From: Nitrososphaeraceae archaeon
Lineage (GTDB): Archaea; Thermoproteota; Nitrososphaeria; Nitrososphaerales; Nitrososphaeraceae
Direction: 5' to 3'
Length of the DNA: 46,042 nucleotides
Assembly (NCBI GenBank): GCA_016782225.1
Contig: JADDOW010000020.1
Location: forward strand, 1 to 46,042
In this document: positions 1 to 46,042 of the stretch, piece by piece
How the letters are laid out: each line of letters opens with the position of its first letter
Numbering within the stretch: position 1 is the first letter of the stretch
Translations under genes and position numbers: made by a program
The notes under the pieces: generated by a model
What the model was told of the DNA's origin: nothing
Seen by the model: only the letters and a program-made list of their open reading frames with translations
The model's database searches: none

Positions 1-113
1 ATAACGGCAACACCAACAACGGCGGCAACACCAACAACAACAACGGCGGCAACAACAACAACGGCGGCAACACCAACAACAACAACGGCGGCAACAACGG
101 CGGCAACAGTTAA
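1..113 (+). CDS. C-terminal end of an Asn/Gly-repeat protein (partial)
   Basis: The window opens inside a reading frame that runs to TAA at 111-113. It encodes only Asn, Gly and Thr in an irregular repeat of the units NGGN and NTNN, ending GGNS. The 5' part lies outside the window, so family, signal peptide and length cannot be judged. Such polar low-complexity tails are often seen on secreted or surface proteins, but that is inference here. The repeat is built from aac/ggc codons and is GC-richer than the DNA after it. A different frame is possible, but only this one gives a clean Asn/Gly tail with a stop right at the end of the repeat. Confidence 0.55.
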   Translation, partial: NGNTNNGGNTNNNNGGNNNNGGNTNNNNGGNNGGNS

Positions 114-1040
114 TTGAAATAGTCATATCGGAACCTGCCAGGTTAAACCGATTGAACATAATCAAATCTTTTTTTTTAAACCAATGGCAATGTGCCTACA
201 AATCTGTTTTTTGTTTGAATGGCCCATATTGGAATGATCCGCCAAATAATCCGCTGCATTTTAGAAAAGCAAAAGTAACTGCTTTATTTTCATAGGGCCA
301 GGCATTGAATTTCAAAGAAACATAAACCCTTCTTCAAACTGTTTCTTAATATTTGTAACCTCCAAGAAAGCATGAGGTTTAGTTTCTGTAGTCGCAGGCT
401 CAATAGGATTTCATTTTGAAGACTTTTATATGTGCAATTTTAAGTAGGACAACGCAGTTTCAGCAATAAGACTTACAAACAACATGATCTTCTCAAACAT
501 TGACTCATGGCAATCAACACTACAACAAGCAAGAGACGCTCATTAGTCTCCTATAACTTAAATTAATTTTAGGTATTTGATAGTTGACTCATTATAGATT
601 TAAATATAAAAGTTCGTTCATATCATATCTCAAATAAAAAGGCAAATTCACTTTAAAATTAAATAGTTTTCACACAAGTACCATAGTCAATAGTCAAACT
701 TCCGACATACCTTTCATTAATAATCTCTAAAACATATTAGATTAGTTGCAGTGAAAGCACTTAGTAACAAGCATGTGAACTCCCATGCCTGTAGATGTCA
801 AATCCCGGTGACCGCATTAATCATAGAAATTCATATACAGAATTTTCGGTAATTGTTTTAGGAAATCTGCATATGGCAAATAATTGTTGTTTATGATTGT
901 TCCTATACTTTAAAGTCACATATATGTTGGTATGGGTTATTCAATAATCATGCGCATAGGATCCTAAAATGGTGCTGGATTCTCCTTCTCTTGGCTTTGC
1001 ATTTAGGTTGCGATTAGTTGAAGAGTCCAAATATTTGATA
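114..1040. other. Long intergenic stretch, no gene seen
   Basis: About 930 bases of AT-rich DNA with stops in all frames, in which I recognise no protein or RNA gene. Part of it is presumably the 3' region of the repeat protein and upstream DNA of the next gene. Confidence 0.5.
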
Positions 1041-1315
1041 AATGACAAGATATCACTCGTGTGGTGGCTTTGAAAAAATATTGGCTTATCTGATTATGAA
1101 TATGGCCATACTTTGGAATGGTCTTGCCACTTGTTTGCTTATGGTGATTACCTCGTTTTTTGTAATTGCGGAGGTTAATGCATATAATGTTGCATTTGCT
1201 GATCATCATGTGGATATAAGGTGATTTTTATACTGGAATGCCATTAATTTAAAACTTATTTGTGGGTTCAAAACTTTACTTTTTTATCAATCTGCGCATC
1301 AAGGACAATTATAAT

Positions 1316-1615
1316 ATGATATTGAAAAAAGACATGAATGAAAATTATGATCCCTATTCTTCTATCCAACAGGACTTGAACAATATATTCTTAATTCTGC
1401 AAAAAACATTTGAAATCCCTGCATTCAAAAGAGATTATGATAAAGTATTTGAGTCAATTTCAAAAATTCTGTACCGGTATGGATTAAAAGGAAACAACAG
1501 AAATCTTCGCTTTCGATTTATTCTTTGCATGCAAGAGTTTTTTGATTCTATTCCTCAAGAAAAATGGAAACTAAAGGATTCGCAATTATTAAGCAATCTG
1601 AGGAATTCGCAATAA
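1316..1615 (+). CDS. Small hypothetical protein, probably helical
   Basis: A 99-residue soluble-looking protein that I do not recognise. I start it at the ATG at 1316; a GTG at 1262 would add 18 residues. It is rich in charged and aromatic residues (for example RFRFILCMQEFFD near the end), has no signal peptide or membrane segment, and looks mostly helical. A shorter start at the Met of MNENYDPYS is also possible. It stands alone between two gene-poor stretches, so there is no operon context. Confidence is limited because the evidence is only an open frame with plausible amino-acid composition. Confidence 0.45.
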   Translation: MILKKDMNENYDPYSSIQQDLNNIFLILQKTFEIPAFKRDYDKVFESISKILYRYGLKGNNRNLRFRFILCMQEFFDSIPQEKWKLKDSQLLSNLRNSQ

Positions 1616-1835
1616 AACGATTCAGAGACTGGATATTGGAGCAGATCACCTGATGAACTCAATGGTTGATTGCTTTGTAATTTAACTTGGTCAGGGGTTT
1701 TGTCACCAACTTTCCTTTATTGTTTTTTTCATTAAAAATACCTTGAATTTTGATTTCTATAAGTAGAAGTATAAACAAAAAAAATTACAAAACAGTAAAA
1801 CGATTCAAAATCTGTTGATACCTGGTATTTCTATA

Positions 1836-2266
1836 TCAAAGCAATATTTTGATGATTGTTCCAAGAGTAATTCCATATACTATGTGGCCACAAAAACTAA
1901 CTATTGCGGGTCCTCTCCCAAGCGGGTGATTCCACACAGATAAACCCTGTAATGGGTTTGTGAATGGGAAGAAGAGTTATTGTCCAAAGCAATGTTCCAT
2001 ACCCTATTCCAAGCATGATGGATAAACTGTAGTCATTTATAAAAGATATTGAGATGAAAAAAATATAAACAAAATGGAAAAATTATTGATTCAAGCACGC
2101 CATTAATAACATGCAGAAACAATATTCCGGTGTAGCCAACAACATTATTGTGCTCATCTTTTGCGAATTTCCTTTTTAGTTTTGATGCCAATATTTGGTT
2201 TTCATGCCATTCAAGAACTCCTACAATTACCCAAATCCTCCAAAATGGTATTTCAAACATTGTCAT
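1836..2266 (-). pseudogene. Multi-pass membrane protein, two frameshifts
   Basis: Three minus-strand frames join into one plausible membrane protein. The first (2266 to about 2036) starts MTMFEIPFWRIWVIVGVLEW and ends HLNIFYK before a stop. The second picks up at once with INDYSLSIMLGIGYGTLLW and runs to about 1925. The third continues LSVWNHPLGRGPAIVSFCGH then IVYGITLGTIIKI and stops at 1836-1838. The joins make continuous hydrophobic segments, as expected of a roughly 140-residue membrane protein with a conserved WN-PLGRG motif and a final helix. Two one-base indels explain the breaks. I cannot name the family. No neighbour shares its strand closely enough to suggest an operon. Confidence 0.6.
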
Positions 2267-2391
2267 TAGACAAGAAGTACCAAACCTGCAACTATTCCGT
2301 CAACGATATTTGTTACAATCAATATACTACAAGTTAACAATTAATCTTAAACTTAAAGACATTTATATTATTCCGTTGTAGGTACAATGTT

Positions 2392-2844
2392 TTGTCATCT
2401 GAAATTTCTGACTCAAAATTATCCGTTCGTTCTAAAAGTGATCTTATTGATAAGGTGTTTGATGCTATCACGACAAGTGGCGAGGAAGGCATTTTTCAAA
2501 CTGAGTTATGCAAATCATTTTCCCTAGACAGTCGTGATGGTTCACGTCTGGTGGGAAATTTGGAAAAACAGTCTCTTATCACACGTGAAAAAGCTCTATA
2601 CAACGGTAGATGGACGTATAAGTTGATAGTAAAAAAATCCATCCCAATTGATATTGTTGAACAAAAACCAATCGATCTAAGCACAGTAGAGGGTGCCCCA
2701 TGCATTTGTTGTCCTTCCCAGCATCTGTGTTCAATAGAGGATGAATCAAACCCTATCAGTCCAGCAAAATGCCAAATTATTGAAGAGTGGGTTACAACAT
2801 CTTTTAATAAATTTATGGTGACTCAACAGACTGATTTAATATAG
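2392..2844 (+). CDS. Transcription factor E subunit beta (RPC34/TFE-beta-like)
   Basis: A 150-residue protein with an N-terminal winged helix (about 15-80; GEEGIFQTELCKSF then SRLVGNLEKQSLITREK) and a C-terminal cysteine set: C104 and C107 (CICC), C113 and C127, spaced CxxC-x5-C-x13-C. That layout matches the 4Fe-4S module of archaeal TFE-beta and eukaryotic RPC34/hRPC39, which helps TFE-alpha open promoter DNA in the preinitiation complex. The frame lacks an early ATG, and the first usable start is TTG at 2392. Family knowledge: TFE-beta is patchily distributed in archaea and its Fe-S cluster is labile. The family call is mine by motif; a generic MarR-type regulator with an Fe-S tail is the alternative. 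It is monocistronic here. Confidence 0.75.
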   Translation: MSSEISDSKLSVRSKSDLIDKVFDAITTSGEEGIFQTELCKSFSLDSRDGSRLVGNLEKQSLITREKALYNGRWTYKLIVKKSIPIDIVEQKPIDLSTVEGAPCICCPSQHLCSIEDESNPISPAKCQIIEEWVTTSFNKFMVTQQTDLI

Positions 2845-2938
2845 CGAAAGGGATCAAGTAACTCACAAAATCTTCCTCTATACCTTTAATTTTTTTTAAA
2901 ATAGGTTTTTTGTTGATGACTCCATTAGAAGGTTATTA

Positions 2939-3442
2939 CTACCATGAAGCGGTGAAATTTTTGATAGTGGAGCTAAATCCTGATTCTATTATCGCTGACC
3001 CCTGAACCTCCCAATCTATGTTTTGTAGCGTTTTATTGTTATTGTTTAAATCTGTAACAAATCTATGCTCTACTAGAGGCACATTAATTTCATGCTGCAG
3101 AATGCTATCTCTGTTTGCTAGAAACTGCGGTCGACCATTGATGGGGATGTCGGCATATGAATTTGTATAGTCTCCTAGTGATTCTCCATTTGCAAATAGC
3201 CTGTAGTCTATTTTTGATGTGGTTAGTGCTTGACTGGTGGGGTTTGTTACATTTAAAGATACGTTCAGTATGGCTGTATTGTTTTTTTCCTCAATTCCCT
3301 CAAACTCTATTTTATCGATTGTTATGCTTAATTTGCTTAAATCCGGTAGGGTTACTGTTAGTATCAATGGAAGTAATATTATAGTACCTATGACAATTGC
3401 TGAGATGCCTATCAAAATCAACCTTCGTCTGCTTAAAAACAT
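2939..3442 (-). CDS. Membrane-anchored LEA14/WHy-domain protein
   Basis: A 167-residue protein with one N-terminal membrane segment (about 8-32, LILIGISAIVIGTIILLPLI) and an extracytoplasmic domain of about 125 residues. The domain has alternating hydrophobic strands with LNVSLNVTNPTSQALTTSKI, the typical pattern of LEA14-like (water stress and hypersensitive response, WHy) beta-sandwich proteins, including the asparagine-proline-threonine turn. Function in archaea is not established; a role in stress or envelope protection is only a family-level guess. It is divergent from the CopD-like gene at 3531, and the 88-bp AT-rich gap must hold both promoters. A second LEA14-like protein lies at 14092. 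Confidence 0.65.
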   Translation of the reverse strand: MFLSRRRLILIGISAIVIGTIILLPLILTVTLPDLSKLSITIDKIEFEGIEEKNNTAILNVSLNVTNPTSQALTTSKIDYRLFANGESLGDYTNSYADIPINGRPQFLANRDSILQHEINVPLVEHRFVTDLNNNNKTLQNIDWEVQGSAIIESGFSSTIKNFTASW

Positions 3443-3530
3443 TTTGTTGTTGAACTATAAGTAAATTGATGGTATTAAATACTTTTTTTATAATAATATA
3501 TTATGGAACATTCTAGAAAAGTGCTATATA

Positions 3531-4043
3531 ATGTTAGTTTATGATTCCTTCATTTTTTTTATTCACCTGATTTTCTCTTCAATCTGGGTGGGGGGATCAA
3601 TTTTTTTAGGGTTTGTGTTAGCTCCTCTTCTCAAAAAAACCATGCCTGATATAAATAAACGAATCTCTTTCATGGTTACTGTTGGCCGGCGTTTCAATTT
3701 TATTGCTGCGTCCTCGCTGTTAGTTCTTGTTATTACGGGAATCTACAATGGGCGTTTTATTTTGTCTCAACCTTCTATGCTTTTTGATTCTTTTTATGGA
3801 TATGTTTTGTTCTCTAAAATCATTTTAGTGTCTGTTACAATTTTATTGTATGCTGTGCATATTATGATACTCAATAAAAAAACTGAGACTAAAATATTGC
3901 AAAATAACGTGCCTGATTCCTATTTTAAATCATTAAGAAACAAAATAATTATCCTGGGCCGACTGACTGTGGGCTTGTCTATCGGTATCTTGTTTTTAGC
4001 TGCCCTTTTGAATTCTGGTGTTAGCGGCCTTGGATTTTTCTAG
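3531..4043 (+). CDS. CopD-like integral membrane protein
   Basis: A 170-residue protein with four predicted membrane helices (about 5-27, 54-72, 85-110 and 145-165). The first helix carries FFIHLIFSSIWVGGSIFLG, the H-x7-WVGG signature of the CopD copper-resistance superfamily, and the second helix is preceded by an arginine pair. In bacteria CopD relatives move or handle copper at the membrane. Copper is central to ammonia oxidisers, so a copper or haem role is attractive but is inference. It starts at an ATG preceded by AT-rich promoter-like DNA shared with the divergent LEA14-like gene, and it converges on the minus-strand gene ending at 4061. Confidence 0.6.
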   Translation: MLVYDSFIFFIHLIFSSIWVGGSIFLGFVLAPLLKKTMPDINKRISFMVTVGRRFNFIAASSLLVLVITGIYNGRFILSQPSMLFDSFYGYVLFSKIILVSVTILLYAVHIMILNKKTETKILQNNVPDSYFKSLRNKIIILGRLTVGLSIGILFLAALLNSGVSGLGFF

Positions 4044-4060
4044 TTAACTTAAAACATGGA

Positions 4061-4855
4061 TTAAAAATTTTTATTTTGCAGAATTATTTGCTTTATTGTG
4101 TTTCCTATCATGTCTTCAGTGTCTAGAACTACTGAGACGGGATTGTTTTTTTTTGGCGCTAAATTTATTATTACCATTTTCTCATCAATTAATATTTCTA
4201 TATTTATGTTTTTTCTAATCACAGACACATCCTTAATTACAATTGTTTTTCCAATTAAGCTGTCTTTATTGCCATTAGGCGATATTGTCGTTAAATAATA
4301 CAGTGTTTCTATAAACAATTCTAATAGATAAAAAATTGTTTTTATTTCGCTCTGGATTATTAGCTCTTCTTTGTCTCCCAATTCGGATTCCTTTTGTTCT
4401 TTTCCTGTTGAATCTGTAGTTGATGATATTTCATGATTTACTGTGATATTTTCCTGCAGTTTGTTGTTGTTGTGTGTGGAATTACCTGTATTCCATTTTA
4501 TTGTTTTTGTGTCACTGCTAAGTTCATCAAAAAACCTCACAAAATCGGGAATTATTGATTCTAGCAGTATGTCGACAATATATTTATCTGTAATTTTTAT
4601 GGTTACCTTGATTGTCTGGTATGTAAATTCATAATGCAAAAACTTTGTAAATATCATTGGTTTGCCATATTTTACCCTATGTGTTTTACAGCCTTGTATG
4701 TTGTTAACTATTTCTTTGAGATATTTGACAGATGTTTTGTTTGTCTCTTGACAATTTAACTTTGAAATTATGATTAATCTTAATGTTTTGGAAAAAAAAT
4801 TCCTAAAATGCTCTGCATATTCTGTGAAATCATATCGTATTTCTTCAATTGTCAA
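4061..4855 (-). CDS. Hypothetical protein with a polar central linker
   Basis: A 264-residue protein that I do not recognise. It has an N-terminal alpha/beta part (1-120) with a basic patch near 55-68 (CKTHRVKYGKP), a polar and acidic low-complexity linker (about 120-165, rich in N, S, T and E), and a C-terminal region (165-264) with helix IFYLLELFIETLYYLTTI and beta strands. There is no signal peptide and no clear membrane segment. The bipartite build suggests two copies of a similar fold joined by a disordered linker, but I could not prove internal homology. It is the third gene of a minus-strand run after truD and a small membrane protein. Confidence 0.65.
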   Translation of the reverse strand: MTIEEIRYDFTEYAEHFRNFFSKTLRLIIISKLNCQETNKTSVKYLKEIVNNIQGCKTHRVKYGKPMIFTKFLHYEFTYQTIKVTIKITDKYIVDILLESIIPDFVRFFDELSSDTKTIKWNTGNSTHNNNKLQENITVNHEISSTTDSTGKEQKESELGDKEELIIQSEIKTIFYLLELFIETLYYLTTISPNGNKDSLIGKTIVIKDVSVIRKNINIEILIDEKMVIINLAPKKNNPVSVVLDTEDMIGNTIKQIILQNKNF

Positions 4856-5014
4856 TAGTGACAGATCCTAAAATTTTTTATTTTATCTGTTAGTGGGTAT
4901 TCTGCTTTGATTCATACGCTTGTATTGCACATTGTATTTTTATTCCGTTTTTATTTGCTGTGGTGTCTTTTTGTTCTTTATACTGGTTGTCTATGTTGTT
5001 TAATTGCCTTAAAG

Positions 5015-5275
5015 TTATGGCTTGTACCATTCAGAAGATTTGTCTTGTTTGTTGCTGATTTTGCGTTTAAACTGAACAAATAAAAATCCCAAAACTTTGT
5101 GATATCTGTATAAATATGCCAATATGATGGAAACTATCCCGGCTATTGTAAACCTTGTGCCTACCACTCTAAGACCCTCTGTAAAAGAATGCACTATCCA
5201 ATCTATCATTACAAAAGTTACACCACAAACTAAAACTAAAATTCCTACCGTAAAAAATACTTTAAACAAAGGCAA
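5015..5275 (-). CDS. Small two-helix membrane protein
   Basis: An 86-residue protein with two membrane helices (about 4-28, VFFTVGILVLVCGVTFVMID; and 44-62, IAGIVSIILAYLYRYH) followed by a basic cytoplasmic tail ending SSEWYKP. The family is unknown to me. It lies 96 bp downstream of truD on the same strand and upstream of the 264-residue gene, so the three could share a transcript. The clean start ATG, the two regular helices and the positive-inside tail make it a likely real gene rather than a chance frame. Confidence 0.6.
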   Translation of the reverse strand: MPLFKVFFTVGILVLVCGVTFVMIDWIVHSFTEGLRVVGTRFTIAGIVSIILAYLYRYHKVLGFLFVQFKRKISNKQDKSSEWYKP

Positions 5276-5371
5276 TTCTTTTTTTGTTGATATTTTGTTT
5301 CACCCTTATTATTGATGGGCAATAATATTATATCTGCATTATTTTCTTGTTCCTAAAATGAAAGTTTTTCT

Positions 5372-6646
5372 CTAAAAACCTGCAATTATCGGATCCTCTG
5401 GTTTGATAATTTCCCTTAATAGGGTTGTTGCATAGGTGCCTTTTGGCACTGCAAATTCAACTTCTGTGAAATTCACTGCCGTTTTGTATTGGAAATCTTT
5501 TGCTACGAATGCGGCCTGCCTAAACCCTCCAGCCTCACTTATCTCTTGCATCTCTTTTATGAAAAAATCTTTGGCAGCAATGTTTTCATAGTGCAGTATT
5601 TCTTTAACCGTTTTATCGAATCTGTTTTTTCCCGGTTGAAATGCATACCCAGGCAATCTGATTATTGGAATTTTTTTATATTTGGATGAATTTGAATTTT
5701 CAAATTTTCGTATTTTTCCGAAAACTATTTCGTCAATAACCTCAAAACATAGATCGTCTTTTTCACATTTTGTTATCGAGAAATCATTTTCTATGGCAAT
5801 GCTCAATGTTTTGTTAAAAATAAATGATTGGAAAGCCTGTACAAATAGCCTTCTTATGTTTATTGGGATGGATCTCAATACTGAAACGGGTTCTTTGCCT
5901 TTTGTCATTTCATACGCGATTTTTCTTTCTATATCCATTCCTTTTGGGATTATTTTAAGAAGATTGGGGTTATTTCTTATGTCTTTTAGTTTTTCCCGTA
6001 TTTCTACACTGAACTTTGAATCAAATCTTGTTGTGTGTGTTAAAAGTATCTCTATTGCCTCACTGAATTTTTTCTTCAAAATTGCCCTTCCTACAAGATG
6101 TGTTACCAATCTCTCACTCCCAAATCGTTGTAAACCATAGTAATTTCCTACATTGCCGATTTCTGAGGCAAATACTGACAAGTTGTCTTTGGAATTGTCT
6201 TTTGGATTGCTGATTTGTATCCTGAATTTATTTCCTATCAAAATGGATTTTTCAACTGGTTTCACTGAAAAACCCATTAACTTTAAAGAAATTTCTCCGA
6301 TTTTTCTTTCTTTTAGTATTCTTTTGCTGTTGTTTGAACTTGCGTACTGTGTGGTAGTTGCTTTTGCATCCTTTATGCCGACTATTTTGAAATTCATTCC
6401 TAGTTTCTCTTTCAAAACCATCACCGCATGATTTGAGTCCATTCCCCTTTTTTCTATTTCATATATGGGAAAGACATGGGTGTCATTTTTTTGATTTGAC
6501 AGTTCTTTCAAAAAATTTGGATGCAGTATTTCCTTAACAATAAAATCTTTGTTATTGTTTTTTATTTTTCCTCCTATTCCATCAAAACTTGTAGAATAAT
6601 ACTCTATTCCTGCGAGCCTATCTATTTCTGGAGATGTTTTTTTCAT
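5372..6646 (-). CDS. truD: tRNA pseudouridine(13) synthase TruD
   Basis: A 424-residue protein of the TruD family, which converts U13 in tRNA to pseudouridine. The catalytic motif is at about 89-100, VGIKDAKATTTQ, with Asp93 as the nucleophile. Near 35 is the family's DFIVKEI segment, and in the middle comes GNYYGLQRFGSERLVTHLVG, the hallmark NYFG-type block (here NYYG). The TRUD insertion domain follows, and the protein ends in a core-domain segment (GTYATTLLREIIKP). Length fits archaeal TruD. The start ATG at 6646 follows AT-rich DNA. It may lead a short minus-strand operon with the small membrane protein and the 264-residue protein. All key motifs look intact. Confidence 0.93.
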   Translation of the reverse strand: MKKTSPEIDRLAGIEYYSTSFDGIGGKIKNNNKDFIVKEILHPNFLKELSNQKNDTHVFPIYEIEKRGMDSNHAVMVLKEKLGMNFKIVGIKDAKATTTQYASSNNSKRILKERKIGEISLKLMGFSVKPVEKSILIGNKFRIQISNPKDNSKDNLSVFASEIGNVGNYYGLQRFGSERLVTHLVGRAILKKKFSEAIEILLTHTTRFDSKFSVEIREKLKDIRNNPNLLKIIPKGMDIERKIAYEMTKGKEPVSVLRSIPINIRRLFVQAFQSFIFNKTLSIAIENDFSITKCEKDDLCFEVIDEIVFGKIRKFENSNSSKYKKIPIIRLPGYAFQPGKNRFDKTVKEILHYENIAAKDFFIKEMQEISEAGGFRQAAFVAKDFQYKTAVNFTEVEFAVPKGTYATTLLREIIKPEDPIIAGF

Positions 6647-6695
6647 TTGCCAAATCGTTTTATATCTTTTGGAAACCTAGTAGGTAATTATAAGG

Positions 6696-7300
6696 TTATT
6701 TTATGTGTGGTTTAGGTTCTGTCTCATCATCGGGTGTGAGAATGGGTGTTATTTTGGGAATAGGTTTTGAACCAATCCAAAAGTGTTTTATAACTTTGGC
6801 AACAAATGACATTGTCTCATCATCAACAGAAATGTCATTTTTTGACAAGTCTTGATAAAAGATTGTGAGAGGTGTCCAAAAGATTCTCATTTAGATACCC
6901 ATTTTTTAAGATATGGTCTACTATTGGATTCCCTGAGTTCATTTTTTTATCCTTCCCCAGGTGCCATTGTTTAAGTATCCTTGAAGTCTTTCAGGTTTTG
7001 CAGCCCCTCTCATTGAATTGAGGTTAACATTTTGGATTCTAACGGATCGCATGTTTCCCATTTCCTTCTTCTGTGTCATCAAAAATCTTGTATTTCTTGT
7101 ATAATGTAGCTTCACGCACACAAAACCATTCTTTTGGTGAATCAGGACATAACTATTTGTTCTTTGTTTGGAGTAGTAGAGTCTGGTTTAGCCAAAAACT
7201 CTTTTGCTAGTTCATCAAACATTGTTACTGTCTCCAAAGTTTTCAATATTTTCAATATTTTTTCTGGTTGTCCTTTTCTTTTGCAGCAAAACAAAGGCAA
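6696..7300 (-). pseudogene. Possible decayed gene, several short frames
   Basis: Several minus-strand frames follow one another without an intact gene: about 7240-7160 (MFDELAKEFLAKPDSTTPNK), about 7140-7045 (PKEWFCVREATLYKKYKIFD), 7061-6939 (MRSVRIQNVNLNSMRGAAKP) and 6890-6696 (a 64-residue frame ending DETEPKPHIK). Each has protein-like composition and they overlap at their ends, as frameshifts in one ancestral gene would leave them. I recognise no family, so this could also be several tiny genes or chance. It sits directly upstream of truD on the same strand. Confidence 0.3.
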
Positions 7301-8193
7301 GTAAAAAACTTTCCATCAGACTATGTCGTACACTACGTTGTAGAATTATATGGCATTTAAATAAGATTCAGCGATAGATATATTTAAGGTGAATTCTTAT
7401 AAGTCCGGTATACCTAGAGCTACAGGCGTTTTCCAATGCAAATGTAACACTATCATAATACCATGAACTCATATATATTTAGTTTGAGGGCTTTCGAATC
7501 GACGCAGTAGTCTTTCCACAGGAAGTTTGTGATTTGCTACAGCGCTTATGTGCAAGGATGCAGACTGTGCCAATAACATAACCAATGACCAACATGCCAA
7601 CACCTGATCCCGCAACAGGTCAAACAGCTCCAATGTCACGGACGGGAAAAGTCAACGAGTTTATGCATGGTGCGATAATGCAATGATTTTACCGATTGTT
7701 TTACAAAACCCAAACTTTTGGCTCTGTTTCACCCTTTGGCGTTGAGGATGGGTGCCTGGTTTTTGGCAGTGCCGATTTCCGATATGGCAAAATTGTCTGC
7801 AAACAAAATTTTATAACTCAAGGAAATTTATGCCAGGAAGGCTTATCGGTGGATTTTCTGTTGCATGTGGTTCACCATATCTAGATACAATGTCAACATA
7901 ATTCCAGTCTTCACAATAAGGTCGGTCATCATCTTTTAAATAAAATATTTTGCAACCTGAAAGTTTTATGAATAGACATGACCTTTCCCTATGCCAACCA
8001 ACCATTGGAGTGGGATGAAGTTTCTTTTTATTGTAAGGCATACAATTTTTTATCGTGTCTGATCACTTGTCGGTGTCATTGAAGGACCAGCATCTAAATA
8101 AAACTTTAATTTGATATCGGAAAAATTCTCGTGTTTTTCACTTTTTTTATTTTTTGTTTATGCGTAATCCACTTAATCAATTTCCCTATTTTT
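7301..8193. other. Gene-poor stretch upstream of cdc48
   Basis: About 890 bases with no gene I can defend. A 76-residue minus-strand frame (7811-8041, MPYNKKKLHPTPMVGWHRER at its start) has a reasonable composition but no recognised motif, and I would give it about 0.25. A plus-strand frame at 7696 overlaps it and is probably a shadow. Confidence 0.4.
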
Positions 8194-8238
8194 TGTATTG
8201 CAAAGTGTATTGCAAAGTGTATTACAAAAGTGTATAAG
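8194..8238 (+). repeat. Three tandem 12-13-bp repeats in the cdc48 upstream region
   Basis: TGTATTGCAAAG occurs twice in direct succession (8194-8205 and 8206-8217), then a variant TGTATTACAAAAG (8218-8230), then TGTATAAG, which could be the TATA element. The ATG of cdc48 is at 8270, about 35 bases after the TATA-like end. The repeats may be stacked operator sites or a short tandem duplication. Confidence 0.6.
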
Positions 8239-8269
8239 TAGTAAGGTGTTAAATGATTCTGTAGTAATC

Positions 8270-10447
8270 ATGTCTCAGAGTAATAACCTTTCTCTAAAGG
8301 TGCTTGAAGCTTATACGCGAGATGTAGGCCGTGGAGTTGCTAGAATTGATTATGATTCTATGGATTCTTTGAGCGCATCTACAGGAGATGTTGTTGAAAT
8401 AAAAGGAAAGCGCAAAACCGTTGCAAAATGCTTGCCACTTTATCCTTCAGATGAGGGAAAGGGTATAATCAGAGTGGATGGTCTGGTTAGAAACAATGCG
8501 GGTATAGCCATTGGTGACACTGTGCTTGTTAGAAAGATTAAAGCAGTTCCTGCGGAAAAAGTCATTGTTGCGCCATTAGAAGCAATCCCTCCTATAGATG
8601 AGCGATACCTAGCTGATGCTCTTGAAAGTGTTCCATTAATTAAGGGAGATAATGTCATGGTGCCATATTTTGGTGGCAGACTTACCTTCCAAGTTATAGG
8701 GGTTACACCTGGACCTGGTGTGGATGCCGTTTTAGTTACACAAAAAACGGTTTTCCATATCGCTGAACGTGGTGAAACATTGCGTGGTGTGCCCCAGGTT
8801 ACATACGAGGATATAGGGGGATTAAAAGAGGAGATTCAAAAGGTGAGGGAAATGATTGAGTTACCCTTGCGTCACCCTGAAATATTTGAAAAACTGGGCA
8901 TAGAGGCACCAAAGGGTGTGTTGCTTTATGGCCCCCCAGGCACGGGTAAAACATTGGTTGCCAAAGCGGTGGCAAACGAAAGCAACGCACACTTTATCAG
9001 CATCTCAGGCCCCGAAATTATGAGCAAGTTCTACGGTGAATCCGAGGCAAGACTTCGTGAGATATTCAAGGAGACCAAGGAAAAAGCCCCGTCCATAGTG
9101 TTTATTGATGAGATAGATTCCATTACTCCAAAAAGGGAGGAGGTGACAGGCGAGGTTGAGAGAAGGGTTGTATCGCAGTTGCTGTCGCTGATGGACGGCC
9201 TTGAGGCAAGGGGCAAAGTTATTGTCATTGCCGCTACCAACAGGCCGAACGCCATTGACCCCGCACTCAGAAGGCCCGGTAGGTTTGACAGGGAAATTGA
9301 GATTAAGGTGCCCGACAAACGCGGCAGATTGGAGGTTCTCCAAATCCATGCGAGAAACATGCCTTTGGATGCTGATGTCAACCAGGAAAAAATTGCAGCG
9401 GTGACCCATGGGTTTGTTGGTGCGGACCTTGAGGGTTTGTGCAAGGAAGCCGCAATGAAATGCCTGCGCAGGCTATTGCCCGAACTCAATCTGGAGGATG
9501 AAAAAATCCCTCCAGAAACACTGGAAAAACTAATTATTACTATGGCTGATTTTGACAACGCCATAAAGGAGGTAATGCCATCTGCCATGAGGGAGGTTTA
9601 CTTGGAGTCTCCTGACGTTAAATGGAGTGATATTGGTGGCCTGGATGAGGTTAAACGAGAGCTGCAAGAGGCAGTGGAGTGGCCGTTAAGATATCCCGAC
9701 CTTTACACCAAATTAGACCATTCAATGCCTAAGGGAATCCTGATGCATGGGCCATCAGGTACAGGGAAAACCATGCTGGCCAAAGCAGTCGCCACAGAGT
9801 CTGAGGCCAACTTTATCAGTGTAAAAGGACCTGAACTACTCTCAAAATGGGTTGGCGAATCTGAGCGCGGAGTCAGGGAGATATTTAGACGCGCAAGGCA
9901 GGCGGCTCCTTGTGTTGTTTTCTTTGATGAAATTGACTCCATTGCACCAATAAGGGGAATGGAAGGGGTAAATGCGGGTACGGAAAGAATGGTTTCACAA
10001 CTGTTAACCGAAATGGATGGAATTCAGGAATTAAATGGTGTAGTTGTCATTGCTGCAACTAATAGACTGGATATGATTGATACCGCACTATTAAGACCCG
10101 GTAGATTTGATAAAATTGTTTTCGTTCCAAAACCTGACATCTCAACAAGATTGAAAATATTGCAGATTTATGCAAAGGAAAAGCCAGTTACCGCCGAGGT
10201 CAATCTTCAGAGAATTGCAGAACTTACTGATGGTTTCAGTGGTGCTGATATGTCTGCAGTTGCCAACACAGCGGTCTCTATAGTCCTACACGAGTATCTT
10301 CAAAAATACAGCACCCCTGATGACGCTGCTAAGCATGCCACTGAAGCCTTTGTCACAATGAAGCATTTTGAGGATGCGGTTAAAAAGATAAAAACTCAAA
10401 GAGACATGAAACCTGGAGAAAAGGTAACACTGTCACAATACCGCTAA
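8270..10447 (+). CDS. cdc48: Cdc48/VAT-type double AAA+ ATPase
   Basis: A 725-residue unfoldase of the Cdc48/p97/VAT family, which extracts and unfolds proteins, often feeding the proteasome. The N domain (about 1-185) starts [21 protein letters not shown]1 has Walker A GPPGTGKT near 221-228, Walker [10 protein letters not shown] and the arginine-finger region [18 protein letters not shown]2 has Walker A GPSGTGKT near 494 and Walker [11 protein letters not shown] take the ATG at 8270; an upstream TTG at 8198 lies in the repeat region and would add residues unlike the family. The D1 core is clearly GC-richer than the ends of the gene. It is monocistronic, with the Ppx-like gene starting 205 bp downstream. 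Confidence 0.95.
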
Positions 10448-10651
10448 ATCTCCATCCATTCATTTTGTTTCCTAAAATGATGTATATCCATCTCATGGAT
10501 AATGCAATAAATAATTACAATTTTACAAGTTGATTAGGCAATGGCCACAACAGCTGTTTAGTATAAACACGACGCATATGAGACGGTTTATTTTTTTTCT
10601 ATTCAGATTTATTGATGATGGATAAACTAATTTTTTTATCTTTGATTAGAA

Positions 10652-11830
10652 TTGGAATTGTATAAGGATCCTGTTGCAGTAAAAAAGAAAAAGGAATCCA
10701 TCTCAATTGTAGATCTGGGGTATAATTCTATCAAAATCTCTACTTTTGATGTTTACAAAAACGGTCAATATAAAAAACAGGATCAACAACAAGAATATGT
10801 TCAAATAGGTTATAATCTGTCTAAAGCCAATAACATAATCAAGGATCAAAATATTGAAAGAGTCGCCAAATTTCTCAATAAATTTAAGTCTGAATTGAAA
10901 CAAATGAAAAACAATACGGTTATTCCGATTGCCACAAGTGCCGTGAGGGATGCAGACAATGGAAAGGATGTTGTCAAAAGCATAAAAAAGAAAACCGGAT
11001 TTGATTTTAATGTATTATCTGGCCTTGAAGAGGGTTTTTTCTCATATTTGGGAGCTCAATCTATAATGCGTGTCCCAAATGCAATATTTTTTGATTTGGG
11101 TGGGGGAAGCATAGAGATAATCCATGTGCAAAACTACAAGATAAAAAAAATTATCTGTCTTAATCTTGGTGCTTTAAGATTATCTGAAAAATTCGTAAAA
11201 TTCAATGAAAATCTGGAGGAGGAATCAGGGTATAGGCAACTTGAGAGATTTCTTTATAAAAATATGCCTGCGATTGACCAATTTAAAATTGACGAAACCA
11301 TGAGAGTGAAATTGGTAGGAATAGGGGGCACCGTTAGAACAATCCATAAGTTTATTGCTGGAATTTTCCAAAGGCCCCCGTCTTTACCGCGCAATCACAT
11401 TGCAATGACTAAAAAAATGATGGATGTTTCAAATGACATTTTCAAAAGACTCTCTCAAGAAGAGTTATTGCAGATAAAATTGATTGATAAACAGCGATCT
11501 AAAACCATCACTGCGGGCAGTTGTGTGGTTAAAATATTGATGGATCGATTGGGTTTTGATGAGTTACTTGTATGTCCTACCGGGTTAAGGGAGGGCATTT
11601 TGGAGAATTATCTTTATTTCTCTATGGACAAAAAACACCGATTGAGAAAAAAATTTATTGGATTAAACTATGATGATATACATTCTATTGACTATTCAAA
11701 TAGTTTAACTCGATTTTCCGCATACGATATGAAATCCTCTCCATTTGTTTTGTTGGGATCGCATGGCGATTTTTTCCCAAAAAAAATTATTAGCGCAAGA
11801 TTGGACAAAATAAAAAAAATAAAGGATTGA
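10652..11830 (+). CDS. ppx: Ppx/GppA family phosphatase (exopolyphosphatase-like)
   Basis: A 392-residue member of the Ppx/GppA fold (ASKHA superfamily), which hydrolyses inorganic polyphosphate or pppGpp. Phosphate-1 motif near 23-36 (SIVDLGYNSIKIS; the usual DxGSNS is DLGYNS here), then IPIATSAVRDADN, a typical catalytic-region motif with Glu at LSGLEEGFFSYLGA, phosphate-2 FFDLGGGSIEII near 148-159, and a further glycine motif VGIGGTVRTIHKF. Length fits an archaeal two-domain Ppx without the C-terminal HD domain. The frame lacks an ATG; TTG at 10652 is the best start, with TTG 10658 as alternative. Followed by tyrS at 69 bp, possibly co-transcribed. In this lineage polyphosphate is the likelier substrate (family knowledge). 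Confidence 0.85.
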   Translation: MELYKDPVAVKKKKESISIVDLGYNSIKISTFDVYKNGQYKKQDQQQEYVQIGYNLSKANNIIKDQNIERVAKFLNKFKSELKQMKNNTVIPIATSAVRDADNGKDVVKSIKKKTGFDFNVLSGLEEGFFSYLGAQSIMRVPNAIFFDLGGGSIEIIHVQNYKIKKIICLNLGALRLSEKFVKFNENLEEESGYRQLERFLYKNMPAIDQFKIDETMRVKLVGIGGTVRTIHKFIAGIFQRPPSLPRNHIAMTKKMMDVSNDIFKRLSQEELLQIKLIDKQRSKTITAGSCVVKILMDRLGFDELLVCPTGLREGILENYLYFSMDKKHRLRKKFIGLNYDDIHSIDYSNSLTRFSAYDMKSSPFVLLGSHGDFFPKKIISARLDKIKKIKD

Positions 11831-11899
11831 CATTGATGTTTAACAATTTTGCATTATAAAACTAAACAATCTATAATAACAGTTATCGTTTAGATTTTT

Positions 11900-13030
11900 A
11901 TGATGGATATTGAGGAAAAGATGTCTCTTGTTCAAAGGCCTCCAACAGACGAGGTAGTTACTGCAGATGAACTGAGATCCTTGTTTGAAACTAACTCTTC
12001 GCCCAAACACTATATTGGACTTGAAATTTCCGGAAAATTGCACCTGGGCAGTCTGATACTTACAGGTTTTAAAATCAATGATTTTATAAAAGCTGGCATT
12101 AAATCAAATGTTTTTCTGGCCGATTGGCATACTTATATAAATAACAAACTAAATAATGACTGGAGTCTAATATCTAAAATTTCTAAATATTACGAAAAAG
12201 CTTTTAAATTTTTTTGCCCTGGTGTCAACATAATCCATGGGTCAAATCTCTATGAAGACACAGACGACTATTGGAAAAATTTTGTTCTTTTCTCAAAACA
12301 AATTACACTCTCAAGGATACTCCGCTCTTTAACCATTATGGGGAGAACTGAAAAAGATGCCTTGGATTTTTCTCAACTTCTATATCCGTCAATGCAGTCT
12401 GTGGATATAAAAGCACTTGATTTAGACATTGTTCAGGCTGGAACCGATCAAAGGAAAATCCATATGTTGGTTAGAGAGGTATTTCCAAAACTCAATTGGA
12501 AAACTCCTATCTCTGTACATCATCATCTCCTACCCGGGTTATCAGAGCCTGTAATTGCCCCACCTGCTACCCATAAGCCTTCCATCAATGCAACCCCCAC
12601 CACCATCACCAACACTACCACCACCAACGAATCATTGCCCACTCCATTTAACCCTGAAATAAAAAGCGAGGATGCTAAAGTTTTTAGCAAGATGAGCAAA
12701 AGTAATCCTTCTAACAGTATTTTAATTCATGATTCTGAAAAGGATATTCTCTATAAGATAAACAAGGCCTATTGCCCTTTGGGAGTTTCAGCTAATAACC
12801 CTATACTTGAAATTATCAAACATGTCGTTTTCCATCAATACGACGAATTCACAGTGGAACGACCCGCAAAATACGGTGGCAATATGTCCTATTACTCTTA
12901 CAATGAACTTCAAAAAGATTACGAACAAAATAAAATCCACCCAAAGGATCTAAAGATGACTACGTCTAGATATCTAAATGAAATTATCTCTCCAGTAAGG
13001 GATTATCTGTATAATGAAATTCCGGATTAG
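11900..13030 (+). CDS. tyrS: Tyrosyl-tRNA synthetase with a low-complexity insertion
   Basis: A 376-residue archaeal-type class I TyrRS that charges tRNA-Tyr. The HIGH-type motif is KLHLGS near 46-51, and the KMSKS motif is FSKMSKSNPS near 262-271. Tyrosine pocket features appear as DLDIVQAGTDQRKIHMLVRE. Between the Rossmann core (after HHHLLPGL) and KMSKS there is a Pro/Thr/Asn-rich insertion of about 40 residues (about 216-258, with TITNTTTTNESLPTP), where normal enzymes have a short loop. The second Met (11903) is an equally good start. The downstream C-terminal domain (EFTVERPAKYGGNMSYYSY) is normal. It follows the Ppx gene on the same strand. Confidence 0.92.
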   Translation: MMDIEEKMSLVQRPPTDEVVTADELRSLFETNSSPKHYIGLEISGKLHLGSLILTGFKINDFIKAGIKSNVFLADWHTYINNKLNNDWSLISKISKYYEKAFKFFCPGVNIIHGSNLYEDTDDYWKNFVLFSKQITLSRILRSLTIMGRTEKDALDFSQLLYPSMQSVDIKALDLDIVQAGTDQRKIHMLVREVFPKLNWKTPISVHHHLLPGLSEPVIAPPATHKPSINATPTTITNTTTTNESLPTPFNPEIKSEDAKVFSKMSKSNPSNSILIHDSEKDILYKINKAYCPLGVSANNPILEIIKHVVFHQYDEFTVERPAKYGGNMSYYSYNELQKDYEQNKIHPKDLKMTTSRYLNEIISPVRDYLYNEIPD

Positions 13031-13321
13031 GCTTTATGGTTGTTTTATTTCTTAAAATCACCTTTTTGATATCTTTGTAGTTATGTTGTTCTGATCAATT
13101 ATGTTTATATCAAAAATACTTTTTCTGTTCTTTTGATGTATTTTGCTTTTGTCTGTTTTTGCATCATTTCCTTCCCATGATGTTTAGCCTGACACATCAT
13201 TCTTTAGTAAATCCCGGTTGGTTTTTCTTTTCTTTCCTGTGTCTTGTTATTTAAGCTTGTCTAAAAAAACGCCAATAAATGAATTTCTGATTCCGGTATC
13301 ATTATCATCATTATCATCAAC

Positions 13322-13990
13322 TTATGGCAGATATGATAAATAAGGTTTCATCACAACAGTTTTAATGAACAATATGTATTCCTGGTAGTTTTCAAAATTG
13401 ACTGTACTTTTTGTCAGGAAAACCTTAACACCTTTAAATCCTGCATTGTTTATTGTTTTTATTGTGCTGTCGGGGTTGCAAAATTCCACGGATTTTTCCA
13501 ATGCCCAAAATATTGTTTGAACCTTTTGCTTTTTCAGATTTCCTCTAGTATGATGTGGTTGGAACCGAGGTTACCTTTTCCTCCACCCTGAATCAAAAGT
13601 TCTCCATCTTGCTTTAGTGATTCCCAGAATTTTGTGAATATCTTTCTGTGATCCAAAATCCAGTGTATTACTGCATTTGAGAAAACTTAATCCACTTTTT
13701 CCGGCAGATCAATATCCGGCAAATCTGATTTGATGAATACTATGTTTGAAAAATCCTTGAGGTTTTTTTTAGCGTTTGCTATCATATTGGCATCCTTATC
13801 AACTGCGTAAACTTTGCCTTTTTTTACTGTGTCTGCTATTATTTTTGTCACACGACCAGTCCCACAACCTGCATCCAGCACAATTTCGTTATGCGTGATT
13901 TTTCTCCTTTCCGTAAATCTATTGCCCATGATTCCTGGATATTTGAAACTTTGTGATAGCTTTCCGCATCCCAGTTGCTGTTCTCTTTGT
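13322..13990 (-). pseudogene. Class I SAM-dependent methyltransferase, frameshifted
   Basis: Four frames fall in order on the minus strand. About 13990-13930 gives NWDAESYHKVSNIQESW, 13929-13687 gives ITHNEIVLDAGCGTGRVTKI followed by a DKDANMIANA motif, about 13680-13565 gives FSNAVIHWILDHRKIFTKFW then ELLIQGGGKGNLGSN, and 13560-13322 gives the end (VEFCNPDSTIKTINNAGFKG to SYLP). Together they spell a trans-aconitate-methyltransferase-like enzyme: SAM motif I is LDAGCGTG, and WILDH and LLIQGGGKG match post-motif regions. At least three breaks (indels plus a stop after ILEEI) make it non-functional as read. It converges on no gene; the tyrS stop lies 290 bp away. Confidence 0.75.
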
Positions 13991-14091
13991 TTGTCGCACT
14001 CAGGGCAGTTCTATTTTTATGGTTATGTTGTACCTTGGAATTGCTTTTTTCTAAACCATTTTATAGGCACGATCAATTATAATTTATATTT

Positions 14092-14778
14092 ATGAATACT
14101 AAGGTTGTTTATGCTGCTGGTTTTGTGATATTGATAATTGGGATCGTGTTTTATTTTGTTAACGCTGGAGTTCTCACCTCAGAAGAGTCTTCTCCGTCCT
14201 CCTCCACCTCCTCCACCTCATCACCCTCCATTTCAAATAACACTGAAACTGGTGGTGCTAGTTCTGTTATACCTGTCTCCTCATCCTCCCAACCCTCCCC
14301 AAATGACGTGGGCTCAAACTATGAAAATTTGTCAGTATCGGCCAAATCTGTGGATATCTTGCCAATAAATGATGTACCAACTGTACAAATTGCTTTGGAT
14401 ATGCATAACCCAAATAAGGGTGCTGCAATTTTGGAAACCTTAAGCTATAGTGTTTATTTTGACAATGCGAGATTAGTTTCGGCTGACATTGGAGTCAAGC
14501 CCGAAGGATTTGTAGATTCCCTTGCTTCTGTTTATACCATAATAGGTAACCAAACGATAACCTTAAGGGATAGGCAGCCACTGACCGAAGAGGGTACTTC
14601 TTTGTTTAATCCAAATGGTTCCTTAATACGGGATTCCAATGACACCGTTTCCACAACGCAAATTACACCCAACTCATTTGTTATAAATGGGACATTTGCA
14701 ACCACTCTAAATAGGGGAAGCCAGGCCCAAGCTTCAGAGCACGTGTTTAACTTGCAATATCCATTAAAACAACAATAA
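14092..14778 (+). CDS. Membrane-anchored LEA14-like protein with Ser/Thr stalk
   Basis: A 228-residue protein with an N-terminal membrane anchor (about 5-27, VVYAAGFVILIIGIVFYFVN), then a Ser/Pro/Thr-rich stalk (about 30-75), then a LEA14/WHy-like domain (VSAKSVDILPINDVPTVQIA followed by LDMHNPNKGAAILETLSYSV). The HNPN turn and alternating strands parallel the protein at 2939-3442. Predicted orientation puts the domain outside the cytoplasm. Archaeal promoter-like AT-rich DNA (tataatttatattt) ends just before the ATG, which suggests a leaderless or near-leaderless message. Function is unknown beyond the family link to desiccation or stress. Confidence 0.65.
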   Translation: MNTKVVYAAGFVILIIGIVFYFVNAGVLTSEESSPSSSTSSTSSPSISNNTETGGASSVIPVSSSSQPSPNDVGSNYENLSVSAKSVDILPINDVPTVQIALDMHNPNKGAAILETLSYSVYFDNARLVSADIGVKPEGFVDSLASVYTIIGNQTITLRDRQPLTEEGTSLFNPNGSLIRDSNDTVSTTQITPNSFVINGTFATTLNRGSQAQASEHVFNLQYPLKQQ

Positions 14779-15326
14779 CGAAAATTGTAGCCTATTTTTT
14801 TTTATTTCCGCCCTTTTAACTTTTATATCGACAAAGAAACTTTTGGCAATGCTATTTGTATTCAATATGCGGTTAGACTCATATGTATATAGTATTGTTA
14901 TTGTTGGCTGGTGCAATGGATGTTGATTTGGAACATGTGGTGAAATGCAATCTTGGTTTTTTTTAAAAAAGTTGGCATTGATTAACCGGTGATGGTGATG
15001 GTTTTGTAAACCTATTGCTCAACAAAAGTATTTTTGTTTTAGTTGTCACCCAACAGAATTTCATAAATTAAGACTTGTAACAGTGGACAAGAAAGGGCAG
15101 AATGGGGACAGGGGAGAAGATTCCATTAAAACTCATATAAAATTCTTTATTTATCATTTTATATTAAAATCCTGAAAAATTGCATTTGCACAAATTCCTG
15201 TGTTTGTTTTTTGTTAATTGTTATTAATATGGACAATGGATGTGCCCCTATATGAAGAAACCGTGTCACATTTTTGTATTCCGTGGATAAAAAAACAAAT
15301 ATGCTTGAAAACGGGTCTATAGACTG
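14779..15326. other. Intergenic region, no gene seen
   Basis: About 550 AT-rich bases. Short T-runs at the start could terminate transcription of the LEA14-like gene. I see no reliable gene or RNA. Confidence 0.5.
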
Positions 15327-16205
15327 TTGTTACCTGATCTTTACCTTGACGCAATTAAAAACAAAGAAAAAAAATTATCCTTAATACATGATGATTCTTT
15401 TCCCGATATTTTAAAAATAGCTTCTGATAGGTGGGTTGAATACTTTCCTGAGAAAAGAGAGACATTTTCCGTTGGCATTGACAGCAGTTGGAATAAGAAA
15501 TCCTACCAAGGCATAGACCTTTTTGTAATAGATTCTGTTGCTGTTACATCTTTTAACCAGATTCTGTCTACTAGGTGGAATTATGGCGTTAGCACGGTAA
15601 GTGGTGATTCACTCAGCTCGGAAGCAATGATTATGGAAATTGATTTGTCTAGTTTAGTAATGGTGGATATGGATAAAAACCCCGATATTTTGTGCATTGA
15701 CGGATCAATAATATCCAACATGCTCCACAATAAAAGTTCCCGTTACACAAATAAAGTTCAAAGTTTACTTCAGGAAAACAACAAGGATTGCTTGATATTG
15801 TTCATTTCAAAGAATTCGAACACCAAAAATCAGTTCAAAGAATATGGCGCAAAAGCTGCTGATATATATTATTTTAATAAATTGGGATCAAATCCTGGTT
15901 TTAGCTTGCCCAATACCAATACCAATTCTAACCTTGCTGGCCTTGTGGATGTGGTGGAAATTTATGTTAGGTTGTCTCCGTTTGTGCCCCTAATCAAAAT
16001 CGAAATAATCAATAATCCATCATTATCTGTAAAAGAAATCCAAAATATAGTGGATAGGCTTTATTATCATAGCATAAATGGATATCCTTACTGTTTGAAA
16101 TTAGCCCACAAATCATGCAAAGTTACTAATACTGATGTAAAAAGAATTGCAAGTGTGTATGGGTTAAAAAACGAATTCGGTGCAAGGGATTCGTTAAACG
16201 AATGA
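15327..16205 (+). CDS. nurA: NurA-domain protein (probable DNA-end nuclease)
   Basis: A 292-residue protein with the layout of NurA nucleases: an early acidic motif GIDSSWNKKSYQGIDLFVID (about 50-69), a middle DIDGS-type motif (ILCIDGSIIS, about 124-133) and a C-terminal GYPYCLKLAHKSCKVT segment, matching the family's PYPL-x-LAH-like end with a histidine. NurA is a Mn-dependent 5'-3' exonuclease/endonuclease working with HerA in DNA end resection; no herA is in the window. The frame opens with TTG at 15327 (no early ATG). The protein is somewhat divergent and shorter than average, so the call is by motif order. It ends 170 bp before tRNA-Val. Confidence 0.6.
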   Translation: MLPDLYLDAIKNKEKKLSLIHDDSFPDILKIASDRWVEYFPEKRETFSVGIDSSWNKKSYQGIDLFVIDSVAVTSFNQILSTRWNYGVSTVSGDSLSSEAMIMEIDLSSLVMVDMDKNPDILCIDGSIISNMLHNKSSRYTNKVQSLLQENNKDCLILFISKNSNTKNQFKEYGAKAADIYYFNKLGSNPGFSLPNTNTNSNLAGLVDVVEIYVRLSPFVPLIKIEIINNPSLSVKEIQNIVDRLYYHSINGYPYCLKLAHKSCKVTNTDVKRIASVYGLKNEFGARDSLNE

Positions 16206-16374
16206 CATATACACACGCAATCAATGAGGACAAAAAAGATGTGTCACAAATTGTAATAGACCAGTCAATTACACTATCTTAATTTCTCGGTATCATCCAC
16301 CCCACTACTTTTTCTTATTGGCAGCAATCACAAATTTTATAAAGATCTTAAAGGACAACAATGAGGATAATAGA

Positions 16375-16449
16375 GGGCCGGTGGTCTAGCTTGGTTAAGA
16401 TACCGCCTTGACGTGGCGGGGTTCGTTGGTTCGAATCCGACTCGGCCCA
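16375..16449 (+). tRNA. tRNA-Val (anticodon GAC)
   Basis: A full cloverleaf can be drawn. The acceptor stem is GGGCCGG with TCGGCCC (one G-U), the D stem GTCT/AGAT, the anticodon stem CCGCC/GGCGG with loop TTGACGT (anticodon GAC), and the T stem GTTGG/CCGAC with loop TTCGAAT, then discriminator A. There is no intron and no encoded CCA. Its 3' part is repeated at 22431-22475, marking it as the integration target of the element to its right. Confidence 0.95.
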
Positions 16450-16724
16450 TATAATAATTTTATGTAATCATTAACTTCGTTGTAATTATTTGAATAATCA
16501 TGGCTATCAGATAACATATTTTTGTTCTGAGCAACTATTGAAGTGTTGCCTTTCATACTAGAAACTGTATACATTTTCTCATTTACCGTATACAGTTTTT
16601 TGTCTATTCCATAATGAATATTGCAGGTGTTGCAATAGTAGCCTATTTTCTTAAGTGAACCATTCACCCCTTCTCGGATATAGGTAGAGTTGATGCCATG
16701 GTAACAATTTTGGCATTTGGTCAT
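16395..16724 (-). CDS. N-terminal half of split integrase, with zinc ribbon (intN)
   Basis: A 109-codon frame that starts 275 bp right of the tRNA and reads leftward into it, ending inside the tRNA. Residues 1-40 hold a zinc ribbon, C4-x2-C7 and C31-x2-C34. A polar Asn/Ser-rich linker follows, then YGPSRIRTNEPRHVK, which is simply the antisense of the att core. The identical peptide opens the right-hand integrase part in the same frame, so circularisation would join them directly. The last three codons (AVS) are tRNA sequence and not original. As the gene stands it makes only the zinc-ribbon part, if anything. A DNA-binding or regulatory role of the ribbon in integration is inference. Confidence 0.75.
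   Translation of the reverse strand: MTKCQNCYHGINSTYIREGVNGSLKKIGYYCNTCNIHYGIDKKLYTVNEKMYTVSSMKGNTSIVAQNKNMLSDSHDYSNNYNEVNDYIKLLYGPSRIRTNEPRHVKAVS
16407..16451 (+). repeat. attL: 45-bp direct repeat within tRNA-Val
   Basis: Covers the anticodon loop through the 3' end of the tRNA plus two bases. 39 bp (16407-16445) match 22431-22469 exactly; after one C/G difference, five more bases match. Confidence 0.9.
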
Positions 16725-17256
16725 ACCTATAATTTCTATATTGGGATTAAAGAAGATATTGGAAAAACCTTTGGAGATTATAACGGTGGCTGTGATGGCG
16801 ATTATCTTGGATTTGGGTATAGACTAAAGAACAGCAATTGAACCAGAACAATATTCTATATGGCGGCCACATGACCGCCGCTATCCAATAAAATCAATAA
16901 TGCTGTTTAGCTCATTCAGGCATCCTGCATTATGGGAATATGAGTATTCTCTTTACCAAATCGATGGCCATCTTCTTTTTAATGATGGACTTTAACTTGT
17001 ACTTGTAAGACTTTGAAGCCTACTTTTGGCCTTCCAGAAATTGAATCTATGACTTGGAGAGAAGAGACATATTTTAAGTAGGTGGCAAAAATTATTAAAT
17101 CTTTAACCTACACATAATAATATGAACTTAGTTAAATAAAATAAAGAATTAAAATAATTTTTGTATTAATTTTATTATCTTTATCAATTAATATTGATTT
17201 TATCCAAAACTTATGGATTTATCAATAAAAAAGAAGGTTGTTTTTAATAGATATTG
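16725..17256. other. Element DNA without a clear gene
   Basis: About 530 bases. A plus-strand stretch near 16740-16840 reads GDYNGGCDGDYLGFGYRLKN before a stop and may be the tail of a lost secreted protein. Nothing else is convincing. Confidence 0.35.
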
Positions 17257-17408
17257 TTACTTTGTAAAGTCTTCTTCTTCGAAGTCAACAAATCCTATAA
17301 AGTCAACATCTTCGCATTTATCTTCAACTTTGTCTAATACGTTTTGCAAATTATCTCTTATTTCATCAACATTATCAGCTATTTCGCCTTCTTGAAGTTC
17401 TTCCTATA
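17257..17408 (-). pseudogene. Acidic small-protein remnant
   Basis: Minus-strand frame of about 49 codons, EELQEGEIADNVDEIRDNLQ at the start and VDFIGFVDFEEEDFTK at the end, with TAA at 17257-17259. It is strongly acidic and probably helical. It has no start codon and follows a stop; a short piece beginning MVKKNYSII lies in another frame just upstream. Together they look like a small gene broken by a frameshift. The family is unknown. Confidence 0.35.
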
Positions 17409-17712
17409 ATTGAATAATTCTTCTTCACCATGGTTTCTTAAGCCGGACTTTGCTGCAAGAGAAATGGCACATGGATGCAGTCCACGTTTACATTATTTCC
17501 ATTGTTTTCATAATCATTTTCGCTCGTATATGCCGACCTAAATATATCATTATTAGTATTACTATTATTTTTACTAAGAACAAATCTCTAATAGTTTTAG
17601 ATTATTTTTTTATTGTTATATTATTGTTTATTTCTACAAAAATATTAAGCAGAATAATTTTATATAATCATGTTAATAAAATTATAATAATTCTTAATAC
17701 TCAAAGAATTTA

Positions 17713-18528
17713 ATGCATAAATATCCAGTTTTTTTGGCTCTAGCCATAATTTCAGTATTGGCTATGATAAGCTCTGCTGTTGTGCTAGATTTGGCATATT
17801 CACAAGGAGCGCCACCACCAGGCGGAGCGCCACCTGAGGAGGATACGCCATTCGTAGCACCAACTGCCGAATTGCCAACCCCCGAATTGCCAACTGAAGA
17901 ACCACAAACTGAAGAACCACAAACTGAAGAACCACAAACTGAAGAACCACAAACTGACGATGGACCCCAAGACCACGGACCCAAAGACTATGAACCAAGC
18001 AATACTAAAGATGACAATGGTAAAAATGATGATACATTTGGTTACTTGAACTTCGAAATAAAAGATAATGATGAAAGAAACAATAAAGATAATGATAGAA
18101 AAGGAAGTTTCAACGAGGACGACTTTAAAATAGAAAGATTCGGGTTAGATTATGATGGCAATCCTTATCTTACAGTTAAAGGAAAGGCAGGCGGAACAGT
18201 ACCAGATAATAAAAACATCATCTATGCGTATGTCTTCTTTACCAAAAACGACAATGGACAAGGAAAAATATATGCGGTAACCTCACATCACCATGAAGAT
18301 AGTAATGAGGTCAATGATGATATTAACTATCATGCTCACCAGGTCAAATTTAACGAAGATAGATGCATCACATCAATCAATGATAGAGCAGAAGCAGATT
18401 ATGCGGATAACATAGTTACTGTAGAGAAAACAAACACTGGCAGATTAAACGGAGTAGCAACAGCTGAATTAACCGTAGATGATGGAAGTGTTTGTGTGAC
18501 AGAGATATTTGATTCCGCTAAAGAATAA
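17713..18528 (+). CDS. Secreted protein with EEPQT repeats
   Basis: A 271-residue protein with a signal peptide (1-31, FLALAIISVLAMISSAVVLD then LAYSQ) followed by a Pro/Glu/Thr-rich region. Between about 61 and 80 there are four exact EEPQT units, then an acidic, Asn/Asp-rich spacer (about 85-135). The C-terminal domain (about 136-271) has beta-rich composition (IERFGLDYDGNPYLTVKGKA) and a histidine cluster TSHHHEDSNEVNDDINYHAH, with two cysteines (CITS and SVCVTEIF). The acidic and His-rich make-up is consistent with cation binding, but that is inference. It has its own AT-rich promoter region and is the best-preserved cargo gene of the element. The start ATG directly follows a long AT-rich run. 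Confidence 0.7.
   Translation: MHKYPVFLALAIISVLAMISSAVVLDLAYSQGAPPPGGAPPEEDTPFVAPTAELPTPELPTEEPQTEEPQTEEPQTEEPQTDDGPQDHGPKDYEPSNTKDDNGKNDDTFGYLNFEIKDNDERNNKDNDRKGSFNEDDFKIERFGLDYDGNPYLTVKGKAGGTVPDNKNIIYAYVFFTKNDNGQGKIYAVTSHHHEDSNEVNDDINYHAHQVKFNEDRCITSINDRAEADYADNIVTVEKTNTGRLNGVATAELTVDDGSVCVTEIFDSAKE
17893..17952 (+). repeat. Four 15-bp tandem repeats encoding TEEPQ
   Basis: ACTGAAGAACCACAA occurs four times without change at 17893, 17908, 17923 and 17938. Perfect identity between copies points to recent slippage, so copy number may vary between strains. Confidence 0.85.
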
Positions 18529-18622
18529 GTAATTACTCATTCTTATTTTTTAATTTTAATATTTGGTTAGGTGGTGTTAACTTAATATCTATGTAGCAAT
18601 ATTCACTATTCCTAACTGTAAA

Positions 18623-19029
18623 CTACAAGGTTAGTTCAAGTTCGATTATGGTTTGCAGTTCCTCTATCTCCCATATTTCGGATTCAAGGTATGGACTAAT
18701 TCTCTTGCTTTTCTTTTCTTTAATAATAACAAAAGAAGGAGTGGTCCAATCAGATGGTTCAATTTGTTCTAAATCTTTATCAATCCTTTGCTTTTCGTTG
18801 TGTAGCCACCTTATGAAATATTTTATTAGTTGCAGATAGTTATTCCCCGTCCTCATCCACTTTCCATAAGGATCTGTTTCCTTGCTTTTCATCTTTGTAT
18901 TGAGAAATGCAAGTATATGTCTTCTTTTTTGGTTAGTTGGTAAAAATCTCTTGTTGGACCTAAGAACTTGGCAAAGTTAATCAGTGCTTTGATGTTTTGA
19001 TTTTGATAACTTTCTGAGGTATTATTTAA
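18623..19029 (-). pseudogene. N-terminal part of a tyrosine recombinase, truncated
   Basis: The annotated-type frame (18623-18892) continues in frame upstream to a stop at 19030-19032 without a start codon. The whole reads NIKALINFAKFLGPTRDF, then KKEDILAFLNTK, then NNYLQLIKYFIRWLHNEKQR, then DWTTPSFVIIKEKKSKRISP and SEIWEIEELQTI. This is the SAM-like core-binding domain and hinge (KRLSPYSESEIW-type) of archaeal XerC-like recombinases. The catalytic domain that should follow is absent, since the frame ends at ELELTL. The N-terminus also lacks a start. It is a remnant of a second recombinase gene inside the element, unrelated in sequence to the SSV-type integrase. Confidence 0.7.
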
Positions 19030-19091
19030 TCAAATATAGTTATAGAATTCAAGGATTAGTTTAGAGTTTACAGGACTTTGCTAAGGATTTT

Positions 19092-19325
19092 ATGGGTAAG
19101 CAAATCGGATACACAACAATAGAGGAATTTACTGAGAAATATTTTAATGGATTTCCAGCTGCCGCAGGCAAGATGTCATATCTGGATACTATGTATTATG
19201 CTGCTCTCATTGATCACCAGGGTCAAATCTATGCATTTAGTTATCATGATGTTGCAAGTGAATTTGCGGATATTGAAAGTCAAGAAACAATGCTAAAAGT
19301 GATTGGTACTTTTGGTTTTATATAA
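19092..19325 (+). pseudogene. C-terminal remnant of a PsbP-like protein
   Basis: A 77-codon frame whose end, DHQGQIYAFSYHDVASEFAD then MLKVIGTFGFI, resembles the last strand-helix pair of PsbP-like domains (hydrophobic strand, a tyrosine-containing turn, and a final helix of the IxKMIxSFxF type). The frame is open a little further upstream (SLQDFAKDFM) to a stop, and there is no signal peptide or N-terminal domain. Most likely a truncated relic; a genuine small protein from the ATG at 19092 is possible. The PsbP assignment is by pattern only. Confidence 0.35.
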
Positions 19326-19482
19326 CCATTTTATTTGAGAGTTGGTTGTAAAGGATTTGTATGTCTAAATATAACAATTTAGTTTTATGTTATGGTACGG
19401 TCAGGGCTATAGAAGTTGTTTAGAGATTATTTTATCAAATGGGTATTATTGTTATTCAATACCAACATTAAGTAAAGCATAA

Positions 19483-20148
19483 ATAAATGTTCTATTATAT
19501 TATACTGTTGTAACAGTATCTTCAAGATATAAAGCACCTATAACAGCAGCTTTCATAATTTGTTCATTAACGATTTTTTCATCGCTCTATTCTACACAAG
19601 TTTTCGCCGCAAGTCCATATGACTCAGGCTATGACCATGGCTGCGATGATGCTGGGATATCCGATCCATCCGATCGATACATAAACCAAGAAGAAAAGGG
19701 ACCATCTTACCATACCTCTGAATTCATGGATGGTTATTATGCAGGCGTTGAAGCATGTTCTGCAAGTAGTAGTGACGATAATGAAGATGAGGGGATATCT
19801 AACGAACCAAGAGAAATAGGCAAAGGATTGAAACTCATTGTGGGTTCAAATTTTGATCCATCCTATATACCTTCCAATTATGATGGACTTTATTTTTCGA
19901 TTAACGGTAGAGAAGAAGATACCTACATGGATATTAGGGACGCAATTTATCCTGATGGAGGCGGTATTGATGCGTATGTTGAAAGAGCATTTGAATTTGC
20001 GGATAATTCTGTAGAGGTTGGAGAACCAGTTTAAGTATGCGCGATAATAAAAAATGCAAGATATTCAACCATCGATGAAAAATGCAAGATAGTGATCAAT
20101 GGGGATGAAAATGAACCAGAAAGAGTGGAATTTAGTTTTCCATCTTAG
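19483..20148 (+). pseudogene. Secreted YDHGCDDAG-type protein, start lost and internal stop
   Basis: The frame opens after a stop at 19480-19482. It encodes a good signal peptide (YKAPITAAFIICSLTIFSSL, then STQVFA) and a mature start SPYDSGYDHGCDDAGISDPS, then DRYINQEEKGPSYHTSEFMD and GYYAGVEACS, with two cysteines likely to pair. No ATG, GTG or TTG precedes the signal peptide. The frame meets TAA at 20032-20034 and then continues in frame (VCAIIKNARYSTIDEKCKIV) to TAG at 20146-20148, so the TAA looks like a nonsense mutation. I recall this cysteine/glycine motif from other thaumarchaeal secreted proteins of unknown role. The intact tail could still be made from the ATG at 19726. Confidence 0.65.
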
Positions 20149-20297
20149 GTTTCACACCACCTATTCTTCTTAACCCTTCTTTCGAATTCTTCTTGCGAGA
20201 TTTGTCCCTTCTCTTCCAGAATCTCGGTTAAGGCAGTAATCATAATATCATATATATCAAGCTCGGATGCTATTTGTTCATGAATGTTGCGTATCAA
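20145..20297 (-). CDS. Small helical protein divergent from the AbrB-like gene
   Basis: A 50-residue frame starting at TTG 20297: MIRNIHEQIASELDIYDIMI then TALTEILEEKGQISQEEFER and RVKKNRWCET. It is probably two helices and resembles the small helical segments that end in a (K/R)-rich tail in many archaeal short proteins; no family can be named. It is divergent from the AbrB-like gene (starts only 10 bp apart), so the two promoters overlap and mutual regulation is likely. Its end overlaps the last codon of the broken secreted protein by three bases. The open frame extends further upstream, but the AbrB start limits it. Confidence 0.45.
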   Translation of the reverse strand: MIRNIHEQIASELDIYDIMITALTEILEEKGQISQEEFERRVKKNRWCET

Positions 20298-20307
20298 TAA
20301 GTAATAA

Positions 20308-20457
20308 ATGGCCGCAACTTTGAACTATCAAAAAGTACTGTCAGGTAGACGTATAACATTATCAGATGATATTTGTAAAAAATACAACATTAAGGAAGGT
20401 GATATTGTAATAGTCGATGATGAGGATTTTATAAAGATAACCCGCTCAAGTGATTAA
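20308..20457 (+). CDS. AbrB/SpoVT-type small DNA-binding protein
   Basis: A 49-residue protein reading MAATLNYQKVLSGRRITLSD, then ICKKYNIKEGDIVIVDDEDF, ending ITRSSD. This is a swapped-hairpin AbrB N-terminal fold: a basic strand (KVLSGRRITLSDDI), the KYNIKEGD turn and a final strand. Such proteins bind DNA as dimers and act as repressors or antitoxins. No toxin gene is obvious next to it; the small minus gene 10 bp away is its divergent partner. It is too short to carry a second domain, so a plain transcription regulator of the element is the best reading. Confidence 0.7.
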   Translation: MAATLNYQKVLSGRRITLSDDICKKYNIKEGDIVIVDDEDFIKITRSSD

Positions 20458-20523
20458 GCGTTCAGGTAATATGTTATAGTGAAGATCAAAATTCTTATTA
20501 TAGAAAATATATAGTTACTATAT

Positions 20524-20679
20524 ATGATGTCTGATATTATGAAATGTAATAGTTGTGGTGCAATAAATGTTATAAAGCCAAATAAGGATGAGTCTTTGGA
20601 ACAATATATGAGTCAAAGAGTTTGTCCTCATTGTAATACTAAAGGCAATTGGACACAACAGACTGAGGATGAAGCTTGA
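20524..20679 (+). CDS. Small zinc-ribbon protein
   Basis: A 51-residue protein, MMSDIMKCNSCGAINVIKPN at the start, with two cysteine pairs: C8-x2-C11 and C33-x2-C36 (VCPHCNTKGNW). The pairs are 21 residues apart, as in a single zinc ribbon. The start may be either of two adjacent ATGs (20524 or 20527). Tiny zinc-ribbon proteins are common in archaeal plasmids and viruses; function (nucleic acid or protein binding) is unknown. It follows the AbrB-like gene by 66 bp and could be in its transcript. Convergent with the 88-residue gene across the iteron region. Confidence 0.65.
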   Translation: MMSDIMKCNSCGAINVIKPNKDESLEQYMSQRVCPHCNTKGNWTQQTEDEA

Positions 20680-20881
20680 TGGCGATAAATTCTAATTAAT
20701 GTCTCTTAATCGAACAGACCGATTTTAGAAATATTTAATATTGCCATAAACCATAAAGAGATTTTGTTGGTCCCATAAGATAAGACTCTGGTAATTGCCC
20801 TTATTTCCTATTTGCTGTAAGACAATGGTTTTTGAAACATGTGAAAAGTTGATAAACTATTTGTCATATATTGACAAGTTA

Positions 20882-21164
20882 TAGAACATCTGGAACATGC
20901 TAGAACATTTAGTGATGTTCTAGACTTGGCAACGATATTCGATACTAATAGTCCTACATTTAAATTAATTCGTTATTATTTACTATTTACATATAATATG
21001 TATCATATTATAATGGATATAGTTGTTGTTATAATAATAGAACATTAGAACATGAATATATCTATATCATATTACATTTTTGTATCAATATCCACCATCT
21101 CAGTAAAAATATTATTTGTTAAGGGCATGTGATATAGGGATGTTCCAGATGTTCTAATGTTCTA
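20882..21164. repeat. GAACAT iteron cluster around an AT-rich core (candidate origin)
   Basis: Nine copies of GAACAT or its complement ATGTTC. Plus-oriented copies start at 20884, 20893, 20903, 21040 and 21048; complementary copies lie at 20915-20920, 21140-21145, 21149-21154 and 21157-21162. Seven belong to the octamer TAGAACAT. The left and right arms are inverted: GAACATCTGGAACAT (20884-20898) is the exact complement of ATGTTCCAGATGTTC (21140-21154). Spacings of 8-12 bp are close to a helical turn. The 120 bp between the left arm and the middle pair is very AT-rich. It lies between two convergent genes, which argues against a promoter operator and for a replication origin of the element. 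Confidence 0.7.
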
Positions 21165-21218
21165 GAGAAGCATTTATGAATAGTGTTGTTATGTCTCTAT
21201 AGGGGCGTTATCAATTTT

Positions 21219-21485
21219 TCAACAATTGTTTTCTTTCAGTTGATCAATCATTGAATTTTGACCGACAATCAAAGCAATAATCAAAGGCGTAAACAAGCTT
21301 GGATCATCATTTTCCATGGACTTTATGGCTTCATAATGTTTGCAGTAGCTATTTGAAACCATTTTTGACAAAAGATGCCTGTCTTCCTCCGATGGCAGGT
21401 GTTCCATAAAGTCATTGAGTTGTTCCATTATTTTTTGATAGGTTTTGTCTTTTGGAGTTTCAGAGTTGTCCAAATATCTATACAT
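21219..21485 (-). CDS. Hypothetical 88-residue helical protein of the element
   Basis: MYRYLDNSETPKDKTYQKIM at the start, then an acidic helical stretch (MEHLPSEEDRHLLSKMV) and a hydrophobic helix (LFTPLIIALIVGQNSMIDQL). It looks like a small all-helical protein. It lies between the iteron cluster and the integrase and is read in the same direction as intC. I do not recognise it. A role in replication or copy control would fit the position next to the iterons, but nothing in the sequence shows it. The gene appears intact. Confidence 0.5.
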   Translation of the reverse strand: MYRYLDNSETPKDKTYQKIMEQLNDFMEHLPSEEDRHLLSKMVSNSYCKHYEAIKSMENDDPSLFTPLIIALIVGQNSMIDQLKENNC

Positions 21486-22420
21486 ACACCCTAAGCATAG
21501 ATGAAATATATAAAAATGGTTTATAGCCTGTAAATGACCCCCCCACTAGGACAATTCCTTTAACAATGTGTCCAACACCGGCTTTATCTTGTTAGTTATT
21601 ATCTCCTTGATGTCTGGTCTGTAGTAGTGGTTTACAAACACAGAGCTTGCAATCCTCCCCTGCAGCAAATCTATTATCTCGGGTTCAACACCGCTGTTTC
21701 TTAAAAAGGTAGCAAAAACCTTGCGGCAGTAATACATGTTCATGTCGACACCCCTTCTGTTTAGCAACAACTTTAGCGCATTATAGCTTTGCTTTGCAGG
21801 ACATTCCTTTGCTATGTCAATGATTGATTGATTTGCAATGCTTATGTAAACCTTCTTGGTCCGCCTTATGAATTCGTTTGCAAATTTATAGTGTTCCAGT
21901 ATTTCCTTGTCCTTGTCCCATTATTCGTTTAGGTTAGAGTGGATGCGGTAAATACACCTGAAAACCTCAATGGGTCTTAATCCTGTTACTGTATTAAATA
22001 TGAATAGATTGCCCTGTGGTTTTGGTAGGCTTGAAATTGTATGCTTTACCTGTCTTAGCATATCCACATAATTGGTACCGTTAATTATTTTCTCAAATAC
22101 CTTGAGGGAACCCTCTCCTGTTGACCATTTGATATCATATCTTTTAATTGCCTGCTTCCATAAATCATCACATCCACAAAACTTGGATAACGAAGATAAA
22201 GCCTTCATAATGTGGATTCTTTTGTTTGGGGAAAAGGTCAACAATTCACCAATTGTATCAGGGTTTAGGAGATAGCCACAATACCTCATGGAGTAATTGT
22301 ATCTATCATTTACTGTTCCTGTGTTACCATTTCTCTGTAGATATGTCCTATAGTCGGACCAGAAGTTTCGATTTGTGTTGACTGTGAGGGAACTCAAATC
22401 ACGCCTATTGGTATCATACG

Positions 22421-22440
22421 CCACGTCAGACTTGACGTGG
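22421..22440. repeat. 7-bp perfect inverted repeat at the edge of attR
   Basis: CCACGTC, six bases, GACGTGG. The right arm is the start of the att core (anticodon loop and stem) and the left arm is element DNA. The tRNA copy lacks the left arm; there the neighbouring sequence is the tRNA anticodon stem. It may be an arm-type integrase site or define strand exchange. Confidence 0.55.
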
Positions 22441-22475
22441 CGGGGTTCGTTGGTTCGAATCCGACTCGGGCCATA
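22431..22475 (+). repeat. attR: copy of the tRNA-Val 3' part
   Basis: Matches 16407-16451 over 39 exact bases, then one mismatch (G for C) and five more. It contains the anticodon loop, T arm and 3' acceptor strand, but upstream of it there is no tRNA 5' half. It marks the right end of the element and lies inside the intC frame. Confidence 0.9.
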
Positions 22476-22521
22476 CCATATATGTCTCTTTATGTAGGCC
22501 CAAGACAATATTATATTATAG

Positions 22522-22944
22522 ATGCAGTCCTCTTTGAATTTGGAAAATTCTGAGTATGGTGATGATGCCAGTCCTCTTGAAAACTTTCTTTTTGCTTTAA
22601 AGGCGCCTGAGACTAAGAGACAATATCCTAAACGCCTTGAGGTTTTCTTGGATTTTCTAAATTTGGGAGGCACTTTAGAAGACAAGGTGTTGGTTTTCCA
22701 TCAAAAATCCCTCAAAAATCCTGCATGGTTATCACAAAAACTAATACAGTTTATCCAATATCAAAAACAAAGGGTTCAAAGAAATGAAATATCCGAATCT
22801 ACCATTCCAAATTACTTTAAGGCGATAAAGCTTTTTTGTGTTATGAATGACATTACCATCAATTGGCAAAATTTAAGCAAGGGGTTGCCTACTGGAAAAC
22901 GTGCAGCAGAAGACAGGGCACCCATTATCTCGGCGGTTATGTAA
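22522..22944 (+). pseudogene. N-terminal half of a chromosomal tyrosine recombinase
   Basis: 140 codons from ATG at 22522, 46 bp right of attR: MQSSLNLENSEYGDDASPLE, then FLFALKAPETKRQYPKRLEV and FLDFLNLGGTLEDKVL, a core-binding domain, then WQNLSKGLPTGKRAAEDRAP at about 116-135. In this family the catalytic domain begins right after GKRAAEDRAP. Instead the frame turns into IISAVM and stops, because the DNA beyond belongs to an aquaporin gene on the other strand. So the gene is truncated at its 3' side at about 22925. It is a different recombinase family from the SSV-type integrase and belongs to the flanking chromosome, not the element. Confidence 0.7.
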
Positions 22945-23239
22945 AGAACTACAAGCCTTTTTGTGATGTGTTTTGTAGCCAGCAAGCCCAATGTTACTGC
23001 GGGGTTAAAGTTGGCCATCGAGACTTTGCCAAACATGTAGACACCAATTGCAACACCTACAAAAGGGGCAAATGCAACAAAAGGAATGCCCAATGTTCCG
23101 TTAAGTCTGGCATCTATGACCACAGAACCCGAGGCCAACACCACTACAATAAAAGTGCCAATAACCTCGGCAAGAAACTTCGTTTGATTGGCGATAGGCT
23201 ATTTCTTAACACCGTAACCAGACTTGTTCTTTTAATCAT
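22925..23239 (-). pseudogene. Aquaporin (MIP family) remnant, truncated and frameshifted
   Basis: The minus strand reads KFLAEVIGTFIVVVLASGSV, then VVIDARLNGTLGIPFVAFAP and VGVAIGVYMFGKVSMANFNP with AVTLGLLATK, the first NPA signature and helix pattern of a MIP channel. It then breaks off at VLYITAEIMGAL, where the recombinase remnant begins. The second half with the other NPA is missing. The N-terminus is also disturbed: MIKRTSLVTVLRNSL lies in one frame and IANQTKFLAEVIG in another, with a stop between. Likely an aquaglyceroporin; next to a broken arsenate reductase, a role in arsenite export (AqpS-like) is a reasonable inference. Confidence 0.75.
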
Positions 23240-23298
23240 GCCTTCGCTCTTTTTATTTTAAATATTTGTATCTGATGGCGGATGAGACGTTTCTTGAT

Positions 23299-23712
23299 TT
23301 AGCTATTCATTTTTTCTTTACCAATCACTTCAGCCATTTCCTTTTTTTTTCTCTCAATCTCGTCTCGTGTCTCCCTTACCTTTTCTGTTGGTTTTCCTTT
23401 GTGGTCCTCTATTCCCCAGTCCAAGACTTTGGGAACAAACAATGCAGGACAGAAATTCTTATCCATGCATCCCATATTGATGATTTTGTCAGAATTTCTT
23501 ATCATTTCTTCGTTAATCTCCTTTGATTTTTGATTGCCAATGTCTATGCCAATTTCCCTCGTTATTCCTGAAGCAAGAGGATTAACTTGAGATTTGGGAA
23601 TGTGTCTTGCACTTGGCTCATAATCATCAGGGCATATTTTCTAAAGAAACCCTATGCAATTTGCCTCCATTCTGCATTCTCAACAAATGCAAATAGAACA
23701 TTCTTTTTACCT
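23299..23712 (-). pseudogene. Arsenate reductase (LMW phosphatase-type ArsC), broken
   Basis: The last 68 codons are intact: EMIRNSDKIINMGCMDKNFC then PALFVPKVLDWGIEDHKGKP and a helix with RDEIERKKKEMAE. That is the C-terminal half of thioredoxin-dependent ArsC. Upstream in the same frame come PDDYEPSARHIPKSQVNPLA and ITREIGIDIGNQKSKEI. Before that lies a stop, and the start region KNVLFAFVENAEWRQIA in another frame, where the family has VLFVCVENAGRSQMAE, so the catalytic Cys has become Ala/Phe context (FAFVEN). With a frameshift, stops and a lost nucleophile it cannot be active. It lies upstream of the aquaporin remnant in the same orientation. Confidence 0.8.
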
Positions 23713-23719
23713 TGATTGA

Positions 23720-23768
23720 TTGGTTGGATAAACCATCCAAGAACTTATATAATAAACCAACCAAGAAC
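23720..23768 (+). promoter_or_regulatory. cbtB promoter with paired repeats flanking the TATA box
   Basis: A TATA-like box CTTATATAAT (23744-23753) lies 21-30 bases before the cbtB ATG (23774), as expected of a leaderless archaeal transcript. It is flanked by two nearly identical 14-bp repeats, AACCATCCAAGAAC (731-744 of 23.7 kb) and AACCAACCAAGAAC (23755-23768), 24 bp apart. TTGGTTGG at 23720-23727 forms inverted partners with CCAACCAA within 23757-23764 and with CCATCCAA. This is the layout of a repressor operator, probably metal- or corrinoid-responsive. Confidence 0.65.
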
Positions 23769-23773
23769 CCTCT

Positions 23774-23992
23774 ATGTCTTTATTCGGTCAAAGAAAAATT
23801 ATTGGAGAATATGATAATACAAAATTAGCTATTGGTTTTTTAGCAGCTATTGTATTGTTTGGTGTTTTTGTTGTGGGATACGACCAAGGTCAGATATTTA
23901 GTATTGTGCAAGGCAATGAGGCATTTGATGCTAAATACCTGCATGAAGTTACCCATGACATGAGACATGCTGCTGGTTTTCCCTGTCATTAA
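23774..23992 (+). CDS. cbtB: Cobalt transporter subunit CbtB
   Basis: A 72-residue protein with one membrane helix (about 20-38, LAIGFLAAIVLFGVFVVGYD) and the conserved C-terminal segment LHEVTHDMRHAAGFPCH, which matches the family's histidine-rich end (H-x4-HD-x2-RH-x3-FPCH). CbtB is a small partner of CbtA in a predicted cobalt or B12-precursor uptake system. Ammonia-oxidising archaea make cobalamin, so cobalt uptake is a sensible role. The gene starts at the ATG of the leaderless promoter and is followed by cbtA with a 31-bp gap. Confidence 0.9.
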   Translation: MSLFGQRKIIGEYDNTKLAIGFLAAIVLFGVFVVGYDQGQIFSIVQGNEAFDAKYLHEVTHDMRHAAGFPCH

Positions 23993-24023
23993 GTTTTTTC
24001 TGAAATAATCTGTGGATTTGATT

Positions 24024-24752
24024 ATGATGAAATCTTTAACATTTGTTTTAATCTCAATTGTTTCAGGAGCAATAGCCGGTGTGATTTTGGCAGGAATGAA
24101 CATGATTATTGTCGAACCCCTTATAGACAAGGCCATTGGAATTGAAACTGCCAATGCTGTTGCATCGGGTGAGAATGTGGATATGAATGAGCAGGACTCA
24201 TTTAGGGTTTGGCAAAAGGCAGGCAGCGTTGTTGCTGGTTCCATCTTGGGAATGGCATTTGGCTCTTTGCTTGGCATAGTTTATGCTTTTAGCCGTAAAG
24301 TCCTTCCGTTTTCAGGCGACAGAAAAAGGGCGGTTTTTTTGTCAGTGGTTATGTGCTTGGTTTTATTTGTTGTTCCGTTTATCAAATATCCTGGAAACCC
24401 TCCTGCTGTTGGAGACCCAGAGACTATATTGATAAGAGAAAGTCTGTACCTTGGATTTTTAGGGGTATCTGCAATATCGGCCTTATGTCTTGGGATTTTA
24501 TTTCATAGGCATAGGCAAATATCTCACATCTCCATAATTTTGCCATTGATTTACGCTGCAATAATGTCAAGTGCATTTGTTTTATTTCCACCCAATCCCG
24601 ATAAGATTTCCATACCGATGGATTTGGTAAACTCGTTTAGAATCGCAAGTGGATTAACTATGGTGGGGTTTTGGATAATACTTGGCACAATCTTTGGGCT
24701 ATTATGGTCCAAGTATGGACCCAATGAGTATTCAAAAATAACTGCGATATGA
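24024..24752 (+). CDS. cbtA: Cobalt transporter subunit CbtA
   Basis: About 242 residues, with six membrane helices. Helix 1 is TFVLISIVSGAIAGVILAGM, followed by the conserved loop VEPLIDKAIGIE with an acidic stretch; further helices include SVVAGSILGMAFGSLLGIVY. A loop with VPFIKYPGNPPAVGDPETI matches the signature KYPGNPPAVGDP-type region of CbtA. GTG at 24012 would add four residues; I take ATG 24024. It probably forms one transcript with cbtB. No bacterial-type cobalamin riboswitch is visible; the repeat-bearing promoter appears to be the control point. It looks intact while both neighbours on the other strand are broken. Confidence 0.88.
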   Translation: MMKSLTFVLISIVSGAIAGVILAGMNMIIVEPLIDKAIGIETANAVASGENVDMNEQDSFRVWQKAGSVVAGSILGMAFGSLLGIVYAFSRKVLPFSGDRKRAVFLSVVMCLVLFVVPFIKYPGNPPAVGDPETILIRESLYLGFLGVSAISALCLGILFHRHRQISHISIILPLIYAAIMSSAFVLFPPNPDKISIPMDLVNSFRIASGLTMVGFWIILGTIFGLLWSKYGPNEYSKITAI

Positions 24753-24820
24753 CCAAATACCATTTTCCTTGTTTTATCAGTTTTTTGAATAACCTTTTAT
24801 CCATTGTTATTTAGACAATA

Positions 24821-25247
24821 TTGTTCAGAAAGGTGAGCTCATTTGATTCTAATTCCAACAACAAGAAAGATAAAGATGGGATTGGAAACACTGAGGACAA
24901 TAAAGACAACACTAAAAATAAAAAATATGACGTTCAGAAAAGCAAACCCTTAGACCCGGTCTTTAAAAGACTGTTGTGGCACCTAATTTGCAGCACCAGA
25001 GGCGGAGTGAACAGGGCAAAAATACTGCATGTTTTAACGGAGAACCAGTCAAATGCCAACCAAATCTCAACTCATCTAAAACTTGACTACAAAACCATTA
25101 CCCATCATCTTGATGTTTTGGAAAAAAAACGGGTTAATCATCACAGAAAATGAGGACTCTTACGGTGCCACGTATTTCACTTCACCAGTTTTGGAAAAGA
25201 ACTATTTTGCTTTAAATGAAATTATGGACAGAATTGGGAAAAAGTAA
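24821..25247 (+). pseudogene. ArsR-like winged-helix regulator, frameshift in an A8 tract
   Basis: TTG start at 24821 (GTG 24833 also possible). A charged Lys/Asp/Asn-rich leader (about 1-45) precedes a winged helix: PVFKRLLWHLICSTRGGVNR, then AKILHVLTENQSNANQISTH with LKLDYKTITHHLDVLEK. At the run of eight A (25122-25129) the frame goes to RVNHHRK and stops. Removing one A restores EKNGLIITENEDSYGATYFT and then ALNEIMDRIGKK to TAA at 25245-25247, the expected recognition wing and C-terminus. So it is either a one-base insertion in a homopolymer (mutation, phase variation or sequencing error) or transcriptional slippage. It lies 68 bp after cbtA and 36 bp before a small membrane protein. Confidence 0.8.
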
Positions 25248-25282
25248 ATTAAACGAGCGGTACAAGGTTATCTAACAAGCAA

Positions 25283-25582
25283 ATGGATTTCATGATTGCA
25301 GCGGCTATTGCGGCTATACTCAACATTGGGCTATTGGGAGCAATAATAGTGATTTACGCTCAAAACGCAAGGCTAATCAAATCATATTTTACGTATGGTT
25401 TGACAACTGTGGCATCATCCTTCATGGTTCAAAACATTGTAATTGTCATATTTTGGTTCAACCTGTACTCTGCCGGGCCTGCAATAAAAAACATTGTAGA
25501 CGCGGCTGCGCCATACCTGTTTGTAATAAACTTGGCCCAAACAATAGGTTTAGCGGTATTGGTATGGATAAACAGTAAATAA
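25283..25582 (+). CDS. Small membrane protein downstream of the winged-helix gene
   Basis: A 99-residue protein with three membrane helices (about 3-25, MIAAAIAAILNIGLLGAIIV; 38-58, VASSFMVQNIVIVIFWFNLY; 73-95, APYLFVINLAQTIGLAVLVW). The family is not recognised, but this pair (winged-helix regulator plus small three-helix membrane protein) is a recurring arrangement in related archaea, as far as I recall. It starts 36 bp after the regulator and is probably co-transcribed. The helices are regular, and the frame appears intact. A role in sensing at the membrane with the regulator is inference. Confidence 0.65.
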   Translation: MDFMIAAAIAAILNIGLLGAIIVIYAQNARLIKSYFTYGLTTVASSFMVQNIVIVIFWFNLYSAGPAIKNIVDAAAPYLFVINLAQTIGLAVLVWINSK

Positions 25583-25936
25583 AATTAGACAACTGTTTAA
25601 GATTATTGATTAGAAAATTCATTAAACTACAATAATTATAAAAAATAGGTTAAAAATGCTAGAGCCTAACTCAAAGTTGATAAAGTTGCAATCACTGAAC
25701 TTTTTCAATGTGGTGCAATTATGCATCCTACATATGCACCCTCTGATATAATTTAGTTTTTCATTCTGCAAAAAAAAACAGATTGAATATATTTTGTCAT
25801 CGATTATGATATTACTTGATTCCATTTCTCCTTGGGATTATATTTGAGAGCGTTCTTTTGGATTCACTTCCAGGTTGATATATGGATCAGCATTTTTTTT
25901 CAATATGTTATAATACTTTTTGACAAATCCTATAAT
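25583..25936. other. Intergenic stretch without a clear gene
   Basis: About 350 AT-rich bases. A minus-strand frame (25622-25825) has unlikely composition and no motif, so I do not call it. Confidence 0.45.
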
Positions 25937-26371
25937 ATGGTTGATGTTGAAGAGAAATCATGATCCGATCGCTCACAGCAATATCTTGCAAATGAAAGAA
26001 CATTCTTAGCTTGGGTAAGGACATGTGTTGCATTAATTGGGCTTGGCTTTATCATTGCAAAGTTTAGCTTCTTTATGGTGGAGTTTAGGCTATTAATACG
26101 GGGATACTTTGGTGAATCCAGTACACTACCTGTAAATCAGTCACAATCTCCGATAGATCAAGTATCTTATTTGATTGGAACAGGAATAGTGATTTTGGCT
26201 GTTGTGTTGATATTGTTTGCATTGAAAAACTATCTTGGCACACATAAATCAATAAAAACTCAAACATATTCACCAAATCATAAGATTATTTATACTACAA
26301 CAGCAACAATTGTAATTTTGAGTGTAATTGTTTTTATGTATCTATTGTATATCCTAATAGTTAATTTGTAA
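25937..26371 (+). pseudogene. DUF202 membrane protein with an internal TGA
   Basis: ATG at 25937 gives MVDVEEKS, then TGA at 25961-25963, and the same frame continues SDRSQQYLANERTFLAWVRT and CVALIGLGFIIAKFSFFMVE, then two further helices (SYLIGTGIVILAVVLILFAL; TATIVILSVIVFMYLLYILI) to TAA. LANERTFLAWVRT is the defining motif of DUF202 (YidH-type) three-helix membrane proteins. The next ATG in frame (26075) lies after the motif, so a useful internal start is absent. A single change, for example CGA to TGA, explains the stop. Recoding of TGA is not expected here. Function of the family is unknown. Confidence 0.75.
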
Positions 26372-26510
26372 CCATTAGAATCCTGAATCTAAGCAATTTT
26401 AGGTTATAAAAGACCTTTTTTATATACCTCACTCCAGTAGATGTATCATTACAGGAATAGGGGGAGAAGGAGATAATGATGAACAAATACGAATTCGGGG
26501 GAAAAATACA

Positions 26511-27564
26511 ATGAGTGATGACTTTTCAGAATATTTGATTGACACCATGACAAAGGCGCATTATCTTTGATGCTGTCGATAGGGCATAGAGCTAAACTGT
26601 TTGATGTAATGTCTGCTTTGCACCCATCATCCATTAAAGAATTGCAGACAAATCCAAACTAAACGAAAGATATGTCAAGGAATGGCTTGGAGCGATGGTA
26701 GCTGGAAATATTGTTGAATTTGATCCTGAAAACAATACGTTTACGCTACCAAAAGAAAAGGCACAATACCTGACCCGAGAAGGTGAGATATATAATTTTG
26801 CAGCGTCAATGCAATGGATTCCGGTGTTAGCTCAGGTTGAGGATGAAATTGTAGAATGCTTCGCAAAGGTGGTGGCGTTCCGTACTCTTCCCATCATCGG
26901 TTCCACGAAGTTATGGCCGAGGAAAGCTACCAAACAGTAGTTGTTGGTTTGACTGAACACATTCTGCCATTAGTTCCGGATTTAATTCGAAAATTAAAAA
27001 AAGGAATCAAAGTACTTGACATAGGCTGTGGAATGGGAAAGGCTGTCAACACAATGGCCAAAAGTTTTCCCAATAGCACTTTTTATGGATATGATTTATC
27101 TTCGCAGGCAATTGAGGTGGCAAAAAAAGAGGCAACCGCGATGGGAAACCCAAACACCGTTTTTCAGGTGCAGGATATCCTCAATCTAACTTTTAATGAC
27201 AAGTTTGACCTAATCACCGCATTTGATGCAATACACGACCAACCAAAGCCAGGCGAAGTGTTGAGAAATATCTATAAATCACTGAACAATGGGGGCATAT
27301 TTCTTATGCAGGACATTCATGCGTCTACCCCTAAAAGACAATATTGAGCATCCTCTTGGTCCTTTCCTCTACACAATTTCATGTCTGCATTGCGTTTCTG
27401 TTTCATTGTCCCAGAATGGTGCAGGTCTTGGCGCAATGTGGGGTAAGGAAAAGGCTGTTGAAATGCTAAAGGAATCTGGGTTTTCAAACGTGGAGGTGAA
27501 AACCTTGTCCCACGACTTTCAAAAATATTATTATGTTGGTTACAAAGGCAAGGCAATGTTGTAG
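26511..27564 (+). pseudogene. SAM methyltransferase with winged-helix N-domain, about four frameshifts
   Basis: Frames in order: 26511-26570 (MSDDFSEYLIDTMTKAHYL), about 26569-26660 (LSIGHRAKLFDVMSALHPSS), about 26650-26880 (ADKSKLNERYVKEWLGAMVA then NIVEFDPENNTFTLPKEKAQ), 26856-27347 (GIKVLDIGCGMGKAVNTMAK, SAM motif I, then DLITAFDAIHDQPKPGEVLR and GGIFLMQDIHAST) and about 27320-27564 (DNIEHPLGPFLYTISCLHCV, AVEMLKESGFSNVEVKTL). Together this is the classic layout of a winged-helix dimerisation domain plus Rossmann methyltransferase (Rv2258c-like), about 350 residues. At least four indels break it. The substrate is unknown. Confidence 0.8.
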
Positions 27565-28658
27565 CATATAAATTAAAAAGCAATCAGTGGATTAGGATAA
27601 TAGAATCTGTCTGTTTGCTTAACATAAACTGTTTTGTTTTGTATAACTGTGGATTACATGCATATACATGATGCAATGCAAACGACTTGGCTCTCATCAA
27701 ATAATATGCCTCTCTCTCTCTATATTAATTAAATTTAAAAACACTGGTTATTTTACAAATGGGATTGGAAAACCAAGGCACATAGGTTCGCACTATTCGC
27801 AATAATGAGACTGAAAAAAGGTAAATATGCCATTTTATATTGCATTGATGTTGATATTGTAGCATCCAGCAGCTGTCTTTTCGAGATTTCAGCACATCCG
27901 ATACAGAGATATTTTGTTAATGTGGCATTAAAACGAATTAGGTTCATAAATTAAAATAAAATAACCACGCAAGCTTGATTAAAAAAACAGAGATGGTGTC
28001 AAGGCAAAAGGTATGGGTTTTTAAGAATCTATTTTGCATGAATTCCGAAACATTCTGTTACCTGGTTAGTTAGAATGGTTTAATTTATGAGATGGTGGGA
28101 TGAGATGATGAAAAAGGATCTTGTAGTGTTTATAGATCTGGTTAATCTACAAAAGGAGATGGGGCCTATCCTACAAGGTCCTTTTTTTTCACTCCTTCTT
28201 TTCAGTCTTTAGGATATAGATCTATTGACGATGAAAGGAAGGAGGGAAACATGGCCAAATACTTTCCTTCGTCTCTGTTTTGCAAGACCAAGGAGATTTT
28301 TTTGACTATTGTTACATTATGCAAAATATTTAATAAATTAATCGATTTTTTAGATGAATATGTCTGTTGAAATACATATTCTATAAAAATTATAAGATTA
28401 CATCAATAATAATGTAAATATCTCATAATAGGTCATCAACCGTCAAAAACACATGTCATGCCAAATAAGCTTTAGGTTTGTCAATGGCATCAAAAAGAAA
28501 AATTACAAGGCGTTAATACATCGGTTAAAAAAGCAAAAGAATGGCATTAAGCAATATCCTGATTAGGTTATAGTTGCTTTCAACAGTCACTTTACCGGCT
28601 TTGACCCTCAATATGCCCATGATATGGTGTAAAATAATTGGCCCATCACCTGTGCGTA
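27565..28658. other. Gene-poor stretch of about 1.1 kb
   Basis: No reliable gene. A plus-strand run near 28090-28210 (KKDLVVFIDLVNLQKEMGPI, then a stop) could be a relic; minus frame 27753-27947 is unconvincing. CT-rich microsatellite-like tctctctctctatat occurs at about 27713. Confidence 0.45.
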
Positions 28659-29012
28659 TTACTTGTAACTATTGTCATGGTTAGCTATTCTTTGTAGTAT
28701 CCTTTCTTTAACTGATGGCCATTCTGGTTTAATAATGATGTATGAGACGGTGTCTCTGATTCTCCAATCTCTCATTATTTTGTGGTTTCTCAGGATGCCA
28801 TCTTGCTTTGCTCCTAATCTTTCAATAGCTTTTCTCGACAATTCTTTAAGGGCATCTGTCCTGATTCCTACTGCGGTGCAGTTTAACTTTTCAAATGCGT
28901 GTTGCAACATCAGAAATTTTGATTCGGTATTTACAGCAGTTCTGCGGTAAGATTTTGCAATCCATGTGTGACCTATTTCAAGGCGATAATTATCATAATC
29001 TAAAGACTTGTT
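28659..29012 (-). pseudogene. GNAT acetyltransferase lacking its N-terminus
   Basis: The open frame begins after a stop at 29013-29015 without a start codon and reads SLDYDNYRLEIGHTWIAKSY, then RRTAVNTESKFLMLQHAFEK, LNCTAVGIRTDALKELSRKA and IERLGAKQDGILRNHKIMRD, ending WPSVKERILQRIANHDNSYK. This is the RimJ/RimL-type GNAT pattern (G-TW-xxx-YRR-xxN-ESK, then RLGAKxDGxLRNH). About 70 N-terminal residues, with the first strands of the fold, are missing, so it is likely dead. An ATG at 28910 would make only the last 83 residues. It lies just upstream of the divergent ligase gene. Confidence 0.75.
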
Positions 29013-29057
29013 TTAAATATCCCGTATTAATGATATGATCACAATATAGTATTAGTT

Positions 29058-30890
29058 ATGGCAAAAATAAAGGGGAATGACGACAACAAACTGTCCTGTT
29101 TTTCTACTTTTGTTGATACCTGTGAGTTAATACGACTAACACCGGGTAAAAATAAAAAGGTCGATTTAATCTCCAGGTATATTTCATCCTTGCATGAGGA
29201 TTCCCTGCATATCGCAGTTTTGTTTTTGTCTGGAAAAACCTTTCCACGGGGATCATCACATAACCTAAACATAGGATTCAGAACAATATTGCAATCTCTG
29301 TTGGAGATTTCTAATCTAAACGATGCAGATATCCGTGGAATTCATTTGAAACATGGTGATATGGGCACCATAGCAGAACATGCCGTATCCAAAAAACAGG
29401 TGGTGACTCTCTTCAACCAATCAGAGAGTATAGGGGGCGAACAACTGACATTAGGCGATGTAGCAATCCAATTAAAAAAAATCGCGAACCTTAAAGGACC
29501 GCGTTCCAACAATGATAAAAAAAACACCCTGAAGGCGTTGCTTATCAGGTGCTCCCCATTAGAGGCAAAATATCTCGTCAAAATAATATCTAACGAAATG
29601 CGAATGGGATCGTACGAGGGGCTTGTTGAATTAGCCATTGCAAAAGCCTTTGATAGGGATGTCGGAAATGTTAGGGATGCGATGCTTGCCACGGGGGATA
29701 TTGCTAATGTGGCCTTATTGTCGAAGAGAAACTCACTGAACACAGTAACAGTTGAACCGTTTGTACCAATGAGTTTTATGTTGGCAGATGTCATGTTTAC
29801 TGCATTAGAGATAATGGAATATTTTGAGAAACCACTCTACTGTGAATACAAATACGATGGCATTAGAGTTCAAATGCACAAATTCAAAAACCAGTGCAGA
29901 CTTTATTCCCGGAATCTTGCGGACATATCATACGCATTTCCCGAACTGGTTGATAGTGCCATGCTTACCGGAATAAAAAAAGAAGAAATGCATCGAAAAA
30001 AGGTAACTCAGGATATTGGTGAAATTGATGGAGCTGATGACATTGATTTCATTTTAGACGGTGAATTAATAGCATTTAAAAACAACAAGCCTTTGCACTT
30101 TCAAGAATTGCAGAAACGGCTTAGAAGAAAAAACATGACAAAAGACATTTTATCTGAAATACCTATACGTTACGTTGTATATGACATAATGTTCTATGGA
30201 AAAGAACAGGTAATCAAGGAAACACTTGAAAACAGGAAAAAACTGTTATCATTGTTTTTATTCAAAGACTCAATTATAGTTAATGCACAGAGTGACATAA
30301 TAGCGTCTGCAGACGAGATAAACTCTATCTTTAGAAAAAGCAAGGAGAATGGCCATGAGGGCCTGGTGATTAAGGATCCTTTATCGCAGTATCATCCCGG
30401 AAAACGAGGGCGATATTGGATAAAACTAAAGGAAGAGTCAGACACGGTTGACACCGTAATAGTGATGGCAGAATATGGCCACGGAAAGAGAGCGGGCACG
30501 CTCTCGGACTATACTCTTGCTGTTAGGGATTTTGGGTCTAAACCCGGTATTGATATGGTTGTGCCCGAAAGCGTAGATCCTATTTATGATGGTTTAAAAA
30601 TTATCGGCAAGGCTTATTCTGGCCTATCAAACAAAGAAATTGACTATATGACAAATAAGTTGAGATCCCTGATTATACGGGATGAAGGCAACAGGATTAT
30701 TGTGAAGCCTGAAATAATTTTAGAGGTGTCTTTTGATACGATCCAAAAAAGTAACCGACATGATGGTGGGTATGCACTGCGTTTCCCAAGAATAAAAAAT
30801 ATTCGATATGACAAGGAACTCAAAGACATTGATGCGCTGGAAAAAATAGAGTCTATCTATGAGAATCAATTTCATACAAAAAGCAATTAG
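29058..30890 (+). CDS. lig: ATP-dependent DNA ligase
   Basis: A 610-residue archaeal replicative DNA ligase (LIG1-like). N-terminal DNA-binding domain about 1-230. The adenylation motif is EYKYDGIRVQMH, with Lys265 as the AMP acceptor. Further nucleotidyltransferase motifs are LYSRNLADISYAFPEL, FILDGELIAF, HEGLVIKDP (about 435) and GRYWIKLKEE. The OB fold (about 460-600) ends with FPRIKNIRYDKELKD. Length and motifs are those of archaeal ligases that join Okazaki fragments with ATP. ATG at 29058 follows a plausible promoter; the gene is single and divergent from the GNAT remnant. It is intact in all motifs, in contrast with its neighbours. Confidence 0.95.
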   Translation: MAKIKGNDDNKLSCFSTFVDTCELIRLTPGKNKKVDLISRYISSLHEDSLHIAVLFLSGKTFPRGSSHNLNIGFRTILQSLLEISNLNDADIRGIHLKHGDMGTIAEHAVSKKQVVTLFNQSESIGGEQLTLGDVAIQLKKIANLKGPRSNNDKKNTLKALLIRCSPLEAKYLVKIISNEMRMGSYEGLVELAIAKAFDRDVGNVRDAMLATGDIANVALLSKRNSLNTVTVEPFVPMSFMLADVMFTALEIMEYFEKPLYCEYKYDGIRVQMHKFKNQCRLYSRNLADISYAFPELVDSAMLTGIKKEEMHRKKVTQDIGEIDGADDIDFILDGELIAFKNNKPLHFQELQKRLRRKNMTKDILSEIPIRYVVYDIMFYGKEQVIKETLENRKKLLSLFLFKDSIIVNAQSDIIASADEINSIFRKSKENGHEGLVIKDPLSQYHPGKRGRYWIKLKEESDTVDTVIVMAEYGHGKRAGTLSDYTLAVRDFGSKPGIDMVVPESVDPIYDGLKIIGKAYSGLSNKEIDYMTNKLRSLIIRDEGNRIIVKPEIILEVSFDTIQKSNRHDGGYALRFPRIKNIRYDKELKDIDALEKIESIYENQFHTKSN

Positions 30891-31002
30891 AACAAAAAAA
30901 TATCGGGTTTTAGGAACCTAGGGTAATTGAAGCAAATAAATTCAATTTAGTGAAATCAAAAGAAGGGTAAAATAATACTGAAAGACACAGCCGCTAACAA
31001 TC

Positions 31003-31454
31003 TTAGATTCCAATTGGCTGACAATTTGGACACCAAAAAGTGGTCCTGGAGGTTAACTTTTTTTCAGATACAATTTTTGCCCCACATGTCCAACATTGTT
31101 TTCCTGATCTCCTGAAAACCCAAAGAGTGGCATCCCTCAAGGTTTTTTCTTTCTCTGGTATTGTTCGGGTTCTTCCCTTATTCTTGTAACCCTGACTCAG
31201 AATCTTGGGAATACAGAGAAGAAGCTCATTCAGTTCACATTCAGACAATGAAATGACCTTTTTAAAGGGATACATTTTGTTCAGAAACAATATTTCGGAC
31301 TTATATTTATTCCCAATTCGCTTATTATCTGCTGATCCAATAACGCGTTAGCAATCATCATGTTTGTGTTTTTAGATTTGGATTTCAGTGCAGATCGAAC
31401 TTTATCCTTGTCATAGTTGTCTGCTGTTATTTTGACCTCCGGACCTTCAGACAT
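31003..31454 (-). pseudogene. Fpg/Nei DNA glycosylase remnant with internal deletion
   Basis: The start MSEGPEVKITAD (31454) is the conserved Fpg/Nei N-terminus with the catalytic Glu (normally PEGPEV). It jumps at once to KDKVRSALKSKSKNTNMMIA and LLDQQIISELGIN, which belongs to the helix-two-turn-helix domain, so about 130-150 residues of the N-domain are gone. A frameshift follows, and the next frame reads KSEILFLNKMYPFKKVISLS, then GRTRTIPEKEKTLRDATLWV and the zinc finger CWTCGAKIVSEKKL with FWCPNCQPI (CxxC...CxxC). So both ends survive and the middle is lost. The enzyme would have excised oxidised bases; as read it is dead. Confidence 0.85.
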
Positions 31455-31556
31455 TCTCTTTTGTTATGAATGATTTTACATGGTGCATTTAATTTAGTGC
31501 TGCTCTAAAACCATGGTTACACGTTCATTGGTATTATTGGTTTGATGTTGTATTGG

Positions 31557-32078
31557 CTAAGGTTTTAGCTGGGCTTTGCGTGATCTTAAAAGTAGTCCTC
31601 CTGCTGCTAGGAAAGCTAAACCACCTACAACTAAAAATGTAAGATCAAACGCAAGTGGATTTGCAACATCTATAACATGATGCATTTCCAACACGAGGTG
31701 GTTGATTATTCCTTCAATAGTGTTAAAACCCCCAAAACCAATAAGGGCCAATCCTATGAATGACCTTTTGTTGGAAAGCAGTGAATTTTTGTTATTGGAG
31801 CTGGAGGCGTGCCAAAGAAGGATCACTCCAGCTATTGTTATTATTAAAGAGAATGAAAGAAATAATCCGTCATGCAAAAGGTTCATTTGTAGTGCTTCAA
31901 TTGTATTGGGGATGATTACGTGGGAGGATGTATGATGCCATTGCAATATTGCATGAAATATGATGATGTCTATCAACCCCGCGAGGCCAATTCCAATCAG
32001 GATTGCAGAGGCAGTGGACTTTCTCTTGTTTACATTTTCCCCATATCTGTAATCATTCTCTTTGACATTATTGGCCAT
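31557..32078 (-). CDS. DUF2243 membrane protein
   Basis: A 173-residue protein with four membrane helices. Family traits: helix 1 ILIGIGLAGLIDIIIFHAIL followed by QWHHTSSHVIIPNT, helix 2 DGLFLSFSLIITIAGVILLW, helix 3 in FIGLALIGFGGFNTIEGIIN followed by HLVLEMHHVIDVAN, helix 4 LTFLVVGGLAFLAAGGLLL. The repeated (Q/E)-(W/M)-HH-V/T pairs of histidines at helix ends are typical of DUF2243 and could bind metal or haem (inference). Function is unknown. The ATG start at 32078 lies next to DUF421 in divergent orientation, with a 275-bp gap. Confidence 0.8.
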   Translation of the reverse strand: MANNVKENDYRYGENVNKRKSTASAILIGIGLAGLIDIIIFHAILQWHHTSSHVIIPNTIEALQMNLLHDGLFLSFSLIITIAGVILLWHASSSNNKNSLLSNKRSFIGLALIGFGGFNTIEGIINHLVLEMHHVIDVANPLAFDLTFLVVGGLAFLAAGGLLLRSRKAQLKP

Positions 32079-32353
32079 AAGTTAATGATCCATAAGTAAC
32101 ATACTATTTAAAAGTAGAAATATTTGAAAACGGTGTCCGCTTTTGAGGTATTTTCATAAATGTGAAAAGAAAAAGTGCTGAATATTTTCAATTGGGTGGC
32201 AAAAGACCATGGGGATTGACATGTTATATTTGTGCTTTAATTGAAAAGAAATTATTAATATCCTTATTTATCATTGAACAGTAAAAATGGATTTTCACAT
32301 CGAAGTAAGTCAAAAATTCTGCTTCTCAAATTTTGGAAACGGTGAATTCAACA

Positions 32354-32878
32354 ATGTCAACTGCTAGCATGTATTCCTGGTTTGAGCAATTTGCTCAGGA
32401 TGCTCTTAAAGCCGATTTTGATCTCATAATGTCCGTTATTCTTAGAACAATAATCGTAACGTTGATAGTTTTGTTTATCTTTAGGTGGTTAGGCAATAAA
32501 GGGTTAGGGCAGCTGTCCACATTTGAATTGATAATCCTGATAGGCCTGGGTTCTGCAATAGGCGACCCAATGATCTATCTAAATGAAATGTCCATACCTC
32601 AGGCAATTACTTCGGTAGTGATAGTGGTTGTTCTCTTTAAGCTGTTTGACTATCTGACTATAAGGAGCCATCGATTCAGTAGACTTACCATAGCCGAACC
32701 CATTCTTTTGGCAAAGGATGGCCATACAATAAAAGAGGGCTTGGACAAGGCCCGAATAGACGATAGGGAATACCATTCCTATATGAGACTTCACGGGATT
32801 GAATATCTCTCGGAAATAAAACTGTCGTATCTTGAGGTAAATGGGCAGGTTAGTTTTATATGCAAAAGAAGGGATTAG
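32354..32878 (+). CDS. DUF421 (YetF-like) membrane protein
   Basis: About 174 residues: an N-terminal three-helix membrane region (DLIMSVILRTIIVTLIVLFI; FELIILIGLGSAIGDPMIY; AITSVVIVVVLFKLFDYLTI) and a cytoplasmic YetF-type domain (EPILLAKDGHTIKEGLDKAR). The motif GKKxLGQLSTFELIILIGLGSAIGDPM is the DUF421 signature, here LGQLSTFELIILIGLGSAI. A TTG at 32333 would add seven residues; I prefer ATG 32354. The bacterial relatives are poorly understood membrane proteins of sporulation and stress. It seems intact and has no operon partner. Confidence 0.75.
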   Translation: MSTASMYSWFEQFAQDALKADFDLIMSVILRTIIVTLIVLFIFRWLGNKGLGQLSTFELIILIGLGSAIGDPMIYLNEMSIPQAITSVVIVVVLFKLFDYLTIRSHRFSRLTIAEPILLAKDGHTIKEGLDKARIDDREYHSYMRLHGIEYLSEIKLSYLEVNGQVSFICKRRD

Positions 32879-33413
32879 GAATATGCGCATTTATGTATCC
32901 TTTTAAACCTGGTCTATCGGACTGCATATTGCGTGGATTGACTAAGGTAACACATTAACAATGCCAGAATGGGATTCTATGACAATTGGGGATCAACATA
33001 ATGACAATGCCATTTGGATTTTCAAACTTACTTACTTGCTTTCCTTATAGCCCAAAAAAATATGATTATTTGTTAATTATTGTTTGCTCAAAACAAACTA
33101 TTATATCAAAATAACATGAAATCTCACGGCAATCTATCCCAAATCCCAAATGTTGCTATACGCATCATGCAATACCATTCATAATGTACAAGATATTGTG
33201 CATAAATTGTTGAATGTGGCATAAAAAATAGCTCGCCATCAGAAACCAAAAGGCTCCGTCCTAAAAGACTCCTGTGTTTGTAAATTTTGGAAATTGAGGC
33301 TATTTTAAAACAACGCTTGGAATTGAGCAAAAAAGGAAAGTGGAATTAAAATAAAATAACCCTCTCACGATACAAATAACAGGATATACCATTTGGAAGT
33401 CATTTACATTATA
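32879..33413. other. Intergenic stretch upstream of the broken glycosyltransferase
   Basis: About 535 bases without a credible gene. The minus frame at 33124-33330 has an odd composition and no homology that I recognise. Confidence 0.4.
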
Positions 33414-34618
33414 ATGTCCTTATTGCTTTTGTCAACCTCTCTTTCCCTTTTGATCTGGATGGTATTTATAGAGCGATTGTTTAGATCCTTTACCAAATCC
33501 CCTAAACTTAAATCTGTTGCCGATGCTAAAGATACTCCGAGGGTTAACGTACTTTTACCGTAAGAGACGATGAAGAGCATATTGGTAGATGCCTGGATGG
33601 ACTGTTAAAACAAAATTATCATAACTATGGTATCATTGTTATCTGTGATTCTGACAGTGATAAACATGACAAAACCATTGAGATAGTTTCCAAATATGGT
33701 AAGCGATACCCTGAAAAAATAAGCATGGTGATGGCAGACCCAAAACCTGATGGGTGGGTGGGAAAAAATTGGGCTTGCTATAGCGGATACATAAAATCTG
33801 ATTGTGATATCCTGTTGTTCACAGATTCAGATACATTGCATTCAGAAGACATCATGACCTTGGCCATCGGATATTTTCTTGCGAACAAGTTGGATGTTTT
33901 GACGGTGAGGCCTCGCCTATAATGTGAAGACATTTGGAGTAAAATAATTTATCCGATTCTTTGGACCTATCATCACGTAAAATATTCTGCGATTTTGGTC
34001 AATGATCCAAATAAAATGACTGGTTCGGTTTTTGGATGCTTTTTTATCATTACTAGAAAATCATATGAGAAACTGGGAACACACAAAGAAATCAAAGGTG
34101 AGGTTTTGGAGGATATAGTGCTCGGCGAAAAAATCAAGAAAGCGAAAATTGCACTAAGGATGGTTCATGGTGAGTATCACCTTAAACAAGCGTTATCGGG
34201 AAGCTTTAGAACAGCTTGGCAAAGATTGTCCCGAAGTAATAATGTGTTTCCAATTCAGATGGAAAATGTAAAGTACAGTCGAATCGTTTCGTCGCTTTCA
34301 GTATTTCTTAGCTTGATGTTTCCGTTTGCATTATTGCCAGTCTTAATTGGCATCAGTCAAATTGAAAACCTTTCAGATGTTGCCATCAATAGCCTATTGA
34401 TACTATTTGTTATTGATTTGGTGGTCATAATGTTGGTAAGTATCTTATATGTCATACAATCAAAATTTGGGCTTTTCCAGAGTCCGCTATATGCATTAGT
34501 CTCTTGCCTTGGTGCTATGGTTATTGCTGTAGGTCTGATGTATGCATTTTTAGTTGAAAAAGAAAAGATAAAGTGGAGAGGGCGAGAATATGCAGTTAAC
34601 AGGAAAAATTTCAGGTAG
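33414..34618 (+). pseudogene. Family 2 glycosyltransferase, one frameshift and one nonsense codon
   Basis: ATG at 33414 gives an N-terminal membrane helix (MSLLLLSTSLSLLIWMVFIE), then TPRVNVLLP and a stop; the next frame (about 33562 on) continues VRDDEEHIGRCLDGLLKQNY, with the nucleotide-sugar core DILLFTDSDTLHSEDIM (DxD is DSD), then TVRPRL. There a single in-frame TAA (33920-33922) separates it from CEDIWSKIIYPILWTYHHVK. After that come MTGSVFGCFFIITRKSYEKL, GEVLEDIVLGEKIKKA (ED acceptor motif), SGSFRTAWQRLSR (the QxxRW-like region) and three C-terminal membrane helices. It was a membrane glycosyltransferase of about 400 residues (hopene- or bactoprenol-linked type); acceptor unknown. Confidence 0.85.
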
Positions 34619-35263
34619 ATTCAGGCTAACCTCATTATTATTTTCTGTTCTGGTAAATAGTTTATGCCATAAAATGCATTATGGTTAATTGAGGTAAATC
34701 TAAACTAGGCTATGGCTGAACATATAGTTTTCAAAGTAACTTAAGGCAATGTTTAAATCATTATTGAAAAATTCGTGATAAACCTGCCGCAACAGCCGTT
34801 TGCAAAAACTATGGGATACTCAATACAAACAAAAAGACGATATCTGAGAAATGAACTGTCTTCGAATATAATCATATTGTTTTGTGGAAACAAGTTTTTT
34901 TTTGTGTTATAAATAAATTATGATTAATTGGCAAACCGCACAGGGACATGACTAGAGGAAAACATACATACAACGGAAGAAGATGATGGACCTCAAGACA
35001 ACTACAGAAAAACCAATAAATAACTATTGTAATTATGATATCCCTCAGTGGTTTCGAAAGTCTCCATGTGGTTATGCTTATCCTTTTTGAAGAAAACTGT
35101 CAACTGTCTGCTGCTGCTTTTCTTCTGATGATATGATGATTAATGGGTAAAACACATGTATCAGATACGTTAAGGAGCAAATTGATGTTACTGTTGATAT
35201 ATATGCCTATAATGCTGTAAATTATGTTGTTGTATTGGTTGTTTAAAGTTGTGGTAAAGTATT
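34619..35263. other. Intergenic stretch, no gene seen
   Basis: About 645 bases. A short plus-strand run near 34978-35022 (EDDGPQDNYRKTNK) resembles the TDDGPQDHGPKD linker of the secreted protein at 17713, but is too short to call. Confidence 0.4.
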
Positions 35264-37045
35264 TTATAATGGCAAACTAAAAGAGAATGTCGCGCCTTTG
35301 CCATCACTGTTGTTTTCGGCCCATATTTGACCCCCGTGGGCCTCAATTATGCTCTTTGATATGTACAACCCAAGCCCAGTCCCTTGAAAGGATTTTGTTG
35401 CAAATTTTGTAAATAGCTTTGGCATTATTTCTTTATCTATCCCAATGCCGTTATCTCTGATACTGAATATAACTTCTTTTTTGTTTCCCGCACTGTTTCT
35501 TTTCCTTTTATCCATGCTAATTACTATGTCACCTTTTCTGTCAATAAACTTGATAGAATTACTAATTAAATTGGTGATTACTTGACTTAATCTATTCTTA
35601 TCTGCCTCTATGACTATATCTTTGTTATTAAAACTGTTAAATTCAAACTTTATGCTTTTACTTTTATCAATGGAGTTTTTATAGTTTTTAACAATATCTG
35701 AAATAAGGTTACTCAAATTAGCTTTCTCTTTGTGTAGTTTTAGGGATTTGCCCTCTATCCTTGTTATGTCTAAAATGGATTCTGTTAGTCTTTGTAGCCT
35801 CTTTGCATTTCTGTTAATGGTATCTAATAGTTCCTTCTCTTCCCTGTCCCTGCCTTTTCTGTTCATAAGGTAGTTAGATAGTCCTAGGATTGGTTGTATT
35901 GGGTTTCTGAGCTCATGCGCTGCAATGTTTATGAATTCTTTTTGAATTTTGTCATGGTCTTTAAGCCTTTCCAATAATTCTGTCTGTTTACGTAAAGTTT
36001 CAAAGACTGAAATATATGATAATACTGTTGGTGGGCTGTTGGAGTATGATGCCAACCCAATTGCATCTGTTGATGGTTGTTGCTTTGTATCATCCTTTAA
36101 TTCAACTGTTAGAGAATACCTTTTATCGACCACCAAAACAGATACTCTTTGCAATGGCTCTGTAAATACGACATCAAATGAGAAAAATTCTCTGTTGCTT
36201 TTTATGTCCTCTTCTATTTCAATGTCTTTGGGCGTGAGGACATGAATTTTTATCCATGGTCTTGTCTCTTGAACCTTTTTAATTATCTTAAAGTAGCCTG
36301 CACTCTTTTGCCGGTGGAATTCATTTGCTGTGGAAAAAATAACAAGTATTTCTTCATTTGCTGATTCTATAAGACTGAATGAGAGATTTTGTATTTCTTC
36401 CTTGTCCTTTATGGTTTCTATGACCTCTGGCTCTATGCCCTGTTCTAACTCTCTTATCCTTTGTTCAGCAGATATTGATTTTTCCCACATCAATTCAAAA
36501 ATGTTTTGTTGTTGTTCTACAAATGCCTTGAAATTGCTTACTATGCATTGTGGCGAGTAGTAGTCTGCTATGGAAGAAATGCCGGACTCGCTTTGCTCTC
36601 TTTCGGTTTTAGTGTCGCTGTTATGTTTGCCAGGTGCACTTAGGTCGCCCATCACATGGCTTTGGAATATCTTTTTGTCTGAGATGGAAAAGTTTCCTAC
36701 CACGTTGTCAAGATGACGGATAATGTGCTTGTTGTTCCTGTTGGATTTGACCAATCTTAGCAGTTCCTTGATATAGAAAACATTTTCTTCGGTAATTTCA
36801 AAAATTGTTCTTGTACTAATGTCTTTTTTTATTAGTTCAAGCAATTCTGGAAATAACGTTTTGTCTGTAATGAGTAATTTTGGTTGTAATTTGTCAATGC
36901 ATGAATCCATTCTCTCTTCTGTATTTCTCCAGCGTTCTATTGCCTTGGCAATTACGTTATCTATTCCATATATGACCTGAGTTCTCTCATATGTGGTGTC
37001 ATTTAGATTCGGAGACTTGGTGAAAGGACTACCCAAACATTCCAA
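35264..37045 (-). CDS. Sensor histidine kinase, thaumarchaeal type
   Basis: A 593-residue soluble kinase. Residues about 1-340 form a sensor region with a first part (VIYGIDNVIAKAIERWRNTE) and a second part with IPLD-like strands (SANEEILVIFSTANEFHRQK, then WIKIHVLTPKDIEIEE), resembling the TrmB/phospholipase-D-like sensor of archaeal kinases. Then come DHp (FINIAAHELRNPIQ, His about 377) and the ATPase domain: N box VITNLISNSIKFI, G1 IRDNGIGID, F box KLFTKFATKS, G2 GTGLGLYISKSIIEAHGG. No membrane segments. The output partner (response regulator) is not next to it. It is a paralogue of the kinase at 42565-44817, to which its sensor region is similar. Ends intact; low GC. Confidence 0.88.
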   Translation of the reverse strand: MECLGSPFTKSPNLNDTTYERTQVIYGIDNVIAKAIERWRNTEERMDSCIDKLQPKLLITDKTLFPELLELIKKDISTRTIFEITEENVFYIKELLRLVKSNRNNKHIIRHLDNVVGNFSISDKKIFQSHVMGDLSAPGKHNSDTKTEREQSESGISSIADYYSPQCIVSNFKAFVEQQQNIFELMWEKSISAEQRIRELEQGIEPEVIETIKDKEEIQNLSFSLIESANEEILVIFSTANEFHRQKSAGYFKIIKKVQETRPWIKIHVLTPKDIEIEEDIKSNREFFSFDVVFTEPLQRVSVLVVDKRYSLTVELKDDTKQQPSTDAIGLASYSNSPPTVLSYISVFETLRKQTELLERLKDHDKIQKEFINIAAHELRNPIQPILGLSNYLMNRKGRDREEKELLDTINRNAKRLQRLTESILDITRIEGKSLKLHKEKANLSNLISDIVKNYKNSIDKSKSIKFEFNSFNNKDIVIEADKNRLSQVITNLISNSIKFIDRKGDIVISMDKRKRNSAGNKKEVIFSIRDNGIGIDKEIMPKLFTKFATKSFQGTGLGLYISKSIIEAHGGQIWAENNSDGKGATFSFSLPL

Positions 37046-37201
37046 TATATTGTATTGTGGTATATAAGCAAATTAATGAGATGGGGCACATTTGAGCAAG
37101 TCTTTTCCTCAAGTTAGCAGAGGCCGTCAGCTCATGCTATCATATCAATAAAAAATGTAGTGTTATATTCTTTGTTGCCCGTTGTTATGTGTATAATCAA
37201 T

Positions 37202-37480
37202 ATGGCTGCATCAGATAATGATGGCAATAAACCCTGCACTCACGCAGATGGTCTTGATGAGGGTATTCAACCAAGAACACAAGGTTGTGAGGAATGTAAA
37301 AAAGAAGGAACCCACTGGGTCGCATTACGACTTTGTTTAGAATGCGGTCATGTCGGATGTTGTGATTCATCTATTGGGTTACATGGGACTAAACACTATA
37401 GGGAAACAGGGCATCCGGTAATTATGGCACTACCAGATAAAAAATGGAAATGGTGTTATGCTGATAAGGCGTATATCTGA
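37202..37480 (+). CDS. UBP-type zinc-finger protein
   Basis: A 92-residue protein carrying a ZnF-UBP domain: CTHADGL at the start, then GCEECKKEGTHWVALRLCLE, CGHVGCCDSSIGLHGTKHYR and TGHPVIMALPDKKWKWCYAD. The pattern C-x-H, C-x2-C, C-x2-C, H-x6-H matches the UBP finger, which in eukaryotes binds the ubiquitin C-terminus. Archaea and bacteria use stand-alone copies of unknown role. The frame can be extended upstream to a GTG at 37160, but the family match starts just after ATG 37202, so I use that. It is divergent from the kinase at 37045. Confidence 0.85.
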   Translation: MAASDNDGNKPCTHADGLDEGIQPRTQGCEECKKEGTHWVALRLCLECGHVGCCDSSIGLHGTKHYRETGHPVIMALPDKKWKWCYADKAYI

Positions 37481-37791
37481 TACAGGTGACAAATTCTTTA
37501 CGTGGGGATTTATTTTATTTTATGTGAAGCCCACAGTTGCCCATTACCATACGTGTTATTGGGATTGCCAATTCTGTATTTGATTTATACTATTTTTCAA
37601 TTTAAACCTTTGGCAAAATGGTGATACAGTGGAGGATAAGAATCTACATCTCTCGAATATTTGGGGTAACCTATATATAAATATCTACTTTTGGAGAAAA
37701 AATGCCTTACAATTTGTTTCATAATTTTGCCATTGATATCTTGTGACTCTAAACTTTATCTTTTGCAGTAGTTTCCAACTTGCCTTTTGTC
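37481..37791. other. Intergenic stretch between convergent genes
   Basis: About 310 bases with no gene seen; it contains both 3' ends (UBP finger and the membrane protein) and T-rich runs. Confidence 0.45.
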
Positions 37792-38952
37792 TTAGGATAT
37801 TGCATTGAGGTGTTTTTTCTTTAGTCTGTGTATGGCTATTACCCCTGCGATAAATGATGAAAGTAAAGAGATTGGGATAAAGACGGGCAAAATAATGGGA
37901 AATAAAATTTGCAACAGGAATTCTTCTGTTCTTATTTCTTCTGACGGTTTAAAAAATCCGCCATATACATCTACACTCCATGGAAAGAAAAGCGTAATGA
38001 AAAACGAGGAAAGCAACATAGAGGCAAACAAATATCGTTTCTCTGAGCTAAAAGTGAACTCTGTCTTGCGGTTTCGTTGCTCGTCATGCCTTTTGAGTAA
38101 AAACAGATCAGCAACTATCGCAGGCACTATATTTAAAATATAAAAAGGGAACAGTCCTGAAAAATACGAGTTTGATGTGATTGTGGCAGTTGCTTGTATG
38201 GCGATAATTACTGCAGTTACGCAACTGAAAAAATATGGAATCTTCAAAGATGACGATACTGATACTAGAGAAAAGGTCATAGCAAACGGAATGAGGATGG
38301 ATGCAGCAAACATTGCAGTAAATGGCTCTGGATTAAAATTAAAGTATTGACCGTTTGAGAATGGAAGCGTAAACATAAGAACCAAATCCACCGCAACCAT
38401 TAAAAATACCCCAAACGCTATCACAAGAAAAGCTCTAAATGTGCAGGAAAAAGGATTGTCCCTATTATGCTTGATAATCCCGATTAGTCCTCCCAAGGCT
38501 GCTATAAGCATTCCTGTGGCAAGTACCGCATGGGGTGGACTTAGTAATCCATCAAATCCAAAGTTGTTGTGCCACCAAAAATCAAAAGGGCCTGCCATTA
38601 GCTGTAGTGATACCCCAACAAAGGCAAGTTTTATTGGAAAAGGGAATAATTCGGATTGTGATTTGATAATGTTGGAGAAAATGGATAGTTTTGAGACGCT
38701 GTTGTTTTTTATTGCCAGGATGGGAAAATATATCAACCTAAAAACTATGCTGCCAATTGCCAATGCGACACCTGTATAAATCACGGTATGCGGTGGAGTT
38801 AGGAACGATTCTACATTCTTAACGCCATGCCAAACAATATCCCAATTAGAACCACCTATTTGTAAAGACACGCCAATACTGATAAGAAAATAAACCAATA
38901 GGGAGACTGTCTTTGTTTTTGTTGATTTGGATGTTGGATCTAAATAGGACAT
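37792..38952 (-). CDS. Polytopic membrane protein with repeated WH/PPH motif
   Basis: A 386-residue protein with about ten membrane helices. A motif occurs twice: NWDIVWHGVKNVESFLTPPH followed by TVIYTGVALA near 37-66, and FDFWWHNNFGFDGLLSPPHA followed by VLATGMLIAA near 125-155. Each has WH, a hydrophobic stretch, PPH and a helix. This suggests an internal duplication with paired histidines that could bind metal. Other helices include YFLISIGVSLQIGG and HFF-type C-terminal segments. The family is not known to me, but related proteins seem to be frequent in this lineage (memory only). No operon partner. Confidence 0.7.
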   Translation of the reverse strand: MSYLDPTSKSTKTKTVSLLVYFLISIGVSLQIGGSNWDIVWHGVKNVESFLTPPHTVIYTGVALAIGSIVFRLIYFPILAIKNNSVSKLSIFSNIIKSQSELFPFPIKLAFVGVSLQLMAGPFDFWWHNNFGFDGLLSPPHAVLATGMLIAALGGLIGIIKHNRDNPFSCTFRAFLVIAFGVFLMVAVDLVLMFTLPFSNGQYFNFNPEPFTAMFAASILIPFAMTFSLVSVSSSLKIPYFFSCVTAVIIAIQATATITSNSYFSGLFPFYILNIVPAIVADLFLLKRHDEQRNRKTEFTFSSEKRYLFASMLLSSFFITLFFPWSVDVYGGFFKPSEEIRTEEFLLQILFPIILPVFIPISLLSSFIAGVIAIHRLKKKHLNAIS

Positions 38953-39092
38953 TGAAATTAATTCATTATGTGGATACTAATTTATTTGTATTTAATCCGC
39001 AATCCACTATAGTTAAAATTGCTTTATGATGTTAGTAGCGGCTTTTTACCTTGTTATAAGATTTTGACAGTTATTAGAAAACCTCTGTTCTC

Positions 39093-39433
39093 ATGTTCAA
39101 TCGCTTTGAATCCTTATGGTGTTTCTTGCCAATACAAAAGCCATTGATGGTTACCGAATTAAATGCTGGGTTGCAATATGGGTTGGTTTTTTTTGAACCG
39201 TTTTTTGAATCTGTCCTTAGACCTTTTGTTAATCTTGTTACTTTTGAAATAGATATTGCGGCAGGCCTTATAATGGAATTTCTGCGCTTTTTGGACTATT
39301 CTCATTCTTGATAAAACTAAACAAATCAACTAAAGAACAAACACACGCCAAGGAAACCATAAGACTGCGTTTGGCAAGTGGTATGTTGCCTGCACTGGAT
39401 ATTGAGGTTGGAAGCGGTATAAACCACCTATAA
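39093..39433 (+). pseudogene. DUF1622 membrane protein, frameshifted and truncated
   Basis: Frame 1 (39093-39311) ends with ESVLRPFVNLVTFEIDIAAG and the stop after DYSHS. The proper continuation lies in another frame from about 39275: GISALFGLFSFLIKLNKSTK, EQTHAKETIRLRLASGMLPA and LDIEVGSGINHL before TAA at 39431-39433. KETIRLRLxxxLxxALxFE is the DUF1622 hallmark, after one membrane helix. A normal DUF1622 protein has two more helices afterwards. So there is one indel and a lost C-terminus. The first 20 residues before the family match are of doubtful origin. Confidence 0.7.
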
Positions 39434-40262
39434 AAGATACTGAATGTCCAAATTGCATGCTTAACCCTTCAGCGACTACTTATGCACTTTGGCCTATCAA
39501 ATCTCCATACGTCATAAAAAAGCCCGTAGTAAAGCCCGCCATAATGAGTTAATCTGTAAGTACCAAATGTTGGGGCGACAATAGCTGGAGTGGTGAAAAG
39601 GATGTTTTTTTTATCCGTATTTAAAATGTATGATTGAAAACTGGGAGTATTGTGATAATATTATGATGGTTCTTTGCAATTATCCTGTATCATTTATGAA
39701 GATTATAATTAGGTATGTAAATATTTCATGTAACTGAGCATTCTAATATAAAAAAATGATTTTAGGAAATCTTATATCAAAGCATTATTTACTGTTAAAT
39801 AGGTTACAATAAAAACCAGATGAAATAGTTGTCAGACACAATAATAAGATTTAGCGTTTTATTGGAAAGGGGGATAATGTGTTCAGAAAAAGTTTTTGGA
39901 ATTTACACTGTTGGCATAATCATTTTCTTTAATGCAATGCCAAGAAAAAAACGTTTTACAAATTTTGTGACTGGATTCTATAGGATACTGGGAATCAGTA
40001 TGGCGCTGCGAAATTATTACTTTTTACTGCCTAGATCAACGAATAAGGAGTTTATCTTACTTGGAATCTGACACCATTGTAATACCATCTGTTGTGGATA
40101 CCGATCTCCACCATTATATTGGAGATGAGGGGGTTTCAAATTTCTCTCAAATTATGGCGATAGTATCTTGTGACTTAAAGCATGTATATAGCATCTTTGT
40201 TGTTTTGAGGCTTGCATTTGACTTTGCCTCGATTTATTTTAAAAGGAAAAACAGATAGCAAA
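39434..40262. other. Gene-poor stretch before the TrkH fusion
   Basis: About 830 bases. A minus-strand run near 39600-39500 reads FTTPAIVAPTFGTYRLTHYG and GLYYGLFYD before a stop and could be the relic of a membrane protein. The plus frames at 39829 and 40061 have no motif and mixed composition. Confidence 0.4.
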
Positions 40263-42230
40263 ATGATAACTGATCCTTTGGAGCGTTCTGTATTGTCCTA
40301 TGTTCACGGTCAGTTTTCTGTTATAGATGAAAACGTGGATGTCGCAAGTGCTGTTAAACAAATCCACGCAAAAAATGCAGAAACAATTATTGTTTCTAAA
40401 CATGATAAACCCATAGGCATTGTAACGGATAGTGATATTTTAGACAAGGTTGTGATGAGGGGTGCGGATTCGGATCAGACTCTGCTAAAGTCCATAATGT
40501 CTTCGCCCATTGTAACCCTTTCTTCAAAAGCAACCGTAAGACAGGCACTTAACATTATGAGGCTTAACATAATCAAAAGAGTGCCAATAGTCGATGATGA
40601 AAAGGTTTTAGGCATTGTAACACAGGAAGGGTTGGCAAATGCCATCAGGACATCCGTGCTAGAAAAGACATTTAGAACCTACAGGGTCATCATACGAGAG
40701 CATTACAAACCAATCCTAGCCAATCTTGGATTCTTGCTACAATTCTCTGGGATACTGATTATAGCGCCTGCTATTTTGGCCACTGCAATGGGGGAGACAA
40801 TATCTGCCACCGGAATGTTTTTGGCTATTACAGTAATGTTTCTTACTGGATTTATTTTAAATGCCTATGGGGAAAAGACCCCATTAAACCTAAAGCAGGC
40901 GTCATTACTGATGGTCTCAAGTTTTGTGTTGCTAAGTCTTTTTGGAAGCATTCCATACATGTATGTCAACCCATTTTCAAGCGATATTGATCCATTGTCT
41001 CTTTTTGTCAACAGCTTTTTTGAGAGTGCATCTGGATTCACCACAACTGGTTTGTCATTTATAACATATCCTGAAAACTTGCCCCAGAGCTTTGACTTTT
41101 ATCGCTCTTTTACCCAATGGGTGGGGGGTTTAAGTTTCGTCTATCTTGTCATTACCTTCTTTTATCCTGAAAGAAAGTTAATTCATATGAAAGGTATGAT
41201 TGGTGGAGGCATCCTAAAACTAAAGCAGCTACTTTTGACAATTGGTGTCATCTTTACATTTTATACCGTGATACTGTGTGCGTTATTGTATTTGTTTGCC
41301 GATTTCAACATTATTCACACTGTTTCATTGATTTTTAGCACAGTTACCGGTGGGGGGTTTATTCCCGTTTCCACAGCAGTAACTGGTGAAAACTCCCCAC
41401 ACCTATTAGTGATAATGACCGGTATGGTAATTTCGGCTCTACCTTTTGCGTTTCACTATGCCCTATTAAGCAAAGAGGTAACAACTACAAAATATCGACC
41501 TGAAATATTTTTGTATTTTGGACTTATTGTTGTTTCAATACCTATTTTCTATTTGTTCTTAAATACTGGTGATGGCAGTCAATCAGACTGGCTTACATCT
41601 GCGTTTCATGTTGTAAGTGCTTCAACTACTTCCGGATTTCAATTCATTGACATATCGTTGCTGTCTACCGATGGAAAGATTGTTTTGATGATGCTTATGC
41701 TAATTGGCGGAACGGCATTCTCAACAGCTGGGGGTATTAAGGTTGGTAGACTAATTCAAATTTTCCAGAGAATAACAAAAAGAAACTTTGCAATGGACAA
41801 TGCAATCAGGTCGATTTCCTCTGTATCCTCTCGATACAATGAGTCATATATAAGCTATGGAAAGAAAACAGATGAACTTCGGGCAAAAAAAGCTTACCGA
41901 GAATCAATAATGGTAGTAATACTATTTTTATCATTGTCTTTTATCACTGCATTGGTGTTGTTTTACTTGGAACAAAGGAGTTTTATGGATTCACTTTTTG
42001 AGTCGGTTTCTGCCTTGACCACCACAGGGCTATCTTCAGGAGTAACTTCTATGGACATGAGTGTTGTGTCAAAGATTTTTCTTATTGTTAACATGATACT
42101 TGGTAGATTTGAAATCATTGCTGTATTGTATCTTTTTATGGAAAACAAGAAAATTAAAACTCGAGGCACCGAATATTTAAAGCACTTGCATATGCCCAAC
42201 AAACATCATCCAGACAAAACTGTAAAATAG
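40263..42230 (+). CDS. K+ transporter TrkH with N-terminal CBS pair
   Basis: A 655-residue protein. Residues about 12-140 are a tandem CBS pair (IIVSKHDKPIGIVTDSDILD; RVPIVDDEKVLGIVTQEGLA). Residues about 155-650 are TrkH/KtrB: helix IITLLQFSGILIIAPAILAT-like region (FLLQFSGILIIAPAILATAM), four pore loops with TTGLS-type filter (SASGFTTTGLSFI; STVTGGGFIPVS; SASTTSGFQFIDIS; SALTTTGLSSGVTSMD) and the second-subunit-like repeats. The CBS pair likely binds adenosine nucleotides and gates the transporter directly, in place of a TrkA/RCK partner; no trkA is near. I use ATG 40263; ATG 40212 would add residues unrelated to the CBS fold. Confidence 0.9.
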   Translation: MITDPLERSVLSYVHGQFSVIDENVDVASAVKQIHAKNAETIIVSKHDKPIGIVTDSDILDKVVMRGADSDQTLLKSIMSSPIVTLSSKATVRQALNIMRLNIIKRVPIVDDEKVLGIVTQEGLANAIRTSVLEKTFRTYRVIIREHYKPILANLGFLLQFSGILIIAPAILATAMGETISATGMFLAITVMFLTGFILNAYGEKTPLNLKQASLLMVSSFVLLSLFGSIPYMYVNPFSSDIDPLSLFVNSFFESASGFTTTGLSFITYPENLPQSFDFYRSFTQWVGGLSFVYLVITFFYPERKLIHMKGMIGGGILKLKQLLLTIGVIFTFYTVILCALLYLFADFNIIHTVSLIFSTVTGGGFIPVSTAVTGENSPHLLVIMTGMVISALPFAFHYALLSKEVTTTKYRPEIFLYFGLIVVSIPIFYLFLNTGDGSQSDWLTSAFHVVSASTTSGFQFIDISLLSTDGKIVLMMLMLIGGTAFSTAGGIKVGRLIQIFQRITKRNFAMDNAIRSISSVSSRYNESYISYGKKTDELRAKKAYRESIMVVILFLSLSFITALVLFYLEQRSFMDSLFESVSALTTTGLSSGVTSMDMSVVSKIFLIVNMILGRFEIIAVLYLFMENKKIKTRGTEYLKHLHMPNKHHPDKTVK

Positions 42231-42564
42231 CAAAACTTTTGGAAAAGTGAAATGATTGTTTTTATTATCAAAGCGCTTTTATTTGTTCTCAACTACTCGA
42301 GCAACTCTATCACAATGACCTAAATAGCATTTGTAGATGCTATTGTAATTTATGCATTATTTAATCACAAAAGATACTTAATAGAATATATGATATCTAT
42401 CAGTAAGTTTTAAATGTATTATAGGTGCCTTTTATATCTGGTTAATAATCGAAGATACTGCTTTACAATTTAAAATGAATTTTCAAGCATTAGTTTGTTG
42501 CTCTTGGCTTTTTCATGTACTATTATGAGTCTTACTCTTTTTTGTAGTTTATTCTAATACTTTT
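42231..42564. other. AT-rich intergenic region
   Basis: About 330 bases of 3'-convergent DNA between the transporter and the kinase, no gene seen. Confidence 0.5.
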
Positions 42565-44817
42565 TTATTTTTTGTTTTCTATGCTCTTGTTTTTACTGAT
42601 GGTCATGGGTATTGTAAACTTGAATATAGTTCCCGTTTTTCTGTTGCCGCCATTGTTAGATGCGTCATCAATATCTGTATTGCTCTCTTCCATAGGCTCC
42701 TCATACCATATGTTTCCGCCGTGGGACTCTATGATTTTCTTTGACAGGTACAGACCAAGACCTGTGCCCTGGCGTGATTTTGTAGCGAACTTTTCAAACA
42801 GCTGGTCTTTAATCTGGGAGTTAATTCCGATCCCGGTGTCCCGCACCGAAACTAGCACCCTGCTGCTGCTGCTGCTGTTTGTTTGCCCATAGGCATTGCC
42901 ATTACGGTTATTGGTGCTGCCATTTGCATTTGTTTTGCTGTTTATGCTGGTTTTACTGGCGACAGTGGCTGCGGAAGCAAAGGCAACAGTGTTGGTGTTT
43001 AGCAAACTGGTGTCATAATGGTCATTTGAGGCAGAATCTATATCTGAAGCGGAAGCGGGTGATGGTGATGACTGGGGGTGCTCATCCTTTGTTATTGTTG
43101 TGGAAACGTAAATCTTGCCGTCAAAGGTGAATTTCATGGCGTTATCCAGAAGGTTGAAGATGACCTGGGCAATCTTTTGGGAGTCGCAATCAACATACAG
43201 AGGCAGTATGGTGTTGTTGTAATTGCTGTATTTGTCATTGTTGTCATTTTGAGTGCTTTCACTTGTCGACTGCACGTTTTCCACTTGGCTTGCCTGCTTG
43301 GGTTGTGCTTGTGCGTTGATGTTGTCCCTTTCATCGCCGCCGCCCTTCTTCATGTCAACATTGTTGTTCTCAGTATTCTCCTCCCTCTTCCTCTCCTTGT
43401 CGTAAAGTGGCCGAAACACTATTGATATCCTTCCGGCCTTGTCGGTGTAGGCATATTTCTTCTCGACATCATCTATGACCTGCGCAATCAGGGAATGGAT
43501 GTCTATGCCGCTTTGGACGCTTAGGCCAAATGTTCCGCTCTCAATTCTGCTCACCTGCAGGATGCTTTCGGCAAGTTTCTGCAGCCTTGACGCGTTTCTT
43601 GTGATGATGTCTATCTCACGCCTGTACTCCTTCACTTTGTCGCCAAGCTTATCCTCAAGAATCTCCATGCCGTTTAGGATGGGCATTATGGGTGTGCGAA
43701 GCTCATGGGCCGCAATGTCTATGAACTCGTTTTTGACACTGTCCTCCTGCTTTAGCTGCTCAAACAGGATACTCTGGTTGTAGAGGACCTCAAATATCGA
43801 TGCGTATGACAGGACAGTTGACTCGCTGTTTGAGTAAAAGGAAAAGCCGATTAGGGCATTCGCATTTTCCTCCTTTAGGTGCCTTAGCTCCATTATCAGA
43901 GACTCCTTTCTGTCCACCACAAGTGACTTTATTTTGATGCTGATGCTGGGTGCTATGTCCTGGATGCGGATGTTGTGGCTATGGTGGTTTAAAAACCGCA
44001 AATACGATGAATCCCTAACTGAGGTGTCAATTGGCGTAAGGATGCTTATCCTCAGGCTGTCGTTTTGCTCGGCCATCTCCTTCAAAAGATGCAGGATGCC
44101 GTCTTTTTCCTGTATGTGAAACGCATTCACCGTGGAGTACATTATCTGTATCTCCCTTTTGGCGTTTTTTATCATCTCCAACTCCTTTTTGACAGCATCG
44201 CGGTAGTCTGAATACACTATTGTCTCTGCCGGAATAACTCCATGCTCTATCTCCCTTATCCTTTGCTTTGCGGGTGTTGCCATTTTCCAGAAGGAATCAA
44301 ACACAAACTGCTGCTGCTCCACAACCTCGGGTATGTTGCTGAAAATCAGCTGGGGTATTGACTGGGACTTCTGCAGTGTGGCGACTGCAACATACTCCCT
44401 TTGGTCCGCAACCTCAAAGTTTCCCCTCAAGCCGTCTAGGTGCCTGATTTCGGAGAAGGAGAGCATTTGCCTCACATAGTCAATGTTGTCCGGGGTTATC
44501 TCGGTGACGTACCTGATCTTTAGTCCCCTTTGCACTACTGCCTCCTTTCTCTTTTCCCTTATGGCGTCAGTTTCGATGATGACGGACGGTGCGGTATAGC
44601 TAACGCATGAGTCTATCTTTGTCTTTGACCTGTCTATGAACCCCAAAAGCACGTCGTTTGCGTTGCCTGAGCCATGGTATACCTTGGTAAACGTATCCTT
44701 GGAATTGCCTGCTGGTGATGAGGTTGATGGCGATGGATCTGAATTTTCATCAGGGAGTTCACTATGATTGTTTTTATTGCTATATATTTTATCAGAAATT
44801 AGAACATGACCTTCCAT
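42565..44817 (-). CDS. Sensor histidine kinase with low-complexity insertions in the ATPase domain
   Basis: A 750-residue soluble kinase, paralogous to the one at 35264-37045. The N-terminal sensor half shares EQQQFVFDSFWKMATPAKQR then IREIEHGVIPAE-type signatures with it (there EQQQNIFELMWEKSISAEQR). DHp is FIDIAAHELRTPIM (His about 371). The ATPase domain carries two Asn/Ser-rich inserts: one of about 75 residues before the N box (IAQVIFNLLDNAMKFTF) and one of about 90 between the N box and G1 (VRDTGIGIN). F/G2 motifs are normal: LFEKFATKS, GTGLGLYLSKKIIESHGG. The insertions are larger than anything in the paralogue. The sensor and DHp portion is GC-richer than the paralogue. No response regulator nearby. 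Confidence 0.87.
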   Translation of the reverse strand: MEGHVLISDKIYSNKNNHSELPDENSDPSPSTSSPAGNSKDTFTKVYHGSGNANDVLLGFIDRSKTKIDSCVSYTAPSVIIETDAIREKRKEAVVQRGLKIRYVTEITPDNIDYVRQMLSFSEIRHLDGLRGNFEVADQREYVAVATLQKSQSIPQLIFSNIPEVVEQQQFVFDSFWKMATPAKQRIREIEHGVIPAETIVYSDYRDAVKKELEMIKNAKREIQIMYSTVNAFHIQEKDGILHLLKEMAEQNDSLRISILTPIDTSVRDSSYLRFLNHHSHNIRIQDIAPSISIKIKSLVVDRKESLIMELRHLKEENANALIGFSFYSNSESTVLSYASIFEVLYNQSILFEQLKQEDSVKNEFIDIAAHELRTPIMPILNGMEILEDKLGDKVKEYRREIDIITRNASRLQKLAESILQVSRIESGTFGLSVQSGIDIHSLIAQVIDDVEKKYAYTDKAGRISIVFRPLYDKERKREENTENNNVDMKKGGGDERDNINAQAQPKQASQVENVQSTSESTQNDNNDKYSNYNNTILPLYVDCDSQKIAQVIFNLLDNAMKFTFDGKIYVSTTITKDEHPQSSPSPASASDIDSASNDHYDTSLLNTNTVAFASAATVASKTSINSKTNANGSTNNRNGNAYGQTNSSSSSRVLVSVRDTGIGINSQIKDQLFEKFATKSRQGTGLGLYLSKKIIESHGGNIWYEEPMEESNTDIDDASNNGGNRKTGTIFKFTIPMTISKNKSIENKK

Positions 44818-45220
44818 CCGTTATCACGGGATACATATGCTACTTATTTGTAATTAAAACTATTTATCGAAGTTAGATTTACATTTTAAAATTTTTACTC
44901 TTGCACATTCCAAAAATTATTGTTTGTTGTATTGCAGTGCAGTTATTGTGTTTATTGATACAAATTAGAGGGTTTTAGAGTAGAGAGGTTTTAGAGCAAT
45001 ATGTTATTTTAAATAACTATATTCGCAAGATGACATTTAATTCTTTTTAGAACAAGTCAGCATATATGACTTTTCGTTGTTTTCGAGCAATAAAGTTAAA
45101 TCTTTAATACTAAAGTTATCTTTTCTTTTTACCCAAAATTTAAAGATATTGATTGCAATGACAATAGGACTTCTTTATATAAAATAGTACTATATAGGTT
45201 ATGTTGCCATTTATTGTCTA
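44818..45220. other. Intergenic region with promoter-like DNA before the secreted protein
   Basis: About 400 AT-rich bases; CTTTATATAAAAT near 45173-45185 could be the TATA box of the gene at 45221. No gene seen. Confidence 0.5.
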
Positions 45221-45961
45221 ATGAATCATACATCCAAAATGTTTACAATTTTCCTCATTGCCATAGGATTAGTCATAGTCCCAGCAGTGAGTATGAATGC
45301 AGCAAGTGTTGCAAATGCTCAATCAGCAGCAGGAACAGAACAACAAGGTTCCCAACCGCCAGCAGCATCAAATTCTCCAGCTGCTGCCAATAAAACACAA
45401 CAAGTAGGCCAACTGTTTACATTTAATGAGAAAAGCAAGCCAGCTAATGATCCACAAAAATGTGCAGAATTAGCCAGCAAGGTTAGCGGAAAAGCGTTAC
45501 CTGACTATAACTTGTGTGATGTTGTCGTATACAGACAGGCTCCAGCAATAGTAAGAAACGACAATTTTGTACTGAATAACTTTTCAGGCATGGGTCACTA
45601 TATAGAATTCATACCTGCAAAAACACTAAATGAAACAAGCCAATATATGAGTGCAGGCAACAACACCGCTGCAGCCCAAGGCAACAACAATAACACCAAC
45701 CTAAAGGTCGCATTTGGCGAATTTGCGTTAATCGACTCAGAAGTGGTTCCAGTAAGACAAGTAATGAACAAGTATAATTGGACCGAAACATCCTTACATC
45801 ACCACATGCTAAATGAGACACCGAAAATATTGTTCTTACACTGGACAGTAACAGGTGATGCAAACCAGCTGATTGGCCATGCAAAGGAAATATTGACTCA
45901 AACCTCTACATATCAAAACCTCACAGGCAATACCAATACACCAACCTCAGCAGGTCCATAA
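45221..45961 (+). CDS. Secreted DUF1259 (LppY/LpqO-like) protein
   Basis: A 246-residue protein with a signal peptide (about 8-33, FTIFLIAIGLVIVPAVSMNA then SVANAQ) and an Ala/Pro/Gln-rich spacer. The rest resembles the DUF1259 fold: CDVVVYRQAPAIVRNDNFVL (the repeated RxDxxV-type start), GHYIEFIPAKTLNE, a segment FGEFALIDSEVVPVRQVMNK and the hallmark TETSLHHHMLNETPKILFLH with W, then GDANQLIGHAKEIL. The histidine-rich stretch HHHMLNE-P-x-ILFLHW is diagnostic. The protein is extracytoplasmic; function of the family is unknown. Poly-T at 45966 follows the stop. Confidence 0.8.
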   Translation: MNHTSKMFTIFLIAIGLVIVPAVSMNAASVANAQSAAGTEQQGSQPPAASNSPAAANKTQQVGQLFTFNEKSKPANDPQKCAELASKVSGKALPDYNLCDVVVYRQAPAIVRNDNFVLNNFSGMGHYIEFIPAKTLNETSQYMSAGNNTAAAQGNNNNTNLKVAFGEFALIDSEVVPVRQVMNKYNWTETSLHHHMLNETPKILFLHWTVTGDANQLIGHAKEILTQTSTYQNLTGNTNTPTSAGP

Positions 45962-45965
45962 TTTC

Positions 45966-45989
45966 CCCACTTTTTTTTAAAAAAATTAC
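45966..45989 (+). terminator. T-rich terminator after the DUF1259 gene
   Basis: A run of eight T followed by seven A just after the TAA (45959-45961) is a typical archaeal intrinsic terminator sequence. Confidence 0.5.
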
Positions 45990-46042
45990 ATTATAGTTTA
46001 TCGTATCTTTACAAGATAATTCAGTAAGTTTGGTTGTTATGG

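Follow-up and report, generated by a model that had tools for sequence, protein, structure and literature searches.

A probable orphan iteron origin in a 6.0-kb integrative element of Nitrosocosmicus, related in design to the origins of archaeal PrimPol/SF3-helicase replicons

The GAACAT array described here, located in a contig of 46,042 nucleotides (JADDOW010000020.1, assembly GCA_016782225.1; this whole stretch is called the window below), is probably an orphan iteron replication origin. It lies in a 6.0-kb element integrated into the chromosome of a Nitrosocosmicus and, judged from sequence comparisons, would belong to the class of origins used by archaeal PrimPol/SF3-helicase replicons. 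These comparisons lend strong support to the original prediction, an iteron origin whose AT-rich spacers unwind: arrays of the same design are found 3' of PrimPol/SF3 replicase genes, and one of them coincides with the origin of pRN1.

All nine GAACAT or ATGTTC hexamers reported earlier in about 280 bp were located, between positions 20884 and 21162 (Table 1). The spacing of 8 to 12 bp from hexamer to hexamer inside the groups was reproduced, as was the form TAGAACAT for seven of the nine. When the window was resampled 60 times with a Markov model, no hexamer with at least two G or C exceeded six copies per 280 bp. A count of the hexamer had been proposed as a check; GAACAT/ATGTTC is rarer than expected in the window (28 observed, 35.7 expected). 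In pattern searches of the 2.6-Mb genome, the tandem form GAACAT-N2-3-GAACAT occurred 16 times, compared to three times for the reversed-pattern control, and the majority of the 16 pairs are concentrated in a few arrays.

The array consists of three modules, A (+++-), B (++) and C (---), with 125 bp from A to B and 92 bp from B to C. The last two hexamers of module A (20903+ and 20915-) form the hairpin TAGAACATttagtgATGTTCTA. Beyond the earlier description, a perfect 17-bp inverted repeat connects 20882-20898 in module A with 21140-21156 in module C. The array region folds as DNA at -35.3 kcal/mol, versus -20.0 kcal/mol in shuffles (z -5.1), with a 17-bp closing stem. The window array can fold as a long stem-loop and has two inverted arms of 9-bp period around an AT-rich core, both features of a pRN1-type origin. 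Against this reading, the element has stretches that are richer in AT than the spacers. As noted earlier, the array lies between convergent genes, a small zinc-ribbon-like ORF on the plus strand and the 88-residue ORF on the minus strand. The window also contains a short tandem cluster of AACGGC at positions 3-101, the very start of the contig.

Table 1. Coordinates of the array, of the element that carries it, and of similar arrays in viral contigs. Positions refer to the window unless a locus is named.
Feature	Position	Strand	Remark or basis
tRNA-Val(gac)	16375..16449	+	host attachment site
Integrase, N-terminal part	16395..16724	-	SSV-type split integrase; reads into att site
att core, left copy	16407..16445	.	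39 bp, inside tRNA-Val
AbrB-like ORF	20308..20457	+	49 residues; beside no other GAACAT array examined
Zinc-ribbon-like ORF	20524..20679	+	51 residues; beside no other GAACAT array examined
Module A	20882..20922	.	hexamer positions: GAACAT 20884, 20893, 20903 (+), 20915 (-)
A-B spacer	20921..21039	.	AT content: 119 bp, 79% AT (window 64%); candidate unwinding region
Module B	21040..21053	+	hexamer positions: 21040, 21048; two direct GAACAT, 8 bp apart
B-C spacer	21054..21139	.	AT content: 86 bp, 73% AT (window 64%)
Module C	21140..21164	-	hexamer positions: 21140, 21149, 21157; three inverted hexamers
88-residue ORF	21219..21485	-	integrase-linked; converges on module C; not a consistent array partner
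Integrase, C-terminal part	21546..22475	-	from att site; C-terminal piece matches Pfam Phage_integr_3
att core, right copy	22431..22469	.	39 bp, in integrase frame; 6024 bp from left copy
GGAACAT/CCGGAAC arrays	L109 2343-2665; L110 near 2162-2500; L130 6982-7310		viral contigs

The array sits within a 6024-bp element bounded by the two copies of the att core. As in SSV-type elements, the integrase gene is split by an att site in a tRNA gene, with intN and intC at the two ends; the C-terminal part is open except for one in-frame stop (21921-21923). Apart from the integrase, the genes of the element are small. In the part of a published survey used here, thaumarchaeal cryptic integrated elements are likewise small and carry integrases, one of them an SSV1-like split integrase, and many have no recognisable replication protein, as in the window element; that part of the survey describes no replication origin (PMC6563490). 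Directly beside the right att site, at 22522-22944, is the N-terminal portion of another tyrosine integrase, which suggests repeated use of this site. An 89-residue ORF at 18623-18892 has weak similarity (31%) to part of the Xer-like integrase of locus L045 and is possibly a remnant. The fragment of a secreted-protein gene at 17266-17412 has fuller copies next to the arrays of contig C110 in the same genome and of contig G010:C156 in a relative.

A search of related integrated elements, suggested with the original prediction, revealed that GAACAT arrays recur. The genome that contains the window has further arrays in C110, C107, C47, C16, C70 and partly C22; those in C22 and C70 are partial. 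Relatives with such arrays are G004, G010, G011 (two arrays), G013 (two) and G192. In a collection of 85,000 species, from which the window's own genome had been left out, the strict 24-base two-arm pattern was found in three contigs of Nitrososphaerales and in one other contig. The order integrase, 88-residue gene, array is common to the window, C110 and G010:C156. In C22 (locus L009, 4774-4906), a TGACAT array of the same design, with three hexamers in one direction and two inverted, lies between integrase fragments; the genome therefore harbors two specificities.

Three pairs of arrays were compared for conservation. Between C107 and C47, 52 of 55 hexamer columns are conserved versus 98 of 201 for the rest; between the window and G011:C51, the values are 49 of 60 versus 130 of 278. 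The comparison of C110 with G010:C156 revealed no difference (30 of 36 versus 151 of 186). The better conservation of the hexamers in two of the three comparisons suggests that these arrays may have a present function.

The original prediction also placed the Rep or initiator protein among the small ORFs of the element, and this part found no support. Some GAACAT arrays have no 88-residue, AbrB or zinc-ribbon protein beside them, and on co-occurrence the three proteins were rejected as the initiator. Each of the 15 genomes of the genus has relatives of the 88-residue protein, in most cases with no GAACAT array, and its more distant homologues have no adjoining array of any hexamer. The scanned small ORFs of the element do not recur with GAACAT arrays and have no match to a replication family; a small winged-helix Rep beside the iterons, as in bacterial iteron plasmids, was not found among them. 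An HTH family with 18 matches in the own genome, some of them fragments, has genes near arrays at L009 8152, L052 2254 and L053 3129; the family was rejected as initiator, being near three arrays while most of its copies are without one. The protein type that recurs as neighbour of arrays of this design is a large primase-helicase, which is absent from the window element.

Although 12 of the 14 GAACAT arrays examined are not adjacent to a replicase, the other two lie directly 3' of a replicase gene, the position expected for a pRN1-type origin and one that the array in the window does not have. In G013:C160 (L046), the array is located 29-120 bp 3' of the stop codon of the replicase (helicase), with a PriX-domain primase gene on the other side. 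In G192:C280 (L193), from another genus, it is located 174-276 bp 3' of a replicase C-terminus that is 60% identical to that of L046. A TCAGGG array in G002:C8, flanked by a PrimPol/SF3 replicase on one side and by a primase on the other, has the same position as the GAACAT array in G013:C160. Because these three arrays adjoin replicases, we collected both types of replicase from 70 Nitrososphaeraceae genomes and scanned 35 of the 3' flanks blind; a hit was any hexamer with tandem pairs, spaced 8-10 bp, on each of the two strands.

Two-arm arrays with a 9-bp period were found in 16 of the 35 flanks (Fisher p = 1e-16). As controls, 241 pieces from elsewhere in these loci yielded none, and 3500 dinucleotide shuffles yielded 2; the remaining 19 flanks fail the strict exact-repeat test. 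The 16 arrays use 13 distinct hexamers, among them GAACAT, GTTACA, AGGGAC, GGTAAT, GGTGTC, GTGTCA and GTCACG. Four arrays (L279, L280, L298 and L303) have a three-module layout like that of the window, and the distances between modules are alike: 125 and 92 bp in the window, 109 and 93 bp in L279, 111 and 91 bp in L303, and 98 and 82 bp in L280. Replicases with the same hexamer are the most similar in their C-terminal 90 residues (TGTAAC in L279, L280 and L303; GAACAT in L046 and L193), a pattern that common descent alone could explain. With respect to the replicases themselves, the L248 protein matches a P4-family primase in NCBIfam (4.8e-47) and contains the domains Prim-Pol, D5_N and Pox_D5; L241, 56% identical to L046 over the C-terminal half, and L249 also carry Prim-Pol.

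The same design is present in pRN1. TGTCCA occurs at +56 and +65 after orf904, with inverted copies at +135 and +144 (score 8, shuffle maximum 4), so that the array extends from about +56 to +150. A stem-loop of about 100 bp starting 54 bp downstream of orf904 was found to be necessary and sufficient for replication together with the replication operon (Berkner et al., PMC4234260), and the TGTCCA array coincides with this experimentally defined origin. Like the GAACAT arrays of L046 and L193, it is located directly 3' of the replicase gene and has inverted arms of 9-bp period around an AT-rich core; it differs in having one arm pair rather than the three modules of the window, and it was published as a stem-loop without iterons. 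Its authors detected no specific binding of the replication protein to the origin and took pRN1 to be without iterons; they also noted that the origin stretch is poorly conserved in sequence within the family while its flanks are well conserved (PMC4234260). Poor conservation of this stretch would follow if the word differed from plasmid to plasmid. By eye and with a mismatch, pHEN7 (CACCAC/CACAAC) and pRN2 (GGACCG/GGACAG) fit the design; the same inspection found no clear repeat in the arms of pSSVx and pDL10. Among methanogen viruses, arrays were found 3' of the replicases of Drs3 (TCAACC) and vir080 (GTTACT). Weaker arrays, without tandem pairs in both directions, are present in HAV2 and pORA1, and a similar scan of pGE2, pT26-2, pTI1, pCBA1220-04, pHTUR06 and Halalkalicoccus plasmid 5 detected no array above shuffles.

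Bacterial systems suggest how such an origin might work. In SaPI Rep helicases, a C-terminal domain reads the iteron origin directly downstream of rep, and SCCmec helicases do likewise (PMC7581432). The archaeal design would resemble SaPI rep/ori and SCCmec Cch2 in having a self-loading Rep helicase, an iteron origin immediately 3' of its gene, and a C-terminal recognition domain. The SaPI system is bacterial and encodes its own Rep helicase, whereas the window element has an origin without Rep. The top Foldseek matches of the predicted C-terminal half of the replicase were SCCmec Cch and SaPI5 PriRep1, both weak (E 0.014-0.13, model pLDDT 69). Phage P4 alpha binds origin repeats (PMC4234260); it is linked to the present set through the C-terminus of the L248 protein, which scores as P4-family primase, but alpha has a TOPRIM primase where the archaeal replicases have PrimPol. 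By analogy, the intact form would pair an origin with a large replicase that has PrimPol at its N-terminus, an SF3-type helicase and a DNA-binding region at its C-terminus; the replicase gene would be followed directly, on its 3' side, by the origin. The C-terminal region would read the element-specific hexamer, as we infer from the SaPI and SCCmec helicases, and the oppositely oriented arms would load two helicase rings, face to face across the AT-rich spacer. The spacer would then melt, and the PrimPol domain would prime.

We consider the window array an orphan because the element and, as far as searched, the host genome are without a cognate replicase. Up to a distance of 6 kb, neither a replicase nor a recognisable remnant of one was found around the window array or around the other arrays in the same genome. 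Beside orphan arrays in general no remnant was convincing; one match, near the G011:C125 array, had an E-value of 0.044. The L046-type helicase was not found in the genome, an assembly of many contigs from which a plasmid could be missing. The array would therefore fire only if a helper supplies the replicase, or not at all. The latter would be expected of a relic, a former origin that decays without present function after loss of the replicase, and we give this version of the orphan origin about an even chance. The missing replicase, the stop in the integrase frame, the fragmented integrases in the related copies C110 and G010:C156, and the partial arrays of C22 and C70 all fit decay. All nine hexamers are exact, however, and hexamers far exceed the rest in conservation in two of the pairs above, with the third pair about equal. 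The other version, a satellite that kept a complete cognate origin and its integrase and relies in trans on a replicase made by a GAACAT-type plasmid in the same cell, is possible but on balance unlikely. It fits an intact origin next to a nearly intact integrase, the existence of cognate replicases in relatives, and the presence of several replicase-less loci of one specificity in a single genome; that no helper was found in this genome counts against it.

Other functions for the array would not involve replication. The hexamers could be accessory (arm-type) sites of the integrase or a recombination-directionality site, given that an integrase is near the array in the window, C110, G010:C156 and G013:C218. 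This is very improbable: the att core is 1.3 kb from the array, the arrays of L046 and L193 follow a replicase, without an integrase in the part seen, and the hexamer differs from replicase to replicase. Iteron arrays also form centromeres, and a partition centromere, or a multi-operator for a small regulator such as the AbrB, zinc-ribbon, 88-residue or HTH protein, is improbable as well. For the operator, C22, C70 and C16 each have an HTH gene whose start is about 230-260 bp away from an arm of the array; yet of the 18 matches of this family these three alone lie within 1.5 kb of an array, and among the array loci only the window has the AbrB and zinc-ribbon genes. No ParA-type partner was recognised for a centromere, and the pRN1 evidence, which points to replication, counts against both. 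A host chromosomal origin read by Orc1/Cdc6 would share the AT-rich spacers and flanking inverted repeats; we reject it as having next to no chance. In G003 and G005, both single-contig genomes, the GAACAT pairs that stand in tandem are not arranged as a two-arm array; G000 has several copies of the array, and the copy in the window is part of a mobile element.

Iteron origins beside self-loading helicases are already known in bacteria. Our literature searches found no arrays like these; the two-arm code shared by archaeal PrimPol/SF3 replicons and its orphan copies in small integrative elements appear to be new to the literature searched, and it appears that no replication origin has been described for thaumarchaeal mobile elements. 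Tentatively, one origin code (hexamers, 9-bp period, opposed arms, element-specific word) might be common to archaeal PrimPol/SF3 replicons, with small replicase-less elements exploiting it as origin satellites that carry the iterons of a helper plasmid. Such a code, if true, would explain the pRN1 stem-loop and the compatibility of pRN1- and pRN2-based vectors in one cell (PMC11139203). A simple sequence rule predicts an origin beside many archaeal PrimPol/SF3 replicases and points to hexamer identity as a basis of plasmid compatibility, the pRN1 origin gains a testable recognition code, and the arrays suggest vector parts for ammonia-oxidising soil archaea.

Viral contigs were scanned as well. 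With 18 fixed bases the matches were mostly due to chance; with the 24-base patterns three and two contigs were left, and the ORFs read in these gave no sign of thaumarchaeal origin. GGAACAT/CCGGAAC arrays (Table 1) are located directly 3' of primase-helicase-like genes of about 720-900 residues in viral contigs that are apparently bacterial phages. The arrangement of an array 3' of the replicase may thus extend to bacterial phage replicons.
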